Shown here in pieces: positions 1-64,000 of a stretch of DNA of 64,000 nt. The notes below the pieces were generated by a model, which saw only the letters and a program-made list of their open reading frames with translations, was not told the origin of the DNA and searched no databases. Numbering within the stretch: the first letter of the stretch is position 1; each line of letters starts with the position of its first letter. The DNA comes from Microbacterium sp. (lineage in GTDB: Bacteria > Actinomycetota > Actinomycetes > Actinomycetales > Microbacteriaceae): NCBI GenBank assembly GCA_013823625.1, contig PNMM01000001.1, positions 1,240,001-1,304,000 on the forward strand. The letters run 5' to 3'. A program made the position numbers and the translations under genes.

Positions 1-1017
1 CGCATGGCCCACGAGACGTGGGGCACGCTGGCGCCCACGCGCGACAATGCGGTGCTCATCGTGCACGCCCTCACGGGTGACAGCCACGTTGTTGGGCGGC
101 CCGGGCCGGGGCATCCGACCGCCGGGTGGTGGGGCGGCATCGTCGGGCCGGGACTCGCTGTCGACACCAATCGCTGGTTTGTCATTGCCCCGAACATGCT
201 CGGCGGGTGTCAGGGGTCGACGGGCCCGGCGTCGTTCGCTCCCGACGGCACCGAGTGGGGCTCGCGCTTTCCGTACCTCACGATTCGCGACCAGGTGGCA
301 GCCCAAGTCGGGCTGGCTGACGCGCTCGGCATCGAGCGGTTCGCGGCCGTCATTGGCGGGTCGATGGGTGGCATGCACGCGCTCGAGTGGGCGGTACAGC
401 ATCCCGAACGCGTCGAACGGCTCGCCATTCTCGCGGCGCCTCCGATCTCGAGCGCCGACCAGATCGCGCTGAACTCGGTGCAACTCGAGGCGATTCGCAT
501 GGATCCACTGTTTCGCGACGGCGACTACTACGACGAACCCGAAGGGCCTTTTCGCGGACTCGCTCTCGCGCGTCGCATGGCGCTGCTCAACTACCGCTCG
601 CCGAGCGAGCTCAACGAGCGTTTCGAGCGTTCGTGGCAAGGGGTTCTCGACCCACTCGGCAAGGGCGGGCGGTTCGCGGTCGAGAGCTACCTCGATTTTC
701 ACGGCAACAAGTTCACGCGCCGTTTCGACGCCAACAGCTATGTGACGCTCGTCGAAGCCATGAACTCGCACGACATCACGCGCGGCCGCGGCACGCTTAC
801 CGAGGCGCTCAGCGGAGTGACCGCCCGTACCCTCGTGCTCGGCATCGACAGCGACCGGCTGTTCCCCGTCGAGCAGCAGCAGGCCCTCGCCGCGGCGCTT
901 CCCGCGACGATTCATGGCCCCGACGCCATCGTCATCTCATCGTCGTTCGGGCACGATGCGTTCTTGATCGAAGACGACCTCGTGGGCCCGCACCTCGCCG
1001 CTCTGCTCGCCGACTGA
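1..1017 (+). CDS. metX: Homoserine O-acetyltransferase MetX (5' end outside window)
   Basis: Transfers an acetyl (in some members succinyl) group to L-homoserine, the first committed step of methionine synthesis in the cytoplasm. The reading frame is open from base 1 and begins at the family's ETWGTL block, so the usual N-terminal 35-50 residues lie upstream; the ATG at base 4 is unlikely to be the true start. An alpha/beta-hydrolase fold is visible: the nucleophile elbow GGSMGG (Ser codon near 361), an Asp in LGIDSDRLFP and a His in SSFGHDAF near the C-terminus complete the triad. The TGDSHV segment is also typical. In many actinobacteria metX follows metY; that gene would lie upstream. Acyl specificity cannot be read from what is here. 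Confidence 0.95.
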   Translation, partial: RMAHETWGTLAPTRDNAVLIVHALTGDSHVVGRPGPGHPTAGWWGGIVGPGLAVDTNRWFVIAPNMLGGCQGSTGPASFAPDGTEWGSRFPYLTIRDQVAAQVGLADALGIERFAAVIGGSMGGMHALEWAVQHPERVERLAILAAPPISSADQIALNSVQLEAIRMDPLFRDGDYYDEPEGPFRGLALARRMALLNYRSPSELNERFERSWQGVLDPLGKGGRFAVESYLDFHGNKFTRRFDANSYVTLVEAMNSHDITRGRGTLTEALSGVTARTLVLGIDSDRLFPVEQQQALAAALPATIHGPDAIVISSSFGHDAFLIEDDLVGPHLAALLAD

Positions 1018-1030
1018 CGCCGACGTACCC

Positions 1031-1924
1031 ATGACCATGCGCCGCGTTCGAGGCATGATCGCCGCGCTCATCGTGGCGGCGACGATGACGTCGATCGCGG
1101 GATGCTCGCCCGCCGCTCCCCCCGCGCCCGGGCCTTCCGGGGCAGCGGCCACGGCCGCCGAGCTCGCCGTCACGGCCGACGTCTATCGCACGCGCATCGA
1201 TCCGTCGCGCGGAGCCATTCAGCTGTCGGTGCGCAACGACGCGGAGGCTCCCCTCACGGTTGTGGTTGCCGCGCTCGAGTCTCCCGCACTGTCGACTCCG
1301 ATCTCACGCGAGCGCACGACGGTGATCGGCCCGGGCCTCACGCGCGACCTCCCGCTGACCCTGTCGCCCGCGGCGTGCCCCGCGAGCTCGACGACGCCGC
1401 CCGAGGCCGTGCTGACCGTCATGCTCGCCGATGGCACCAGCACCGAGCTGCGCGTGCCCACAACAGACCGGCTGGGCCAGTGGGCCGAATGGATCGAGGC
1501 CGAGTGTTTCGCCGCGGCCGTCGCTCAGCGAGCGACTCTTGATGTCGAGCACGACGCGTCGCGCGACGACGGCGCACTCATCGGGCTTCGGCTCACGGCT
1601 GACCGGCTCGACACCGGCCTTGAGCTCGTTTCGATCGGCGACACCGTGCTCTTCGGGCTCGTCAGTGGGGCCGAGGGCGCTCGCGTCACGAGCATGCCGC
1701 TCGTTGTGAGTAGTGACTCGGGCGGCGGCACGGGTGCCGTGAGCATCCCACTCGTGATCACGCCCGCGCGCTGCGATGCGCACGCGCTTGCCGACGACAA
1801 GCAGGGCACGCTCTTCGTCGTCGACGTGCTACTCGATGGCGAGCCAGGCTCGGTCACGATCAACGCCAACTCGGCGACACGAGCGGCGCTGTACGACGCG
1901 TACACGCGAGCGTGCGGATTGTGA
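1031..1924 (+). CDS. Putative secreted lipoprotein, function unknown
   Basis: A 297-residue protein with a short basic N-terminus, a hydrophobic stretch and a lipobox ending SIAGC near residue 25, so it is predicted to be lipid-anchored on the outer face of the membrane. After a Pro/Ala linker the mature part is rich in Ala, Thr and beta-type segments and has a few Cys residues that could pair outside the cell. No enzyme motif was recognised. It starts 13 bp after metX; a second in-frame ATG lies at 1037. It may be a small binding or envelope-stress protein, but nothing in the sequence fixes a role. Confidence 0.7.
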   Translation: MTMRRVRGMIAALIVAATMTSIAGCSPAAPPAPGPSGAAATAAELAVTADVYRTRIDPSRGAIQLSVRNDAEAPLTVVVAALESPALSTPISRERTTVIGPGLTRDLPLTLSPAACPASSTTPPEAVLTVMLADGTSTELRVPTTDRLGQWAEWIEAECFAAAVAQRATLDVEHDASRDDGALIGLRLTADRLDTGLELVSIGDTVLFGLVSGAEGARVTSMPLVVSSDSGGGTGAVSIPLVITPARCDAHALADDKQGTLFVVDVLLDGEPGSVTINANSATRAALYDAYTRACGL

Positions 1925-1958
1925 TGAATGCGCCCCGTTCGGGTGACAGACTGAGCGT

Positions 1959-3122
1959 GTGGAGCTGATCGAGAAGGAGCGCCGCCGCCTCTTGCAGTCG
2001 GCCGCCCGTGCCTTCGGCCTCACGGGTGTCGTGATCTCAGCGATCTGCCTGGCTCTACCGGGGGTTGTCGACCCCGATCTCTTGCCCTCGGTCATGATCA
2101 TTCTCGCCGCCCACGCGGGCGCTCTCGTCATGGTGGGCCGCAGCAGCAACGTCGCCTGGATCGTGCTCTCGATCGTGCTCGGCTGCGGTGCTCTAGCCGT
2201 GGCGCAGTTGCCCTGGGGGCAGTCGACGTCGATCGCTTTGCCGATTTCTCTGGCACCGCTCGGCGCTGCGGGGCTCGGCGCCGTCGGCATGGTGCTGAGC
2301 GAAAGCACCGGTCGCTGGTTGCTGTGGGCCGGCGGCGCAGTGGCCAGCAGCGTGCTCGTGGCGAGCGCTGGGCCCACGACAGCGTTCATCTCTACGCCAG
2401 CGATCGCGACTCTCGCGGGCTGGGTCATCACGCTCATCATCGGCTTGTGGGTAACCGTCGGTGTGCAACGGGCGGTGCGTCGCATCGAAAACATCGGGCG
2501 TGCGCATCACCTCGAACGCCAAGCGAGCGAAACAGAAGCGCAGCGTCGCCAGAGTGCTCGGCTGTTGCACGACACCGTGCTCGCCACGCTCACCTTGCTC
2601 GCCCACTCGGGTGTTGGGGTCAGCGAAGACGCCTTGCGGCAGCAAGCCCGCGAAGACGCGCGACTGCTTCGCCAGCTGCGCCTCGGCTCGACGCCGATGC
2701 CACAGTTCTCGGGCGTCTACAGTCTCGAGCCCGTTGCCGAGACGCCCCTCGGCACCACTCTCGAGTCGGTCAAGCAGCGTTTCTTGCGCATGGGTCTCAC
2801 GGTGCGCTGGCACGGCAGCGGGCAGGTGCTGTTGCCGAGCGACGTTCTCGACGCCTTCTTGCTCGCTCTCGCCGAGTGCCTCGAGAACGTTCGGCGGCAC
2901 GCGGGAGTCGAAGAGGCCGATGTCACGATCACTCAGGGCGACGACGTGCTCCGTGCCGTCGTGACCGATGCGGGTGTCGGCTTCGACCCGAGCGAGGTGG
3001 CCGATGAGCGTCTGGGCTTCACCGAATCGGTCGTTGCCCGACTGCACGACGTCGGCGGCAGCGCTCGACTGTTCTCGACTCCCGGAGCGGGCACCACGGT
3101 GATTCTGGAGGTGCCGCGATGA
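1959..3122 (+). CDS. Membrane sensor histidine kinase, NarL/DesK type
   Basis: The N-terminal half (residues about 20-170) has five or six hydrophobic segments with little outside loop, so it probably senses the membrane itself or an internal ligand. A dimerisation helix follows with LLHDTVLATL (phospho-acceptor His204), then an ATPase domain with N-box ECLENVRRHAG (Asn310), G-box DAGVGF (337-342) and a closing GAGTT loop. This is the architecture of kinases paired with LuxR-type regulators; such a regulator is encoded two genes downstream. The GTG start is 6 nt after CAGACT, fitting a leaderless transcript. The stop codon is joined to the next genes by ATGA overlaps. Confidence 0.88.
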   Translation: MELIEKERRRLLQSAARAFGLTGVVISAICLALPGVVDPDLLPSVMIILAAHAGALVMVGRSSNVAWIVLSIVLGCGALAVAQLPWGQSTSIALPISLAPLGAAGLGAVGMVLSESTGRWLLWAGGAVASSVLVASAGPTTAFISTPAIATLAGWVITLIIGLWVTVGVQRAVRRIENIGRAHHLERQASETEAQRRQSARLLHDTVLATLTLLAHSGVGVSEDALRQQAREDARLLRQLRLGSTPMPQFSGVYSLEPVAETPLGTTLESVKQRFLRMGLTVRWHGSGQVLLPSDVLDAFLLALAECLENVRRHAGVEEADVTITQGDDVLRAVVTDAGVGFDPSEVADERLGFTESVVARLHDVGGSARLFSTPGAGTTVILEVPR

Positions 3123-3158
3123 GGCGCCGCGTGAACAGAGCCGAGGTGCCGCGATGAG
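3108..3158 (+). repeat. 16-bp direct repeat at the kinase/partner junction
   Basis: GAGGTGCCGCGATGAG occurs at 3108-3123 and again at 3143-3158, offset 35 bp. The first copy holds the kinase stop codon, the second the start codon of the next gene. It looks like a local tandem duplication of the coupling junction. Confidence 0.8.
3119..3157 (+). other. Possible 12-codon coupling mini-ORF
   Basis: An ATG overlapping the kinase stop (ATGA at 3119-3122) opens a 12-codon frame reading MRRRVNRAEVPR. It ends in another ATGA (3154-3157) that overlaps the start of the next gene. The peptide repeats the kinase C-terminal EVPR because of the local duplication. It could pass ribosomes from kinase to partner gene. 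Translation is inferred only. Confidence 0.3.
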
Positions 3159-4410
3159 CACCAAGTACACCCCGCCCGACGAAACCACCCTCGGCGGTCT
3201 TGTTCGACTCGCGGGCGCGCGATCGTCAACGCGCCGCGGCACCCCCACCTCTACGCACGCCTCAGCACTCGGGTCAGGGTTCTTGGGCCTCGGCCTCGGC
3301 ATCATCGCCGCCTTGCAGTCGATGCTCGGCATTTCTGTGTTCTTGCTGCGAGCCGACGTCTACCCCTCGCTCTTGCCGGTCGCGACCGCGTGGCTCTTGC
3401 TCATGGTCACCTTTCTCGGCCTGACCATCACGATCTCGGCGAGCGGTGAACGCCTGCCCGATTGGCTCTACGGCGTCTTTCTCGCGGCACTGGGTGCCGT
3501 GGTGTGGCTCGACTTCGTCGCCATCGCCCCGCTCGGCGACATCGGCCGCAACGCCACCGCATCGGTCTCGGCGGGCTTTGTGTTGCTCATCATCGTGACG
3601 CTGCGGTCACGATGGGAGGTCATGCTCGCCGCGTCGGCACTCGGCGTGGCGTTCATCGTGGCGATTCTCGTATCAACGCCCCTCACCCCCACCACCCTGC
3701 CCTCGCAGATCGTCACGGTCGCTCTCGCTGTTGGCCCCGGAATCACGGGCGTTCTGCTCGTGAGCGGCTTCGAACGGATGCTCAAGCGCGAGCTCGACCG
3801 CGTGCTCGTGCAATCCACCGTCACCGCGCCGCGGCTCGCGGTCGGCATGCTCGCGAGCGAAGAGCTCGAGCGGCTCGACCTCGACGCCGAAGAGTTGCTT
3901 GAGGCCGTGGCGACAGGTGAGGCGCCGCTGCCGTTGCCTGCGGTGTACTCGTCTCGAGCATCCACTCTCGCCACCGAACTGCGCTTGCATCTCATCGAGG
4001 GTCGGCGCGAGACCTGGCTGTTCCACGCCGTCACCGAGTCAGAGCATCTGGGTCGTCGCGTCACCGTCAGTGACCCGGGCACACTCGCTGGGTTGCTCGA
4101 TGACGTTCAGCGCGACTCGCTGCTCGCTGCGCTGTGGCTGCTCGCGGCCGACCCGGCTGGCGTGTCTCCGACGCGTACGGTCACGGTTGCCCTCGGCCCG
4201 CTCGACCCGAATCGCACGGCGGGGGCCGGTCGACTCGTGATTCCCCTGCGCATCGAGGTATCGGGACTGAAACGTAATCGTGTTGACCCCGGTGTGTGGG
4301 AGGCCCTCGACCGAGTCGGGCGATACAGTGACAGCACGACGACCAACTCCGTCGTGATCGAGGTCGATTGCACGGTCGAAAACCCCGTCGACGCCGGTCG
4401 TGTTCAGTGA
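3154..4410 (+). CDS. Membrane protein resembling a degenerate histidine kinase
   Basis: A 418-residue protein lying between a kinase and its response regulator. Residues about 45-210 form five or six membrane segments, followed by a soluble C-terminal region in the position a kinase core would occupy. No phospho-acceptor His, N-box or G-box is visible. Where the active kinase has an N-box, this protein has LLAALWLLAADPAG. The spacing of PLPLPAVYS and of the following helices recalls PMPQFSGVYS in the neighbouring kinase, so it may be a diverged paralogue acting as a pseudo-kinase or sensory partner. The homology is judged by eye. Start ATG overlaps the mini-ORF stop. Confidence 0.6.
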   Translation: MSTKYTPPDETTLGGLVRLAGARSSTRRGTPTSTHASALGSGFLGLGLGIIAALQSMLGISVFLLRADVYPSLLPVATAWLLLMVTFLGLTITISASGERLPDWLYGVFLAALGAVVWLDFVAIAPLGDIGRNATASVSAGFVLLIIVTLRSRWEVMLAASALGVAFIVAILVSTPLTPTTLPSQIVTVALAVGPGITGVLLVSGFERMLKRELDRVLVQSTVTAPRLAVGMLASEELERLDLDAEELLEAVATGEAPLPLPAVYSSRASTLATELRLHLIEGRRETWLFHAVTESEHLGRRVTVSDPGTLAGLLDDVQRDSLLAALWLLAADPAGVSPTRTVTVALGPLDPNRTAGAGRLVIPLRIEVSGLKRNRVDPGVWEALDRVGRYSDSTTTNSVVIEVDCTVENPVDAGRVQ

Positions 4411-4438
4411 ATCGAACGAAAGAGCAGGAGTGACCGCG

Positions 4439-5110
4439 ATGCCGCAGACGTCACCCATTCGACTGGCCCTCGTCGACGATCACCGCATGCTGCTCGGTGC
4501 GCTGACCGAGTGGATTCGCCAGGCCGCCGACGACATCGAAATGGTCGCGGCTGTTGCCACGTGGCCCGATCTCCTGTCACACCCCGCGTTTCCGGTCGAC
4601 GTGGTGTTGCTCGACCTTGACCTGAAAGACAACATTCCGGTCTCTCTGAAGATTCAGACCCTCAAGTCGATGACGGTTCCCGTGGTACTCATGAGCACCT
4701 ACAGCGAGCCCAACGTCGTGCGCGAGGCGCTCAACGCCGGCGCGCTCGGCTACCTCGTCAAGAGCGAAGACGCCGGAATGATCGTCGAAGCCATTCGCGC
4801 CGCGAAAAACGGCGAGTCGTTTATCTCGGCCGAGCTCGACCTCGCCCTCAACGCCGCCGACGTCGGAGGCTCGCCGCGCCTGAGTGCGCAAGAACGCCGC
4901 GTCATGGCGCTCTACGGTGCGGGCGAGCCCGTCAAGACTGTGGCCTACCAACTGGGCATCTCTGAAGAGACCGCCAAGAGCTACCTCAAGCGCATCCGCG
5001 AGAAGTACCGCATCGCGGGCATCGACGTGGGTACGAAAGTCGCCTTGCGCAAGCAGGCCCTCACCGACGGCATTCTCGTGGATGCTCCCGGCGGCGGCAG
5101 CGGACTCTAG
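4439..5110 (+). CDS. NarL/LuxR-family response regulator
   Basis: The receiver domain (residues 1-125) has the acidic pair in LVDDHRMLL, the phospho-acceptor Asp59 in VVLLDLDL, and a conserved Lys in GYLVKSEDAG. The C-terminal helix-turn-helix (about 155-215) reads LSAQERRVMALYGAG through GISEETAKSYLKRI. It should bind DNA once phosphorylated by the kinase encoded at 1959. A longer frame opens at 4400, but the AGGAG at 4426-4430 sits 8 nt before ATG 4439 and the receiver begins there, so this start is preferred. No palindromic target was recognised in the cluster. Confidence 0.9.
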   Translation: MPQTSPIRLALVDDHRMLLGALTEWIRQAADDIEMVAAVATWPDLLSHPAFPVDVVLLDLDLKDNIPVSLKIQTLKSMTVPVVLMSTYSEPNVVREALNAGALGYLVKSEDAGMIVEAIRAAKNGESFISAELDLALNAADVGGSPRLSAQERRVMALYGAGEPVKTVAYQLGISEETAKSYLKRIREKYRIAGIDVGTKVALRKQALTDGILVDAPGGGSGL

Positions 5111-5125
5111 AGCCCCGCGGCTCCT

Positions 5126-6448
5126 CTAGGCGAGCCGCGCCGCCCGGCGCTCGAGCGCCACACTCACGAGGGCGAGCACCGTTCCGCCGACGGCGAGCAA
5201 CAATCCCACCCACGCGGGCGTGAGGTAGCCCCATCCCGCGGCGACGACGAGTCCGCCCAGAAACGCGCCGAGAGCGTTGCCGACATTGAGGGCCGCGTGG
5301 TTGAGGGCCGCGGCGAGCGTTTGTGACTTGCCCGCCACATCCATCAATCGCGTCTGCACGACGGGCGAAAGGATCGACGCCGTGAAGCCCACCAAGAAGG
5401 TTCCCGCGATGAGGCCGACAGGATGCCCGCCCGTGAACCCGAGCAGGGCCAATGCGCTGATGAGGCCCGCGAAGCCGACGAACATGGCCCGCGTGGTACC
5501 GGCGTCGGCCAAGCGCCCGCCGATGATGTTGCCCACTGTCATGCCGATGCCCGTGCTCGCGAGCACCCACGGAACGGCCCCAGCCGGCATCCCCGCCGAG
5601 TCGACAACCATGGGCGCGATGTAGCTATAGACGGCGAAGAAGCCGCCAAACCCGATGGCCCCCACCGCCACGGCCACCCACACTCGCAGGCTGCCGAACG
5701 CGGCAAGTTCGCCGCGCACCGACGAGTTGACGTCGCCGGGCTGCCACGGCACAAGGATGCGCACGGCAATGAACGTGGCGGCAAACAACGCGGCCACGAG
5801 CAGGTAGGCGGCGCGCCAGCCCGAGCCTTGTCCTACGGCCGTGATGATCGGCACTCCGATAACCGTCGCAATCGTGAGCCCGCTCAAGACGAGGGCGACG
5901 CCCTGCCCGCGCTTGCCGGGCCCCATAAGGCTTGCGGCGACGAGTGCTGCGACCCCGAAGTAGGCGCCGTGCGGCAGACCCGAGATGAAGCGAGCGGCAA
6001 TGACGAGTTCGAACGTCGGAAGGGTCGCCGAGGCGACGGTGCCGATCGTGAACGCCGCCGCAAGCCACAGCAAGAGACGACGACGCGGCATGCGCCCCGC
6101 GAAAGCCGCGATGGTCGGTGCCCCGACGACCACTCCGAGCGCATAAGCCGTGATGACCCAGCCCGACTGGCCGATCGCCTCTTCAGAGTTGGCGGCATAG
6201 AGCCCCGGCAGTAGGTCGCGCGCGATCTCGGGCAACAGGCCCATCGCCACGAATTCTGTCGAGCCGATGCCGAAGCCGCCGAGCGCCAGCGCCAATAGGG
6301 CCGCATAGACCCGGCGCTTGCTGAGCGGTCGCCGTTCGGCACCCCCGTGGGCGCGGCGATGCGCCTCATCGTGTTCGCGTTGCTGCCGCGCGTAGACAGC
6401 TGCCGTGGCCTCATCGATGATGGGGACGCTCGCGGTTGAGACGGTCAC
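5126..6448 (-). CDS. MFS efflux transporter, AraJ/YdhP type
   Basis: Twelve predicted membrane segments with the DHA1-family signature near the N-terminus (GFGIGSTEFVAMGLLPEIA) and a motif-A-like GRMPRRRLLL loop between segments 2 and 3. Such proteins export sugars or small drugs by proton antiport. An approximately 50-residue charged cytoplasmic N-terminal extension with EHDEAHRRAHGG precedes the first helix. The GTG start at 6448 is chosen because AGGAG lies 5 nt upstream; a longer frame to 6469 has no such site. The gene ends tail-to-tail with the response regulator, 15 bp away. Substrate unknown. Confidence 0.85.
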   Translation of the reverse strand: MTVSTASVPIIDEATAAVYARQQREHDEAHRRAHGGAERRPLSKRRVYAALLALALGGFGIGSTEFVAMGLLPEIARDLLPGLYAANSEEAIGQSGWVITAYALGVVVGAPTIAAFAGRMPRRRLLLWLAAAFTIGTVASATLPTFELVIAARFISGLPHGAYFGVAALVAASLMGPGKRGQGVALVLSGLTIATVIGVPIITAVGQGSGWRAAYLLVAALFAATFIAVRILVPWQPGDVNSSVRGELAAFGSLRVWVAVAVGAIGFGGFFAVYSYIAPMVVDSAGMPAGAVPWVLASTGIGMTVGNIIGGRLADAGTTRAMFVGFAGLISALALLGFTGGHPVGLIAGTFLVGFTASILSPVVQTRLMDVAGKSQTLAAALNHAALNVGNALGAFLGGLVVAAGWGYLTPAWVGLLLAVGGTVLALVSVALERRAARLA

Positions 6449-6540
6449 GGCTGCTCCTGAATAGACCAAAGAACGAGGTTCGACAACCCATGTCGGCTAC
6501 GACGTCAAACACCCGAGTCAATCATGGAAAACTGGACGCG

Positions 6541-6573
6541 TTGATTTTCCTTCGGGTGACCTATGCTCAGGGA
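6541..6573 (+). promoter_or_regulatory. Predicted leaderless promoter of the cell-wall-binding protein gene
   Basis: TATGCT at 6562-6567 (TANNNT) ends 6 nt before ATG 6574, so transcription would begin at or next to the start codon. A TTGATT at 6541-6546 is a possible -35, although the 15-nt spacer is short. Confidence 0.5.
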
Positions 6574-8541
6574 ATGAAACGGGAAAGGGCCCTTACGGTG
6601 TCGGCGCGACGACGGTTCATTGCGGGACTGACGGCCAATCTGCTGGTTTGTCTTCTCATCGCCCAGCCTGGCCATTCGGCAACTGCTCTTGACGTTCCTG
6701 CGCTTCCCGGGGCCCCGACCGACATCGTCTTCTCCGCGAATGGGAGCGTTGCGTACACGGCGAACGGCACGGCGAACTCTGTCAGCGCAATCGACACAGC
6801 CACCCTCGGCGTGCTCAGAACCTATCCCGTGGAGGGCCGTGCAGACATCATTGCTCTCTCGCCGAATGGGCGCGAGCTTGCAGTAGGAACCGCGCGGCAG
6901 GTCACCTTCATCAACGTGGCGACGGGTGCGCAAACGATTGTCGGTCTGGGTCCGTTTGCCGACGGCATCGTGTACGCACCTGACGGATCGGGGGTGTGGG
7001 TCAGTGCAGCAACGTACTCGCCAAGATGGATCACGCTCCCGAACCACATCTTCCAATCAAGCCTCGCCGTCTCTGATCGGTCGGCGGGGTTGAGCCGAAA
7101 CCCGGCCGATGGACGCCTTTGGGTGTCCACCGACAATCGCTTTATCGAGATTGACGGCCAAAGCGGCCTGGAGACCCGTGGGCTCTCCATCGACTATCCC
7201 CAGTCGGGCATCGCGTTCATCCCCAGTAATGAGAGGGTTTTCGCTCCGCCGTGGCAGAGCCAGTACGGTGCGGTGGCGCTTGACTTGGCTCACCCGCTTT
7301 CGTTTACCCCGTCATTCGTCCCCCGCAATGACGCTGTCGAATCGCGTCGAACGCTTGACCTTGTTACTTCCCGCGATGGAACGCGTGTCTTCGGTCGGAC
7401 TTCAGGAGACTCGATCGTTGTTATCGACCCAGCGGTGGAGCGTGAGCTGAGCGACATCGTGGTGGGTGCCGATCAAACAGCAATTGCTGTCCATCCGACT
7501 ACCGGACACATCTGGACTGGACACGACAACCCAGCTCGGATCGTCATAACTCCGGAACCCGAACCAACTGTGGTGCGGCCCGCCGTTGATGTGACCGTGA
7601 GCCGAATTGGTGGAGCAACCCGGTTCGAAACTGCCGTGAACGTTTCGATCGCCGCGTTCCCCGATAACGATTCTGCGGAGTCACTTGCCCCGATCGCGTA
7701 CCTCGCAACGGGCGCTTCTTACCCTGATGCGCTGAGCGCGGCCCCGGCTGCCATCAAGAATGGTGGGCCCTTGCTGCTGACGGGCGCAACTCTGCCGACA
7801 GTGACGAGGAATGAGTTGCTACGGCTCAACCCGGCCCGCGTCGTTCTGGTCGGCGGAACAGGGGCCGTGTCTCGTTCAGTAGAGGCTGACGTGCGCGCGA
7901 TTCTTCCAACCGCGCGCGTCGATCGCGTCTCCGGGAGCGATCGCTACTCAACCTCGATTGCCCTCATCAATGACGCGTGGCAACCCGGCACTGCGTCTCG
8001 GGTCTTCATCGCGACCGGTCGCAACTTCCCCGATGCTTTGTCCGCTGCACCTGTTGCCGGAGCAGGCGGGAACCCTGTACTTCTCGTCAACGGAATGGAC
8101 GTACCGAACGGCCCCGAAGGATCGCTCAGTACCGCGGCTGAAGGCCTGATCTCTGGGCTCGGGGCCGACGGCGTCATTCTGCTCGGCGGTACCGGATCGG
8201 TCGGGTACCGCACCTGGATCGAAGCGACCAGTGATGCTGCGGGGCCGCTCGACAGGCGACTATGGGGGAGCAACCGGTACAGCACCAGTCGGCATATCAA
8301 TGGCGTCAGCATCGCCAGCGCTGACACGGTCTACCTAGCCTCGGGACTCACTTTTCCTGACGCACTAGCAGGAAGTGTTCTGGCAGGTCTTGGCGGCAAC
8401 CCGCTCTTCATCGTGCCTCCCGCGTGCGTGCCACAGGGGGTCATTGACGATATCTCCCGACTAGGTGCGTCACGGGTAGTGCTTTTGGGAGGAACCGGCG
8501 CGCTGAGCCCGAGCGTCCAGGAACTCACACCATGCCGGTAG
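6574..8541 (+). CDS. Secreted beta-propeller protein with three cell-wall-binding repeats (CWB2)
   Basis: The 655-residue product starts with a signal peptide (basic MKRER, then a hydrophobic core ending near PGHSATA). Residues about 40-340 look like a YNCE/YVTN-type beta-propeller (IVFSANGSVAYTANG, ALSPNGRELAVG). Residues about 350-650 hold three cell-wall-binding repeat 2 units, each with an R-[FY]-x-T entry (GGATRFETA, SGSDRYSTS, WGSNRYSTS) and a GGTG[AS] turn. The CWB2 part should hold the protein at the cell surface, with the propeller as the functional head; the ligand is unknown. Base composition is more AT-rich than the neighbours, so it may be a recent arrival. The end overlaps the next, opposite-strand gene by 17 bp. 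Confidence 0.85.
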   Translation: MKRERALTVSARRRFIAGLTANLLVCLLIAQPGHSATALDVPALPGAPTDIVFSANGSVAYTANGTANSVSAIDTATLGVLRTYPVEGRADIIALSPNGRELAVGTARQVTFINVATGAQTIVGLGPFADGIVYAPDGSGVWVSAATYSPRWITLPNHIFQSSLAVSDRSAGLSRNPADGRLWVSTDNRFIEIDGQSGLETRGLSIDYPQSGIAFIPSNERVFAPPWQSQYGAVALDLAHPLSFTPSFVPRNDAVESRRTLDLVTSRDGTRVFGRTSGDSIVVIDPAVERELSDIVVGADQTAIAVHPTTGHIWTGHDNPARIVITPEPEPTVVRPAVDVTVSRIGGATRFETAVNVSIAAFPDNDSAESLAPIAYLATGASYPDALSAAPAAIKNGGPLLLTGATLPTVTRNELLRLNPARVVLVGGTGAVSRSVEADVRAILPTARVDRVSGSDRYSTSIALINDAWQPGTASRVFIATGRNFPDALSAAPVAGAGGNPVLLVNGMDVPNGPEGSLSTAAEGLISGLGADGVILLGGTGSVGYRTWIEATSDAAGPLDRRLWGSNRYSTSRHINGVSIASADTVYLASGLTFPDALAGSVLAGLGGNPLFIVPPACVPQGVIDDISRLGASRVVLLGGTGALSPSVQELTPCR

Positions 8542-8851
8542 GAGAGCTGGAACCGGCCTCGAGAGCGGCCTCGAGCCGCTGAACCTTGCCGTCGAGTTCG
8601 CCCGTGTGACCGGGGCGATAGTCGGCCTTGAGCACGAGCGACACGCGCGTGCCGTGTTCGGCCACGGCAAGGGTGGCGCGCTTGACGACATCCATCACTT
8701 CGTCCCACTCCCCCTCGATCTCGGTGAACATTGACGAGGTGCGGTTGGGTAGCCCCGACTCGCGCACGATGCGCACGGCGGCCGCGACGGCGTCGTGCAC
8801 CGAGTCTGTCGACGAACCGCCCGAGGGAGCGACCGAGAACGCGACGATCAT
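8525..8851 (-). CDS. Thiamine-binding protein, MTH1187/YqgV family
   Basis: A 108-residue single-domain protein starting MIVAFSVAPSG, with the conserved SSMFTEIEGEWDEVM and VSLVLKADYRPGHTGEL stretches of the MTH1187/DUF77 family. These ferredoxin-like domains bind thiamine or related molecules in the cytoplasm and are thought to act as carriers or sensors. It overlaps the mannosyltransferase gene by ATGA, so it is the second gene of that operon, and its 3' end overlaps the convergent CWB2 gene. No TPP riboswitch was seen upstream. Confidence 0.8.
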   Translation of the reverse strand: MIVAFSVAPSGGSSTDSVHDAVAAAVRIVRESGLPNRTSSMFTEIEGEWDEVMDVVKRATLAVAEHGTRVSLVLKADYRPGHTGELDGKVQRLEAALEAGSSSPTGMV

Positions 8852-10146
8852 GAGGATGCTCCTTCAGAGGCAGGCACAGCGTCGACCGGCTCACGCTCAA
8901 GCGGTCGGCGGCACAGCGCGACGAGCTGCCACACCGCCCAGCCGAGCAGTGCGACGTAGAGCAGGTTACGCGCCGACAGCACCGTGAGCATGAACGGCTC
9001 GAGCGAGAGCAGCGACGCGTAGAGCACGGGGTAGATGCCTTGTGTGAGCGCTGCTGTCACGAGAGCGAGCACGGCGGGCACGCGGAACGAGATGCCGCCC
9101 CACCGCTGCCACGCGAGGCCCAGCACGATGGGCACGGCGATCCACGTGGCGAACTGCGGCGAACCCACCTTGTTGACGGTGATGAGCGCCATGACCATGG
9201 CGAGAGACAGCACCGGAAAAAGCTCAACCTCGTCGACTCCGCGCCGCACCGCGACGAGGCCGAGCGACACGATCATGACCACCACGAGAGCCAGCACGGG
9301 CGTCATGAGGTCGGCCGCAAGCTGCGAACCTTCGCCAAAGACTTGCCAGGTCAAGATGCCTTGGTCGTAGTAGACGCGCGCCGCCCATTGGCCCGCGGCG
9401 GCCGCCCACAGCCACACGGTCGACACAAGCGATTCCACCTGCAGCCCGCGCCCGGTTTGCTCGGTAATGGGCGTGAGCAAAGCCGAGGCGCCCCCGAGCG
9501 CGAGGCCCGCAGCCACGACGAGCATCGTCACAGTCACGGCCGAGAGCATCACCGCGCCTCGGCTTCGCAGGGCAATGAGCGCGGCGAGCAGCAGGCCGGC
9601 GGGCCAGACCTTAATCCAGGCGCCGACCGCGAGCAGGGCGCCGCCCCACTTCGGGTGATCGGCGATGAGCATGACGGCCACCATCGCCACCGGCACTGTG
9701 ATGGCGTCGATGCGGCCGAGCGCGATAGGGCCGACAAGCACGAGAAAGAGCATCCACCACCAGGCGACGGCGGCACGCCGGGCGCGCTCTTCGACGCCAA
9801 TGATCGAGATGAGGGCGACGGCGTTGAGGGCCATGACGATCGTGAGCCACGTCGTGCCGTACAGCGCGGGGCCGAACACGTAGGCGGCAAGCATGGGAAC
9901 GAGCGCGAGCAACGGGTACACCCACGAGGTGTCGATGCCCACCCACTGGTCGGCAAGCACACCGCGCTCAACCCAGAACAGGTAGACGTAGGTCACGTCG
10001 CCCATCGGCAGCCCCGGGCCATACAAGTTGAGGTAGCCGAGCCACAGGTGCACGGCCGCAAAGGCGAGCCAGAGACTGACCGCGCTGCCAGCAGCCGTGA
10101 TGGCAATGCGCCGAACCCGCGCGAGGCGGTCGGCGAAAAGCGGCAT
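8848..10146 (-). CDS. GT87-like polytopic mannosyltransferase
   Basis: About 432 residues with ten or more membrane segments. An early loop, GDVTYVYLFWVERGVL, has an Asp where GT-C glycosyltransferases keep the catalytic acid. The family (DUF2029/GT87) adds mannose from polyprenyl-phosphate-mannose to lipoglycans on the outer face of the membrane; the substrate here is inferred from family only. Start ATG 10146 is chosen because TACGCT lies 7 nt upstream (leaderless) and the frame above it has no protein-like composition. It is followed by the thiamine-binding gene with a 4-bp overlap. Confidence 0.75.
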   Translation of the reverse strand: MPLFADRLARVRRIAITAAGSAVSLWLAFAAVHLWLGYLNLYGPGLPMGDVTYVYLFWVERGVLADQWVGIDTSWVYPLLALVPMLAAYVFGPALYGTTWLTIVMALNAVALISIIGVEERARRAAVAWWWMLFLVLVGPIALGRIDAITVPVAMVAVMLIADHPKWGGALLAVGAWIKVWPAGLLLAALIALRSRGAVMLSAVTVTMLVVAAGLALGGASALLTPITEQTGRGLQVESLVSTVWLWAAAAGQWAARVYYDQGILTWQVFGEGSQLAADLMTPVLALVVVMIVSLGLVAVRRGVDEVELFPVLSLAMVMALITVNKVGSPQFATWIAVPIVLGLAWQRWGGISFRVPAVLALVTAALTQGIYPVLYASLLSLEPFMLTVLSARNLLYVALLGWAVWQLVALCRRPLEREPVDAVPASEGASS

Positions 10147-10153
10147 GACATCG

Positions 10154-10159
10154 AGCGTA
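10154..10159 (-). promoter_or_regulatory. -10 element, leaderless, GT87 operon
   Basis: On the minus strand TACGCT is followed by 7 nt and the ATG at 10146. The -35 match is weak. Confidence 0.45.
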
Positions 10160-10178
10160 CTGCGACGGATGCTCGCGC

Positions 10179-11027
10179 TCAGTCGCCCCGCCCCCGCAGC
10201 AGAGTGGCAATCGTCGCGGGCACCGCGGCACACACGTCGAGCACGGTGACGGGTCCTCCTGCCGAAGCGCGTTGGGCAGCGAGCCCATGCACGACGGCCG
10301 CGGCGGCGCCGAGGCGAGCGAGGTGGGCGGGATCCAGCGTGCCGACGACCGCGTGCGTGGCAACCAGGGCGCCGAGAATGCCGGCGAGGGCATCCCCCGC
10401 TCCGGCGGTCGCGAGCCACGGCGTGGCTGAGCGCGCGACGAGCACGGGGCCGCCCGGCGCGACGACGTGCGTGGCGTATCCCTTGAGCAGCACGGCCACG
10501 CCGAGCTGATCGGCAGCGCCGCGCGCGGCGCGCTCGGGGTCGGCGAGCACGATGTCGAGGTCACCGCCCGTGAGGCGCGCGAGCTCACGCGCGTGCGGCG
10601 TGATGATGACGGGGCCGCGCGCCAGGCCAAGAGCGTCGAGGGCTCCCGCGTCGACGACGAGCGGTTGGCCGCTCGCGAAGGCCGCGCGCAGGCGCTCAGC
10701 CGCCGCCGCGTCGGGGCCGTCGTCGACCCCGGCTGCCCCCGCATCCATGCCCGATCCCAACACCCACGCCTGCACGCGACCGGGGGCGGTAACCGCCTCG
10801 GGGCGACGCTGCAGCACAAGATCGGCGGCCCGTTCGGCGCCGAGGTAGCGCACCATGCCGAGGCCTGTGCGCAGCGCGGCCTCAACACCGAGCACGGCGG
10901 CACCCGGGTAACGCGTCGAGCCCGTGACCATGCCGAGCACGCCGCGCGAATACTTGTCGTCGTGCGGACCGGGCACGCGCAGCAGAGCAGCGACCTCGGC
11001 CGTGGAGATGGTGCGCGACTCGCTCAC
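10179..11027 (-). CDS. nnrD: ADP-dependent NAD(P)H-hydrate dehydratase
   Basis: Repairs hydrated NADH/NADPH by dehydrating the S-epimer with ADP or ATP. The 282-residue protein covers only the ribokinase-like dehydratase domain, with the KYSRG[TV]xGM nucleotide motif near residue 20, the PHARELARL segment, and the catalytic TAGAGDALAGI near the C-terminus. The epimerase domain fused in many bacteria is absent and was not found in this window. GTG 11027 is preferred: TACAGT ends 6 nt upstream and the motif spacing fits the family. The gene is divergent from the OYE reductase, 71 bp away. Confidence 0.9.
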   Translation of the reverse strand: MSESRTISTAEVAALLRVPGPHDDKYSRGVLGMVTGSTRYPGAAVLGVEAALRTGLGMVRYLGAERAADLVLQRRPEAVTAPGRVQAWVLGSGMDAGAAGVDDGPDAAAAERLRAAFASGQPLVVDAGALDALGLARGPVIITPHARELARLTGGDLDIVLADPERAARGAADQLGVAVLLKGYATHVVAPGGPVLVARSATPWLATAGAGDALAGILGALVATHAVVGTLDPAHLARLGAAAAVVHGLAAQRASAGGPVTVLDVCAAVPATIATLLRGRGD

Positions 11028-11033
11028 GCGGTC

Positions 11034-11039
11034 ACTGTA
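11034..11039 (-). promoter_or_regulatory. -10 element, leaderless, nnrD
   Basis: TACAGT on the minus strand, then 6 nt, then GTG 11027. Confidence 0.45.
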
Positions 11040-11098
11040 GCCCCGCCACCCGTGACCCGCACGGAATACACCCGGCCGAGATGGGCTTGACTGACAGT

Positions 11099-12238
11099 GT
11101 GACCTCCGCACTCTTCTCCCCCATGACCATCCGCTCGCTGACCCTGCGCAACCGGCTGTGGGTGTCGCCGCTGTGTCAATACACGGTCACCGCAGCCGAT
11201 GGCGTGCCGACCGACTGGCACCTCGTGCACCTCGGGTCGTTCGCGCGCGGCGGGGCCGGCATGGTCATGGCCGAGGCCACCGCGGTCACCCCCGAGGGGC
11301 GCATTAGCCCGCACGACACGGGCATCTGGAACGACGCGCAAGCTGCCGCGTGGTCGCGCGTCGCCGACTTCATTCACTCCCAAGGAGCTGCGGCGGGTAT
11401 CCAGCTGGCACATGCCGGCCGTAAGGCCTCGGTCTTTCCGGAGTGGGGCGCGATGACCAATGGAGCCTCCGGCCACGGTACCGTGCCGATCGAGCAGGGC
11501 GGCTGGCAAGCGGTCTCAGCATCAGCCCTGGCCTTCGACGGATACGCCGAGCCCGTCGCGCTCGATGCAGCGGGCATTCAGGATGTTGTCGTCGCCTTCG
11601 TCGAGGCCGCCCGCCGCAGCGTCGCCGCCGGCTTCGATCTCGTCGAAATCCATGCGGCCCATGGCTACTTGCTCCACCAGTTCCTCTCACCCCTGTCGAA
11701 CCAGCGGGACGACGAGTGGGGCGGCAGCCTCGAGAATCGCGCGCGCCTGCTGCTCGATATCGTGCGCGCCGTGCGCGCGGTCGTCGGCGTGCCCATTCTC
11801 GTGCGCTTCTCGGCCACCGACTGGGTCGACGACGAGTGGCTGGCCGCTCACGGCCACGCCAATGACGGCGTGGCGAGCTGGAACGAGCACGACACCGCCG
11901 TCGTCGCCGCCTGGGCGCTCGATGCGGGCGCCGACCTCTTCGACATCTCGACGGGAGGTCTCGTTCGTGCGCGCATTGAGACGGGCCCCGGCTATCAGGT
12001 ACCGTTCGCCGAAACCGTGCGCCGCGAGGGCAACGTGCCCGTCAACGCCGTCGGGCTCATCACCGAAGCCGCGCAGGCCGAAGCGATCATTGCCACGGGC
12101 CAGGCCGACGCCGTCATGATGGGCCGAGAGTTCATGCGCGACCCGCACGCTCCCCTACGCTTCGCGCGCGAACTCGGCGCCGAGCTCGACGGAGCGCCGG
12201 TCGGAACCCCGCCCCAGTACCTGCGCGCGTACCGCTAA
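11099..12238 (+). CDS. NADH:flavin oxidoreductase, old yellow enzyme (YqjM/XenA-like)
   Basis: An FMN TIM-barrel enzyme that reduces activated C=C bonds of enones or nitro compounds using NAD(P)H. It begins LFSPMTIRSLTLRNRLWVSP as in YqjM, with the YqjM-type Cys in SPLCQYT, HAGRKAS, the active-site pair EIHAAHGYLLHQFLSP, and phosphate binding in AVGLIT and MMGREFM. At 379 residues it is full length. GTG 11099 aligns with the family N-terminus; an in-frame ATG at 11081 would add six residues. The bidirectional hairpin at 12244 ends it. Confidence 0.9.
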   Translation: MTSALFSPMTIRSLTLRNRLWVSPLCQYTVTAADGVPTDWHLVHLGSFARGGAGMVMAEATAVTPEGRISPHDTGIWNDAQAAAWSRVADFIHSQGAAAGIQLAHAGRKASVFPEWGAMTNGASGHGTVPIEQGGWQAVSASALAFDGYAEPVALDAAGIQDVVVAFVEAARRSVAAGFDLVEIHAAHGYLLHQFLSPLSNQRDDEWGGSLENRARLLLDIVRAVRAVVGVPILVRFSATDWVDDEWLAAHGHANDGVASWNEHDTAVVAAWALDAGADLFDISTGGLVRARIETGPGYQVPFAETVRREGNVPVNAVGLITEAAQAEAIIATGQADAVMMGREFMRDPHAPLRFARELGAELDGAPVGTPPQYLRAYR

Positions 12239-12243
12239 CAGAC

Positions 12244-12275
12244 GCTCGACGACCCGGCAGACCGGGTCGTCGAGC
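12244..12275. terminator. Bidirectional intrinsic terminator
   Basis: A perfect 14-bp stem (arm GCTCGACGACCCGG) with loop CAGA lies between two convergent genes. No long U-tract follows, as is common in actinobacteria. Confidence 0.8.
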
Positions 12276-12281
12276 AGTCCG

Positions 12282-13232
12282 TTACGGGCAGTCGTAGTAG
12301 TAGACCCACGCTTTTTCGGCGTTGATGATCTCGACCTTGAAGCCCAGCGCGCCGGTCACCGCCGGCGGAGCCGGGGGCGATGACGGCGAGCCGCCACTGC
12401 GATACCAATACCCGTCGCCAACTTTGACGCAACCGTCATACCAGGGCACGGCGCCGTAGGCGGCGATAACGGCCGCTGACGCCTCTTCCTTGGTGTACCA
12501 ACCCGTTGTGTCGACCGGCGGCTTGACGGTCTTATCGGGCTGCGGCTTGGTCGGCGGCTTCGACTCGGTGTTGGGTTTGCTGTTCTCCGCCTCCTGTGCG
12601 GCAACGGCCGCCTGGTGGGACGCCTCGGCAGACGTCAGCGCGGCGGCCAGAGCGGCCAGTGCGTCAGCGGTGCTCTTGCCGCCCGCTCCCCCAGAAGCAA
12701 GCGCCGACAGTGCGGCGGTGACCTTCTGGCGGATCTGCTCGCCCGCGAGGCTTGCCGCGGCGAGTCGAGCCTCGGCAGCTGACGTGGCGAGCGAGACCAT
12801 GTTCTCAAGTCCGCCCTGGGCCTCAGCGATCGCCGCCTCAATCGCGTCGATCTGTTCTTGCAGCTCTTCCGTCGACTCCGACGTCTTCGCCGCGGCAAGG
12901 GTGAGCGACAGGTACTCGGCGAGGCGGTTGGCCTCGTCGATCGCAGCTTGGTCGACCAGCCCTGTTCCGACAACGAGCGACGCGCGCAGGTCTTTCACGA
13001 GCGCATTGCCCGAGGCGATCACGTCATTGTGCTGCGTCACGGCGGTCTTGTAGGCGGCAGCGGCAACTCGATCTGCCTCTGCCTGTTCGGCCGCAGCTAC
13101 CTGCAGAGACACGACAGTCGCGCTTGCTGCGCCGCCCCCGAGCACCAGTGCGCCAGCAACCGCGAGAGCGATCGTGAGCTTGGTGCGATTTCCCCACCAA
13201 CGGGTTCGCGTGGTTTGTTCTTCGATCGACAT
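12282..13232 (-). CDS. Membrane-anchored or secreted alanine-rich coiled-coil protein, unknown
   Basis: 316 residues. A cytoplasmic start rich in Arg/Thr/Trp precedes one hydrophobic segment (about 19-40), then a long Ala/Glu/Gln-rich helical region (45-215) of coiled-coil character, a Pro/Lys linker (PPTKPQPDKTVKPP) and a C-terminal module of about 70 residues with WYTKEEASAAVIAAYG, a C-VKVGDGYWYRSGG stretch and a final YYYDCP. The two Cys could form a disulfide outside the cell. The layout suggests a stalk with a small aromatic head at the wall. RBS GGGGGAG stands 5 nt before ATG. No family was recognised with confidence. Confidence 0.7.
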   Translation of the reverse strand: MSIEEQTTRTRWWGNRTKLTIALAVAGALVLGGGAASATVVSLQVAAAEQAEADRVAAAAYKTAVTQHNDVIASGNALVKDLRASLVVGTGLVDQAAIDEANRLAEYLSLTLAAAKTSESTEELQEQIDAIEAAIAEAQGGLENMVSLATSAAEARLAAASLAGEQIRQKVTAALSALASGGAGGKSTADALAALAAALTSAEASHQAAVAAQEAENSKPNTESKPPTKPQPDKTVKPPVDTTGWYTKEEASAAVIAAYGAVPWYDGCVKVGDGYWYRSGGSPSSPPAPPAVTGALGFKVEIINAEKAWVYYYDCP

Positions 13233-13319
13233 TGATTCTCCCCCTCGAACGAACCCTCATGAACGACACAGAAGGTTCCCTCAAGAGTACCGGCGGGCAA
13301 CGCTACGGGCTAGTGCCAG

Positions 13320-14369
13320 CTACCGCCCACCGCGCTGGGTCGCGTCTTGAACCTCGCCGACGAGCTCTTCGATGATGTCTTCCAAGAACAGCACGCCGGT
13401 CGTCACACCCTCGGCGTCGACCGCGCGCGCAACGTGCGCGCCTGAGCGGCGCATGACCGCGAGAGCGTCTTCGAGGTCAGCCGAGGCGAGAATCGACACG
13501 AGGCGGCGGATGCGCTTGGGCGGCACGGGGTCGTCGAGCTCGTCGTCGGGCAGGTCGATGACGTCTTTCAAGTGCAGGTAGCCCGAAGGCTCACCCGACT
13601 CGTCGATCAGCACGTAGCGGCTGAACCCGCGCTGGGCAACCGCGCGCTCGACGTCGAGAGCACTCGCGTCGTCGGGCAGCGAGGTGAGGGCATCCATCGG
13701 CAGAGCGATATCGCTCACGATTTTGGTCGTGAACTCGAACGCAGCGGCCAAGGCGCCGGTCGTGTCGTCGAGCACACCCTCGCGCGTGGAGTTGCGCACG
13801 ATCGTCTCGACCTGTTCGAGCGTGAAGGCGCTCTCGGCCTCGTTCTTGGGGTCGACGCGGAACAAGCGCAGCACGCCGTTCGCGATGGCATTGAGGGCAC
13901 GGATGACCGGCGACAGAATGCGCGACACCAACACGAGCGGCGGCGCGAGCAAGAGCACGGCGCGCGTCGGCAGCGAGAACGAGAGGTTCTTCGGCACCAT
14001 CTCGCCGAACACCACGTGCAGGTAGGTGACGATGAGCAGCGCGATCGTGAAGGCGATGCCGGCGATCCACTCGGCACTCAGCCCCGTGAGCCCGAGCGGA
14101 ATCTCGAACAAGTGCTTGATGGCCGGCTCAGAGACGTTGAGGATCAGCAGCGAACACACCGTGATGCCCAGCTGGCACGTGGCGAGCATGAGCGTCGCGT
14201 GCTCCATGGCCCACAGCGAGGTCTTCGCAGCGCGCGAGCCGGCTTCAGCCCGCGGCTCGATCTGCGAACGCTTAGCCGCGATGACCGCGAACTCAGCGCC
14301 GACGAAGAAGGCGTTGCCGGCAAGGAGCACGACGAGCCACGCGATGCCCCACCAGTCTGCTTCGGTCAT
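13320..14369 (-). CDS. CNNM/CorC-family membrane protein with CBS pair (short form)
   Basis: 349 residues: a DUF21/CNNM membrane domain (about 1-180, three or four helices, with GNAFFVGAEFAVIAAKRSQ and FGEMVPKNLSFSLP) followed by two CBS motifs (about 210-335). Family members take part in Mg2+/Co2+ homeostasis or membrane integrity; the old hemolysin name is not evidence of a toxin. It lacks the C-terminal CorC_HlyC domain that its upstream neighbour keeps. It overlaps that neighbour by ATGA (14366-14369), so the pair is probably translated together and may form a heteromer. Confidence 0.85.
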   Translation of the reverse strand: MTEADWWGIAWLVVLLAGNAFFVGAEFAVIAAKRSQIEPRAEAGSRAAKTSLWAMEHATLMLATCQLGITVCSLLILNVSEPAIKHLFEIPLGLTGLSAEWIAGIAFTIALLIVTYLHVVFGEMVPKNLSFSLPTRAVLLLAPPLVLVSRILSPVIRALNAIANGVLRLFRVDPKNEAESAFTLEQVETIVRNSTREGVLDDTTGALAAAFEFTTKIVSDIALPMDALTSLPDDASALDVERAVAQRGFSRYVLIDESGEPSGYLHLKDVIDLPDDELDDPVPPKRIRRLVSILASADLEDALAVMRRSGAHVARAVDAEGVTTGVLFLEDIIEELVGEVQDATQRGGR

Positions 14370-15712
14370 CGGGGCTCACCTCCCGCGGTCGCGGTGGTCG
14401 GCAGCGTGATCTCGCCCGTGGCGAGCGGGGTGAAGCGCACGCGGTCGATGCGGCGGCCATCCAATCGTTCAATGCGGAACGTGCCTGACGCGATCTCGAC
14501 CGTGTCGCCCACTTCGGGCAGCCGGCCGAGCTCGGCCATCAAAAAGCCGCCTACGGTTTCCCACGGGCCGTCGTCGGGCACCGTGACGCCCGCGCGGTCA
14601 GCGAGTTCGTCGGGGCGGAGGATGCCCGGGAAGGTCAGCCAGTTGCGCGAGCGCACGACGTCGACGCGGGCACGGTCGTGCTCGTCGCTCACTTCGCCCA
14701 CGAGCTCTTCGACGAGGTCTTCGAGAGTCGCGACACCGGCGGTTCCGCCGTATTCGTCAACCACGATCGCCATTTGGTAGCCCCGACCTCGCAGCTCTGA
14801 CAGCAACGTGTCGAGCATCATCGTCTCGGGCACGCGCAGCGCTTCGCTCTGCAGGGCAGATGCGGGCACCTCGGCGCGGCGATCGCGCGGCACGGCCACG
14901 GCCTGCTTGACGTGCACGATGCCGACGATGTCGTCGATCGACTCGTCCATGACGGGAAACCGCGAGTGGCCCGTCGTGCGCGCGAGGTCAATGACCGACT
15001 GCGCGCTGTCGCCACGTTCAACGGCGGCGACGCGCGGGCGGGGCGTCATGACGTCTTGCGCGGTGTGTTGCGAAAACGCCAGCGTGCGCGAGAGCAGCGT
15101 GGCCGTGTCGTTGTCGAGACGGCCTTGGCTTGCCGAGCGGCGCACGAGTGACGCAAGCTCTTCGGCCGTACGAGCACCACTGAGCTCTTCTTTGGGCTCG
15201 ACGCCCATCGACCGCAAAATCGCGTTCGCCGATCCGTTGAGCACGATGATCGCGGGCCGAAACACAGTCGTGAACGCCCACTGAAACGGCACGACGACCT
15301 TGGCGGTCTGACGCGGCAGGCTCAGCGCAAAGTTCTTGGGAACGAGCTCGCCCACGATCATCGACAGCAGCGTGGCGAGCACGATCGCGATGATCGAGCC
15401 GATGATGGGCACGGCGCCCTCGGGCAACCCGATCGCGCGCAAGGGGTCGGCGAGCATGCTCGAGATCGCGGGCTCCATGAGAAAGCCGGTAAGCAGCGTC
15501 GTGAGCGTGATGCCCAGCTGTGCGCTCGAGAGGTGCGTCGACGTGATCTTGAGCGCCGCGATCGTGGGCCCCAGCCGCTTCTCGCCGCGCGCTTGACGCG
15601 CTTCGAGCTCAGAGCGATCGAGATTGACGAGCGAGAATTCGCTCGCGACGAAGAATCCGGTGCCGATGGTCAGCAGCAGGCCGGCGAGCAGCGAGATCCA
15701 CTCAGCGCTCAC
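14366..15712 (-). CDS. CNNM/CorC-family membrane protein with CBS pair and CorC_HlyC domain
   Basis: 448 residues: DUF21 membrane domain (about 1-185, SEFSLVNLDRSELEARQARG and VGELVPKNFALSLP), a CBS pair (about 210-340, MTPRPRVAAVERG and DEYGGTAGVATLEDLVEELVG) and the C-terminal CorC_HlyC domain (about 355-435, GGFLMAELGRLPEVGD). It is the complete member of the pair and first in the operon. GTG 15712 has a G-rich stretch 5 nt upstream. A good -10 (TATAGT) lies about 90 bp upstream. Ion specificity unknown. Confidence 0.87.
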   Translation of the reverse strand: MSAEWISLLAGLLLTIGTGFFVASEFSLVNLDRSELEARQARGEKRLGPTIAALKITSTHLSSAQLGITLTTLLTGFLMEPAISSMLADPLRAIGLPEGAVPIIGSIIAIVLATLLSMIVGELVPKNFALSLPRQTAKVVVPFQWAFTTVFRPAIIVLNGSANAILRSMGVEPKEELSGARTAEELASLVRRSASQGRLDNDTATLLSRTLAFSQHTAQDVMTPRPRVAAVERGDSAQSVIDLARTTGHSRFPVMDESIDDIVGIVHVKQAVAVPRDRRAEVPASALQSEALRVPETMMLDTLLSELRGRGYQMAIVVDEYGGTAGVATLEDLVEELVGEVSDEHDRARVDVVRSRNWLTFPGILRPDELADRAGVTVPDDGPWETVGGFLMAELGRLPEVGDTVEIASGTFRIERLDGRRIDRVRFTPLATGEITLPTTATAGGEPR

Positions 15713-15800
15713 GGCGGCCCCCGATCATCGGCGAGGGTCTATGGCTGGGTTCGTCAGGGGCGGGCGAACGGCCCGTACTAGGAGGCTCCATAACAGGCCC

Positions 15801-15806
15801 ACTATA
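15801..15806 (-). promoter_or_regulatory. Probable -10 element of the CNNM/CorC operon
   Basis: TATAGT on the minus strand, one base from the TATAAT consensus, implying a 5' leader of roughly 80 nt before GTG 15712. The -35 is not clear. Confidence 0.4.
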
Positions 15807-15887
15807 CGGTGCCGCGGCGCGCAACTGCCCGCGAGGTCACCACGAAACCGTCGCGATCAACGCGAAACGGGCAGTCTTGGCGTCAAT

Positions 15888-16598
15888 TCAGTGCACACCA
15901 TCGACATCAGGCGTGCGAGTTGAAACGAGAGGCACTAGGTCCGAGTATCCCGAGCGGTTGAGCCATCCCCTCAGGTACTCGGCGTGGCCGATATGCACTG
16001 GCTTCACGACGTAGGACTCAACGACAACGCGCGCTTCGCCATCCCTACCGAGGTTTGCTAGGAGCGTTGCAATATCGAGTGGCGTTGCCGGCGTTCCCCA
16101 CAATGCAGCGATACCGCCGCTCCTATAGGCACTGACTATGGACTCCTGATCCGGAAAGGATTCCAGCCACGGGAGGCCAAAGTCAGACAATGCGCCGCGC
16201 GCGACTTCCTCGGCGTCTGGTGCATCGAGATCCCACCACAGGTCCTTCCACTCCCCCGTGACCAATTGACCGATAGTGGCGCGGACGGAGCAGTCATATT
16301 GATTAATCCACTCAGAGCGGGGCACGTGGCTGCGGTTCATTTCAGGCACATAGACGCCAAAGTCCAGTCGGAAAGTCCCGTAACGACGCTCGCGGAGTCC
16401 CGGGACCTCCGTCCAGGCCGGTGGTTCCTTAGGCGCCTGCCAAAAGTGCACCACCTGCACGAGGCCTGAGTCGAGGGGCCGATTGAACCCGTATCGCCTT
16501 TTCCTGAAACCAATATCTCGAAGCCACTTCGCATTCGCGGCGACAATCTCGGCCATCCTTGCTGCCTCGGGTGTGACGGCTCCCATTCCGTTAGCCAA
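15888..16598 (-). CDS. DUF4304-like protein, unknown function
   Basis: 236 residues, soluble, no signal peptide. The N-terminal half has the DUF4304 pattern: GFRKRRYGFNRPLDSGLVQV, then FRLDFGVYVPEM and WWDLD near residue 135. The C-terminal half is helical and includes an EARVVVESYVVKPVHIGHAEYL stretch. DUF4304 proteins often sit in polymorphic-toxin immunity or unassigned islands; no toxin gene is present here. Base and codon use are more AT-rich than in guaB1 next to it, suggesting transfer. It lies 15 bp downstream of guaB1 on the same strand. A second ATG lies at 16586. Confidence 0.7.
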   Translation of the reverse strand: MANGMGAVTPEAARMAEIVAANAKWLRDIGFRKRRYGFNRPLDSGLVQVVHFWQAPKEPPAWTEVPGLRERRYGTFRLDFGVYVPEMNRSHVPRSEWINQYDCSVRATIGQLVTGEWKDLWWDLDAPDAEEVARGALSDFGLPWLESFPDQESIVSAYRSGGIAALWGTPATPLDIATLLANLGRDGEARVVVESYVVKPVHIGHAEYLRGWLNRSGYSDLVPLVSTRTPDVDGVH

Positions 16599-16613
16599 TC
16601 ACGAGCCGTGCTC

Positions 16614-18050
16614 TCACCACGAAACCGGCAGTGCCTTGCCTTCGTCGTACCCGGCGGCCGACTGCGTGCCGACGACGGCGCGCTCGTGGAACTCGGGCAA
16701 CGTGGATGCTCCCGCATACGTCATCGACGACCGCAGCCCCGACGTGATCATGTCGAGCAGGTCATCGAGCGAGGGTCGTTCGGGGTCGAGATAGATGCGC
16801 GAGCTCGAGATGCCTTCGGCAAACAGGCGTTTGCGCGCGCGCTCGAAGGCGTCGAGCCGCTGAAACCGCTGCTCGACGGCCTTCGTGGATGCCATGCCCC
16901 AGCTGCTCTTGAACCAGCGCCCGTGTTCGTCGCTCTCGAGTTCGCCGGGGGCTTCGAGCGTGCCGGCAAACCACGAGCCGACCATGACGGCCGACGCCCC
17001 CGCGGCGAGCGCTAGCGCAACATCACGCGGGTAGCGCACGCCCCCATCGGCCCACACGTGCGCGCCGAGCTCGCGTGCGGCAGCCGCGGTATCGAGCACG
17101 GCCGAAAACTGCGGGCGCCCGACGGCCGTCATCATGCGCGTCGTGCACATGGCTCCCGGGCCCACGCCCACCTTGAGCACGTGCGCGCCCGCCTCAACGA
17201 GATCGCGCACGCCTTCGGCCGTCACGACGTTGCCCGCGACAATCGGCACGCCGAGCCCCGCGGCGGCAACCGCGCGCACGGCGGCCGCGGCTTGGTCCTG
17301 ATGTCCGTGAGCGGTGTCGATGACGATGACGTCGGCACCGGCAGCAACGAGAGCCGCCGCCCGCGCGGCCGCGTCACCCGTGACGCCGACGGCTGCGGCG
17401 ACGCGGAGGCGGCCGTGGGCATCCACTGCGGGCGGATAGATCGTGGCCCGCACGGCGCTGCGCGCACTCAGAGACCCGACAATGCGCCCCTCCTGGCTCA
17501 CGGCCACGGCGTCGACGCCCGCCGCCTCGATGAGGTCAAAGGCTGCGCGCGCATCAGTCAACTCGTCATCAATCGTCGGAACACTCGACACCACGAGGTC
17601 GCCGATGACCGAGTCGGGCAGCGCATGACGCAGGGCGCTCGCCGGGATGCTGCGCTCGGGCACCCCGTCGGCGTCAACAATCGTCAGCAGCGCGCCCGGC
17701 ACGTCAGCCACGAGGGCTCGCGCGGCCGCGATGGTGTGCCTCGGCCCCACGAGCACGAGCGGGTCGAGCAGGGTCGACGTGTTCTTGACGGCAGCGATGT
17801 CGGCTGCCAGCTGTTCGGGCGAACCGTCTTGCGGCAGCACCGCCAGCCCGCCGCGGCGGGCAAGCGCGGCCGCGAGCCGCGGCCCCGTCACCGAGGTCAT
17901 GTTGGCAGCGACGATCGGGATGCGCAGGCCGGTGGGGTCGTCAGCGCTCAGGTCGACTCCGAGCCGACTGCCCACCGTCGAATGCTGCGGCATGAGGAAG
18001 ACGTCACTGTAGGTGAGGTCGTGGGTCGGAAGCTCGCGGAAGAATCGCAC
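16614..18050 (-). CDS. guaB1: GuaB1-type IMP dehydrogenase/GMP reductase family protein
   Basis: 478 residues with the IMPDH/GMPR TIM barrel split by a CBS pair (about 95-215). Visible motifs: [12 protein letters not shown] at the start, [18 protein letters not shown], the catalytic Cys loop [11 protein letters not shown], and the flap/C-terminal SSMTYAGA. In mycobacteria the GuaB1 branch has been shown to act as a CBS-regulated GMP reductase, so GMP to IMP salvage is the likely reaction; this rests on family membership. GTG 18050 is preceded by TAGCGT and 6 nt, a leaderless start. It is divergent from kgd. Confidence 0.88.
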
Positions 18051-18056
18051 GAATTA

Positions 18057-18062
18057 ACGCTA
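18057..18062 (-). promoter_or_regulatory. -10 element, leaderless, guaB1
   Basis: TAGCGT on the minus strand, then 6 nt, then GTG 18050. Confidence 0.5.
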
Positions 18063-18078
18063 GTCGTGCCGTTGGCAG

Positions 18079-18108
18079 GTGAAACCCGCGTGCAGGAACG
18101 GTTAAGCT
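18079..18108 (+). promoter_or_regulatory. Candidate kgd promoter
   Basis: GTGAAA (18079-18084), an 18-nt spacer and TAAGCT (18103-18108) would give a leader of about 65 nt before GTG 18182. Confidence 0.4.
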
Positions 18109-18181
18109 TGTGCGGGCGGTGCCAGCGAAGGCTCCGCCGGTGCCAACCCAATCGATGTGAAGCGAAAGTGGGCGGTCGGCT

Positions 18182-21100
18182 GTGTCAAGCCAAGTGACCG
18201 GAATCGGCCCTGACGGCAACGCCGCGGGCGAATTCGGAGCCAACGAGTGGCTCGTTAACGAACTGTACGAGCAATACAAGAACGACAAGAACGCGGTTGA
18301 CCCCTCGTGGTGGCCCATTCTTGAGAAGTACCACCAGTCGACGGTCGCGGGCAGTGCGCCCGCCGCTGACGTCGCGCCCGCCGCAGCCGAGGCGGCACCG
18401 GCCGCTGCGGCACCGTCGACCGGCAGCCACCCCGTCGCACGCACCACCTCGATGGCGCCCCAGCCCACGCCCATTCCGGCGCAGGCTCCCGCGTCGGTCG
18501 CTCCCCCCACACACGTTGACGCCGACGGCGATGGCCAGCTCGACGACATCGTCACGCCTCTCAAGGGCATGGCCAAGACGCTGGCAACGAACATGGATGC
18601 GAGCCTCACGGTTCCGACCGCCACGAGCGTGCGCACCATTCCCGCGAAGTTGATGATCGACAACCGCATCGTCATCAACAACCACCTCAAGCGCGCGCGC
18701 GGCGGCAAGGTCAGCTTCACGCACCTCATCGCGTGGGCCATGGTACGTGCTCTGCGTGAGTTCCCCAGCCAGAACGTGTTCTACGACGAGGTCGACGGCA
18801 AGCCCGTGGTCGTGACTCCGGCCCACATCAACCTCGGCATCGCGATCGACCTGCCGAAGCCCGATGGCACGCGATCACTCATGGTTCCGGGAATCAAGAA
18901 GTGCGAAACCCTGGGCTTCGGCGACTTCATCACGGCCTACGAAGACGTCGTCAAGCGTGCGCGTGACAACAAGCTCACGGCAGCCGACTTTCAGGGCAAC
19001 ACCATCTCGCTGACCAACCCTGGCGGCATTGGCACGGTGCACTCGGTGCCGCGCCTCATGAAGGGCCAGGGCGCCATCATCGGCGCTGGTGCCCTCGAGT
19101 ACCCGGCCGAATTCCAAGGCATGTCGCAAGCGACTCTCGCCGACCTTGGCATTGGCAAGACCATCACGCTCACGAGCACCTACGACCACCGCGTCATTCA
19201 AGGTGCCGGCTCGGGTGAGTTCTTGAAGAAGGTGCACGAGCTGCTCATCGGTGAGCGCCGCTTCTACGAAGACATCTTCGCTGACCTGCGCATCCCCTAC
19301 GACCCGATTCACTGGGCTCAAGACATTCACGTTGACCTGGCAGACCAGATCAACAAAACCGCGCGCGTGCAAGATCTCATCAACGCCTACCGCGTTCGTG
19401 GCCACCTCATGGCCGATGTTGATCCGCTCGAGTACCGCCAGCGCACCCACCCCGACCTCGACATTTCGAGCCACGGTCTGACCTTCTGGGATCTCGACCG
19501 TGAGTTCGTGACGGGCGGCTTCGGTGGCCGTCGCACGATGCTGCTGCGCGAGGTTCTCGGTGTTCTCCGTGACACGTACTGCCGCACCGTGGGCATCGAG
19601 TACATGCACATTCAAGACCCCGAACAGCGCCGCTGGTTCCAGGAGCGCTTGGAGAAGCCCTACGAGAAGCCGACGCACGACGAGCAAATGCGCATTCTTG
19701 GCAAGCTCAACCAGGCCGAGGCCTTCGAGACCTTCTTGCAGACCAAGTACGTCGGCCAGAAGCGCTTCAGCCTCGAGGGTGGCGAGTCGGTCATTGCCTT
19801 GCTCGACGAGATCTTGCAGGGTGCCGCCGATCACGGGCTCGACGAGGTAGCCATCGGTATGGCGCACCGCGGCCGCCTCAACGTGCTCGCCAACACGGCA
19901 GGAAAGACCTACGGTCAGATCTTCCGTGAGTTCGAGGGAACCCAAGACCCGAAGTCGGTGCAGGGTTCGGGTGACGTCAAGTACCACCTCGGCACCGAGG
20001 GCACCTTCACGGCCATGTCGGGTCAGAAGGTGGCCGTCTCGCTCGCCGCCAACCCCTCGCACCTCGAGGCCGTCAACGGCGTGCTCGAAGGCATTGTGCG
20101 CGCGAAGCAAGACCGCAAGCCGATCGGAACCTTCAGCGTCTTGCCGGTACTCGTGCACGGTGACGCGGCAATGGCCGGTCAAGGCATCGTGGTCGAGACC
20201 CTGCAGCTCAGCCAATTGCGCGGCTACCGCACGGGCGGCACCATTCACGTCGTCATCAACAACCAGGTGGGCTTCACCACGCCCCCCGGTGAAGGTCGCA
20301 CGTCGACCTACTCGACCGACGTCGCCAAGACCATTCAGGCGCCGATCTTCCACGTCAACGGCGACGACCCCGAGGCCGTCGTGCGCGTGGCCGAGCTCGC
20401 CTTTGCCTACCGCCAGCAGTTCAAGCGTGACGTCGTCATCGACCTGGTCTGCTACCGCCGCCGTGGCCACAACGAGGGCGACGACCCCTCGATGACGCAG
20501 CCGCTCATGTACAACCTCATCGAGGCCAAGCGCTCGGTACGCACGCTGTACACCGAGGCCCTCGTTGGCCGTGGCGACATCACCGAAGAAGAGTTCGAGG
20601 CCGCGCACCGCGACTTCCAAGACCGCCTCGAGGTCGCTTTCGCCGAGACCCACGCCGCGCAGACGGGTTCGCTGCCTGTCGTCACGGGTGGGCCCGCGAC
20701 CGAGCACGACGACCTGGCCGGAGAACCCGAGTCGACGGGTGTCGACGTGGCGGTCATCCAGCACATTGGCGATGCGCACGACAACCCGCCCGCCGGGTTC
20801 ACCGTGCACACCAAGCTGCAGGCGATGCTCAAGAAGCGCGTCGAGATGAGCCGCCAAGGCCAGATCGACTGGGGCTTCGGCGAACTGCTCGCATTGGGCT
20901 CGCTGCTCATGGAGGGCACTCCCGTGCGCATGGCCGGTCAAGACTCACGTCGCGGCACCTTCGTGCAGCGTCACGCGGTGCTGCACGACCGCGTGAACGG
21001 CCAAGAATGGCTCCCCCTCGCCAACCTCAGCGACAACCAGGCTCGTTTCTGGATCTACGACTCGCTGCTGAGCGAATACGCCGCCATGGGCTTCGAATAC

Positions 21101-21883
21101 GGCTACTCGGTCGAGCGCCCCGACGCGCTCGTGCTGTGGGAGGCCCAGTTCGGCGACTTCGCCAACGGCGCCCAGACGATCATCGACGAGTTCATTTCGT
21201 CGGCCGAGCAAAAGTGGAACCAGCGCTCGAGCGTTGTGCTGCTGCTGCCGCACGGCTACGAGGGTCAGGGCCCCGACCACTCGTCGGCACGCATCGAGCG
21301 GTTCTTGCAACTCGCGGCCGAAGACAACATGACGATCGCGCGCCCGTCGACTCCCGCGTCGTATTTCCACCTCTTGCGCCGTCAGGCCTATGCGCGCCCG
21401 CGTCGCCCGCTCGTGGTCTTCACGCCCAAGGCCATGCTGCGCTTGCGCGGTGCGACGAGTGAGGTCGCCGACTTCACGGGTGGTCGCTTCGAACCTGTTA
21501 TCGACGACGCCACGGTGACGGATGCCGGCGCCGTGCGCCGGGTGCTGCTGCACGCCGGCAAGATCCACTACGACCTCGTGGCCGAAATCGAGAAGCGCGG
21601 AACAACCGGAGTCGCCCTCGTGCGCCTCGAGCAGTTCCACCCGCTTCCCGAAGCCGAGCTGCGTGCGGCGCTCGGCCGGTACCCGAACGCCGAGGTCGTC
21701 TGGGTGCAAGACGAGCCCGAGAACCAGGGCGCGTGGCCGTTCTTGGCGCTCGAGACGCAAAAGCGCGGCATGCCCGCGATGCGCGTGGTCTCGCGTCACG
21801 CCTCGGCATCGCCGGCCACCGGGTCAAGCAAGCGCAGCGCGCAAGAGCACGCCGACATCATGGATGCTGCGCTCAGCGACTAG
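18182..21883 (+). CDS. kgd: Multifunctional 2-oxoglutarate dehydrogenase E2-E1 fusion
   Basis: TCA-cycle enzyme of 1233 residues. Residues 1-50 carry the E1 N-terminal helix ([16 protein letters not shown]); 50-110 are an Ala/Pro linker; 115-345 are an E2 acyltransferase core with [17 protein letters not shown] (active-site His); 365-1230 are the thiamine-diphosphate E1 ([22 protein letters not shown], and [20 protein letters not shown] near the end). No lipoyl domain is present, as in Corynebacterium OdhA and mycobacterial Kgd, so lipoyl must come in trans from a pyruvate-dehydrogenase-type E2 outside the window. The partner regulators GarA/OdhI and PknG are not here. GTG start; strong terminator downstream. 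Confidence 0.96.
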
Positions 21884-21897
21884 ACAGCGCCCAGCCA

Positions 21898-21939
21898 ACG
21901 ACGACGGCCCGCCCCGATTCGGGGGCGGGCCGTCGTCGT
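21898..21939. terminator. Bidirectional intrinsic terminator between kgd and rsrA
   Basis: A very stable GC-rich hairpin of about 19 bp with one bulged G and loop ATT; arms begin ACGACGACGGCCCG and end CGGGCCGTCGTCGT. It serves two convergent operons. Confidence 0.85.
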
Positions 21940-21950
21940 ATGCGCGGGTG

Positions 21951-22190
21951 TCAGCTCTTCTCGAGCTGAGCGAGCGAACCCACGATCATGTCGCGAAGCT
22001 GATCGGGGGCCTTCTCTTGGCAGGCTTCCTTGACCTTGGTGGTCAACGTGATGCCCACGAGGTGCTCGGCCGAGCAGTGGTCGCAGTTCGCAAGGTGCTC
22101 GCGAATATCAGCGCATTGTTCTGCACTGAGTTCGTTGTGCAGAAACTCTTCGAGCTCTTCCATGGCCTTGTTGCAGCCGCAGTCGGTCAT
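21951..22190 (-). CDS. rsrA: Zinc-binding redox-sensing anti-sigma factor RsrA
   Basis: 79 residues with the ZAS signature H-x3-C-x2-C (HLANCDHC, residues 32-39) and further Cys at 4, 6, 26 and near 57. In the reduced, zinc-bound state the family holds SigR inactive; disulfide stress breaks the complex and frees it. It overlaps the sigma gene by 4 bp, as in streptomycetes, so the two are made in a fixed ratio. Size matches the actinobacterial mycothiol-system anti-sigma factors. Confidence 0.92.
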
Positions 22191-22897
22191 TCCGCGCTCT
22201 CCTTCGTCGAACTGGCAGGTGCCGCAACGGTCATTCCGCGCTCGCGGGCATAGTCGGCCAGCAGGTCTCGCAGCAACCGTCGGCCGCGGTGCAAGCGGCT
22301 CATGACGGTGCCGACGGGGGTCTTCATGATGTCGGCGATCTCTTGGTAGGCGAAGCCCTCAACGTCGGCAAAGTAGACCGCGAGTCTGAAGTCTTCGGGA
22401 ATCGACTGCAGGGCATCCTTCACGGCACTTGCCGGCATGCGATCGATCGCCTCTGCTTCGGCAGAACGCGTGGTCGATGACGTGGCCGACTCGGCACCGC
22501 CGAGCTGCCAATCTTCGAGGTCGTCGATGGTGCCCTGATAGGGGTCGCGTTGCTTCTTGCGGTACACGTTGATGAACGTGTTCGTCAGAATTCGGTACAG
22601 CCACGCCTTGAGGTTGGTGCCCTGTTCGAACTGCGAGAAGGCCGAAAACGCCTTGACGAAGGTTTCTTGAACGAGGTCAGCGGCATCGGCCGGGTTCTTC
22701 GTCATGCGCATGGCAGCGCCATAGAGCTGATCCATGAAAGGCAGAGCCTGCTCTTGGAACAGTCGTCGACGCTCGGCGAGCTCGTCTGTCTCGGTCGGCG
22801 CGGCCGTGTTCGGCGTGGTGTCGGTCATCACGCGGGAGTCTAGCGAGCGCACCAGAAAGGCCGGTGTGGGGGCTCGGTCGAGCACGAGCGTTGACAT
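22187..22897 (-). CDS. sigR: ECF sigma factor SigR/SigH (thiol-oxidative stress)
   Basis: Region 2 ([40 protein letters not shown] split over about 55-100, with [19 protein letters not shown]) and region 4 ([35 protein letters not shown]) are complete. Directs RNA polymerase to thioredoxin, mycothiol and protease genes after thiol oxidation. ATG 22897 has GAGGG 6 nt upstream. A second start, ATG 22828, removes 23 residues and is preceded by TAGACT and 8 nt. Two isoforms, as described for Streptomyces SigR, are therefore possible. Divergent from aroA. Confidence 0.92.
22837..22842 (-). promoter_or_regulatory. Internal -10-like element for a short SigR form
   Basis: TAGACT on the minus strand, 8 nt before the internal ATG 22828. 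It would give a leaderless mRNA for the isoform without the 23-residue extension. Confidence 0.35.
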
Positions 22898-22960
22898 GCG
22901 AATCCCTCGTTGTTGTGTCTCGGTGGTCGGCAGCTGAGCACCGTGCCGGTGCAGTGCCGA

Positions 22961-22966
22961 TACCCT
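22961..22966 (+). promoter_or_regulatory. -10 element, leaderless, aroA operon
   Basis: TACCCT followed by 8 nt and ATG 22975. The -35 region is GC-rich and not clear. Confidence 0.4.
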
Positions 22967-22974
22967 GATAACCG

Positions 22975-24387
22975 ATGCAGGTCTTCACATATTCCGGAGC
23001 ACGGTTCTCGCCGTATGGCGACGACGAGCGCCCTGGCACCTCCGATGCCCCCGACACCCGCGGTGATTGGCTCGCCCCGCGCGCCACCGGCCCGCTCGCC
23101 GCGCGCGTGCGCCTGCCGGGCTCAAAGAGCCTGACGAACCGCGAGCTCGTGCTCTCGGCTCTCGCTGATGGCCCCTCACTGCTGCGCCGCCCCCTGCACT
23201 CGCGCGACTCGATGCTCATGATCGAGGCGTTGCGCTCACTCGGCGTGCAGATCGACGAAGTGCCCGGTGACGGCGCCTACGGCCCTGATGTGCGCATCAC
23301 TCCCCCGGCTGAACTCTCGGGAAGCACCGCGATCGACTGCGGGTTGGCCGGCACGGTCATGCGGTTTTTGCCGCCCGTCGCCGCGCTCGCCCTCGGGCCG
23401 GTCGCCTTCGACGGTGACGAAAGCGCCCGCCGTCGACCCATGCGCACGACGGTCGATTCGTTGCGCGCGCTCGGCGTCGACGTCAACGACGACGGGCGCG
23501 GCGCACTGCCGTTCAGCCTGTGGGGAACCGGATCGGTTCGCGGCGGTGAGATTTCGATCGATGCCTCGGCCTCGAGCCAGTTCGTATCGGGCCTCTTGCT
23601 CGCGGCTCCGCGATTCACCGAGGGGCTGGTGTTGCGCCACACGGGCGATCGACTGCCCTCGATGCCCCACATTGAGATGACGATCGCCGCCCTCGCCGCC
23701 CGCGGCGTCACCGTCGAGAGCCCCGAGCCGGGCGTCTGGGTCGTTCCCCCGGGCCCCATTGCGGGGCGCACGATCGACATCGAGCCCGATCTCTCGAACG
23801 CCGCGCCCTTTCTCGTTGCCGCGATCGTGTCGGGCGGTACCGTCGCGGTCGACGGATGGCCGCTCTCGACCACGCAGGTCGGCGCCGATCTCGAAACCCT
23901 GTTGCCACTCTTCGGCGCGCGCGTGCACCGCGATGGCGAGGCCCTCGTGGTCGACGGCGGACCCGGATTGCTCGGCGGTGCCGTTGTGCCCGGCGTCGAC
24001 CTCGACCTCTCGACGGGCGGCGAGCTCGCCCCCGCGATCGTTGCCCTCGCCGCCCTCGCGAGTGGCCCGAGCACGATCACGGGGATCGGCCACTTGCGCG
24101 GCCACGAGACCGATCGTCTCGCGGCTCTCGCCGCCGAAATCACCGCCCTCGGCGGCGCCGTCACCGAACTCGACGAGGGTCTCGCGATCACGCCGCGCCC
24201 TCTGCACGGCGCAGCCTGGCGCGCCTATGAAGACCACCGAATGGCCACTGCCGGAGCCATCATCGGGCTCGCGGTCGACGGTGTTCTCGTCGATGACATC
24301 GGCTCGACGGCCAAGACTCTGCCCCAGTTCGTCGAGCTCTGGAACTCCATGCTCGACCAAACCGAATCGTCATCGAGCACTCCGTGA
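22975..24387 (+). CDS. aroA: 3-Phosphoshikimate 1-carboxyvinyltransferase (EPSP synthase)
   Basis: Joins phosphoenolpyruvate to shikimate-3-phosphate in the shikimate pathway for aromatic amino acids. Signature blocks are present: [20 protein letters not shown] (about 44-63), [23 protein letters not shown], the DLSTGGEL segment and the C-terminal [12 protein letters not shown]. The first 35 residues, including an unusual acidic [17 protein letters not shown] stretch, precede the catalytic fold. It overlaps rsgA by 4 bp (GTGA), so aroA-rsgA-hisN form one operon. Confidence 0.95.
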
Positions 24388-25451
24388 GTTGGCTTCCGCC
24401 CGACGACGACGCGTATGACGAGTACGACGACGACTCGCTCGTGCGGTCACGCCCCAACCCGAAGGCGAATCGACCTCGCTCAAAGCAACGACCCGCGCAC
24501 GAGAACGCCGTGCCCGGTCGCGTTGTCACCGTTGATCGCGGGCGCTATTTGTGTCTCGTCGACGAAAACGAGGGCGATGAGCGCGAGGTGATTTCGACGC
24601 GCGCGCGCGAATTGCGCTCGAATGCGATCGTCACCGGAGACAGGGTTGACCTTGTGGGTGACACCACGGGGGCAGAAGGCTCGCTCGCGCGCATCGTGCG
24701 CATTCACGAGCGCCGCACCCTGTTGCGCCGCAGCGCCGACGACACCGACGCCGTCGAGCGCATCATCGTCGCCAACGCCGACCAGCTGCTCATCGTGGTG
24801 GCGGCCGCCAACCCCGAGCCGCGCCCGCGGCTCGTCGATCGCTACCTTGTTGCCGCATTCGACGCGGGCATCGAGCCGCTGCTCGTCATGACGAAGGCCG
24901 ACCTCGCCGACCCGGCTCCGTTTCTCGCACAGTTTCGCGGGCTCGACTTACGCGTCGTCACGAGTCGCTCTGATGCGCCACCGGTTGACGAACTGCTCAC
25001 GATGCTGCGTGACCGCACGACCGTCGCCGTGGGGCACTCAGGCGTCGGCAAGTCGACGCTCGTCAACGCGCTGGTTCCCGATGCTCGACGCGCGACGGGT
25101 GTCGTCAACGCCGTGACGGGCCGCGGTCGCCACACCTCGTCGTCGACCGTGTCGCTGCGATTGCCGGGGGGCGGCTGGATCATCGACACCCCCGGTGTGC
25201 GCTCGTTCGGGCTCGGCCACGTCGACCCCGACAACATCTTGCGGTCGTTCGGCGACCTCGCCGACATCGGGGCCAGCTGCCCTCGCGGCTGCACGCACCT
25301 CCCCGACGCGCCCGACTGCGAGCTCGTCGAGCGTGCCGCAGCCGGAGAACTCGGCGAGTTTGGCGCCGAGCGCCTCGACTCACTGCAGCGTTTGCTCACG
25401 ACACTCATGAGCCCGAGCGGGCGCACGGGCGCCGATACGCTGAAGTCGTGA
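24384..25451 (+). CDS. rsgA: Small ribosomal subunit biogenesis GTPase RsgA
   Basis: Circularly permuted GTPase that acts late in 30S assembly. Order of parts: an acidic N-terminal tail (DDDAYDEYDDDS), an OB-fold (about 40-110), then G4 before G1: TKAD (about 168), GHSGVGKSTLVNAL (about 216-229), switch GRGRHTSS, DTPGVRSFG; the zinc knuckle has C-x4-C-x-H-x5-C (CPRGCTHLPDAPDC). The GTG start overlaps the aroA stop. The aroA-rsgA-hisN order is common in actinobacteria. Confidence 0.93.
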   Translation: MSWLPPDDDAYDEYDDDSLVRSRPNPKANRPRSKQRPAHENAVPGRVVTVDRGRYLCLVDENEGDEREVISTRARELRSNAIVTGDRVDLVGDTTGAEGSLARIVRIHERRTLLRRSADDTDAVERIIVANADQLLIVVAAANPEPRPRLVDRYLVAAFDAGIEPLLVMTKADLADPAPFLAQFRGLDLRVVTSRSDAPPVDELLTMLRDRTTVAVGHSGVGKSTLVNALVPDARRATGVVNAVTGRGRHTSSSTVSLRLPGGGWIIDTPGVRSFGLGHVDPDNILRSFGDLADIGASCPRGCTHLPDAPDCELVERAAAGELGEFGAERLDSLQRLLTTLMSPSGRTGADTLKS

Positions 25452-26248
25452 GCTCCGCATCCCTCGCCTCTGACCTCGAACTGGCTCTTGAGCTGGCCGC
25501 ACGCGCCGACGCCATCTCGATCGATCGTTTTCGCGCCGTCGACCTTCGCGTGACGACCAAGCCCGACCGCACGCCCGTGACCGACGCCGATCAGGCCGTC
25601 GAACGCGTCATTCGTGACGGTTTGGCCGAAGCACGCCCCGACGATGGCATCTTGGGCGAAGAGTTCGGCACCGAGTCGGGCACCGGCGAGGGCGTGCATC
25701 GCCAGTGGATCATTGACCCCATCGACGGCACCGCCAACTTTCTGCGCGGGGTTCCGATCTGGGGCACCCTCATCGCTTTGGCCGTGGATGCTGTACCCGT
25801 GCTCGGCGTCGTCAGCGCCCCCGCCCTCGGGCAGCGCTGGTGGGGCGCCCGAGGGCTGGGCGCGCACACCTCGCAGCACGGCGGCGCGGCTCGCCGGCTG
25901 CAGGTGAGCGGAGTGCGCGAGCTCGCTGACGCCTCGCTCAGCTACAACAGCCTGCCCGGGTGGGACGGCGTGGGGCGGCTCGACGCGATAGTGGAACTCA
26001 CGCGGGCTGTGTGGCGTGCTCGCGCCATCGGAGACATGTGGTCGTACATGCTCGTCGCCGAGGGGGCGATCGACATTGCGGCCGAGTTCGACTTGCAGCC
26101 CTATGACATGGCGGCGCTGCAACCCATCGTTGAAGAAGCGGGCGGGCGCTTCACTTCGGTTGATGGCGATGAAGGCCCGTGGCACGGCAGCGCTCTCGCG
26201 ACAAATGGTCTGCTTCACGATGACGTGTTGCGACGATTGCAAGGCTGA
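25448..26248 (+). CDS. hisN: Histidinol-phosphatase of the inositol-monophosphatase fold
   Basis: Mg2+-dependent phosphatase; in actinobacteria this copy, next to aroA and rsgA, removes phosphate from L-histidinol phosphate. Motifs: D-x-A/V at TDADQAVE, GEEFG, the metal site WIIDPIDGTANFLRGVP and the C-terminal PYDMAALQPIVEEAGG. 266 residues, family length. It overlaps rsgA by GTGA. Activity on inositol phosphate or related sugars cannot be excluded. Confidence 0.88.
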   Translation: MSSASLASDLELALELAARADAISIDRFRAVDLRVTTKPDRTPVTDADQAVERVIRDGLAEARPDDGILGEEFGTESGTGEGVHRQWIIDPIDGTANFLRGVPIWGTLIALAVDAVPVLGVVSAPALGQRWWGARGLGAHTSQHGGAARRLQVSGVRELADASLSYNSLPGWDGVGRLDAIVELTRAVWRARAIGDMWSYMLVAEGAIDIAAEFDLQPYDMAALQPIVEEAGGRFTSVDGDEGPWHGSALATNGLLHDDVLRRLQG

Positions 26249-26326
26249 GTAGGCTCATAGCTGCGCGCCGATCGCAGCGACCTCGGTTCGCATCCACCCC
26301 GCCACCCAGAGTTGAATCGAGTACTC

Positions 26327-26845
26327 ATGACTATCGAAACCTCTCCCCGCTTCACGCGCGCTCTCGCCATCATCGCTATCGCCTCCGCGGGCGTCGCCCT
26401 GAGCGGCTGCAGCATCCTCGACCAGTTCACGGGCGGCGGAACGGCCACTCGCGATGACAGCGGTGAGGTCGTTGAAGGCAACGACAGCACTGACGTCTTC
26501 ACGCTGCAGGTGGGCGACTGCCTCAACGACGCGACCGCGGCCGAGACCGTTGAGACGATCCCGACCGTGCCGTGTGACGAGCCGCACGACAGCGAGATCT
26601 ACGCCTCGATCATCATGGAAGGCGACACCTTCCCCGGCGCCGAAGCGGTCATCGCCGAGGCCGACCAGGCCTGCCTCGACGCCTTTGCGGGCTTCGCGGG
26701 CATTGAGTACTCCGACTCGCTGTACTACTACAGCTACTACTTCCCGACCGAGGGCAGCTGGGCTGGCGGCGACCGCGAGATTCTCTGCACGATCTACGAC
26801 GAGGCCGGTCAGGTTACGGGCTCGCTGCAGAACATCGGACGATAA
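26327..26845 (+). CDS. Septum-formation-type lipoprotein, copy 1
   Basis: A 172-residue secreted lipoprotein: basic N-terminus, hydrophobic segment and lipobox VALSGC. The mature part has the Septum_form-like pattern VGDCLNDAT, VPCDEPHDSEIYA, QACLDAFAGF and GDREILCTIYD, with four conserved Cys that likely form two disulfides. Family members are linked to septation in streptomycetes, but the biochemical role is not known. ATG 26327 is chosen over TTG 26312 as it gives a normal signal peptide. The next gene is a close paralogue 11 bp downstream. Confidence 0.78.
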   Translation: MTIETSPRFTRALAIIAIASAGVALSGCSILDQFTGGGTATRDDSGEVVEGNDSTDVFTLQVGDCLNDATAAETVETIPTVPCDEPHDSEIYASIIMEGDTFPGAEAVIAEADQACLDAFAGFAGIEYSDSLYYYSYYFPTEGSWAGGDREILCTIYDEAGQVTGSLQNIGR

Positions 26846-26856
26846 GCAATTCGCTG

Positions 26857-27369
26857 GTGACCACAACGGTGCGGCGACGACTGCCGGTTGCGATTCTCGC
26901 AGCCGCAGTCGTCGCCGTCGCCGTTTCTGGATGCTCGCTGTTCGGGCCCGTGGCGTCGAACACGTTGCCCGTGCGCGACGACGACGGCGTCATCGTCGAG
27001 CCCAATGAGCAGACCGATGCCTTCACCCTCGTGGTGGGCGACTGCCTCAACGATGCGACCGCCACGGGAGAAGTGCAGACCGTGCCCACCGTGCCGTGCG
27101 ATGAACCGCACGACGGAGAGATTTACTCTGCTCACCTCTTGGGCGAGTCGAGCTACCGCGGTGAGGCCGTGATCATCAACGAGGCCGAGGCTCTGTGCCT
27201 CGACACTTTCGAGCAGTTTGTGGGTGAGGCATACCTCGACTCGCGCTTCGACTTCAGCTACTACTACCCCACCGAGGCCAGCTGGTCCCGTGGCGATCGA
27301 GAAGTGCTGTGCGTCATCTATGACCCGGCCGGCCCCGTCACGGGGTCACTGAAGGGCGTCACCGACTAA
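26857..27369 (+). CDS. Septum-formation-type lipoprotein, copy 2
   Basis: 170 residues with lipobox VAVSGC. It repeats the pattern of the gene just upstream: VGDCLNDAT, TVPCDEPHDGEIYS, CLDTFEQFVGEAY, YYYPTEASWSRGDREVLCVIYD, and a GSL near the end. The two share the Cys spacing and most of the core, so they arose by tandem duplication. GTG start. Its TAA shares bases with the stop codon of the convergent oxidoreductase gene (27366-27369), leaving no room for a terminator. Confidence 0.78.
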   Translation: MTTTVRRRLPVAILAAAVVAVAVSGCSLFGPVASNTLPVRDDDGVIVEPNEQTDAFTLVVGDCLNDATATGEVQTVPTVPCDEPHDGEIYSAHLLGESSYRGEAVIINEAEALCLDTFEQFVGEAYLDSRFDFSYYYPTEASWSRGDREVLCVIYDPAGPVTGSLKGVTD

Positions 27370-28373
27370 CGCAGGTTGCTGAGCGAGATGACGGCTTTTC
27401 CGCTCACCTGCTGCCGCGCCAGGCGATCGATGAGCGCGAGCGCGCCATCGAGCGACGCCACCTCGTCAATCGGTGCCCGCAGCGTGCCGTGCTCGATCAT
27501 CTCAAGCAGGGCGGCAAGGTCGGCGCTGTTCTCGCGCTGCATGACGGCCGTCAAGCGGTGTTTGACCCAGGGGTCAAGCATCATGGCGCGCAATTGACGG
27601 TCTGCCCCGCGCAAGATCGGCCCACCTGACTTATCGGCGCCCACGATCACGAGCGTGCCGCGATCGTTCAAGGCGCGGCGAAGCACGTGCAGCGCTCGGC
27701 CATCGGCAGCCTCGATGATGACGTCGAAGCGGCCCCAGTCGGCCGGGTTGGGCGTCGCCCGATAGTCGATGACCCGTTCGGCACCGAGCGAACGCACAAA
27801 CTCGGCCTTGCCCGCGCTCGCCATGCCTGTGACGCGCGCGCCGGCGGCAGCGGCGAGCTGGGTCATGAACGATCCAACCCCTCCACCCGCGCCGATCACC
27901 AGCACGCTCTGGCCCGACTGCACGCGCGCGCTGTCGCGCACGGCCTGCAGAGCGGTGCCGGCCGACACAGGCAGGCTTGCAGCATCCGTCATCGAAACGG
28001 CATCGGGGATGCGCGCGAGCTTGGCGGGCTTCGCCACGACGAACTCAGCGAAGGCCGCGGTCGCGGTTCCGGCGACGCGGTCACCGACGGCGAAGCCCTC
28101 GACGTCGGCACCCACCGACTCGACGACGCCGGCAAAGGCGAGGCCGATGATCGGTTGGCGTGGCGTGCGCAGGCCAATGACGGGGCGCACGGCGAGCGGG
28201 TCGCCCTTCATGAGGTGCACGGTGCCTGAGTCGGGGCTCACCGCAGCGACCCGCGCGAGAACCTCGGCGGGGCCGGCCTCCGGCACCGGGGCTGTGCCAA
28301 TGCTGAGCACCTCGGTTCCGCCGTATCCGTGCTGCACGATCGCGGTCATGGTGCGGGGGGCGGTGGTGGTCAT
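27366..28373 (-). CDS. Zinc-independent NADPH:quinone oxidoreductase (MDR family)
   Basis: 335 residues of the quinone reductase branch of medium-chain dehydrogenases. The N-terminal catalytic domain lacks the Cys/His zinc ligands of alcohol dehydrogenases; the Rossmann domain shows [24 protein letters not shown] (about 150-173). It likely reduces quinones or enones with NADPH. It overlaps the XRE regulator upstream by 4 bp (ATGA), so it belongs to the membrane protein-XRE-oxidoreductase operon and should be controlled with it. Confidence 0.87.
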
Positions 28374-28621
28374 TCTGCTTCTCCGGTTCGTGATGAGGGC
28401 GCCTCGGCGGCGGGGTACGAGAAGACCTCGTCGAGCCGAACCCCGAGCGCGTACGCAATCTGAAAGGCGATCTCGAGCGAGGGCGAATACTTGCCTTGCT
28501 CGATCGCGATGATGGTCTGGCGCGTGACGCCCACACGTTCAGCGAGTTCGGCTTGCGTGAGCTCTCCCGCGGCAAACCGCAGTGAACGGATGCTGTTGGT
28601 CACGCGCGTGGGCTTCACCAT
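28370..28621 (-). CDS. XRE/Cro-CI-type transcriptional regulator
   Basis: 83 residues, almost entirely a helix-turn-helix: [36 protein letters not shown], then [11 protein letters not shown]. This small family usually sits with a 4-TM membrane protein. It overlaps that gene (28615-28621) and the oxidoreductase gene. Two palindromes in the shared promoter at 29074 and 29123 are its probable operators, implying autoregulation. ATG 28621 is the only start giving a complete HTH without a long, unlikely leader peptide. Confidence 0.88.
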
Positions 28622-29058
28622 GCGGGCACTCCCCCGCGATACAGCGCGATCTTCGTGATGGTTTCGAGCAGCGCCGAGAAGAAGAAGCCGAGGTAGAGCA
28701 CATTGGCGATCCAGAACGGGTCGAGCTCTAGCACGGCAAAGACGAGGGCCGCGAGCGCGCCGGCAATGAGAAAGCCGCGCGAGGTGAACTCGGCACGCGC
28801 TTTGATTTGCTTGTCGCGAATGTCGGTCTCGCGCCCGTCTTTGTGCGTCACGATACCGAGAATGATCGAGACAACGATCATCACGACGATCGATGCACCG
28901 ATGGTCCACAGCATTGCGTCAACGTAGGGCGTATCGGGCATCGGAGTTTCGGCTGCACGCGTGAACAGCACGGTGAGATACACGGCAAACGAGGCGATCG
29001 AGACGACCAAGCCCACCCACGCTACGCGTTCTTCGTAGTTCATGTCTTGAATGGCCAC
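28615..29058 (-). CDS. Four-TM membrane protein paired with XRE regulator
   Basis: 147 residues with hydrophobic segments at about 13-32, 48-70, 92-110 and 115-135. It has a charged cytoplasmic loop between segments 2 and 3 ([20 protein letters not shown]). No catalytic motif. The gene pair of a small integral membrane protein and an XRE-family HTH is widespread and poorly studied; the membrane protein could signal to the regulator, which is inference. GTG start with AGGGAGG 5 nt upstream. First gene of the operon under the operator-flanked promoter. Confidence 0.75.
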
Positions 29059-29073
29059 GAGGGCCTCCCTTCG

Positions 29074-29099
29074 GTCATGTCAAGAATGCTTGACATGAC
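29074..29099. promoter_or_regulatory. Operator O1 of the XRE operon (perfect inverted repeat)
   Basis: Arms GTCATGTCAAG and CTTGACATGAC (11 bp each) around AATG. It lies just downstream of the predicted -10, covering the start of transcription. Confidence 0.85.
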
Positions 29100-29101
29100 T
29101 G

Positions 29102-29130
29102 AAGGTAAAGCATGGGTTACATCATGTCAA
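29102..29130 (-). promoter_or_regulatory. Sigma-70-type promoter of the XRE operon
   Basis: Minus strand: consensus TTGACA (29125-29130), a 17-nt spacer and TACCTT (29102-29107). The -35 lies within operator O2. Confidence 0.75.
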
Positions 29131-30024
29131 GTTTTCTTGACTTGGTTGAGTGAGGCCCGACGGTGCTCGTCGACGAGGCTGCAGCACAGCGGCCGCCAAA
29201 CCGGTCAACATGATCGCGCCACCCACAAACTCGGTCACCGAGGGGACCTCTGCCTGTACGAGCCACGCGGTCAGGATGCCCACGACCGGTACGAGCAGTG
29301 TGAACGGTACGACCGCGCTCGTCGGGTACCGCGCGAGCAACGAGTTCCAGATGCCATAGCCGATGAGACTCGCAAACACAGCCGTGTAGACGGTGCTGGC
29401 AATCGCGACCCATGACAGCCCGGTGAGCGCCTGCCACACGACGGGCGGCGAATCAACAATGAGCGACAGGGCGAACGCCGGAAGCGGAACCACGAGGCCC
29501 GACCACACCACGAGCGAGAGCCCCGAGCTCGCTTGCGCGCGGCGCGCGAGCACGTTGCCGATCGACCACGACAAAGCTGCGCCGAGCGTCACCACGAGAG
29601 GCAGCCAGGGCGCCGCTTGCGCGTGCCCGACGATCACGAACGCGAGGCCGACCATGCCCACAAACACGCCGATAAGTTGGCGGGGGGTCGGGCGTTCGCG
29701 CAACACCAGGGCTGCCACGACGAGCGAGAAGATCACCTGGGTTTGCAGCAGTAGTGACGCGAGACCCGGCGGCATGCCGAGCGCGAGCGCCAGGTAGAGC
29801 AGGGCGAACTGGCCGAGGCTGAGGAATCCGCCGACCAAGAGCAGTTGACGCCATCCGATGTTGGGCGGCTTCAGGAAGAACACCGCGGGAACACAGACCA
29901 CGAGAAAGCGCATCGCGAGGAAGAGCAGCGGCGGAACATCCGCTTGCCCCGCATCAATCACAACGAAGTTGGCGCCCCAAATGACGACGACGAGAATCGC
30001 GAGCAGCGAGTGCCGCAGGCTCAC
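29122..30024 (-). CDS. DMT-superfamily (EamA) transporter
   Basis: 300 residues with ten membrane segments in two EamA repeats; the N-terminal VVIWGANFVVIDAG and the second-half SWVAIASTVYTAVFASLIGYGIWNSLL are typical. Members export amino acids or related metabolites. GTG start overlaps the YccF gene by 4 bp, so the two are co-translated. Its 3' end contains the upstream operator and -35 of the next operon, which ties expression of the two units together physically. Substrate unknown. Confidence 0.85.
   Translation of the reverse strand: MSLRHSLLAILVVVIWGANFVVIDAGQADVPPLLFLAMRFLVVCVPAVFFLKPPNIGWRQLLLVGGFLSLGQFALLYLALALGMPPGLASLLLQTQVIFSLVVAALVLRERPTPRQLIGVFVGMVGLAFVIVGHAQAAPWLPLVVTLGAALSWSIGNVLARRAQASSGLSLVVWSGLVVPLPAFALSLIVDSPPVVWQALTGLSWVAIASTVYTAVFASLIGYGIWNSLLARYPTSAVVPFTLLVPVVGILTAWLVQAEVPSVTEFVGGAIMLTGLAAAVLQPRRRAPSGLTQPSQENLT
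29123..29144. promoter_or_regulatory. Operator O2 of the XRE operon
   Basis: CATGTCAAG and CTTGACTTG around TTTT: the O1 pattern with one mismatch, covering the -35. Centres of O1 and O2 are 47 bp apart. It overlaps the 3' end of the DMT transporter gene. Confidence 0.8.
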
Positions 30025-30395
30025 GGCTTATCGACGATCTCCTTGCCCAGCGGCAGCAGCGCAACCGGGACCATCTTGAGGTTCGCCCAAGCGAACGGAA
30101 TGCCGATGATCGTGATCGCGAGCGCGAGCGCCGAGGTGATGTGAGCAATGGCCAACCACCAACCGGCCAGGATCACCCACACAATGTTGCCGAGTACCGA
30201 CCATGCGCCAGCCGACGGCTTCTCGACCACGGTCTTGCCGAACGGCCACAGTGAGTACACGCCGATGCGCCATGCCGCGATACCCCACGGAATCGTCACG
30301 ATGAGAATGAACATGACGAGAGCCGCGAGAGCATAGCCAAGAAAGAGCCAGAAGCCCGAGAGGATGAGCCAGATGATGTTGAGCAGGGTGCGCAT
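30021..30395 (-). CDS. YccF-family inner membrane protein
   Basis: 124 residues made of two similar halves, each with hydrophobic segments and a conserved P-W-G/P-F-A turn (IVTIPWGIAAWRIGVYSLWPFG and IIGIPFAWANLKMVPVALLPLG). This duplicated pattern is the YccF domain. No biochemical function is established for the family. It is the first gene of a two-gene unit with the EamA transporter. Confidence 0.85.
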   Translation of the reverse strand: MRTLLNIIWLILSGFWLFLGYALAALVMFILIVTIPWGIAAWRIGVYSLWPFGKTVVEKPSAGAWSVLGNIVWVILAGWWLAIAHITSALALAITIIGIPFAWANLKMVPVALLPLGKEIVDKP

Positions 30396-30446
30396 GCCTC
30401 TAGTCTGGCGGGTCGCCCGGCGAGACGCGACTCGGGAAGCCGCGCG

Positions 30447-31070
30447 CTAGAGCCCCAGGGCCGGATTCGCGGTACGGACGGCGTCGAGCGCCTTGCCCGC
30501 AATGGCGTCAGTGAGTTCCGCGCCCGTGCCGTCACACACGATCAACACGTCGTCCGTGAGAATGTAGGTCGCACCCACGAGTGAAAAGGCACCCTCAGCT
30601 TCAAGATTCCACCATGCCAGATCGCCCGATATAGTCCCCGAGAATCCAGCTTCTGCGAGTGCAGACTGCAACGAACCAGAAGTCTCGGGCGTGATCGACG
30701 CGACAGCGAGGGCGAAAGACCCATCAGAGTTGGGCACCCCCCAACTACACCCGCGGTACACCTCGGCGCCCGTGAGCACCTCTGGAGCTCCCGGCACGGT
30801 CATGCGGAACAAGTAGTCGGCCGCGGTGAGCTCACCAAAGAAAACAGTTGAACCCCCGAACCGTTCGACGGCGTATGCCAGGGGCACCAAAGTCTCACAC
30901 TCCGGGATCGTCAAGGCCTCCACGACAGGCTCGGTCGTGGGCTCGACCGTCGGCGTCGGCGACTCTGTCACCGAGGGAGATGCCTCAGGCGTCGACGGCT
31001 CGGCCGCCGGCGTGCACCCTGCCAGCAGTAGCGCAATGGCAGCAGCGCCGATGAGAATCCGACCACGCAT
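30447..31070 (-). CDS. Secreted lipoprotein, unknown
   Basis: 207 residues: signal peptide with lipobox LLLAGC, a Ser/Thr/Pro/Glu-rich linker (SPTPTVEPTTEP) and a mature domain containing two or three Cys, the pattern VYRGCSWGVPNSDGSFALAV and a final AIAGKALDAVRTANPALGL. Similar small lipoproteins with CxWG cores occur in many Microbacteriaceae without known function. ATG 31070 is preferred because GGAGGG stands 7 nt upstream; an earlier GTG at 31088 would disturb the signal peptide. Confidence 0.75.
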   Translation of the reverse strand: MRGRILIGAAAIALLLAGCTPAAEPSTPEASPSVTESPTPTVEPTTEPVVEALTIPECETLVPLAYAVERFGGSTVFFGELTAADYLFRMTVPGAPEVLTGAEVYRGCSWGVPNSDGSFALAVASITPETSGSLQSALAEAGFSGTISGDLAWWNLEAEGAFSLVGATYILTDDVLIVCDGTGAELTDAIAGKALDAVRTANPALGL

Positions 31071-31116
31071 GAGAAGTCCCTCCACCAAGTACCCATGACG
31101 ATACTGGTCACGTAAC

Positions 31117-31141
31117 GGTGCACGCCAGAGGCAGGTGCACC
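31117..31141 (-). terminator. Possible terminator of ssrA
   Basis: GGTGCAC and GTGCACC form a 7-bp stem with an 11-nt loop, about 30 nt beyond the mature tmRNA 3' end. The hairpin is modest. Confidence 0.35.
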
Positions 31142-31172
31142 CGTGAATCTCACAGTGCGTGACAGCAACCAG

Positions 31173-31542
31173 TGGTGGAGATGGGGGGAATTGAACCCCC
31201 GTCCATCGCTGTGAGCCAGAGCCTTCTACGGGCGTAGTCTGCTGAAACGTTCTACTCGGCTCCGACCTTTGTTGCAGACCCCTAGGTCGACGAGCCCAGC
31301 CTCAGTTTAAGTCCCACATGCACCTGAGACGCAGGCACGCAGCAAGTCTCCTTCATGACGCCAGTGATCGGGTCGGAGACGCACCCGGACTGACGGACTA
31401 TCTACTCTGCCTAGGCGGCGAGAGCGAAGTCGGTGCGCTTAGCATTGGCACCTGTTGTTTGCAGAGATCGTTAACGAGATAACCCTGCATCCTCGACCCG
31501 CTTCTCACCGTTTCGCAGGCGATGTCGAAACCGATCATCCCC
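31173..31542 (-). ncRNA. ssrA: Transfer-messenger RNA (tmRNA)
   Basis: Rescues stalled ribosomes together with SmpB. Read on the minus strand, the 5' end GGGGATG pairs with CATCTCC next to an encoded ACCA 3' end, forming the tRNA-like acceptor stem. The T-arm is GGGGGTTCAATTCCCCC, and GGTTTCGACA follows the 5' strand as usual. The internal frame encodes the tag ANAKRTDFALAA then TAG. About 370 nt, one-piece form. smpB lies 0.9 kb away on the same strand. Mature ends are inferred from acceptor-stem pairing. Confidence 0.96.
31411..31449 (-). other. tmRNA proteolysis-tag reading frame
   Basis: Resume codon GCC then AAT GCT AAG and so on to TAG: tag peptide ANAKRTDFALAA. The C-terminal ALAA is the degron recognised by ClpXP-type proteases. 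Confidence 0.85.
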
Positions 31543-31717
31543 TCGGTCACTCGTCGTTTCGCCGCGAAGAATCGCGAGGAACAACGAGCGGGTCACTGTC
31601 ACGCACTGTGGAGTTATGGGGAGACTCGTTCAAGAACAGACGAGGCCTCGATCAGACGCCGTTCGCGGCGTAGCCCTACAGTATACGTCACCCCCGACCA
31701 CGCTGACTGGAGACGCC

Positions 31718-32386
31718 ATGACTGACCTCGTTCTCACCGTGCAGGGCTCGGCCCGCGCAGAACTCGCCCCCGAGCGCGCGACGATTCGCTTCACCATCGC
31801 GACCGACGGACCGGAGCGCGCTTCGGTTGTCGACGCCGTCACCGCCACCCTCGCGAGGGTGAGCGAAACGCTCGGGGGACGCGCCGCGAACGGCGCGCTC
31901 GAAGCGTGGTCGATCGATCAGGTCTCAGCAAGTGCGCAGCGGCCGTGGACGAACGACGGCACCCAAGCCCCACTCGTGCACCGCGCCAGTGCCACAGGAC
32001 GTGCTGTGCTCGACAGTCCCGACCGTGCGGCCGAACTCGTCGACGCTCTCGCGGCCGATTCCCTCGTCACGATCGACGCCATTGAGTGGTGGCTCACCGA
32101 CTCCTTGCTCGCCCATGCTCAGGCTGATGTGCGCACGCGCGCGGTCGCCGAGGCGCGGGCCAAAGCTGCCGTGCTCGCCGCCGCTGCCGGCCGGTCTGAC
32201 GTCGACGCTGTGGCACTCGCCGACCCCGGAATGCTCGACGGCTCGTCACTCGGCATGGGCCCACAGCCGCGGTTCGAAAAGGCCATGGCCATGGCGATGG
32301 ATGCCGGCGGGCCCAGTGGCTTCTCGCTGCGCCCCCAACCGATCGTGATCGAGGTCGCGGTCGATGGGCGCTTCATCGCGCGCTAG
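31718..32386 (+). CDS. SIMPL-domain (DUF541) protein
   Basis: 222 residues covering one SIMPL/DUF541 domain: VLTVQGSARAELAPERATIRFTI at the start, RASATGRAVLDSPDRAAELVDAL in the middle, the helix RTRAVAEARAKAAVLAAAAGRSD and the closing QPIVIEVAVDGRFIAR. No signal peptide, so unlike many relatives it seems cytoplasmic. Such proteins are linked to oxidative-stress tolerance in other bacteria but the mechanism is unclear. ATG 31718 has GGAG 6 nt upstream. A TACAGT at 31676-31681 could be its -10. Convergent with smpB. Confidence 0.8.
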   Translation: MTDLVLTVQGSARAELAPERATIRFTIATDGPERASVVDAVTATLARVSETLGGRAANGALEAWSIDQVSASAQRPWTNDGTQAPLVHRASATGRAVLDSPDRAAELVDALAADSLVTIDAIEWWLTDSLLAHAQADVRTRAVAEARAKAAVLAAAAGRSDVDAVALADPGMLDGSSLGMGPQPRFEKAMAMAMDAGGPSGFSLRPQPIVIEVAVDGRFIAR

Positions 32387-32420
32387 CGCCGCGCAGTCAC
32401 GCTTGTCGGCGAGAGCTGCG

Positions 32421-32897
32421 CTATTCGCCCATCCGGTTGCGCGTGCGCATCGCGCGGTCGGCCTCGCGCTTGTCTTGGCGCTCACGCAACGCGTGCCGCT
32501 TGTCGTATTCCTTCTTGCCCTTCGCGACCGCGAGCTCGACCTTGGCGCGCCCGTCGAGAAAGTAAATGCGCAGCGGAACGAGGGTGTAGCCGCCCTCTTT
32601 GACCTTCTGGCTGATCTTGATGATCTGTGCCTTGTGCAGCAGCATCTTGCGCTTGCGGCGAGGCGGGTGGTTGGTCCACGTGCCTTGCGAGTACTCGGGA
32701 ATGTGCACGGCGTCGAGCCAGGCCTCACCACCGTCGATAAAGCCATAGCCGTCGACGAGGCTCGCGCGCCCCATGCGCAACGACTTGACCTCGGTGCCGC
32801 TCAGCACGAGGCCCGCCTCATAGGTGTCTTCGATCGAGTAGTCGTGCCGCGCCTTGCGGTTGGTCGCCACGACTTTCTCGCCCTGTTCTTTCGGCAC
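32421..32897 (-). CDS. smpB: SsrA-binding protein SmpB
   Basis: Carries tmRNA to stalled ribosomes. 158 residues: [29 protein letters not shown], then [36 protein letters not shown] and the basic C-terminal tail ([16 protein letters not shown]) that enters the mRNA channel. Last gene of the prfB-ftsEX block on the minus strand, 84 bp after the GNAT gene. Confidence 0.96.
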
Positions 32898-32981
32898 GGT
32901 TCACCTCCTGCGATGGCCGACGGATGCTGCGCACTTCCCGCGCGCAGCCCTCCAGCATACCGGCAGCACGGTCGACGGCCG

Positions 32982-33689
32982 TCAGTCGTCCGGCAGAATC
33001 ACCTTCCACGTGCCGAAGCGCGTGAGCCCGGCCGACCGAGCGACCGCGACCGAACCGAGATTGTCGACCTGGCAGCGATACTGCGGCTCATACCCGCGCC
33101 GGAGCGCCTCGGCGCTGAGCGCGCGCACCGTCGCCGCCGCGTAGCCACGGGCGCGGTAGTCCGGCAGCGTCAGTACACCCGTGTCGGCGAGCGTGCTGTT
33201 ATCCCACGGGTACATGCTCGCCGCGGTCACGAGCGTGTCGTCGACGAAGCAGCCGAACACGAGCCAATGGTCGAGTTCGACAAAGGCTTCGTCAACGTCG
33301 TCCTCGGGCGCAGTGGCGGCGAAGCGGCCAAACTCGGCACGATCGTCGATCGTGAGCGCACGCACGCCGGGCCTTGCTGGTTCAGCAACGAGGGTGCGGG
33401 CGTCAGCGGCCATAAAGTGGAACACGTCATCGGGGTCGTTGAGCGTGATTCCCGCCTCGCGCAACGCCGAAGTGACTTGATCGAGGTCGAGTTCGTCGCC
33501 GTGCGCAACACCGAGCTCGGTCGCCCGAGAAGGCGACAGTGCCAAGACCCGCGGGCCCTCGGCCGCGGTGAGGAGCGACACCGACCGAGACTCAGTCAGA
33601 GTGGCATCGACGACGACGTGCACGCCGTCGCGTCGCGCAGAAACGTCGACGCCGCGCATCCAGAAGTCGTACACGACCGGCGAAAACAT
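32982..33689 (-). CDS. GNAT-family N-acetyltransferase
   Basis: 235 residues. The N-terminal 120 residues resemble no clear family. The C-terminal GNAT domain (about 125-230) shows TGVLTLPDYRARGYAAATVRALSAEALRRG, with the R/Q-x-x-G-x-A acetyl-CoA loop as RARGYA, then QVDNLGSVAVARSAGL. Acceptor unknown. It lies 7 bp after ftsX and before smpB, an insertion in the usual ftsX-smpB order. ATG 33689 fits the ftsX end; longer frames run into ftsX. Confidence 0.78.
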   Translation of the reverse strand: MFSPVVYDFWMRGVDVSARRDGVHVVVDATLTESRSVSLLTAAEGPRVLALSPSRATELGVAHGDELDLDQVTSALREAGITLNDPDDVFHFMAADARTLVAEPARPGVRALTIDDRAEFGRFAATAPEDDVDEAFVELDHWLVFGCFVDDTLVTAASMYPWDNSTLADTGVLTLPDYRARGYAAATVRALSAEALRRGYEPQYRCQVDNLGSVAVARSAGLTRFGTWKVILPDD

Positions 33690-33696
33690 GGGGTTC

Positions 33697-34611
33697 TCAG
33701 ACGCGCAAGTAGCGAGTGATGGCAACGTTGGCCGAGAGTGCCGCCAAGAGGGCGCCCGCCGCGAGCAAAATCGGCACGACGAGCAAGGCATCACTCAACC
33801 CGACAAACGATGTGAGCGGCAGCGTCTCGGCCAGGTACCCCTGCACGAAGAACTGCACAATGCCAACGACCGCGAGCCCTGCGAGCACCGAACCAATAAG
33901 TGCCGCGACGACGCCCTCGATGATGAAGGGCGTTTGAATGAAGCGGTTGGATGCGCCCACGAGCCGCATGATGCCGATTTCGCGGCGGCGCGAGAACGCG
34001 CTCAGGCGAATTGTCGTGGCGATGAGCAGCGCGGCCGCGACGAGCATGAGTGCGGCGATGCCGATGGCCGTGAAGCTCGCTGCGTTGAGAATGTCGAAGA
34101 TCTGCTCGAGGTACGTGCGTTGGTCGACGATGCTTTCGACGCCCGCGAGCCCGCCGAGGGCATCCGCCAAGATGGCGCTCTGCGTCGGGTCAATGAGGTT
34201 GACCCAGAAGGCTTCGGGCAGCAACTCGGGCGTGATCAGATCGGCCACGGCATCGCCGGCAAACTGCTCTTGAAAGCGCTCGTAGGCCTCTTGCTGCGTC
34301 TCGAAGTAGAACGTGTCGATGAACGGCGCGAGGGTCTCGCCCTCAAGCTGCGCTTGCACGAGCGCCACTTGCTCAGGGGTCGCGACTTGCTGGTCGCAAC
34401 CGCCGACGGTCGAGAACTCGGTGCACATGTACACAGCGACTTGCGCGCGATCAAACCAGTACGACTTCATTTGGTTGATCTGCATCTGCAGCAGAATCGC
34501 GGCGCCCACGAACGTGAGCGAGATGAACGTGACGAGCACGACCGAAATGACCATGCTGAGGTTGCGGCGAAGACCCTGGCCCACCTCGCTCATGACGAGT
34601 CCGAGCCTCAT
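33697..34611 (-). CDS. ftsX: Cell-division ABC-type permease FtsX
   Basis: 304 residues with four membrane segments: one after a short cytoplasmic start (about 22-45), a large outside domain (50-170, containing the two-Cys segment [13 protein letters not shown]), then three C-terminal helices. The [21 protein letters not shown] coupling helix is present. FtsEX uses ATP to switch on cell-wall hydrolases of the NlpC/P60 type at the septum. It overlaps ftsE by 4 bp. Confidence 0.94.
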
Positions 34612-35411
34612 GAGCGGCCTCCGAGGCCGTAGTTCGGCGCCGGAGCGGCTGGCGGCTGGCTCGGCGGCGCAGGCGGCGCAGCAGGCGCGGGAGTCATTCC
34701 GAAACCCTGCGTGGCAATCGGCGTGGCTTGCGTCTTGTAGCCGCCGCCGCGCTCGTCGCGAACAATGCGGCCACCGATGACCTCGATGACGCGGCGCTGC
34801 AGGCGGTCGACGATGCCCGCGTCGTGCGTGGCCATGATGACGGTCGTGCCGTTGGCGTTGATGCGCTCGAGCAGCGCCATGATGCCCGCGCTTGTCTCGG
34901 GGTCGAGGTTTCCGGTTGGCTCGTCGGCAAGCATGATGGCGGGCTTGTTGACGACGGCGCGGGCGATCGCCACCCGCTGCTGCTCACCGCCCGAGAGCTC
35001 GTGCGGAAAGCGCTGCGCCTTGCCGTCGAGGCCAACGGTCTGCAGCGCATCCGGAACCGCTTCGTGAATGAAGCCTTTGCTCTTGCCAATGACCTGCAGC
35101 GTGAAGGCGACGTTGTCGAACACGGTCTTGTTCGGCAGCAGTCGAAAGTCTTGAAACACCACGCCGAGGTTGCGGCGAAAGTACGGCACCTTGCGGCTCG
35201 AGATGTGGCCGAGGTCTTGCCCGAGCACGTGAATCGATCCGCTCGACGGCTTCTCTTCTTTGAGCACGAGCCGCAAGAACGTCGACTTGCCCGAGCCCGA
35301 GGCTCCGACGAGAAACACGAATTCGCCGCTCAGAATCTCGAGGCTGACGCTATTGAGCGCCGGCCGCGCTGTTCCGCGATAGACCTTGGTGACCTCGTCG
35401 AATCGAATCAT
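34608..35411 (-). CDS. ftsE: Cell-division ABC ATPase FtsE with Pro/Ala-rich tail
   Basis: Walker [14 protein letters not shown] (about 36-48), Q-loop [10 protein letters not shown], signature [14 protein letters not shown], Walker [14 protein letters not shown] and switch His in MATHDAG. The core ends near residue 225. About 40 residues follow, rich in Pro, Ala and Gly ([17 protein letters not shown]), which FtsE from model species lacks; they may be a flexible tether for divisome partners. Standard partner of FtsX downstream. Confidence 0.94.
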
Positions 35412-35441
35412 CGCTCGCCAGCGTATGCCGCGCGCGCGGCG

Positions 35442-35470
35442 GCACGCGGGTGCGACACCCGCGAGCGTGC
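35442..35470 (-). terminator. GC-rich hairpin between the glyoxalase gene and ftsE
   Basis: CGCGGGTG-CGA-CACCCGCG with outer pairing of GCACGC and GCGTGC possible. It probably ends the glyoxalase transcript before ftsE. Confidence 0.45.
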
Positions 35471-35486
35471 GGTTCTCAGTGCCTGC

Positions 35487-35861
35487 TTAGGCCGACTCGG
35501 CTTCGGGCTCGGTGAGCCCAATGATGGTGCCCTCGAGGTCGCGGAACGAGGCGAACCGACCCCAGCCCTCGACGGCCTCAATCTCTGCCGTGATCTCAGC
35601 CCCCGCATCCACGGCCCGCGCGAGCGCGGCGTCGAGGTCATCGACGGTGATGTACAGACGGATGCCCTCACCACTCGGGCGGTAGTCGTCGCCCTCGGTG
35701 AGCGCGAGCGCCGCGGCCGCCGGGTCGTCGTTGGGCATGAAGACCATGCGCTGGCCGTCGACCTCAGACACCTCGAGCTCGACCTCGAACACGCGCCCGT
35801 AGAACGCCATCGACTTCTCGAGGTGGCGCGCCGGAATCTCCACGATGTTGATGCTCACCAT
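35487..35861 (-). CDS. VOC/glyoxalase-fold protein
   Basis: 124 residues with two beta-alpha-beta-beta-beta units: VEIPARHLEKSMAFYGRVFEVELE at the start and LYITVDDLDAALARAVDAGAEI in the middle. The segment RFASFRDLEGTIIGLTEP ends the fold. The metal ligands of true glyoxalase I are not clearly conserved, so it may be an isomerase, dioxygenase-like or binding protein. Start ATG 35861 stands 7 nt after TAGAGT (leaderless). It sits between prfB and ftsE. Confidence 0.8.
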   Translation of the reverse strand: MVSINIVEIPARHLEKSMAFYGRVFEVELEVSEVDGQRMVFMPNDDPAAAALALTEGDDYRPSGEGIRLYITVDDLDAALARAVDAGAEITAEIEAVEGWGRFASFRDLEGTIIGLTEPEAESA

Positions 35862-35868
35862 GGCGAGC

Positions 35869-35874
35869 ACTCTA
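35869..35874 (-). promoter_or_regulatory. -10 element, leaderless, glyoxalase gene
   Basis: TAGAGT on the minus strand, then 7 nt, then ATG 35861. Confidence 0.45.
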
Positions 35875-35949
35875 CGGGTGAAACGCCCGAGCGTCGACAC
35901 CGGTCGGTGAAGCCGGCCGGGCGCCCGGCGAGCGGCGCGATGCCCCGCC

Positions 35950-37059
35950 CTAATCGACCGGGCGCTGCTTGCGCCACTTGATGCCCGCGGCGATGAAACC
36001 GTCGAGGTCACCATCGAACACCGCCGAAGGGTTGTTGACCTCGTACTCGGTGCGCAGGTCTTTCACCATTTGGTAGGGCGCGAGTACGTACGACCGCATC
36101 TGGTCGCCCCAGCTTGCCGTGATGGTGCCGGCGAGTTCTTTCTTGGTCGCGGCCTCTTGCTCTTTCTGCATGATCAGCAGTCGCGACTGCAGCACGCGCA
36201 TAGCGGCCGCACGGTTTTGAATCTGGCTCTTCTCGTTTTGCATCGACACCACGAGACCCGTGGGCAAGTGGGTGATGCGCACGGCCGAGTCGGTTGTGTT
36301 GACCGACTGCCCGCCGGGGCCCGACGAGCGAAAGACATCGACACGGATGTCCGACTCGGGCACATCGATCTCGGCACTCTCTTCGAGCAGCGGGATGACT
36401 TCGACGGCGGCGAAGCTCGTCTGCCGCTTACCCGCGGCGCCGAACGGCGACATGCGCACGAGACGGTGGGTTCCCGCCTCGACACTCAGCGTGCCAAAGG
36501 CGTGGGGCGCATCCACTTCGAACGTCGCGCTCTTGATGCCCGCCTCTTCGGCGTAAGAGATATCCATGACGGTCGTCGCGTACTTGTGTTGCTCGGCCCA
36601 CCGCAAATACATGCGCAGCAGCATGTCGGCGAAGTCAGCAGCATCGACGCCGCCCGCACCCGCGCGAATCGTGACAACCGCGGGGCGCGCGTCGTATTCG
36701 CCATCGAGCAGCGTCTGCACTTCCATCTCGGCGAGCGCCTTCTCAATGCCGTCGAGCTCGCTCGCTGCTTCGGCAGCGGCATCGGCGTCGTCGGCTTCGC
36801 GGGCCATCTCGATGAGCACGTCAAGGTCGTCGAGACGACCCTGCAGCTCAGTGATGCGCTTGAGTTCGCTCTGGCGGTGGCTCAAGGCGCTCGTGACCTT
36901 CTGGGCGTTCGCGGTGTCGTCCCACAAATCGGGGGCACCCGCTTGCTCGTTGAGCGCGGCAATGTCGGCCTCGAGTCGCTCGACGTCAACGACGGCGCGA
37001 ATGTCGGCGAAAGTGCTGCGGGCGGCGGCGATGCGCTCGGCGAAGTCCAGATCGATCAT
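35950..37059 (-). CDS. prfB: Peptide chain release factor 2
   Basis: Terminates translation at UGA and UAA. 369 residues with the codon-recognition loop [15 protein letters not shown] (SPF anticodon motif) and the catalytic loop [18 protein letters not shown] (GGQ). The frame is continuous from ATG, so the programmed +1 frameshift of enterobacterial prfB is absent. TAGGCT (37069-37074, minus strand) is 9 nt upstream of the ATG. First gene of the prfB-glyoxalase-ftsEX-GNAT-smpB run. Confidence 0.96.
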
Positions 37060-37068
37060 GTCGATGCC

Positions 37069-37092
37069 AGCCTACCGGCGGGGGCGTACCCT
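37069..37092. promoter_or_regulatory. Back-to-back -10 elements for prfB and the MFS gene
   Basis: TAGGCT on the minus strand at 37069-37074 (prfB) and TACCCT on the plus strand at 37087-37092 (MFS gene) lie within a 43-bp intergenic region, so the two promoters must overlap face to face. Confidence 0.45.
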
Positions 37093-37102
37093 GAACGGCG
37101 AG

Positions 37103-38323
37103 GTGACTGAGCCTGCGCCCGAGTTCCGCTGGAGCTCGATCGTCGCGCCCGCCCTCCTGCCAACGCTGCTCTTCACGATCGGCGAGGGCGCGATCATCCC
37201 CCTTATTCCCTCCCTCGCCGCCCAGGTGGGCGCCGACCTCGCGGTTGCCGGTCTTATTGCGGCCCTACTTCTCGTCGGGCAATTGCTCGGCGACCTGCCC
37301 GCCGGCTGGATCGTCGCGCGCGTGGGCGAGAAGTCGGCGATGCTCGGCGCACTGGGCGCCGCGGGCGTGGGCATCGCGATCGCAGCTCTCGCGCCCACGG
37401 TGGCCGTGCTCGGACTGGGCATGCTCGTACTCGGGGCCTCGGCCGCCGTGTTTGCTTTGGCCCGACACGCCCTCTTGACCACCGCCGTACCCGCGGCCTA
37501 TCGCGCTCGGGCGCTCTCCACACTCGGCGGCGTGTTCCGGTTGGGGCTCATGATCGGGCCCTTCTTTGGCGCCCTCATCATCACCGTGACGGGCGAAACG
37601 GGCGCGGTGTACTGGTTCGCGATCGGGGCGCTCGTGGGCGTCGCCGCGAGCCTCATTCTGCTGCCCGACCCCGAGGGGTTGCTCGTGCGCGACCGCACCG
37701 TCGAGCGCGCGCCCGTGAGCCCCCTCGACGTGCTGCGCACGATCGGGGCGCGCCGCGATGTCTTGGCGCGCCTCGGTGTCGCCGCGCTCACGGTCTCGGC
37801 ACTGCGGGCGAGTCGACAAGTGTTGCTCCCGCTGTGGGCCGTGAGCATCGGGCTCGGTGACGCGCAAACGGCGGCGATCATCGGCGCCACGGCCGCGGTC
37901 GACTTCACGCTCTTCTACCTCGGCGGCTGGCTCATGGACCGCTTCGGTCGCCTCTACACGGCCGTGCCGTCGACCCTCGGGCTCGGCCTGGGGTTCATCG
38001 TGCTCGCCCTCTCGGCGGGCGCCGACAACCCCGTCGCGTGGTTCATCGGCGTCGCGATCGGCCTCGCGCTCGCGAACGGCATTGGCGCGGGCATTCTCAT
38101 GACGATGGGCAGCGACCTCGCGGGCCGCACCGACCCCGCCCTGTTTCTCGGGGCGTGGCGCTTGATTCTGGATGCCGGCGGAGCCGGGGCTCCCCTGCTG
38201 CTCGCCGCGCTCACCGCCGGGTTTTCGCTTGCCGTGGGCGCGGGCGTGCTCGGAGCACTCGGGCTCGTCGGGGCGGGCATGCTCGCGTGGATGATCCCTC
38301 GCTACCTGCCCCGCGACCGCTGA
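37103..38323 (+). CDS. MFS transporter
   Basis: 406 residues with about twelve hydrophobic segments. The loop after segment 2 reads DLPAGWIVARVGEKSAML, the MFS motif A position. The segment GLALANGIGAGILMTMGSDLAGRTDPALFLGAWRL near the C-terminus recalls sugar-efflux or drug exporters. GTG 37103 begins the protein-like part (VTEPAPEFRW) and follows TACCCT by 10 nt, so the leader is very short. Convergent with the SDR gene, 8 bp away. Substrate unknown. Confidence 0.82.
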   Translation: MTEPAPEFRWSSIVAPALLPTLLFTIGEGAIIPLIPSLAAQVGADLAVAGLIAALLLVGQLLGDLPAGWIVARVGEKSAMLGALGAAGVGIAIAALAPTVAVLGLGMLVLGASAAVFALARHALLTTAVPAAYRARALSTLGGVFRLGLMIGPFFGALIITVTGETGAVYWFAIGALVGVAASLILLPDPEGLLVRDRTVERAPVSPLDVLRTIGARRDVLARLGVAALTVSALRASRQVLLPLWAVSIGLGDAQTAAIIGATAAVDFTLFYLGGWLMDRFGRLYTAVPSTLGLGLGFIVLALSAGADNPVAWFIGVAIGLALANGIGAGILMTMGSDLAGRTDPALFLGAWRLILDAGGAGAPLLLAALTAGFSLAVGAGVLGALGLVGAGMLAWMIPRYLPRDR

Positions 38324-38331
38324 GCGGCTCG

Positions 38332-39051
38332 CTAGGCGTCGGCGGTCGGCAGACCCTGGAACGCGCTCGAGGCAAGGTCTTTCTCGTCGGCGCGCACGGC
38401 ATCCAGAATGCGCGTGACGACCGCGGCGGGCGCGTAGCCCACCGGAAACGCCGGGCGTTCGCCGGCGAGCGGGTGCTTCGAGAGCTCGGTTTCGGTGTGA
38501 CCGGGGCGCGCATCGAGTACGCGGATACCCGAGCGGCGTAGCTCGCGCGCCGCCACCTGGTGCGCCGCCGCTTGGGCAGCCTTGACCGCGCTGTAGGCCC
38601 CGATGCCGGCGGTGGGAGTCTCGGCAACGACGCCGCTGATCGAGACGACGAACGGCGATCCGCCGCTCGTGGCGCTCTCGGCGAGCGCCGGGGTCGCAGC
38701 ACGCAGCACCCGCATGGGCGCGAGCACGTTGATGGCCCACAGCGCTTCAAGGGTTTCGTCGCTCGTGTCGACGAGGGGCCCAAAAGCGACCGCGCCCGAG
38801 GCGACGATGACGCCGTCGACGCGACCGTGGTCCGTGATCGCCGCAGCGACGACCTTCTCGGCCTGGCCTGCCTCGGTGAGGTCGGCAGGAATAAGCGCGG
38901 CGCCCGCAATGTCGAGGTCATCAAGCGCGAGCATCGAGCGCCCCGTGAGGGTCAGGTGAGCACCCGCGGCGGCCAACTGCCGCGCGAACTCGCGACCGAG
39001 ACCGCCCGTGGCGCCGAGGACGATGATGGATGCTCCCGCAAGCTCAGTCAT
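38332..39051 (-). CDS. Short-chain dehydrogenase/reductase
   Basis: 239 residues, Rossmann fold: GATGGLGREFARQL for NAD(P) binding (about 13-26), the Ser of VVSISGVV, and the catalytic YSAVKAA (Tyr and Lys spaced by three). The segment LDARPGHTETELSKHPLAG follows the active site as in carbonyl reductases. Substrate unknown. TAGCGT lies 6 nt before ATG, so the transcript is probably leaderless. Confidence 0.87.
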   Translation of the reverse strand: MTELAGASIIVLGATGGLGREFARQLAAAGAHLTLTGRSMLALDDLDIAGAALIPADLTEAGQAEKVVAAAITDHGRVDGVIVASGAVAFGPLVDTSDETLEALWAINVLAPMRVLRAATPALAESATSGGSPFVVSISGVVAETPTAGIGAYSAVKAAQAAAHQVAARELRRSGIRVLDARPGHTETELSKHPLAGERPAFPVGYAPAAVVTRILDAVRADEKDLASSAFQGLPTADA

Positions 39052-39057
39052 ACCCTC

Positions 39058-39063
39058 ACGCTA
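39058..39063 (-). promoter_or_regulatory. -10 element, leaderless, SDR gene
   Basis: TAGCGT on the minus strand, then 6 nt, then ATG 39051. Confidence 0.45.
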
Positions 39064-39150
39064 CGTCGGCTCTCTGGGAGCACGCAGAACGCATCCAGCG
39101 AACATCCTGCTAGCCCATAGGCCCGACGCGGACGCGCGAGCGCGGGTGAC

Positions 39151-39903
39151 TCAGTCCCGCTGCGCGTAGCTCAGGGCTTGCTGCGCAAAGGCCGCGCCCA
39201 CCTCGAGCGTTTGGTCGCGGTAGCGCCGCCAGTTTTCGTGACTCAAGCGCTCGTGCTCCTCGGGGTCGAACCCCTCACGCTCGTAGACGCTGCGCCCACC
39301 CGCGATCCACGAGAGCTGCGACGCGAGCCCCACCTCGAGGTGAAACTGCAGACCCCAGGCCGCATCGCCAAGGCGGTAGGCCTCGATGATGCCGTTGGTC
39401 TCGCCGAGCAGCACGGCGCCTTCGGGCAGCTCGTGGCTGTCGAAGTGGTAGTGGTACACAGCGACCTCGCCGTCGTCGCTCGAGCGCGCGAGAGCGCCGA
39501 CGACGGGGTCGGCGGCGGCTTCGTCGGTCAAGCGAACAGTCGTCCACCCGAGTTCGGGCACGGGTGAGGGCTTGAACGGCGCTCCGGCGGCGGCGGCGAG
39601 CAGCTGCGAGCCGAAGCAGAGACCCAGAGTGGGCATCCCGATCTCCAGGGCGCGTTCGAGGATGCGCTTCTCGTGGGTCATCCAGGGGTGCTCGGCTTCT
39701 TCAGACACGCCCGCGTAGGCGCCGAGCGAAATGATTCCGCTGAAGCGTTCGAGAGCATCCACCGCGGGGGCACCCTCGGGGTCACGCTTGACATCCCACG
39801 TCACGATGCGCAGTCCGGCTTCGGCCAGCGGCGCGGCTAGCTCATTGAGGTTGTCGTCGGGGTCGTGAATCACGACAAGCACTTCAGGGGTGGTGGCGCT
39901 CAT
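39151..39903 (-). CDS. Class I glutamine amidotransferase (GMP-synthase-like)
   Basis: 250 residues, free-standing GATase1 domain. Nucleophile Cys in LGLCFGSQLLAAAAG (about 93-107), oxyanion turn SLGAYAG, and the His-Glu of the triad in WGLQFHLEV (about 183-191). It would release ammonia from glutamine for a partner synthetase, or cleave a gamma-glutamyl bond like PuuD-type hydrolases. It overlaps the predicted nucleotidyltransferase gene by 4 bp (ATGA), so the two are translationally coupled; that protein is the obvious candidate partner. No synthetase gene is adjacent. Confidence 0.85.
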   Translation of the reverse strand: MSATTPEVLVVIHDPDDNLNELAAPLAEAGLRIVTWDVKRDPEGAPAVDALERFSGIISLGAYAGVSEEAEHPWMTHEKRILERALEIGMPTLGLCFGSQLLAAAAGAPFKPSPVPELGWTTVRLTDEAAADPVVGALARSSDDGEVAVYHYHFDSHELPEGAVLLGETNGIIEAYRLGDAAWGLQFHLEVGLASQLSWIAGGRSVYEREGFDPEEHERLSHENWRRYRDQTLEVGAAFAQQALSYAQRD

Positions 39904-41237
39904 GAGTGCACCTCTTGCATGGCCCGGATGTAGTCGCGAATCGTTGGCACGCCCTCGAGTTTGTCACGGAAGAACGTGTTGACGAGGTTGATGACGCGCG
40001 TCTGGGCGGCCTCGACCTCGGCGGTGCGACGCTCCCCCGCCTCTTGGTCTTCGAGAGTGCGGCGCAGGCTCAGCAGCGCCGAGACGATCTCGGTCTCTTC
40101 ATCACCATCGAGCATTTGGATGACCTGCATCATGAGTGCGTCAGTCTGATCGCGCACGGCCTCAATCGGGATGCTCGAGCCCGCCTGCGTCGCGTTGTCG
40201 AGCGTCGAGATGAGCGACCACACCTGATAGAGAATCGTCGCCGGCTCATCGAAGAGCTCGCGCACATAGGCGGCATCCATGTGTCGGCCCGAGAGGCGGA
40301 AGATGTTGTACATGCGCTTGGCGGCTTTGCCGTAGTTGACCTGCTTGGTGAGGTACTTGCGCACCTCATCTTCGAGGCGGTCGACATACTCGTCGAGCGC
40401 GTCGTCGCTGACGTGCTGCACGACCTTCGTGAACGTGGGCAGGTCGTCGGCCTCGAGGTAGACCTCTTGAAAGTAGGCGTCGAGGTATCCGTCGAGGGCG
40501 ACGATTTCGCCGTTGGGCGACTCCCAGGTGACATCGATGACGTTGCTCGCGTTCGACAGCGACTTGCGCGAGGGGTCGGTGACGACCCAGTCGAGCTTGC
40601 ACCAGCCCGGGTCGAGCGCGGCCTCCTGCCACGTGATCGTGCGCACAGTGCCGTCGTCGAGCGTCAACTCAATGCGCTCGGCCTCGATCTCGGCGGGCGT
40701 CCACGTGATGGGGCTGCCGTGCTTGCGCGCGACGCCGTTGTGCACGCCATCGACCGGGTAACTGCCGAGCTTGCCCTCGAGAAACTGAAACGCGTCGCCC
40801 GTGTACGTGCGCCGAGCGGCGGCACGCATGAGGTCGGCCATGATTCGGCACGCCTCCTCGCGCGTGGGCGCCTTGATGTTGAGGCGCTGAAAATAGTCAC
40901 AGTCACCAGGGAACGACTGAATCTTTGACTGCGCCGCCGAGCCGCTCAACGCAAGTGCGCTCTCGGCAATCTCGGGCGGCCCCGTGACTTCAACCACCTG
41001 ACCGATGCGGCGAAAACGCTCCAGGTCGCGCGGCGCGAAGTCGAGCATGCTCACGCGGTGACCGAAGGTTCCGCTCTCGTGCGACACGATGTGGTCGTCG
41101 CTCGAGGCGTCGGCCGCGATGGCCGCGAGCCACTGCAGCGCAGCCTCTTCATCGAGTTGCACTCCGAGCCGAGCGGCGGCCTCGCGAATGCGCTCAATGT
41201 CGTCGGCAGGGCTCGGCTGATCAGACGGCTCAATCAT
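39900..41237 (-). CDS. Predicted pol-beta-superfamily nucleotidyltransferase, uncharacterised
   Basis: 445 residues, not matched to a named family. Residues 98-115 contain the NTase signature hG[GS]-x(11)-D-h-D: SGS (99-100 Gly-Ser), then GDCDYF (Asp112, Asp114). A third carboxylate fits Asp216 in KLDWVVTD, in a strand-like context. Downstream (about 265-390) is an all-helical part with KRMYNIFRLSGRHMDAAYVRELF, resembling the helical half of poly(A)-polymerase or OAS-type enzymes. A nucleotidyl-transfer activity (RNA tailing, nucleotide signal or protein modification) is inferred. RBS AGAGG lies 8 nt before ATG. Operon with the GATase downstream and a DEDDh exonuclease 26 bp upstream. Confidence 0.65.
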   Translation of the reverse strand: MIEPSDQPSPADDIERIREAAARLGVQLDEEAALQWLAAIAADASSDDHIVSHESGTFGHRVSMLDFAPRDLERFRRIGQVVEVTGPPEIAESALALSGSAAQSKIQSFPGDCDYFQRLNIKAPTREEACRIMADLMRAAARRTYTGDAFQFLEGKLGSYPVDGVHNGVARKHGSPITWTPAEIEAERIELTLDDGTVRTITWQEAALDPGWCKLDWVVTDPSRKSLSNASNVIDVTWESPNGEIVALDGYLDAYFQEVYLEADDLPTFTKVVQHVSDDALDEYVDRLEDEVRKYLTKQVNYGKAAKRMYNIFRLSGRHMDAAYVRELFDEPATILYQVWSLISTLDNATQAGSSIPIEAVRDQTDALMMQVIQMLDGDEETEIVSALLSLRRTLEDQEAGERRTAEVEAAQTRVINLVNTFFRDKLEGVPTIRDYIRAMQEVHS

Positions 41238-41263
41238 GGTGGTGCCTCTCGGTACGAGATGGA

Positions 41264-41845
41264 TCAGGGGCGCGCGGCGACCTCGGCTCGCACGGCCCGG
41301 AAGAGGGCCGCTTGGTCGCGCGCATCGTCGAGTGCATTATGCGTCAGCGTGATGTCGAGCCCATAGCGTTCGGCGACAAAGTTCATGCTCGTGCCCGCCC
41401 AACTTGAGCCTGTTGCTCCGAGGTAGAAGGCCTTGATGTCGAGCGCCGAGTGGCCGAAGGGGTTGTGGCCGAGATAGCGGTGGAAGTAGTCGGCCACGAA
41501 CATCCAGTCAAAGACAGCATTGAAGCCGACCATGACGGGCCGGTGCCCCGCTGGAGTGACCGAGGCAATCCAGTCGGCGAACTGCTGCATCGCTGCCGCG
41601 GGCGCGGTTCCGGATGCTCGCAAACCGTCGAGCGTAAAGCCCCCCACACTCATCGCCGCCTCGAGCACCCCCTCGCGGTCGGGCTGCAGTTCGACATAGA
41701 AGCTCGGCTCGGTGTCGGCCAGGTCTACGGCGCAGGCTCCGACCGAGAGCATCGCGTAGTCGCTCGGGCTGGGGCCCGCCGCTTCGATGTCGACACTGAT
41801 GTAGGTGACCGGTTTCTCGCGCCGTTCGGCGGTGTCAGAACTCAC
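41264..41845 (-). CDS. DEDDh-family 3'-5' exonuclease
   Basis: 193 residues with all acidic sites: YISVDIEAAG (Asp20, Glu22), a second Asp in GFNAVFDWMFV, and HNALDDARDQA (His and Asp of ExoIII). This is the fold of oligoribonuclease, RNase T and DnaQ. It degrades short RNA or DNA from the 3' end; which one is unknown. GTG 41845 is preferred; a TTG at 41893 would add 16 residues of unlikely composition. It is the first gene of the minus-strand run with the predicted NTase and the amidotransferase. Confidence 0.85.
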   Translation of the reverse strand: MSSDTAERREKPVTYISVDIEAAGPSPSDYAMLSVGACAVDLADTEPSFYVELQPDREGVLEAAMSVGGFTLDGLRASGTAPAAAMQQFADWIASVTPAGHRPVMVGFNAVFDWMFVADYFHRYLGHNPFGHSALDIKAFYLGATGSSWAGTSMNFVAERYGLDITLTHNALDDARDQAALFRAVRAEVAARP

Positions 41846-41910
41846 GGGGCCATTCTGCCGTTCGGCTCGCCAAACGCCGACCAGTCGGGGCAATGCGACA
41901 TACTGGCGTC

Positions 41911-42987
41911 ATGGATGCCGAGGGTCGTCGCGAGCTCACCGCGCTTCGCCGTGCATCCCACGCCCTGACCTCCTCGCGTTTCGCGAACGGGACCGACCTC
42001 GTGCGGTCGATGCTCGCTCTTCAGGCTCAGGACTATCCAGGAGTTCTCTGGTCGATCGGCCGGCGGGTGCCGGGCGCAACGCAAGCATCGGTAGAACGCG
42101 CTCTGGCCGCGGGAGACATCGTGCGATCGTGGCCGATGCGCGGCACCCTGCACGTCGTCGCGCCCGACGATCTGGGGTGGATGCTCGCCATCACCCGTCG
42201 CCGCACCGCGACGACGATGGCGCGACGTCAGGCGCAACTCGAGCTTTCGAGTCACTACCTTGGGGCGGCCGCCGAGGTCGCGCGATCCGCGTTGCATGGC
42301 GGGGGCATCCTTCGCCGCCCCAATCTTCTTGCTGCGTTCGAGGCGGCCGGCATCTCGACCACCGGGCAGCGCGGCTACCACCTGTTGTTGCACCTCGCCG
42401 TCAACGCTGTCATCGTGTTCGGCCCGATCGACGGCAAACACCAGACCTTCGCGCTCTTCGACGAGTGGATTCGCGAATCGCGCGCGCTCGAGGGAGACGA
42501 CGCCCTCGCCGAGTTCGCGCGCGGTTACTTTCGGGGCCACGGCCCGGCAACCGACCGAGACTTCGCGTGGTGGGCCTCGCTGCCTCTCAGCGAGGCACGC
42601 GCGGGAATCGCCGCAGCGGGCCTCCCGTCACGGTTCGTCGGCGGCGAGACGTACTACCTCGACCCCGAAGTGGAGGCCGGGTCTTCGAGTGACACTGTTC
42701 TCGCACTCCCCGGCTTCGACGAGTATGTGTTGGGGTACCAAGACCGCTCGGTGGCACTGCCCGCTTCGCTCTCAGAACAGGTCATCCCAGGCAACAACGG
42801 CCTCTTTCGGCCGACGATCGTGGTCGACGGCCAGGTGGTGGGCACGTGGAGCCGCACCGAGCGCGCGACAACCATCGACATCGAGCTCGATGTCTTGTCG
42901 CCGCTTGACGAGCCCACGCGTGAGTTGGTCGAGCGCGAGTTCGAGCGCTTTGCGGCCTTCGTCGGCAAATCCGTAACGGTGCGCTGA
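41911..42987 (+). CDS. Winged-helix protein of the AlkZ/YcaQ DNA glycosylase family
   Basis: 358 residues with repeated winged helices (HTH_42). The catalytic QxQ motif of AlkZ-type glycosylases is present as LALQAQDYPG (Gln38, Gln40), followed by SWPMRGTLHVVAPDDLGWML and the C-terminal FDEYVLGYQDRSVAL and NNGLFRPTIVVDGQVVGTW strands. Relatives remove bulky or crosslinked alkyl bases from DNA. ATG 41911 fits the family start; an in-frame ATG at 41893 adds six residues. CATACT lies 6 nt upstream. Divergent from the exonuclease gene. Confidence 0.83.
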   Translation: MDAEGRRELTALRRASHALTSSRFANGTDLVRSMLALQAQDYPGVLWSIGRRVPGATQASVERALAAGDIVRSWPMRGTLHVVAPDDLGWMLAITRRRTATTMARRQAQLELSSHYLGAAAEVARSALHGGGILRRPNLLAAFEAAGISTTGQRGYHLLLHLAVNAVIVFGPIDGKHQTFALFDEWIRESRALEGDDALAEFARGYFRGHGPATDRDFAWWASLPLSEARAGIAAAGLPSRFVGGETYYLDPEVEAGSSSDTVLALPGFDEYVLGYQDRSVALPASLSEQVIPGNNGLFRPTIVVDGQVVGTWSRTERATTIDIELDVLSPLDEPTRELVEREFERFAAFVGKSVTVR

Positions 42988-42993
42988 CGGGCG

Positions 42994-43449
42994 TCAGCCG
43001 AAGACGCTGCGGCTCGTCGCCGAGACCTGCAACGGGATGCCCTCCGGCACAAACACGCTGAGCACAGGCGGCGCCCACACGGCCGCGAGAGTGACCCGTG
43101 CGCTCAGGCCGTCGGGTGTCGTCGCCTCAACGAGCCGCAACCCATCGAGTCGAGAGTCGGGCGCTTGCGCGAGGTACTCGGCGGCGGCCGCGGTGACCTC
43201 AGGCTTCGTCAGGCGCGGGCGCAACTCGCCGTCGGCAGTCAGCTGAACTGAGTCGAGTCGGAACGACTCGGCCGCGGCGAGCGCGGCGCCGTCGGCGAGC
43301 GTGAAGAGCCGTGCTCGCTCGAGGTAGAGCGAAGTCGCGGCGCTGACGAGCAACACGACCGCGAGCGCGAGAGCGCCGAAGCCCGCGATGAGAGGCAAGA
43401 TCGAACCGCGATCGTCGGCGAGTTCGACTCCCTTCGTGGCAGGCCTCAC
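42994..43449 (-). CDS. TadE/G-like pseudopilin (Rv3654c type)
   Basis: 151 residues. A short cytoplasmic start with DDRGSILPLIAGFGALALAVVLLVSAATSLYLER is the TadE-like membrane helix with the G-S motif; the outer part contains FTLADGAALAAAESF, typical of TadG/Rv3654c proteins. Such proteins sit at the base or tip of Tad/Flp pili. GTG 43449 overlaps the upstream pseudopilin gene by GTGA. Last of four genes on the minus strand. Confidence 0.8.
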   Translation of the reverse strand: MRPATKGVELADDRGSILPLIAGFGALALAVVLLVSAATSLYLERARLFTLADGAALAAAESFRLDSVQLTADGELRPRLTKPEVTAAAAEYLAQAPDSRLDGLRLVEATTPDGLSARVTLAAVWAPPVLSVFVPEGIPLQVSATSRSVFG

Positions 43450-43931
43450 CGCGCGCCCCAAAACCGCGAGACCTGCTGGGTCGCACTCGCCTCTACGGGC
43501 ACAGCGAGCGGAACGCGCAAGTCGAACAGCGGGGGCACAAGCGGCAGCGGCACGCGCACGGCAACCTCGACGGTGACCCATCCGCGTCGGGTGTGACACT
43601 GCCCGGGGTTGGGCGTGCAGCTGATGCTGAGGGCCACATTGCTCGCCTCGAGTCCGTGGTCGGCGAGGGCAAGGTCGAGCGCACGCTGGGCTGCCGCGGA
43701 TCCGGCCGCGGTCGTCGGCGCCTGAACGAAGACCCGCGCCGCCTGCCGAGCAGCTCCCTCCGTCGCCAGCGCTGCCGACTGGATCGTGCCGAGCGTGAGA
43801 ATCAGGTAGACGAGCGGCACGAGCATCAGCAGGCCCGCGGTGAGAAACTCGAGTGAGGCCGAGCCGCGGTCACCGCATCCGTCGCCGGGCGCTGCGTCGA
43901 GGCGGCTAACGGAGGGGCTCGAGGGCCGCAC
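43446..43931 (-). CDS. TadE-like pseudopilin
   Basis: 161 residues with DRGSASLEFLTAGLLMLVPLVYLILTLGTIQSAALATEGAARQAAR split around the single N-terminal helix, the TadE pattern with Glu near the helix start (Glu is important for pilin assembly). Two Cys lie in a loop (SCTPNPGQCHTRRG). GTG 43931 is chosen because GGAGG stands 9 nt upstream; a longer frame to ATG 43955 also overlaps the preceding gene. Component of the split Tad locus. Confidence 0.78.
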   Translation of the reverse strand: MRPSSPSVSRLDAAPGDGCGDRGSASLEFLTAGLLMLVPLVYLILTLGTIQSAALATEGAARQAARVFVQAPTTAAGSAAAQRALDLALADHGLEASNVALSISCTPNPGQCHTRRGWVTVEVAVRVPLPLVPPLFDLRVPLAVPVEASATQQVSRFWGAR

Positions 43932-44304
43932 GGCCGCTGACCTCCAGGGTGTCATCGATGCCGATCATGCCGATGAGTGGCAGGGGCGAGCTCACGGTCA
44001 CGATGACGACCGGATGCCCTCCGTATGCCCCCATGCCCGCCGAGATGCTCTGCGCGTAGCTCGGCCCCAGGGCCGCGGTAATGAGCTCACGACTGCGCTC
44101 GATGCCGGCGGGTAGGGAGCTGTCAGCGAGTGCCGCGAACCGCGCACCCTCCGCCGCCGCATCGATGAGGGTGGTGCGCACGTGTAAGGCGAACGCCACT
44201 TGCAGCACGCTCAGCGTCACGAGCGTGAGCAGCACCCCCACGAGCACGAACTCGACGGCGGCCGAGCCGCGATCGTCGGCGAGGCGTGTGCGCAGAGCAT
44301 CCAC
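43906..44304 (-). CDS. TadE-like pseudopilin
   Basis: 132 residues: DDRGSAAVEFVLVGVLLTLVTLSVLQVAFALHVR is the TadE motif with the GSAAVEF start, then a helix with DAAAEGARFAALADSS. The outer region is small and beta-rich. It overlaps the next pseudopilin gene and follows the Flp-like gene by 14 bp. Confidence 0.82.
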   Translation of the reverse strand: MDALRTRLADDRGSAAVEFVLVGVLLTLVTLSVLQVAFALHVRTTLIDAAAEGARFAALADSSLPAGIERSRELITAALGPSYAQSISAGMGAYGGHPVVIVTVSSPLPLIGMIGIDDTLEVSGRAALEPLR

Positions 44305-44318
44305 GAGAGGCGACCGCT

Positions 44319-44495
44319 CTAGAAGCCCGTGACGCGGTCGATCGCCTGCTGAAAGACGCCCTGCAGCGCCGGGCCCGCGAGTGCCCAGATGAGGATGACG
44401 AGCCCGGCCGTCATGAGGGTGATGAGCACCCAGCCGGGCACGTCACCGCGGTCGTCGCGGAGTGGCTGCGCTCGTTGCGCGATCAGAGACTTCAT
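44319..44495 (-). CDS. Small Flp-type/DUF4244-like pilin
   Basis: 58 residues: DDRGDVPGWVLITLMTAGLVILIWALAGPALQGVFQQAIDRVTGF, one hydrophobic helix preceded by a charged start, as in the short Flp-type subunits of actinobacterial Tad loci. ATG 44495 is preferred; GTG 44543 and ATG 44534 are in-frame alternatives that would add 13-16 residues. It heads the minus-strand pseudopilin group. Confidence 0.75.
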   Translation of the reverse strand: MKSLIAQRAQPLRDDRGDVPGWVLITLMTAGLVILIWALAGPALQGVFQQAIDRVTGF

Positions 44496-44648
44496 GAGGA
44501 GAACTGTGGCAAAGAGGCCCGTTTCGAGAGTCATACTCTCCACAAGCGGCGCGAGGTGAATCAGCGGCCAGTGGCTAGGCGTTCGAAGGCCCCTAAGGTA
44601 GATTTGTTTTCACTATTGATTTCGCAGCGCACCCGATCGGAACCCACT

Positions 44649-45905
44649 ATGACCCGCGCCTCCGTTCGTCGTTTTGCTGCGATGTCTGTGGCGCTCGCAC
44701 TGCCGTTGGCATTCTTGACGGTTGCCCCAGCCTCCGCCGCGACCGTGGGCGTCGATACGTGGAGTGAGATCAAGGCCGCGTTCTTGGTCGATGGTGACAC
44801 CGTCAGGCTTGATGCCGACATCACCGCACCGGCTGGCGACTCACTTTCCGTTCAGGCTGGCGAGAGCATCATCCTCGACCTCAACGGCCGTTCCCTCACC
44901 ATCACGAACCCGGCCATGAGTACCGCTGCCATCTTGGTACCCCCCACCTCTAGCCTCACGATCAATGCCTCCGGCGGCGGCGAACTCACCGCTACCGGTG
45001 GCCCTGATGGGGCCGGTATCGGAGGTAGCGCCCAAGGCGCGGGTGGCACCGTCACCATCAACGGCGGCACCATTACAGCGACCGGCGGCGCTTTCGCGGC
45101 CGGCATTGGAGGCGGGGTTGGCGTCGGGCAACCCGGAGGTGCTGGCGGCACCACCACGATCAACGGCGGCACGATCACAGCGACCGGCAGCGTCAACGGG
45201 GCCGGCATCGGTGGTGGCGGCACCGGTTCTGGCGACGGCGGCGCTGGGGGCACCACCACCATCAACGGCGGCACCATCACCGCAATCGGCGGCGGAGCCG
45301 GCATCGGTGGTGGCGGCGGTTCTGGCGGCGCTGGCGGCGCTGGCGGCACCACCACCATCAACGGCGGCACCATCACAGCGAGCGGCTTCGGGGCCGGCAT
45401 CGGAAGCGGGGCCGGCAGCATCAGCCCGGGTGCATTGCAGGTCAACGGCACGCCTGACGTCGGTGCCGCAACCGATGGTGGCGGCCCTTACGCGGCGCCG
45501 ATCACCAACCCCATAACACCACCGGCCGGCGTCGGCTACTCGGCTACCACGTCCACTCTCGGCAGCGCCGACACGGTCGAGTTGCGGTTCAACTACCTCA
45601 TCACCTTTGCCGCGAATGGCGGCAGCGCCACCGTCCCCCAGACCATCAACGACGGCGACACTGTCTCTGTACCAGCCACTCCTACCCGCGAGGGCTTCAC
45701 TTTCACCGGATGGACCTCGGGCGGATCGGCACACGACTTCACCGCTCCGGTCACCGGGCCACTGGTCCTCACCGCAGCCTGGGCTGCCATGCTCGCCGCA
45801 ACGGGCGCTGACGTGACCTCGGCGGCCGCAGTCGCGTTCTTGCTCACGGCAGTCGGTGTGCTTCTGTTCGCACGACGCCGACGGGCAACTGCCCAGTCGG
45901 CCTAA
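44649..45905 (+). CDS. LAxTG-anchored surface protein with Gly-rich carbohydrate-lyase-like repeats
   Basis: 418 residues. Signal peptide (RRFAAMSVALALPLAFL, cleaved after APASAA), a beta-helix-like start (VDGDTVRLDADI, LDLNGRSLTI), four or five Gly-rich repeats with the core TTTINGGTITATG and GAGIGGG (about 110-265), one Listeria-Bacteroides repeat (ITFAANGGSATVPQTI to GWTSGG, about 315-365), then a class E sortase signal LAATG, a hydrophobic helix and RRRR. It should be covalently linked to peptidoglycan. No sortase gene is in the window. It stands at one edge of the insertion that divides the Tad locus. Confidence 0.82.
   Translation: MTRASVRRFAAMSVALALPLAFLTVAPASAATVGVDTWSEIKAAFLVDGDTVRLDADITAPAGDSLSVQAGESIILDLNGRSLTITNPAMSTAAILVPPTSSLTINASGGGELTATGGPDGAGIGGSAQGAGGTVTINGGTITATGGAFAAGIGGGVGVGQPGGAGGTTTINGGTITATGSVNGAGIGGGGTGSGDGGAGGTTTINGGTITAIGGGAGIGGGGGSGGAGGAGGTTTINGGTITASGFGAGIGSGAGSISPGALQVNGTPDVGAATDGGGPYAAPITNPITPPAGVGYSATTSTLGSADTVELRFNYLITFAANGGSATVPQTINDGDTVSVPATPTREGFTFTGWTSGGSAHDFTAPVTGPLVLTAAWAAMLAATGADVTSAAAVAFLLTAVGVLLFARRRRATAQSA
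45050..45395 (+). repeat. In-frame repeats in the LAxTG protein gene
   Basis: Four copies of a unit containing ACCATCAACGGCGGCACC (or close variants) start near 45053, 45154, 45257 and 45353, with Gly-codon-rich spacers of 78-86 bp. Recombination could change copy number. Confidence 0.8.
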
Positions 45906-45974
45906 CACCGCCAAACGCTCGCCTCAACGCGTCTGGGGTTCGCCAACGAGGCCCGCGACAGGCATGCTTAACCC

Positions 45975-47732
45975 GTGACCGACACCCGAGCGCCCGCGAC
46001 CGTGTCGCTCGAACGACTGCGGGCATCGCTCGCCGATGTCGGCCTCAGCCTGCACCTCGATGGCATTGTCGAGCAGCGCGAGGCCGCGGCCTCCGCCGTG
46101 CGGCAGATCGACGACTACATTCGCCCGCGGCTCGCTGACCTCGACGCTCCCCTGCTTGCGGTTGTCGGCGGCTCGACCGGCTCGGGCAAGTCGACCATCG
46201 TCAACGCGCTTCTCGGCGTCGCAACGACCCGCGTGGGTGTCATTCGCCCGACGACGCGGCAGCCGATTCTCGTGCACTCCCCCGTGGATGCCGGCTGGTT
46301 TGCGAGCGACCGCATTCTGCCCGGGCTCGCGCGCGTGCGCGGCCGGGTGAGCGCGCCGGGAACTCCCGCGAGCTCGGCGGGCGACACCCCCGAGGCCGCG
46401 CGCATCAGCGAGCTCATGCTGCTGGAGCACGAAAGCGTTCCGCGCTCGCTCGCGATCATCGACGCCCCCGACATCGACTCGGTCGCCGACGAGAACCGCG
46501 CGCTCGCCGCGCAATTGCTTGCGGCCGCCGACCTGTGGCTCTTCGTCACGACCGCCAATCGCTACGCCGATGCCGTGCCGTGGCGCTTGCTCGAGGGTGC
46601 CGCCGCACGGCAGATCACCGTGGGCGTCGTGCTCAACCGCGTGCCGCCCGGAGCCACCGACGAAGTGTTGCCCGACCTGCGCGCCATGCTCGCCGCGCGC
46701 GGGCTCGCTGACACGCCCGTGTTCACGATTGACGAGCAGCCCCTCGATGACCTCGGCATGCTGCCGGCGAGCGCGGTAGCCGGCCCGCGCGCGTGGCTCG
46801 AGGGCATTGCGGGCGACCGCGCATCCCGAGCCCGTATTGCGGCGCGCACGCTGAGCGGCGCCATCGGCGATCTCGACCAGCGGGTGGCCCGCATTGCGGA
46901 TGCTCGACAGCAGCAACTCGACTGGCTCGACGGTGCCGAAGCCGCCGCCGACGCGCACTACCAAGCGGCGATCGACGCCGTGGATGCCGCGACGAGCGAC
47001 GGTGCACTGTTGCGGGGCGAGGTGCTCGCGCGTTGGCAAGACTTTGTTGGAACATCCGATGTGTTTCGCAAAATCGAATCGTGGTTCTCGCGCACGCGCG
47101 ACAGCGTCACCGCGTGGGTCACCGGTAAGCCGAGCCCCGTCATCGCGGTCGAGACGCAGATCGAGACCGGGCTGCAGGCCGTCATCGTTGACCAAGCGGG
47201 GCGTGCGGCCGCCGCGGCGTGGGCCGACCTCGAGCGAACGCTGCCCGGCCGCATGGTCGCCGAGCTCAACCCTCAGCTGGCGGCCGAAAGCCCCCAGCTG
47301 CGCGACCGCGCCTCGGCGATGATTCGAGAGTGGCAGGGCGCGCTCATGCAGCTGATCCACGACAACGCGGGCAACAAGCGCATTCGGGCGCGCGTCGTGT
47401 CGTTCGGCCTCAACGCCGTGACGGTCGCGCTCATGATCGTGGTGTTCGCCTCGACCGGCGGACTCACGGGCGGCGAACTCGCCATCGCGGGCGGCTCGGC
47501 CGTCATCGGCCAGAAGCTGCTCGAGACGATCTTTGGCGAAGACGCCGTGCGCAGGCTCGCGGCCGAAGCCCGGCTTGACCTGCAGCGGCGGGTTGAGGCG
47601 CTGTTCGACTCCGAGGCCGACCGCTTGGGCACCGCGCTCGAACCGCTGCGGTTCGGCGCCGAGCCCGCGGTGTTGCGACGCGAGTCACAGACCCTGCTCG
47701 ACGATGTGGCGCGCGCGGCGGCCGACGCATGA
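45975..47732 (+). CDS. Dynamin-like GTPase, first of pair
   Basis: 585 residues. GTPase domain: P-loop GGSTGSGKSTIVNALLG (about 65-81), switch Thr in RPTTRQPI, DAPDIDS as G3 and VVLNRVP as G4. A long helical part follows (290-470), then a hydrophobic segment VTVALMIVVFASTGGLTGGELAIAGGSA (about 475-500) that may insert in the membrane, and a helical end. The layout matches bacterial dynamin-like proteins, which come in adjacent pairs (Streptomyces DynA/DynB, mycobacterial IniA/IniC) and remodel membranes at division or under stress. GTG start. Partner gene follows by 28 bp. Confidence 0.72.
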   Translation: MTDTRAPATVSLERLRASLADVGLSLHLDGIVEQREAAASAVRQIDDYIRPRLADLDAPLLAVVGGSTGSGKSTIVNALLGVATTRVGVIRPTTRQPILVHSPVDAGWFASDRILPGLARVRGRVSAPGTPASSAGDTPEAARISELMLLEHESVPRSLAIIDAPDIDSVADENRALAAQLLAAADLWLFVTTANRYADAVPWRLLEGAAARQITVGVVLNRVPPGATDEVLPDLRAMLAARGLADTPVFTIDEQPLDDLGMLPASAVAGPRAWLEGIAGDRASRARIAARTLSGAIGDLDQRVARIADARQQQLDWLDGAEAAADAHYQAAIDAVDAATSDGALLRGEVLARWQDFVGTSDVFRKIESWFSRTRDSVTAWVTGKPSPVIAVETQIETGLQAVIVDQAGRAAAAAWADLERTLPGRMVAELNPQLAAESPQLRDRASAMIREWQGALMQLIHDNAGNKRIRARVVSFGLNAVTVALMIVVFASTGGLTGGELAIAGGSAVIGQKLLETIFGEDAVRRLAAEARLDLQRRVEALFDSEADRLGTALEPLRFGAEPAVLRRESQTLLDDVARAAADA

Positions 47733-47760
47733 GCGCTGCGCTGAGCCCAGGGGCCACGCC

Positions 47761-49377
47761 ATGAGCGCGGCCAAGCCGACCCTCGACGAGCGCATCGCCG
47801 CTCTTCGCACGGTGACCGAGGCGGGGGCGGGGCGCATCCCGAGCGCTATCGGCGACGAAGCCGCTGCACTGTTGCAGCAGGCCGAGGCGCGGCGTTCGCG
47901 TTCCCCCGAGCACACCGTCGTCGGAGTGTTCGGCGCGACCGGCTCGGGCAAGTCGAGCCTCGTCAACGCGCTCGTCGGCGACGAGGTCGCGAAGGCGCAC
48001 GTGCGGCGCCCGACCACCTCGCAGGCCCTCGCCGTCACGTGGGATGCCACCGGCGCTGCCGAGCTGCTCGACTGGCTCGAGATTCGCGAGCGCGTCGAGC
48101 GCACGCAGCCCGTCGACCCGCGTGCGGGCAAACTCGTGCTCGTTGACCTGCCCGACGTCGACTCGATCGAGGCCGGCAACCGCGCCATCGCCGAACGCCT
48201 CGCCGGTCAGGTGGATGCCCTGCTCTGGGTCGTCGACCCGCAAAAGTATGCCGACGACGTGTTGCACGCGCAGTTCATCGCGCCGCACGCACGACACGCG
48301 GAGGTCACGCTCGTCGTGCTCAACCAAGTGGATTTGCTTGCGGCGCGAGACCGCGCATCCGTCGTCGCGTCGTTGCAATCGATCGTGTCGCGCGACGGCC
48401 TGCCGCGCGCCCGCGTGCTCTCGGTGAGCGCGCGCACCCTCGAGGGCATCGACGCGTTGCGGGCGGCGATTGGTGACCTCGCCGCCTCGAAAGCCGTGCG
48501 CGATGCGCGGCTGACCGCCGACGTGCAGACGCTCGCAGCGCGCATCGACGACCCGGGCTCGGCAGCTCGCCTTGACGCGAAAGCCGCACTGCGCGTGCGC
48601 GACGAGGTCGGCACCGCCGCGGGCGTCGAGGTCGTCGCGGCCGCCGTCGCGAGTTCGTACCGCAAGCGCGCCGCACAGGTCACGGGCTGGCCCCTCGTCT
48701 CGTGGATCGGCCGCCTGCGAGCAGACCCGCTCACGCGCCTCGGACTCGGGCCCAAGCGCCGCGGCTCTGACAAAAACGACGACCCCGACGTGCACCGCAC
48801 GAGCATGCCCCTGCTGAGCGCCGGCGCTCAGGCGAAGCTCTCACTCGCCGTGCGCTCGTTTGCCGACACCGCGGCCACAGGTCTCGCTGGCCCGTGGAAG
48901 GCCGCCGTGCGCATCGCCGCCGAAGGAGCGCTCGACAAACTGCCCGCCGACCTCGACCTCGCGATCGCGCGCACGAGTTTGCCCGCCCGTGGTTCATGGT
49001 GGTGGGCGATCATCGGCATCGTGCAGTGGGTCACGATCGTGGCCGGCGTGCTCGGAGCCCTCTGGCTCGTCGGGGCCTCACTGCTTCCGACGTTCGGGAT
49101 GCCCACTCTGCTCATTCCGCGCGTCGAGTCGGGCCCGCTCGCGGGCTGGGCTATTCCGACGCTCGTGATCATCGCGGCCGTGCTCGTCGGCGTGCTGCTC
49201 GGCATCATCTCTGCCGTGCTCAGCGCGCTGACCGCTGCCGCGCGTCGGCGCCGCACGCGCAAACGCTTGCTCGCATCCGTCGACGAGGTCGTGCAGCGCG
49301 ACGTGGTGCAGCCCGTCACTGCCGAGCTCGATCGCGCGCGCGCCGTGGCCGCGGCGCTCGGGGTTGCCCGCCGCTAG
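47761..49377 (+). CDS. Dynamin-like GTPase, second of pair, with two C-terminal TM helices
   Basis: 538 residues. P-loop GATGSGKSSLVNALVG (about 57-72), RRPTTSQAL, DLPDVDS (G3), VLNQVDLL (G4, NQxD). Helical middle, then two close membrane helices (about 418-440 and 460-490) and a basic end. The paired TM hairpin resembles the membrane-inserted paddle of dynamin-like proteins. ATG 47761 has AGGGG upstream; longer frames run into the first GTPase gene. The two proteins probably form a heteromer; this is inference from adjacency and similarity. Confidence 0.72.
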   Translation: MSAAKPTLDERIAALRTVTEAGAGRIPSAIGDEAAALLQQAEARRSRSPEHTVVGVFGATGSGKSSLVNALVGDEVAKAHVRRPTTSQALAVTWDATGAAELLDWLEIRERVERTQPVDPRAGKLVLVDLPDVDSIEAGNRAIAERLAGQVDALLWVVDPQKYADDVLHAQFIAPHARHAEVTLVVLNQVDLLAARDRASVVASLQSIVSRDGLPRARVLSVSARTLEGIDALRAAIGDLAASKAVRDARLTADVQTLAARIDDPGSAARLDAKAALRVRDEVGTAAGVEVVAAAVASSYRKRAAQVTGWPLVSWIGRLRADPLTRLGLGPKRRGSDKNDDPDVHRTSMPLLSAGAQAKLSLAVRSFADTAATGLAGPWKAAVRIAAEGALDKLPADLDLAIARTSLPARGSWWWAIIGIVQWVTIVAGVLGALWLVGASLLPTFGMPTLLIPRVESGPLAGWAIPTLVIIAAVLVGVLLGIISAVLSALTAAARRRRTRKRLLASVDEVVQRDVVQPVTAELDRARAVAAALGVARR

Positions 49378-49379
49378 GA

Positions 49380-49865
49380 CTACCCGACTCCGGCGAGCAG
49401 GGTCGCCCACGCCGCGTCGTCGGGGGCGCCGAGGGCCGCGCCGTAGCCAAGCCAGCTTGGCGCGGCAAGAGTGCCCGACACACTGCAGAAGACGTGGACG
49501 GGGTCAGACGGCGTGCCCGATACGCCGATCATCGCGTGCCAGATGCCGTCGACTTGCTCGACTCGACTTCCGCTCAGCGGCGTGTATACGAGGGACCCGG
49601 GCGCAACACCCTCGAACTCGACGTAGGGCACTGTCTGAGTCTTGCACAGCTCGTAAACCTCGTTCGCTGTGAGCGACGAGGCTGGGGCTTCCTCTGCCGG
49701 CTCTGCTGCCGCCGTCTCGCTGGGGGTGGGAGTCGGGGTGGGAGTACTGGCAACCGGCGACTCGACCGGCGCGCTCGCTGACGGCGACGCGCTCGGGGTT
49801 GGTGCGCATCCCGCGGTGATGATCACGGCGAGTGCGATGACGATCGCAGCCTGACTCTTCTTCAT
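49380..49865 (-). CDS. Secreted lipoprotein, unknown
   Basis: 161 residues: signal peptide with lipobox ITAGC, a Pro/Thr/Ser linker (STPTPTPTPSETAAAEPAEE) and a small domain of about 95 residues with two Cys (ELCKTQT and VFCSVSG) and WHAMIGVSG. Similar short exported domains are common in Microbacteriaceae; role unknown. Ends 2 bp from the convergent GTPase gene. Confidence 0.75.
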   Translation of the reverse strand: MKKSQAAIVIALAVIITAGCAPTPSASPSASAPVESPVASTPTPTPTPSETAAAEPAEEAPASSLTANEVYELCKTQTVPYVEFEGVAPGSLVYTPLSGSRVEQVDGIWHAMIGVSGTPSDPVHVFCSVSGTLAAPSWLGYGAALGAPDDAAWATLLAGVG

Positions 49866-49908
49866 GGCGCAATGCTAGGGACTACACCGACCGTTGTCGA
49901 TGAAAGAG

Positions 49909-49942
49909 CGAACGGGCGGGGCCTTCTGGCCTCGCCCGTTCG
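49909..49942 (-). terminator. Intrinsic terminator of the fur operon
   Basis: A 15-bp stem (arm CGAACGGGCGGGGCC, one G-U pair) with loop TTCT. It lies directly after the small membrane protein gene on the minus strand, followed by a pyrimidine-rich stretch. Confidence 0.8.
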
Positions 49943-49951
49943 ATAGCCCGA

Positions 49952-50188
49952 CTACGCGGGAAGATCGCGCCCACGGAAGGGTGCGCCGATGAGTCGCGAG
50001 ATGAAACACACGTTAGCTGCGCCGGCGTAGAAGAACACGCCTCCGACGAGCACGAGCGCAACACCGCCCACGATCGAACCGACGTCACCCGCGAGAGCGA
50101 GCACGATGCCCAGCACGATGAGGGCGAGGCCGGCAACGATGCGCAAACCGCGGCCGAGCGGACCTGACATGAAACGAGCAAACGCCAT
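49952..50188 (-). CDS. Small membrane protein, DUF2892/YgaP-like
   Basis: 78 residues with two hydrophobic segments, in a pattern close to DUF2892: MAFARFMSGPLGRGLRIVAGLALIVLGI and a second helix, then AANVCFISRLIGAPFRGRDL. ATG 50188 is preferred because AGGAG stands 6 nt upstream; ATG 50194 abuts it. It follows the Fur-type gene by 10 bp and should be co-regulated with it. YgaP relatives pair this domain with rhodanese; here there is none. Confidence 0.75.
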   Translation of the reverse strand: MAFARFMSGPLGRGLRIVAGLALIVLGIVLALAGDVGSIVGGVALVLVGGVFFYAGAANVCFISRLIGAPFRGRDLPA

Positions 50189-50198
50189 GAGCATCTCC

Positions 50199-50594
50199 TT
50201 ACTTGCGTGACGCGGTGTTGCCCGCGCCGAGAGGGCCGCAGCGTTCGCAGCGGCCGCGCACGACGATTCCGTCGCGAACGAGGTTGCGCCCCAGCTGACC
50301 CTGAATCAGATCGATCGTGGAGTCGGGGAGGGCGATGTCGAGGATGCCGCCACACACCGTGCACACGAAGTGGTCGTGTGCTTCGGGTCGGGCGTCAAGA
50401 ACGACCTGGCGGCCATCGGAGGGAGCGAGGCCGATCTCACCGCGCTCGACCATGCGGGCCGTGATGCGGTGCAGTGATGTCAACCCGAGTTGGGGCAGCT
50501 GGTCAGTGATCGCTGCGTAGAGCTCGAGGTTGGTCGCGTGCCCGAGCCGGCGCAGCGCGGTGAGAACCGTGTCGGTCTGGATCGTTGTGGGCAT
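50199..50594 (-). CDS. Fur-family metalloregulator
   Basis: 131 residues: winged helix (LRRLGHATNLELYAAITDQL, LTSLHRITARMVERGEIGL) and a dimer/metal part with HDHFVCTVCGGILDI and GRCERCG, the two CxxC pairs of the structural zinc site. It could be a Fur, PerR or Zur-type sensor; the regulatory ligands do not decide this by eye. ATG 50594 follows TAAACT by 6 nt. Two palindromes in its own promoter suggest autoregulation. It precedes a small membrane protein gene. Confidence 0.85.
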   Translation of the reverse strand: MPTTIQTDTVLTALRRLGHATNLELYAAITDQLPQLGLTSLHRITARMVERGEIGLAPSDGRQVVLDARPEAHDHFVCTVCGGILDIALPDSTIDLIQGQLGRNLVRDGIVVRGRCERCGPLGAGNTASRK

Positions 50595-50600
50595 GGCCTG

Positions 50601-50640
50601 AGTTTAGTGTTAATAATTAACAGTTGTCAATCATTAACAA
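50601..50640 (-). promoter_or_regulatory. Leaderless fur promoter with two Fur-type boxes
   Basis: Minus strand: consensus TTGACA (50625-50630), an 18-nt spacer, TAAACT (50601-50606), 6 nt, ATG 50594. Box 1, the perfect palindrome GTTAATAATTAAC (50609-50621), fills the spacer. Box 2, TTGTCAAT-C-ATTAACAA (50624-50640, one mismatched pair), covers the -35. A further half-site TTGCCAAT follows at 50641. Confidence 0.82.
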
Positions 50641-50647
50641 TTGCCAA

Positions 50648-51586
50648 TCAGAAGCCAAGCTGCAGCACCATCAGCCCCGGCCAGACGGCGAAGAGCACCG
50701 TGACCGGCAGGATGAGGAACACGAGGGGCACGAGCATGGCCACCTCGCGGGTTCCGGCGGCTTCGAGCAGGCGCCGCTTCGACTCGTCACGTGCATCGAG
50801 GGCGTGGGCGCGCAGCACCTCGGCGAGCGGAGTTCCGCGGTCGAGGGCCGCGAGCACCTGATCGATCAGCCTGCCGACCGCGGGCACGGCGAGGTCGTCG
50901 CGCAGTTCGGCGAGGGCGAGGGCGAGCGGCTGACCCGCGGCGGCGCGCTGCACGACGCGGTCGAGTTCGCCCGCCAGCTCTCCCGACCCGGTGCGGGCGA
51001 CGCGACGCAGCGCCTCGAGGATGCTCTCGCCGGCTGCCACGCTGAGGGCGAGAAACTCGACCACCGTCGGAAACTCTTCGGCGATGCGCGCCGCGCGTCG
51101 GCGGGCGGTGCGCGCGAGCAGGGCATCCGTCGCCGCGATGCCGCCTATGCCGCCCGCCGCCACCGCGCCGATCGCCGCCGGAACGAAGGGCACGCCGTCG
51201 CGCGCCACGAGCACCGCGAGGGCGATTCCGGATGCCGCGCCGAGCAGCGCTCCGAACAACTGCCGGGTGCGGTGCCCCTGAACAGTGAGGGCCGAGCCCG
51301 ATTGCCGCAAGCGCGTGCGGATGACCGCCTCACCCCCGAGCACCGCGTCGAGCATGCCGCGCGCGGACTCGGCGGCCGGGGCGAGCAGGGCCGAGATCAC
51401 GGGTAGTGGGTCACTGCGCCGCGTCGAGGTCATGGCGCGCGCTTCTGCCGAGACGTCAACAAGGTACGGCGCGAGGCGCGAGGCGAGTCGCGGGCGCCCG
51501 AACCGCGGAGCCGTCGACACCAGCAACCACAGACCCAGGCCCAACCCAAGACCCGCGAGCAGCGCGGCCCCCAGCAACGGCGTCAT
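50648..51586 (-). CDS. tadC: Tad secretion inner-membrane protein TadC (T2SS F domain)
   Basis: 312 residues: an N-terminal TM segment (LLGAALLAGLGLGLGLWLLV), paired TM helices in the middle, then the cytoplasmic T2SSF domain (ARIAEEFPTVVEFLALSVAAGESILEALRRVA) and a C-terminal TM pair. Platform protein of the Flp/Tad pilus, partner of TadB and the TadA ATPase. It overlaps tadB by ATGA (51583-51586). Its last codons lie beside the Fur boxes. Confidence 0.87.
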   Translation of the reverse strand: MTPLLGAALLAGLGLGLGLWLLVSTAPRFGRPRLASRLAPYLVDVSAEARAMTSTRRSDPLPVISALLAPAAESARGMLDAVLGGEAVIRTRLRQSGSALTVQGHRTRQLFGALLGAASGIALAVLVARDGVPFVPAAIGAVAAGGIGGIAATDALLARTARRRAARIAEEFPTVVEFLALSVAAGESILEALRRVARTGSGELAGELDRVVQRAAAGQPLALALAELRDDLAVPAVGRLIDQVLAALDRGTPLAEVLRAHALDARDESKRRLLEAAGTREVAMLVPLVFLILPVTVLFAVWPGLMVLQLGF

Positions 51587-52446
51587 CGGAACCACCGCCC
51601 CTCTTCGGGCAGCCGCCCGAGCGCGATCATGAGCCTGTATGCCACGAGCGTCGCGGCGAGCCCGCCCACGACGAGCACGGCACCGCCCGCAGAGTTGTAG
51701 GCCGCGGCGGCTTCGGGGCGCGTGCCGAGCATGAGCAGCACGATCCACGGTGCGACGACGCCGAGGCGCGCAGCGGTGCGCACCCACGATTGGCGCGCGT
51801 CGACCTCAGAGCGCACCGCGGCATCGGCCCGCAAGTAGTGCGAGAGCGAGCGCAGCACCGTCGGCAGCTCGGTTCCGCCGACCTCGCGCGCCATGCGCAC
51901 GGTCTCGATGATGCGGTCGGCCACCGGGTCGGCGAGCGTTGTCTTGAGAGTGTCGAGGCACTCGGTGAACTGCGCCGTTCGCAGGTAGTCGCGCCGAAAC
52001 GCGCGGAACGGCGCGCGCACGGGCTCGGGCGCGCTGTCGGCGAGCGCCGCGACCGCTTGCGGCAGGCTCAGCCCCGCGCGCACGCCCGAGAGCAGGTGAT
52101 CAACGACGTCGGGCCACACCGCTCGCAACGCCCGGCGGCGCGCAGCGGCGCGCGCTCGCAGCACGAGCACGGGAATCGTCGCCGCAACGACCGCCGCAAC
52201 CGGCGCGAGGGAGACGACCGGAACGAGCAGCAGGGTCAGTGCTCCCCCGGCGATGCCCGCCATGGCGATGACGCCGACGAGCACGAGAGGCGAGACGCCG
52301 GGTACCCCCGCGCGTGCAAGCAGGTCAGCGAGCGGGGCGAGGGGATCACGGCGTTGCGCGCTCGGCTGGTCGCGTCGCGGCCACAGCCACGGCGACGCCA
52401 CGAGCAACACGCCCGCCGCGAGCAGGAACCCGACCGCGAGCGTCAT
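51583..52446 (-). CDS. tadB: Tad secretion inner-membrane protein TadB (T2SS F domain)
   Basis: 287 residues: two N-terminal TM helices, the cytoplasmic domain with RRALRAVWPDVVDHLLSGVRAGLSLPQAVAAL and MAREVGGTELPTVLRSLSHYLRADAAVRSEV, and two C-terminal TM helices. Platform component next to TadC. It overlaps tadA by ATGA at 52443-52446. Confidence 0.87.
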   Translation of the reverse strand: MTLAVGFLLAAGVLLVASPWLWPRRDQPSAQRRDPLAPLADLLARAGVPGVSPLVLVGVIAMAGIAGGALTLLLVPVVSLAPVAAVVAATIPVLVLRARAAARRRALRAVWPDVVDHLLSGVRAGLSLPQAVAALADSAPEPVRAPFRAFRRDYLRTAQFTECLDTLKTTLADPVADRIIETVRMAREVGGTELPTVLRSLSHYLRADAAVRSEVDARQSWVRTAARLGVVAPWIVLLMLGTRPEAAAAYNSAGGAVLVVGGLAATLVAYRLMIALGRLPEEGRWFR

Positions 52447-53807
52447 GTGCGTGCCCCGCGGTTGGATGCGGCGCGATCCCGCGCCGGTGCTTCGGGGGGC
52501 AACCCTTCGGGCTGCGCGGTCGCGGGCTGCGCGGTCGCGGGCTGCGCTTTCGCGGGCTGCGCCGACTCGCGCGCATCCCGCTGCAACAGGATGCTCGGGT
52601 CAAGCCCCGCGCCCACAAACCGCTCAGCACGGGCGGGCAGGGTGCCCGTCGGCTCGAGCACCCCGTCGCGCACGACGAACAGCGACTCGGCCTCGATGCC
52701 GCCCTGCACAACGGCACCCGTCGGAGCCACAATCTCGGCCACCCGGCGTGAGCCACCCTTCACGAGCTCGCAGTGCACGACGAGGTCGATCGCGCTCGCG
52801 ACGGTGGGCACCACGAACGCCGAGTCGATGTTGCGGCCCGCCAGGAGTGGCAGGGTCGAGAGCTTGACGAGGGCATCCCGAGCGCTGTTGGCGTGGATCG
52901 AACACATGCCCGGAAGCCCCGAGTTGAGCGCGATCAGGAGGTCGAGCGACTCGGCCTCACGCACTTCGCCGACGACGAGGCGGTCGGGGCGCATCCGCAG
53001 CGCCTCTTTGATGAGGCGGCGCAGCGTGATTTCGCCCGTGCCCTCGAGGTTGGGGGTGCGGCATTGCATCGCTACGACATCGCCCGCCGAGAGGTCGAGC
53101 TCAAAGGTCTCTTCGACCGTGACGATGCGGTCAGTGGGGCGCGCGCTCGCGAGCATGGCGCCGAGCAGAGTCGTCTTGCCCGAGTGCGTGGCACCGCTGA
53201 CGAGGATGTTGCTGCCGGCGAGCACGCTCATGCGCAGAAACTCCGCCGCGAGGGGCGTGAGTGACCCGAGCTCGACGAGGCGCGCGAGGCTGCGGATGCG
53301 CTGCGAGAACTTGCGCACGTTGACCGCCCAGTGTTGCCGCGTCACGTCAGGGATGACGACGTGCAAGCGCGAGCCATCGGGCAGGCTCGCGTCGACAAAC
53401 GGACTACTCAGGTCGACCCGGCGGCCCGTGCTCTGCAGCATGCGCTCAACGAGCGTGCGCACCTGGTCGTCGGTGAGCGGAGCATCCACCCGCTCGGTCA
53501 CCCCCGCGCGCGCAATGAAGACGGCGTCGGGAGCGTTGATCCAGATTTCTTCGACGGTGGGGTCGTCGAAGTAGGGCTGCAGCGGGCCGTATCCCGTGAG
53601 GTCGGCGAGCACGCGGCCGAGGGCAGCCTGCTCATCGCCGAGGCTCGGCAGACTGCCCGCGAGCGAGCGTTCGGCGTAGACCCGCAGCTCGTCGCGCACG
53701 AGACGCTCGGCCGCGGTCGGGTCGGCGCTCAAGTCGAGGCGCTCGGCGCGCACGCGCTCGCGAACGCGCTCGGTGATGACGCTGTGGGCGGCAGGCATGC
53801 TCGCCAT
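52443..53807 (-). CDS. tadA: Tad/CpaF-family secretion ATPase
   Basis: Energises Flp/Tad pilus assembly from the cytoplasmic face as a hexamer. Motifs: LTGYGPLQPYFDDPTVEEIWIN at the N-domain, Walker A SGATHSGKTTLLGAML, Asp box IVTVEETFELDL, Walker B RLVVGEVREAESLDLLIALNSG and His box GMCSIHANSARDAL. A low-complexity end with AQPA/TAQPA repeats follows the core. ATG 53807 or 53798 are both possible starts. No TadZ-like gene stands upstream, and the pseudopilin genes lie 6-10 kb away rather than next to tadC. Confidence 0.9.
   Translation of the reverse strand: MASMPAAHSVITERVRERVRAERLDLSADPTAAERLVRDELRVYAERSLAGSLPSLGDEQAALGRVLADLTGYGPLQPYFDDPTVEEIWINAPDAVFIARAGVTERVDAPLTDDQVRTLVERMLQSTGRRVDLSSPFVDASLPDGSRLHVVIPDVTRQHWAVNVRKFSQRIRSLARLVELGSLTPLAAEFLRMSVLAGSNILVSGATHSGKTTLLGAMLASARPTDRIVTVEETFELDLSAGDVVAMQCRTPNLEGTGEITLRRLIKEALRMRPDRLVVGEVREAESLDLLIALNSGLPGMCSIHANSARDALVKLSTLPLLAGRNIDSAFVVPTVASAIDLVVHCELVKGGSRRVAEIVAPTGAVVQGGIEAESLFVVRDGVLEPTGTLPARAERFVGAGLDPSILLQRDARESAQPAKAQPATAQPATAQPEGLPPEAPARDRAASNRGART
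52509..52562 (-). repeat. 15-bp tandem repeat in tadA 3' end
   Basis: Unit GGGCTGCGCGGTCGC (plus-strand reading) occurs about 3.6 times, the third copy with two changes. It encodes repeats of the type A-Q-P-A-T and keeps frame, so copy number can vary without disrupting the ATPase. Confidence 0.85.
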
Positions 53808-53893
53808 TGTGGTGAGGGGCAATGACGGAGTTGCGTGACTCTCCACAAGCCGCATAACCCTAGGCTGGCGGCAAACCACGACGAGGAGGCCGC

Positions 53894-54670
53894 ATGCTCG
53901 AGGCACTGGCCGCCGGAGCCGTGGGGCTCGGCGCCGCGAGCTTTCTCGTTTTGGGCGCCGCCATCGGTTGGTTCGTGCGGGTGCCCCCAGGAGTCGTGGC
54001 GGGTGTCATGGCGTTCGGCGCCGGCGCGCTCATCTCAACCCTCGCGTTTGAGCTCGTGGCCGAAGCGCACGCGGTGGGCGGGCTCGCCGCGACTCTGGCC
54101 GGGTTCGTGGGCGGCGCGGTCATCTACGTGCTCGCCGACCTCGCGCTCGCGCGCCAGGGTGCTCGAGCGCGCAAACAGTCCATTGCGCTGCAGAGCGAGC
54201 CGGGCGTTCACGCGGCCCCGGCCGCGGCCGCCAGCGCGAGCGTCGGGCTCGCCGTGGCCATCGGGGCACTGCTCGACGGGGTGCCCGAGAGCCTCGTGCT
54301 GGGGTTGTCGATTGCGCAAGGTGGCGTGGTGAGCATCCCGTTGCTGTTCGCGGTCGCCGTCTCGAACATTCCTGAGGGGCTCGCGAGCGCGGCGGGCATG
54401 AAGCACGAAGGTCGCAGCGCTCGCTACGTGTTTGGCGTGTGGGGCGGCATCGCGGTGATCTCGGGAGTCGCGGCAATGCTGGGCTTTGTCGTGCTCGTGA
54501 GCGCCCCGTCTGAAGTGATCGCCATCGTCACGACCATCGCCGCGGGAGGAATTCTGGCGATGATTGCCAACACGATGATTCCCGAGGCGTTCGCTGCCGA
54601 CCGTTCGTTTACGGGGCTCTGGTCGGCACTCGGATTCGCGCTCGCGTTCGCGCTGTACCAGCTCGGCTAG
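53894..54670 (+). CDS. ZIP-family metal transporter
   Basis: 258 residues with eight hydrophobic segments. The metal path is visible in GALLDGVPESLVLG (segment 4) and AVSNIPEGLASAAG (segment 5), where Asn, Glu and Asp line the transport site; the usual His of segment 4 is replaced by an Asp/Val context. It imports zinc, manganese or iron. AGGAGG stands just before ATG. Divergent from tadA. The Fur-type gene is 3.3 kb away and has no box here that I can see. Confidence 0.85.
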   Translation: MLEALAAGAVGLGAASFLVLGAAIGWFVRVPPGVVAGVMAFGAGALISTLAFELVAEAHAVGGLAATLAGFVGGAVIYVLADLALARQGARARKQSIALQSEPGVHAAPAAAASASVGLAVAIGALLDGVPESLVLGLSIAQGGVVSIPLLFAVAVSNIPEGLASAAGMKHEGRSARYVFGVWGGIAVISGVAAMLGFVVLVSAPSEVIAIVTTIAAGGILAMIANTMIPEAFAADRSFTGLWSALGFALAFALYQLG

Positions 54671-54762
54671 AGCCGTTCAAGGCACATCACGCCTCGAGAA
54701 GTCGCCCCGTTTTCGCCTCGCGAGAGCACGTGGTCACACTCCAAACGGACATGAGCGAAAAG

Positions 54763-54780
54763 TGCGAGAAGGTTCTCGCA
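54763..54780. promoter_or_regulatory. LacI-type operator upstream of the ABM gene
   Basis: TGCGAGAAGGTTCTCGCA, with perfectly complementary 8-bp arms. It differs at one base from the operator at 59051. It overlaps the -35 region of the promoter whose -10 is TAGAGT at 54789. Confidence 0.88.
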
Positions 54781-54788
54781 AAACTCGC

Positions 54789-54794
54789 TAGAGT
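54789..54794 (+). promoter_or_regulatory. -10 element, leaderless, ABM gene
   Basis: TAGAGT, then 6 nt, then GTG 54801. The operator covers about -38 to -21, a repressing position. Confidence 0.55.
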
Positions 54795-54800
54795 GGGCGA

Positions 54801-55130
54801 GTGAAGAAGGTCCTTCTCGCGCAATTCACCGTTGCGCCCTCCGGCGCCGAGGTGGTTCGCCAACTCGTCGTCGAGTATGCGCACGCTGTTCGTGCCGAAA
54901 AGGGCAACCGACTCTTCTCTCCGACGACGCGCGTTGACGACCCGAACACCTACGTCATTTTCGAGGAGTACGAGAACGACGCAGCCTTCGCCATGCACCT
55001 CAGCACGGCACACTGCGCCGCCTTCAACGCCGCGATCGCCCCGTGGATCGACGGAGGCGCAACGACGCTCATCGACCTCGTTGACGTCGAATCAGCAGGC
55101 GGCGCACCCGATGAGTGTGCGCGCGTCTAG
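54801..55130 (+). CDS. Antibiotic-biosynthesis-monooxygenase (ABM) fold protein
   Basis: 109 residues: VLLAQFTVAPSGAEVVRQLVVEYAHAVRAEKGNRLF, then YVIFEEYENDAAFAMHLSTAHCAAF and a GGATTLIDL strand, the dimeric ABM/LsrG/YgiN fold. Family members include quinol monooxygenases and the isomerase LsrG. It is not physically in the transporter operon but carries the same operator, so it is likely a metabolic enzyme of the same sugar pathway. Convergent with the kinase gene. Reaction unknown. Confidence 0.78.
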   Translation: MKKVLLAQFTVAPSGAEVVRQLVVEYAHAVRAEKGNRLFSPTTRVDDPNTYVIFEEYENDAAFAMHLSTAHCAAFNAAIAPWIDGGATTLIDLVDVESAGGAPDECARV

Positions 55131-55181
55131 CTGCCGAGCGCTCTGCGCCCGTGCTCCCCTGGCGCTAGATACCGACCGTGT

Positions 55182-56126
55182 TCAGTCGAGCTCGTGCCGC
55201 CACGGCGGCTGCGCACCCGCGCGCGTGACCGTGATCGCCGCGCACCGCGCAGCAAAAGCCAGCAGACCATCAACGTCGATCGAGGCGAGCGCGCGATCGC
55301 GATCATCGCCGAACGCGTCGACGACGCCCTGGTCGACGAGCGCCGCGATCAGGCCCGCCATGAACGAGTCGCCCGCGCCGATGGTGTCGGCCACCTCGAC
55401 GCGCGGCGGCGCGAACTCGACGACCCCGGCGCGCGAGACCGCGATGGTGGATGCTCCCCCGTCGGTCACCACGACGAGCGCGGGCCCCCGGCTCAAAAGA
55501 TGCTGCGCCGCCTCAACAAGAGTCATCGAGTCGTAGGCCCAGGCCAGATCTTCGGCGCTCGCCTTGACCACCTGAGCGAGCGAGCAAAAGCTCTCAACCC
55601 GCTCTCGCACGAGCTCGACCGAACCCATGATCTGGGGGCGCAGGTTGGGGTCGTACGTCACGAACACGCCGTCGGCGTGAGCGCGAATGAGCGCGTCAAC
55701 CTGGGTCGCCCCCGGCTCGAGCACCGTCGCGATCGAGCCCGTGTGAATGAGGCGCGTCGCGGGTGCGACGGCGAAAGAATCCGGCAGTTGCCAGTGCATG
55801 TCGAACACGTACGACGCCGAGCCTTCGGCGTCGAGCGTCACCGCTGCCGTCGAGGTTGCCCGGTCGACGCCTGTGACGGAGTGCACGCTCTGCACTCCGC
55901 TCGCATCGAGGTGGGCGCGCAACCACTCGCCGTGGGCATCCGCCCCCAGGTAGGTGACGACGTCGACGGCAAGACCTAACCGCGCCGCCCCGACGGCCAC
56001 GTTGAGCGGGCTGCCACCCGCGTGCTCAACGACCGAGTCGCCCGAGCGCACGATGTCAACGATCGACTCGCCGACCACGCAAATGCGCGTGGCCGACGAG
56101 TCGTGAAGGATGCCCGCCGCCGTCAC
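55182..56126 (-). CDS. PfkB-family carbohydrate kinase (fructokinase-like)
   Basis: 314 residues. Substrate side: VVGESIVDIVRSGD and HAGGSPLNVAVGAARLG near the N-terminus; anion hole and base: DTIGAGDSFMAGL (about 258-270). ATP-dependent phosphorylation of a sugar taken up by the transporter encoded upstream; fructose is the best guess by analogy with FrcBCA-K systems. It overlaps the ATPase gene by GTGA and is last in the operon. Confidence 0.85.
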   Translation of the reverse strand: MTAAGILHDSSATRICVVGESIVDIVRSGDSVVEHAGGSPLNVAVGAARLGLAVDVVTYLGADAHGEWLRAHLDASGVQSVHSVTGVDRATSTAAVTLDAEGSASYVFDMHWQLPDSFAVAPATRLIHTGSIATVLEPGATQVDALIRAHADGVFVTYDPNLRPQIMGSVELVRERVESFCSLAQVVKASAEDLAWAYDSMTLVEAAQHLLSRGPALVVVTDGGASTIAVSRAGVVEFAPPRVEVADTIGAGDSFMAGLIAALVDQGVVDAFGDDRDRALASIDVDGLLAFAARCAAITVTRAGAQPPWRHELD

Positions 56127-56896
56127 GCGTCAGTCGTGGGTTCGGAGTCAGCAGAGCCCGTGATCGCCGCGATGAGCGAGTCGGGAGTGAACTCTGACGT
56201 GGGGGCATCGCGCACGATGCGACCGAGGCGCAGCACCACGATGCGGTCGGTCACTTCGAGCACGTGAGGGAGCGTGTGCGAGATGAAGATGACGCCCAAG
56301 CCCTTGGCTTTGGCGGCACGGATGACGTTGAGCACCTCGCCCGCTTGGCGCGCCCCGAGGTGGTTGGTCGGCTCATCAAGAATGATGACCTTGCGTGCCC
56401 ATGACACGGCACGGCCAATCGCGACCGCTTGACGCTGACCGCCCGACAGCGCCGAAACCGGACGGCTCGACGCGGGCACCGCGATGCCGACGCGCTCGAG
56501 GTCGTCGTGTGCCTCTTTCTCCATGCGGCGACGAGCGAGAAAGCCGAGTTTGCCCAGGATGCCCGGGCTCATGACCTCGCGACCGAGAAACAGGTTCTGC
56601 GACACGGTGAGGTGCGGCGCAAGGCTCGAGTCTTGGTAGAGCGTCTCGATGCCCGCCTCGAGCGCCTCGCGAGGCGAACCCCAGACGTGCTCGACGCCGT
56701 CGAGTTCAAGGCGACCGGAGGTGGGCTGGTGGGCACCCGAAAGAACCTTGACCAAGGTCGACTTTCCGGCACCGTTGTCGCCAACGAGCCCAACCACTTC
56801 GCCCGCGTGAAGCCGCAGGCTCGCCCCCGTCAGCGCCTTGACCGAGCCGTAGCTCTTCGAGACGTCGTGTGCTTCGTAGATCACGGTGTTCGTCAT
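56123..56896 (-). CDS. Sugar ABC transporter ATPase, single-domain (FrcA-like)
   Basis: 257 residues with one ATPase domain, unlike the two-domain RbsA or XylG. Walker A GDNGAGKSTLVKVL, Q-loop TLYQDSSLAPHLTV, signature LSGGQRQAVAIGRA, Walker B VIILDEPTNHL and the switch His in IFISHTLPHV. The single-domain form with a PfkB kinase is the layout of the rhizobial fructose transporter FrcBCA. The start overlaps the permease stop (TGATG). Confidence 0.87.
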   Translation of the reverse strand: MTNTVIYEAHDVSKSYGSVKALTGASLRLHAGEVVGLVGDNGAGKSTLVKVLSGAHQPTSGRLELDGVEHVWGSPREALEAGIETLYQDSSLAPHLTVSQNLFLGREVMSPGILGKLGFLARRRMEKEAHDDLERVGIAVPASSRPVSALSGGQRQAVAIGRAVSWARKVIILDEPTNHLGARQAGEVLNVIRAAKAKGLGVIFISHTLPHVLEVTDRIVVLRLGRIVRDAPTSEFTPDSLIAAITGSADSEPTTDA

Positions 56897-57942
56897 CAGC
56901 TTCGCCCATCACTCTTTCGCAGAACTTGAGCCGCCACCGCTGCAGCGATGAGCACGGCTACGACAACCTTCTTCCAGTCGGGCTCGACACCAATCATGAT
57001 GAGCCCCGACTGAACCGTGAACAAGATGAGTGCGCCGATGACGACACCGGGCAGACGACCGATGCCACCCATGAGCGACACGCCACCGATGACGACAGCC
57101 GCAATGGCATCGAGCTCGCGGCCTGTTCCCGACGAGGGAGAGCCAGCTCCGAGTCGGATGTAGACATAGATGCCGGCGAGGCCAGCGAGGGCTCCCGACA
57201 GTGCGTAAACCCACGTGAGGTGGCGGGCAACGTTGATGCCGGCGGCGCGAGCGGCAAAGGCGTTTGACCCGATGGCGTAGGTGTAGAGACCGACGCGTGC
57301 CTTGTGAAGGTACAAGCCGAGCACCGTGACAACGACGATCACGACGACGAGCGCGGGCGACAACGGGTTCCACTGCGGCGAGAACGACGAGATGAGCGCG
57401 AAGTCGTTGGCGCTGCCGATGGGTGCGCCCTGCGAGATGACGACCGAAAGGCCGAGAGCGGCGCCCATGGTCGAGAGAGTTGCAATGAAGGGGACGATCT
57501 TCAAGACGTTGATCAAGAAGGCGTTGATGAGGCCCACGAGCAACCCCACCCCGACTGATACAGCGGCACCGACGAGCAGGCCGCCCCAGGCGTCCTGGCC
57601 TTTGACCGTCTGGTCAAGGCCGAGAACATTCGCCATCGTCCACGCGGCGACGACCCCGCTGAGGCCGATGACGGCCCCCACGGAGAGGTCAATGCCACCG
57701 CTGATGATGACGAAAGCCTGACCGACAGCAATCAAGACGATCGAGCCCCAGTCCGTGAGGATGTTGCTCGCCGTTGCAACCGAGAAGAACTTCGGTTCGA
57801 GGATCGTGAAGACGATGATGAGAATCACGAGCACTCCGAGAAGGAGGCTGCTCTGTGATGTCAGGGCATCGAACGCCCGTGCCTTGCGCGCCTCAGCGGC
57901 AGGGCTCGGCGTCACGCTGATCGCTTGACTGCTGTCGGTCAT
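56896..57942 (-). CDS. Sugar ABC transporter permease (RbsC/FrcC family)
   Basis: 348 residues with about ten hydrophobic segments. The family signature GGIDLSVGAVIGLSGVVAAW is clear (about 92-111), as is AIAAVVIGGVSLMGGIGRLPGVVIGALIL near the end, where the ATPase docks. A homodimer should form the pore. It follows the binding protein gene by 31 bp. Confidence 0.88.
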   Translation of the reverse strand: MTDSSQAISVTPSPAAEARKARAFDALTSQSSLLLGVLVILIIVFTILEPKFFSVATASNILTDWGSIVLIAVGQAFVIISGGIDLSVGAVIGLSGVVAAWTMANVLGLDQTVKGQDAWGGLLVGAAVSVGVGLLVGLINAFLINVLKIVPFIATLSTMGAALGLSVVISQGAPIGSANDFALISSFSPQWNPLSPALVVVIVVVTVLGLYLHKARVGLYTYAIGSNAFAARAAGINVARHLTWVYALSGALAGLAGIYVYIRLGAGSPSSGTGRELDAIAAVVIGGVSLMGGIGRLPGVVIGALILFTVQSGLIMIGVEPDWKKVVVAVLIAAAVAAQVLRKSDGRS

Positions 57943-57973
57943 GGTGTGTGACTTTCGTTAGCTACGTCTGCGC

Positions 57974-58975
57974 CTAGTTGGCGACGTAGGTGTACTTGGC
58001 CAGGTCGGCCGCGGAGGTGTTGGCGTCGAGCGTAACGTTCGGGATGACGACCTCAGCAGGGGTCGACGTGGCACCCGTACGGATGAACTCAACAATGGTG
58101 CGGATGGCGAGACGCGCCTCTTCGGCCGGGTCTTGCGCGATGAGAGCCGTGAAGATGCCCGACTCGATCTTGGCGACGTTGTCGGGGTACGCGTCGTAAC
58201 CGACGAGTCCGACCGTGCCCACGAGGCCCTTGGCCTCGAGCGCCGCAGCGGCACCCGACGCGTTCGTGCCGTCGATGGCGAAGATGCCGTCGAGGCCCGG
58301 GTACTTGGTGAGCCAGTTGTTCACGTTCGTCGCGGCCTTCTCGGGGTTTGACTCCGAGTAGGCAACGTCGACGATCGCAATGCCGGGGTACTCGGCCTCG
58401 ATCTGCGCCGTAAAGCCGTCGAGACGACCCACGTTGGTGGTGGCGGTGGGGCTCGTCAGACCAACAACGACCTCGTAGCTGCCACCCTCTTCGTAGCCGA
58501 TCTTGGCGGCGAGAGCGTCGGCGGCCTTGGCGCCACCATCGGTGTTGTCACCCGTGATGAACGTCAGCACGTTGCTGAGGTCGTCCACGCGCGTGTCAAC
58601 GTTGGCAACAACGATGCCTGCGGCAACGGCCTTGTCGACCGAGGCCTGCAGGGCCACCGGGTCGGTCGGGATGAGAACGAGAGCGTCGGGCTGCTGCGCG
58701 AGCACGGCGTCGACGATCGGGATCTGGGTCTCGGCCGAGTAGTTGGCCGGGTCACCCTGCCAGATGAGCTCGACGCCCTGAGCGGCTGCCTCTTCTTCAG
58801 CGCCGACCTTCATGGCCTGGAAGAACGGGTCGGACTCGGCGCCCATGACGAACGCGATCGAGATCTCCTCGACGGCGGGCTCACCGCCGGTTTCTGTGGT
58901 GGTGCAACCGGTGATGGCGATCGAGGCGGCAGCAAGGGCGCCGACAACCGCGACTGTGCGGAACGGGGTCTTCAT
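57974..58975 (-). CDS. Sugar ABC transporter substrate-binding lipoprotein (RbsB/FrcB family)
   Basis: 333 residues: signal peptide with lipobox AITGC, then a periplasmic-binding-protein type I fold (ISIAFVMGAESDPFFQAMKVGAEEEAA, PIVDAVLAQQPDALVLIPTDPVAL, NVDTRVDD, FAIDGTNASGAAAALEAKG). It delivers the sugar to the permease. ATG 58975 has GGAGA 5 nt upstream. First gene of the operon; the operator at 59051 lies in its upstream region. Ligand inferred as fructose or ribose only from operon type. Confidence 0.88.
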   Translation of the reverse strand: MKTPFRTVAVVGALAAASIAITGCTTTETGGEPAVEEISIAFVMGAESDPFFQAMKVGAEEEAAAQGVELIWQGDPANYSAETQIPIVDAVLAQQPDALVLIPTDPVALQASVDKAVAAGIVVANVDTRVDDLSNVLTFITGDNTDGGAKAADALAAKIGYEEGGSYEVVVGLTSPTATTNVGRLDGFTAQIEAEYPGIAIVDVAYSESNPEKAATNVNNWLTKYPGLDGIFAIDGTNASGAAAALEAKGLVGTVGLVGYDAYPDNVAKIESGIFTALIAQDPAEEARLAIRTIVEFIRTGATSTPAEVVIPNVTLDANTSAADLAKYTYVAN

Positions 58976-59050
58976 GCGATTCTCCAGTGGTTGAGTCGCG
59001 ACTCCGTGCCGAACGCTGTACGGACGTCGTTGTCGCGAAAAGGTGTTGGA

Positions 59051-59068
59051 TGCGAGAACGTTCTCGCA
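59051..59068. promoter_or_regulatory. LacI-type operator between binding-protein gene and lacI-family gene
   Basis: TGCGAGAACGTTCTCGCA, a perfect 18-bp palindrome with the central CG usual for LacI-family sites. TACACT (59085-59090, plus strand) could be a -10 for the regulator gene. The site could repress both divergent units. Confidence 0.9.
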
Positions 59069-59153
59069 CTTGAGACGCAATGATTACACTCAGAAGCGTC
59101 GAACGCAAATCTTTTCGTGCGACACGCCCATCGACCCAAGGAGTCGTGCCGCT

Positions 59154-60218
59154 GTGCAGAAGCCGAGCGCTCCCACCATTGCCGACGTTGCCGCGGCAGC
59201 GGGCGTGTCGTTGGCTACGGCATCCCGGGCCCTCGCTGGCTACGGCCGCGTCGCCGCCGCGACGATCGATCGCGTGCGCGACGCCGCCGACGGGCTGGGT
59301 TATCGACCCAACGAACTAGCGCGCTCGATGCGCATCGGGTCGACAACGACGATCGGCCTCGTGGTGATCGCCGACTTCACCAACGCCTTCTTTGATCGTG
59401 TGACGAAGTCGATCGTCGACACCGCGCGGGCCAACGGCTACCAGGTGATCATCTCGAACACCGATGAAGAGATCTCGGTCGAATTCGCCGCCGTGCAGAC
59501 GATGCTCGACAAGCAAGTCGACGGCATTCTCGTGGTGCCCTCACTGCATGAGAACTCTGACCATTTGCTTGCTGATCAGGTAAATGGCAAGCCCGTCGTG
59601 CTTCTCGACCGCTACACGAACGATGCGCGGCTGAGTTCGGTCACGACGGATGACCGCCTCGGCACACGCCGAGCTGTCGACGAATCGATCGCGCTCGGGC
59701 ACCGGCGTTTGGGGTTCTTGATCTCCACGGTCGGCGTCGATGGCTTCACCGATCGGCAGCCCGAGGCCATGATTTCAACCGTGCGCGAACGCGTCGAAGG
59801 CTTTCGCGCGGGGGCCATCGTTGCCGGCGATCGCGTGCTGTCAGAGCAGTGGCGGTTCGCGCAAGACTCTGCTGAGGCCGCCGAAGGCGCGATCGCCTCG
59901 ATGCTCGACGAACCCCACCCGCCGACGGTCGTGTTCTGCTCGAACAACGACATGCTCATCGCATCACTGCGCGTGATCGCCCAGCGCGGGATGCGCGTGG
60001 GTCACGACATCTCGATTGTCACGGTCGACGACAGCCCGTGGGCCTCGGCGTTCTCGCCGGGCATCGCGGTCGTGGCACGCCCCGTCGAAGAGGTCGGAGA
60101 ATATGCCGTTCGCCTGCTTCTCGAGCGCATTGCCGACCCCGGTCACGAGCCCGTGACGATCACCCTGCCGACCGAGTTCATCGCGCGCGGCTCGCTCGCT
60201 CCGCCTCCTGCCAGCTAG
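59154..60218 (+). CDS. LacI-family transcriptional regulator
   Basis: 354 residues. HTH PTIADVAAAAGVSLATASRALAGYG with hinge RPNELARSM (about 8-62), then a sugar-binding core similar to the periplasmic binding proteins (TIGLVVIADFTNAFF, DGILVVPSLHE, GHRRLGFLI, VFCSNNDMLI, ISIVTVDDSPWA). It likely represses the transporter operon and the ABM gene until the sugar binds. GTG 59154 is the only in-frame start near AAGGAG; the upstream frame holds the operator. Two operators with the same palindrome are its probable targets. Confidence 0.9.
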   Translation: MQKPSAPTIADVAAAAGVSLATASRALAGYGRVAAATIDRVRDAADGLGYRPNELARSMRIGSTTTIGLVVIADFTNAFFDRVTKSIVDTARANGYQVIISNTDEEISVEFAAVQTMLDKQVDGILVVPSLHENSDHLLADQVNGKPVVLLDRYTNDARLSSVTTDDRLGTRRAVDESIALGHRRLGFLISTVGVDGFTDRQPEAMISTVRERVEGFRAGAIVAGDRVLSEQWRFAQDSAEAAEGAIASMLDEPHPPTVVFCSNNDMLIASLRVIAQRGMRVGHDISIVTVDDSPWASAFSPGIAVVARPVEEVGEYAVRLLLERIADPGHEPVTITLPTEFIARGSLAPPPAS

Positions 60219-60240
60219 AGCGTCGAGCGCCACAAAGAGA

Positions 60241-60278
60241 TCCGCTGCCGGGCGGCCACCACAGCGCCCGGCAGCGGA
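60241..60278. terminator. Bidirectional intrinsic terminator
   Basis: A perfect 14-bp stem (arm TCCGCTGCCGGGCG) with a 10-nt loop between the convergent lacI-family and gabD genes. Confidence 0.85.
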
Positions 60279-60290
60279 AGTAGGTGAGTA

Positions 60291-61751
60291 CTAGCCCTTC
60301 GGAATGAAGGTGTACTTGGTCGTGAGGTATTCGTCAATGCCCTCGAGCGAGCCCTCACGGCCGATGCCCGACTGCTTGACGCCACCGAAGGGGGCCGCCG
60401 CGTTGGAGATGACGCCCGCGTTGAGGCCCATCATGCCCGTCTCGAGGCGGTCGATCATGCGCATGCCGCGGCCGAGGTCTTGCGTGTAGACGTACGAGAT
60501 GAGCCCGTACTCGGTCGCGTTGGCGAGCTCGACAGCTTCGTCTTCAGTGTCGAAGGGAACGATCGCGAGCACCGGGCCGAAGATCTCTTCCGTGAGCAAG
60601 CGCGTGCCGGCGGCGACGCCGGTGATGACCGTCGCCGGGTAGAAGTGGCCGGCGCCATCGGGAATCTGGCCGCCCGTCGTGACGGTAGCACCGCGCGACA
60701 CGGCATCCTCAACCAGCTCGTGCGAGCCCTTGACGGCGTTGTCGTCGACGAGCGGGCCAATCTGCACGCCGTCTTCGGTGCCGCGGCCCATCTTCATGGC
60801 GGCGACGCGCTCGGTGACGCGGCGGCTGAACTCGTCGACAACGTCGCGCTGAACGAGGATGCGGTTTGCCGCCGTGCAGGCCTGGCCGATGTTGCGGAAC
60901 TTGGCGAGCATGACGCCGTCGATCGCCTTGTCGAGATCGGCATCGCCGAAGACGACGAAGGGGGCGTTGCCGCCGAGCTCCATCGAGGTGCGCAGAATGC
61001 CGTCGGCGGCCTGCTTCATGAGCACGCGACCGACCTCGGTCGAGCCCGTGAAGCTGAGCTTGCGCAAGCGCGGGTCGGCAATGACCTCGGCCGAGAGCGC
61101 ACCCGACTTCGCGGTCGTCACAACGTTGACGACACCCTTGGGCAGGCCCGCGTCTTCGAGCGTCTTGACGAAGTACATCGTCGTGAGCGGCGTCAACGCG
61201 GCGGGCTTGATGATCGACGTGCAGCCCGCGGCGATCGCGGGGGCGATCTTGCGGGTCGCCATCGCGAGCGGGAAGTTCCAGGGCGTGATGAGGAACGACG
61301 GGCCAACCGGCGCGTGCGAGACCACGATGTTGCCGGTGCCCTCGGGGTTCGAGCCGAAGCGCCCGTTGATGCGCACGGCCTCTTCGCTGAACCAGCGCAA
61401 GAACTCGGAGCCGTAGGTGACCTCGCCGCGCGATTCGGCGAGCGGCTTGCCCATTTCGAGCGTCATGAGCAGGGCAAACTCGTCGGCTCGTTCGGTCACG
61501 AGCTCCCAGGCCTTGCGCAGCAACTCGCCACGCACGCGAGGCGCGGTCGCGGCCCAGCTGGCCTGGGCGGCGGCCGCGGCATCCATCGCCTTCTTGGCGT
61601 CGGCAACCGAGGCACTCGCGATCTCGGCGATCACGTTTCCGTTCGAGGGGTCGCTGACCGTCATGGTCGCGCCACCCTCAGCGTCGATCCACTGGCCGTC
61701 GATGTAGAGGCCGCGGGGAACCTTGGCGAGCAGTTCTGCTTCGGTGATCAT
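60291..61751 (-). CDS. gabD: Succinate-semialdehyde dehydrogenase
   Basis: Oxidises succinate semialdehyde to succinate with NAD(P)+. 486 residues: ITPWNFPLAMATRKIAPAIAAG, cofactor loop FTGSTEVGRVLM, general base Glu in MELGGNAPF, nucleophile Cys in GQACTAANR, and the C-terminal PFGGVKQSGIGREG. It follows gabT by 46 bp on the same strand, giving the second step of GABA breakdown and feeding the TCA cycle. Confidence 0.92.
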   Translation of the reverse strand: MITEAELLAKVPRGLYIDGQWIDAEGGATMTVSDPSNGNVIAEIASASVADAKKAMDAAAAAQASWAATAPRVRGELLRKAWELVTERADEFALLMTLEMGKPLAESRGEVTYGSEFLRWFSEEAVRINGRFGSNPEGTGNIVVSHAPVGPSFLITPWNFPLAMATRKIAPAIAAGCTSIIKPAALTPLTTMYFVKTLEDAGLPKGVVNVVTTAKSGALSAEVIADPRLRKLSFTGSTEVGRVLMKQAADGILRTSMELGGNAPFVVFGDADLDKAIDGVMLAKFRNIGQACTAANRILVQRDVVDEFSRRVTERVAAMKMGRGTEDGVQIGPLVDDNAVKGSHELVEDAVSRGATVTTGGQIPDGAGHFYPATVITGVAAGTRLLTEEIFGPVLAIVPFDTEDEAVELANATEYGLISYVYTQDLGRGMRMIDRLETGMMGLNAGVISNAAAPFGGVKQSGIGREGSLEGIDEYLTTKYTFIPKG

Positions 61752-61797
61752 GAGAGTCCTTGAGTGAGTGGTGGCCGTGCTCAGTGGGGTCGCGGGT

Positions 61798-63150
61798 CTA
61801 GTTGGCGGCGAGCGCTTCAGCGATGACGCTGATGCCTTCGCGCAGCAGGTCGTCGCCGATCGAGAGCGGCGGCAGCAAGCGGATGACGTTGCCGTCAGTG
61901 CCGCACGTGAGCACGATCACGCCATTGACGTGGCAGTGCTTGGCGACCTTGCCGGTGAGGGCGGCGTCGGGCTTGCCGTGGGCGTCGACGAGCTCGATCG
62001 CCATCATGGCGCCGCGTCCGCGAATGTCGCCGATGCGGGCATCCGTCGACTGCAGGGCGGTGAGCTCGTGACGGATGATCCCCTCGAGCTCGAGCGCCCG
62101 CGCGAGCAGATCGTGCTCGTCGTAGGCCTTGAGCGCACCGAGAGCCGCGGCAGTGGCAATGGGGTTGCCGCCGTAGGTGCCGCCAAGGCCGCCCGCGTGC
62201 ACAGCATCCATCATCTCGGCCTTGCCCGTGACGGCCGCGAGCGGAAGCCCGCCCGCGATGCCCTTGGCAAGCGTGATGAGGTCGGGAACAACACCCTCGT
62301 GTTCACTGGCGAACATCTGGCCCGTGCGCGCGAAGCCGGTCTGCACCTCGTCAGCAATGAAGACGACGTTGTTGGCGTTGGCCCACGTCTGCAGCGCCGG
62401 CAAGAAGCCCTCGGCGGGAACGACGAAGCCGCCCTCGCCCTGAATGGGCTCAATGATGATGGCTGCGATGCGGTCGACACCGATCTGGCGGTCCATCATG
62501 TGGATCGCGCGCTCGGCGGCTTCAGCACCGCTCAGCCCGTCACGGTAGGGGTACGACATGGGCGCGCGGTAGATGTCGGGCGCGAACGGTCCGAAGCCGG
62601 CCTTGTAGGGCATGGCCTTGGCCGTGAGGCCCATCGTGAGGTTGGTGCGGCCGTGGTAGCCGTGGTCGAACGCGACGACCGCCGACTTGCCGGTGTAGTA
62701 GCGCGCGATCTTGATGGCGTTCTCGACGGCCTCAGCGCCCGAGTTGAAGAGTGCGGTGCGCTTGGTGTGGTCGCCAGGCGTGAGGCGGTTGAGGGCCTCG
62801 GCCACCTCGACGTAGCCGTCGTAGGGCGTGATCGTGAAGCACGTGTGCGTGAAGCGCTGCACTTGCTCAATGACCGCCGCAGTCACGTGCGGGTCGGCAT
62901 TGCCGACGTTCGTGACGGCGATGCCCGAGCCCAGGTCGATGAGCGAGTTGCCGTCGACGTCGACGATGACGCCGCCGCCCGCGGCTGCCGCGTAGACGGG
63001 CATCATGGTGCCAACACCGGCAGAAACAGCCGCCTGCTTGCGGGCGATGAGCGCTTCGCTCTTCGGGCCCGGGATGCTCGTCACGAGTCGACGTTCTTGC
63101 GGCAGGCTCGGCCCGCCCTGCAGCGTCGGGGCATCAATGGTCATGCTCAT
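61798..63150 (-). CDS. gabT: 4-Aminobutyrate aminotransferase
   Basis: PLP enzyme moving the amino group of GABA to 2-oxoglutarate. About 450 residues: DLGSGIAVTNVGNADPHV, FNSGAEAVENAIKIAR, DHGYHGRTNLTMGLT, PIQGEGGF, FIADEVQTGFARTG and the PLP lysine in LAKGIAGGLPLAAVTG. ATG 63150 follows TACTCT by 6 nt (leaderless); ATG 63144 is also in frame. A palindrome at 63184 is centred about 43 bp upstream of the predicted start of transcription, the usual place for an activator. Divergent from a PucR-type gene. Confidence 0.92.
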   Translation of the reverse strand: MSMTIDAPTLQGGPSLPQERRLVTSIPGPKSEALIARKQAAVSAGVGTMMPVYAAAAGGGVIVDVDGNSLIDLGSGIAVTNVGNADPHVTAAVIEQVQRFTHTCFTITPYDGYVEVAEALNRLTPGDHTKRTALFNSGAEAVENAIKIARYYTGKSAVVAFDHGYHGRTNLTMGLTAKAMPYKAGFGPFAPDIYRAPMSYPYRDGLSGAEAAERAIHMMDRQIGVDRIAAIIIEPIQGEGGFVVPAEGFLPALQTWANANNVVFIADEVQTGFARTGQMFASEHEGVVPDLITLAKGIAGGLPLAAVTGKAEMMDAVHAGGLGGTYGGNPIATAAALGALKAYDEHDLLARALELEGIIRHELTALQSTDARIGDIRGRGAMMAIELVDAHGKPDAALTGKVAKHCHVNGVIVLTCGTDGNVIRLLPPLSIGDDLLREGISVIAEALAAN

Positions 63151-63156
63151 TGGGCA

Positions 63157-63162
63157 AGAGTA
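63157..63162 (-). promoter_or_regulatory. -10 element, leaderless, gabTD
   Basis: TACTCT on the minus strand, then 6 nt, then ATG 63150. The -35 is poor, fitting an activated promoter. Confidence 0.5.
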
Positions 63163-63183
63163 CGACCGCGCGGGTCGCCTGCG

Positions 63184-63202
63184 CATGTACGAGCTGTACA
63201 TG
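63184..63202. promoter_or_regulatory. Palindrome in the gabT/pucR-type intergenic region
   Basis: CATGTAC-GAGCT-GTACATG, perfect 7-bp arms. Centred near -43 of the predicted gabT start, it is the likely site of the divergent PucR-type regulator. Confidence 0.75.
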
Positions 63203-63281
63203 AACCCCGAATGCGCTCGACGCCTTGTATAGCGGCGCGGTAGGGTTCCTCTCAGCCCACTCCCCAATCGAAGGAAGCCCG

Positions 63282-64000
63282 ATGCCCGTCACGCTCGACG
63301 CCGTGCTCGCTCGACGCGAGCTCGACTTGCGGCTCATCTGGGCCGACGAGGCGGCCCGCGCGCGACCGTGGGGCTGGGTGCACTCGAGTGACCTCGTCGA
63401 CCCCACGCCATTTCTCTCACCGGGCGATGCCTTGCTCACGACCGGCACGCAATGGGCGAGCGACGACGACATCGCTCCGTGGGTTGCGCGCCTCGCCGCG
63501 GCCGGCGTGCCCGCCGTGGGTTTCGGCACCGAAGTCATTCGCGATGGCACGCCCGAGGCCCTCACCGAAGCGTGCACCGCACACGGCATCGCGCTGCTCG
63601 AAGTGCCCTACCGCACGCCGTTCATCGCCGTGGCCCGCGCCGTCGCCGACCTCGAGACTGACGAACGTTTCGCGCGCGTGCGCTGGACGCTCGAAACACA
63701 ACGCGCGATCGCCGTCGCTGCCCTGCGCCCCACGGGCCTCGCCGCGGTCGTCGCCGAGCTCGCACGGCGCATTGGCGCCGAGGTAGGCATCGTCGACCCC
63801 AGCGGTAGCGTGCTCGGCAGCACTCCACCGACGGCCGTGCTCGACGAAGCGCTCGCCATGTTGAGCGCGGGCCGACGCGCCGCCCGCACCCTCGACGACT
63901 GGAACCTGCAGACCGTCGGCGCCGCCACCGCCCTCACGGGCGTGCTCGCGATTGGCCCCGGCTCAGTGCACGACGACGCCGAGCGCGCCGTCATCACGAG
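63282..64000 (+). CDS. PucR-family transcriptional regulator (GabR-like), 3' end outside window
   Basis: The visible 239 codons hold the PucR N-terminal domain (LDAVLARRELDLRLIWADEAARARPWGWVHSSDL, FLSPGDALLTTGTQW, GIALLEVPYRTPFIAVARAV), the family's ligand-sensing part; the C-terminal HTH_30 lies beyond base 64000. In Corynebacterium a PucR-type regulator activates gabTDP, so with gabT and gabD divergent this is the probable GABA-pathway activator. ATG 63282 has a GGAAG stretch 5 nt upstream. Confidence 0.85.
   Translation, partial: MPVTLDAVLARRELDLRLIWADEAARARPWGWVHSSDLVDPTPFLSPGDALLTTGTQWASDDDIAPWVARLAAAGVPAVGFGTEVIRDGTPEALTEACTAHGIALLEVPYRTPFIAVARAVADLETDERFARVRWTLETQRAIAVAALRPTGLAAVVAELARRIGAEVGIVDPSGSVLGSTPPTAVLDEALAMLSAGRRAARTLDDWNLQTVGAATALTGVLAIGPGSVHDDAERAVIT

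Follow-up and report, generated by a model that had tools for sequence, protein, structure and literature searches.

A conserved, unnamed nucleotidyltransferase-fold family often encoded beside a Cap18-type exonuclease in bacteria, with a predicted fold similar to that of Megavirus Mg662

A Gly-Ser pair followed after eleven residues by an Asp-x-Asp element and by a distal Asp (GS-x11-DxD) is typical of CCA-adding enzymes, poly(A) polymerases and the MNT/ANT enzymes. Terminal transferases and 3'-5' exonucleases act on the same chemical end. The protein Mg662 of Megavirus chilensis, named a Megaviridae ORFan in its PDB title, has been solved in the entries 4ams, 4amq and 4xul, the last one being, by its entry title, a complex with GTP. 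Cap18 of E. coli (PDB 7t2s; PMC12345164, PMC11208441) is termed a 3'-5' DNA exonuclease in the Borg paper, and in another study a catalytically dead Cap18 left protection unaffected in one CBASS (PMC9122588). The locus described here contains a nucleotidyltransferase (NTase) motif and a Cap18-type exonuclease side by side.

The window, that is, the whole stretch of 64,000 nucleotides of Microbacterium sp. that was analysed, carried on its minus strand an open reading frame of 445 amino acids with an ATG start (39900..41237), encoding a protein with an NTase fold and no named family. Direct reading of this frame located Gly99-Ser100 (codons 40938..40943), eleven residues (101-111) and then Asp112-Cys113-Asp114 (40896..40904), as well as a third carboxylate, Asp216 (40590..40592), within K214-L-D-W-V-V219, and the FRLSGRH stretch at residues 313-319, so that all the elements reported in the first-pass annotation (the GS-x11-DCD motif, Asp216 in KLDWVV and FRLSGRH) were found in the frame. 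The hG[GS]-x(9-13)-DhD signature together with a distal third carboxylate is the sequence criterion of the NTase (pol-beta-like) superfamily, to which the predicted protein is assigned on this ground.

When the window protein was aligned with those of 79 of the 80 loci taken from genome contigs (L088 was omitted because its frame breaks after 37 amino acids), G99, S100, D112, D114 and D216 were each identical in 80/80 rows and 117 positions were at least 97% identical. The same five residues were identical in all 66 rows of a second alignment, which was extended by five rows from remoter members of the window's phylum and included rows at 50% identity. This conservation of the motif is far beyond chance, and Asp112, Asp114 and Asp216, whose loss in homologues had been proposed beforehand as evidence against an active NTase, were retained in every row (80/80 and 66/66). 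K294, K304, K307, R308 and R314, within the K294-R314 stretch of the helical C-terminal half (40296..40358), were also invariant (66/66 rows), suggesting that these basic residues may bind phosphate or nucleic acid.

Pfam, NCBIfam and PADLOC contained no family that the window NTase matched, and comparison of 66 members with the models of these three collections gave noise only. PHROGs, searched with the window protein alone, returned unrelated families (best E 0.012), and a search of the PDB by sequence (phmmer and two profiles) yielded nothing relevant and did not reach Mg662. The Pfam models for CCA-adding enzymes and poly(A) polymerases were not matched by the window protein at E <= 10. 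For the 66 members, 33 families were hit weakly (E <= 1), and neither these models nor those of the MNT/ANT enzymes were among the 25 that were listed. A known NTase family recognisable by sequence was therefore ruled out by the Pfam, NCBIfam, PADLOC, PHROGs and PDB searches. No paper naming this bacterial family was found in PMC full text, which holds few subscription papers and preprints, and no paper was found there linking the Megavirus ORFan or virophage V21 to a nucleotidyltransferase. The family that the protein represents is real, conserved and as yet without a name, and lies within a known superfamily; the unnamed NTase of 445 residues proposed in the first-pass annotation is intact and under strong constraint, and the family, with an intact active-site motif and 288 relatives (the best 80 of them viewed), is missing from Pfam, NCBIfam and PADLOC.

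Two AlphaFold models of the NTase were obtained, one from 10 rows (pLDDT 76) and one from 66 rows (pLDDT 83). In the latter, DxD lies on the predicted strand 112-122 and D216 on the predicted strand 213-221, a placement that is consistent with an NTase fold. Both models matched only 4ams, 4xul and 4amq in the PDB at E <= 0.001, so that Mg662 was the sole solved protein reached at this threshold, with E-values for 4ams of 5.1e-7 for the first model and 7.6e-8 for the second. TM-scores to Mg662 were 0.41-0.49 when normalised to the query and 0.50-0.58 when normalised to the target, with an rmsd of 6.8-9.8 A and 9-10% identity over 421-452 alignment columns including gaps. The next matches, weaker by three to four orders of magnitude, included FAM46C, OAS1 and CdnE together with proteins that are not NTases. 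A library of viral structures, searched with the first model only, gave 16 entries at E <= 0.001 (down to 3.2e-14) with TM-scores of 0.37-0.59 by query length; the 11 named ones were all from giant viruses or virophages, among them Zamilon (V6BPH6), the Yellowstone Lake and Qinghai Lake virophages, mavirus, Pithovirus and Klosneuvirus, and five were unnamed.

A structure comparison had been suggested as a check on the presence of an NTase core, and the best match of both models was indeed an NTase. As to its fold, the CCA-adding enzymes, OAS/CD-NTases and MNTs named beforehand have to give way to the giant-virus protein Mg662, the closest known fold; CCA-adding enzymes, poly(A) polymerases and MNT/ANT enzymes have GS-x11-DxD and the distal Asp in common with the bacterial protein, whereas their fold match was weak or absent. 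Because the TM-scores were modest and the sequence profiles did not reach Mg662, the relation that the models indicate is called here a fold similarity, structural only and with no sequence link found; on the predicted structures, homology with Mg662 is likely.

Upstream of the NTase gene, and separated from it by 26 bases, lies a gene for a DEDDh 3'-5' exonuclease of Cap18 type (41264..41845, minus strand; Pfam RNase_T and Rv2179c-like). Its open frame extends to 41893 from a TTG, and the GTG at residue 17 (41845) seems to fit the starts of the homologues better. Residues 30-201 of the product matched PDB 7t2s at E=7.9e-42, and the PADLOC model 'Effector, Exonuclease', which we take to belong to CBASS, matched it at E=1.7e-63; this model also matched an exonuclease encoded in a CBASS operon on a plasmid (1.1e-84). 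D35, E37, D129, H185 and D190 were identical in every row with a residue at those positions (67-69 rows); these DEDDh residues and the profile match identify the predicted partner as a Cap18-type exonuclease. Relatives of the exonuclease were also found on plasmids (90), and the three that were opened all adjoined an annotated CBASS cyclase gene and fell inside the partner group of the exonuclease tree, whose bootstrap had not settled. The DEDDh residues and the group in the tree are common to the partner and E. coli Cap18, but the partner adjoins a different NTase and the other CBASS genes are absent as far as seen.

The exonuclease gene was found directly upstream of the NTase gene and on the same strand in 69/80 loci, including 31/31 actinobacterial ones, and with mechanically chosen starts the two genes overlapped by 4 bases in 10/70 loci measured, suggesting that they may be co-transcribed. 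In one further locus (L081) the exonuclease gene lay 1181 bases from the NTase gene, in another (L062) a divergent exonuclease gene had another orientation, and nine loci had none in the available sequence; L073, L084 and L099, with only 1129, 186 and 124 bases upstream, are poorly judged in this respect. Of 26 congeneric genomes, the 15 that carried one of the genes also carried the other, and neither was in the remaining 11, except for a remnant of 30 amino acids of the NTase in one of them (G024); G007 and G010 had a second exonuclease match each. The distances of the two proteins were correlated (Mantel r 0.72 over 68 pairs, and 0.81 and 0.79 within two groups), with 0/2000 permutations as high, and such correlated distances also arise from a common species history.

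Among 396 sampled genomes of the window's phylum, its own included, the NTase was present in 6, the exonuclease (E <= 1e-20) in 3 and both in only 2; the NTase-bearing genomes G103, G226, G387 and G396 had no exonuclease at E <= 1e-20 and none in the flanks read. When ten genomes without an adjacent exonuclease gene, some of them incomplete, were searched throughout, six gave matches: those of G810 and G812 resembled the partner in identity (50% and 55%), perhaps being true neighbours separated by a contig break, and the other four (L119-L122) were divergent DEDDh genes that were not counted as partners, since they fell in a separate group outside the partner group of the tree. The NTase rows without an exonuclease formed several separate clades (L053/L055/L075; L066/L093; L058/L062; L019-L021), the first of which also groups with L099, where its presence is not assessable, and these NTases retain all the catalytic residues. 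Several lineages have the NTase gene with no exonuclease gene next to it, so that the association is facultative, and the persistence of NTase genes on their own suggests that the exonuclease is auxiliary.

The NTase, encoded at full length in 15 of the 26 congeneric genomes, was found in none of the 34 other genomes of that search. Two more phyla were sampled, each picked as that of a genome carrying the gene (G452 and G454, respectively), and the NTase was detected in 13/251 genomes of the Chloroflexota, one of the matches (G495) spanning only 120 positions, and in 3/101 genomes of the Armatimonadota. A scan of genome contigs reported 288 relatives across species genomes, and the best 80 of them were from Chloroflexota (48), Actinomycetota (31) and, by title, Armatimonadetes (1). 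The range given in the first-pass annotation, actinobacteria, was thus too narrow, the family being patchily distributed in Actinomycetota, Chloroflexota and Armatimonadota, the three phyla sampled. In a midpoint-rooted tree the window and the 31 actinobacterial rows stood on one side; L017-L021, five other rows from the window's phylum, and the single Armatimonadota row were placed with the Chloroflexota on the other. No copy of the NTase was found in phages and plasmids by tblastn or in viral contigs by pattern and tblastn, and further searches of viral contigs by pattern, which retrieved 13 stretches and none, showed no relative of the NTase; a mobile or phage origin was rejected on the basis of these collections.

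The mechanism that we consider the most likely, tentatively and with somewhat less than even confidence, is the addition of nucleotides to a 3' end by the NTase and their trimming by the exonuclease. The NTase would represent a new family of template-independent nucleotidyltransferases, in which a core containing GS, DxD and the distal Asp precedes a helical domain that carries the invariant basic residues, and it would extend its presumed acceptor, a nucleic-acid 3' end, by one or a few nucleotides; the Cap18-type exonuclease would trim those or similar 3' ends, and both together would set the state of the end. We favour this mechanism because the catalytic set is invariant, the predicted fold resembles that of Mg662, the exonuclease gene is adjacent, the presence or absence of the two genes is matched and their distances are correlated. 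The modest TM-scores to Mg662, the missing sequence link and the absence of the exonuclease in several lineages count against it, as do the rare co-occurrence in the sample of 396 genomes, the possibility that the correlated distances reflect species history and the lack of a consistent pointer to RNA or DNA in the neighbourhoods.

A possible but doubtful alternative is a reduced CBASS-like system against phages, in which the NTase would synthesise an oligonucleotide signal, cyclic or linear, with the exonuclease as an accessory or as a regulator of the signal. The CD-NTases of CBASS have the NTase motif and an exonuclease partner of the same type in common with this pair, as indicated by the match to Cap18, the PADLOC profile and the three plasmid cyclase neighbours; the patchy distribution of the NTase also fits, and OAS1, CdnE and cGAS were among the weaker PDB matches of the second model, along with non-NTases such as CorA and GCaMP. 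However, none of the 66 NTase members matched any PADLOC cyclase model at E <= 1, whereas a control CBASS cyclase from one plasmid matched 23 of them (E <= 0.001), and identity with a known CD-NTase was rejected on this account. Alignment of the family to three CBASS cyclases with hhalign gave a probability of 0.2%, a weak test with three cyclase rows only. Neither was there a third gene at a fixed place beside the pair (clusters of at least 8 loci, frames of at least 90 amino acids), and no sensor-effector gene was conserved next to the NTase across phyla, although an unlinked or lineage-specific effector may exist; one further gene cluster (20 loci) spanned both groups, on either strand and at varied distance. 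Moreover, the neighbours named by Pfam in the window and in the loci of two relatives were not defence genes, no copy of the NTase occurred on the phage, plasmid or viral contigs of the collections searched, and, as noted above, catalytically dead Cap18 had no influence on protection in one CBASS (PMC9122588).

Modification of a protein or a small molecule by AMPylation or UMPylation, as in MntA-HepT or the aminoglycoside nucleotidyltransferases, with the exonuclease as a transcriptional passenger, seems improbable. The NTase motif by itself would fit such an activity, and ANT and AadA enzymes were found among the weak PDB matches (E 0.09 or worse), but the sole conserved adjacent gene is that of a nuclease and the invariant basic residues of the C-terminal half would suit a phosphate-rich ligand better. 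No HEPN gene was seen beside the NTase, the exonuclease gene being its only conserved neighbour among clusters of at least 8 loci and the exonuclease and amidotransferase genes its neighbours in the window. A toxin-antitoxin pair, in which the NTase would tail tRNA or some other RNA and thereby block it, with the exonuclease undoing the block, is very unlikely: the genes are adjacent, of opposed chemistry and present or absent together in the genus, but NTases without an adjacent Cap18-type exonuclease keep all their catalytic residues in several clades, which speaks against the exonuclease as a required antitoxin, since such a toxin would be intolerable unless another antitoxin exists.

If 3'-end addition and trimming is what the pair does, or if a new oligonucleotide signal is made, the Mg662/virophage-group NTase and the Cap18-type exonuclease might form a widespread bacterial module for phage defence or nucleic-acid quality control and a cellular counterpart of a giant-virus ORFan gene, a broader reading that we hold with little confidence. 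The giant-virus fold neighbour and the Cap18-type partner raise the interest of the NTase family, which may be a cellular relative of Mg662 and of virophage proteins that are so far uncharacterised, and which is accompanied by an exonuclease type that is associated with anti-phage systems and whose role there is unclear. What one bacterial pair does would thereby bear on the function of the NTase family, of the Mg662/virophage proteins and of the Cap18-type exonuclease alike.

On the other side of the NTase gene, a class I glutamine amidotransferase-like gene (Pfam GATase; 39151..39903, minus strand) overlaps the NTase stop by 4 bases. It was detected at E <= 1e-50 in 17/26 congeneric genomes, 12/15 with the pair and 5/11 without it, and three genomes (G001, G004 and G012) had the pair without it; it is probably a local neighbour and was rejected as a part of the system, since genomes that lack the pair carry it as well. 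In G013 the prfB, GATase and SDR genes occur together without the pair, and in G024, a sixteenth congeneric genome with a match to the NTase, only the 30-residue C-terminal end of the NTase is retained beside the GATase gene (L016:1498-1587 and L162:2294-2383). The remnant is probably a scar of loss, and the two arrangements together indicate that the pair can be lost. An AlkZ-like DNA glycosylase gene (41893..42987, plus strand; Pfam AlkZ-like, E=1.1e-62), divergent from the exonuclease gene, is likewise probably a neighbour and not a part.

Taken as a whole, the neighbourhoods gave no consistent RNA or DNA hint. Genes for tRNA or tmRNA were present in just 7/60 loci, five of them at least 2 kb away and two (L041 and L094) no more than 0.7 kb from the exonuclease gene, and an association of the pair with tRNA was rejected on this count. 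Four LexA/ECF-like patterns occurred upstream of the exonuclease gene in 0, 5, 0 and 4 of 70 loci, with shuffled means of 0.3, 4.4, 0 and 2.2; SOS control was set aside because no LexA-type box was clearly above the shuffles. In three genomes of f49 (L140-L142) the NTase gene, without the exonuclease, is flanked by prs on one side and by the L25/peptidyl-tRNA hydrolase genes on the other, names which rest on Pfam for L141 and on sequence likeness for L140 and L142.

Some further genes were noted in passing. An AurF-like oxygenase gene (L143:5075-6247, minus strand) lies directly upstream of an exonuclease-less NTase frame, with a slight overlap. In L056 and other loci, mostly of Chloroflexota, two clusters of frames (14 and 12 loci) were located on the other strand within several kb of the NTase; they presumably encode DnaG primase (14 loci) and the primary sigma factor (12 loci). 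Rfam found only a tmRNA gene in the window, at 31173-31542 on the minus strand, whose tag is ANAKRTDFALAA (ARAGORN, Rfam). Beyond the glycosylase gene, a region on the minus strand (42994-44304) contains a TadE-like gene (43906-44304) and two adjacent small frames of similar appearance, and it is followed on the plus strand by a frame of 539 amino acids (44286-45905) with repeats rich in Gly and Thr (GGTTTINGGTITA type) and a hydrophobic segment in its C-terminal part, which we take to resemble a surface protein.
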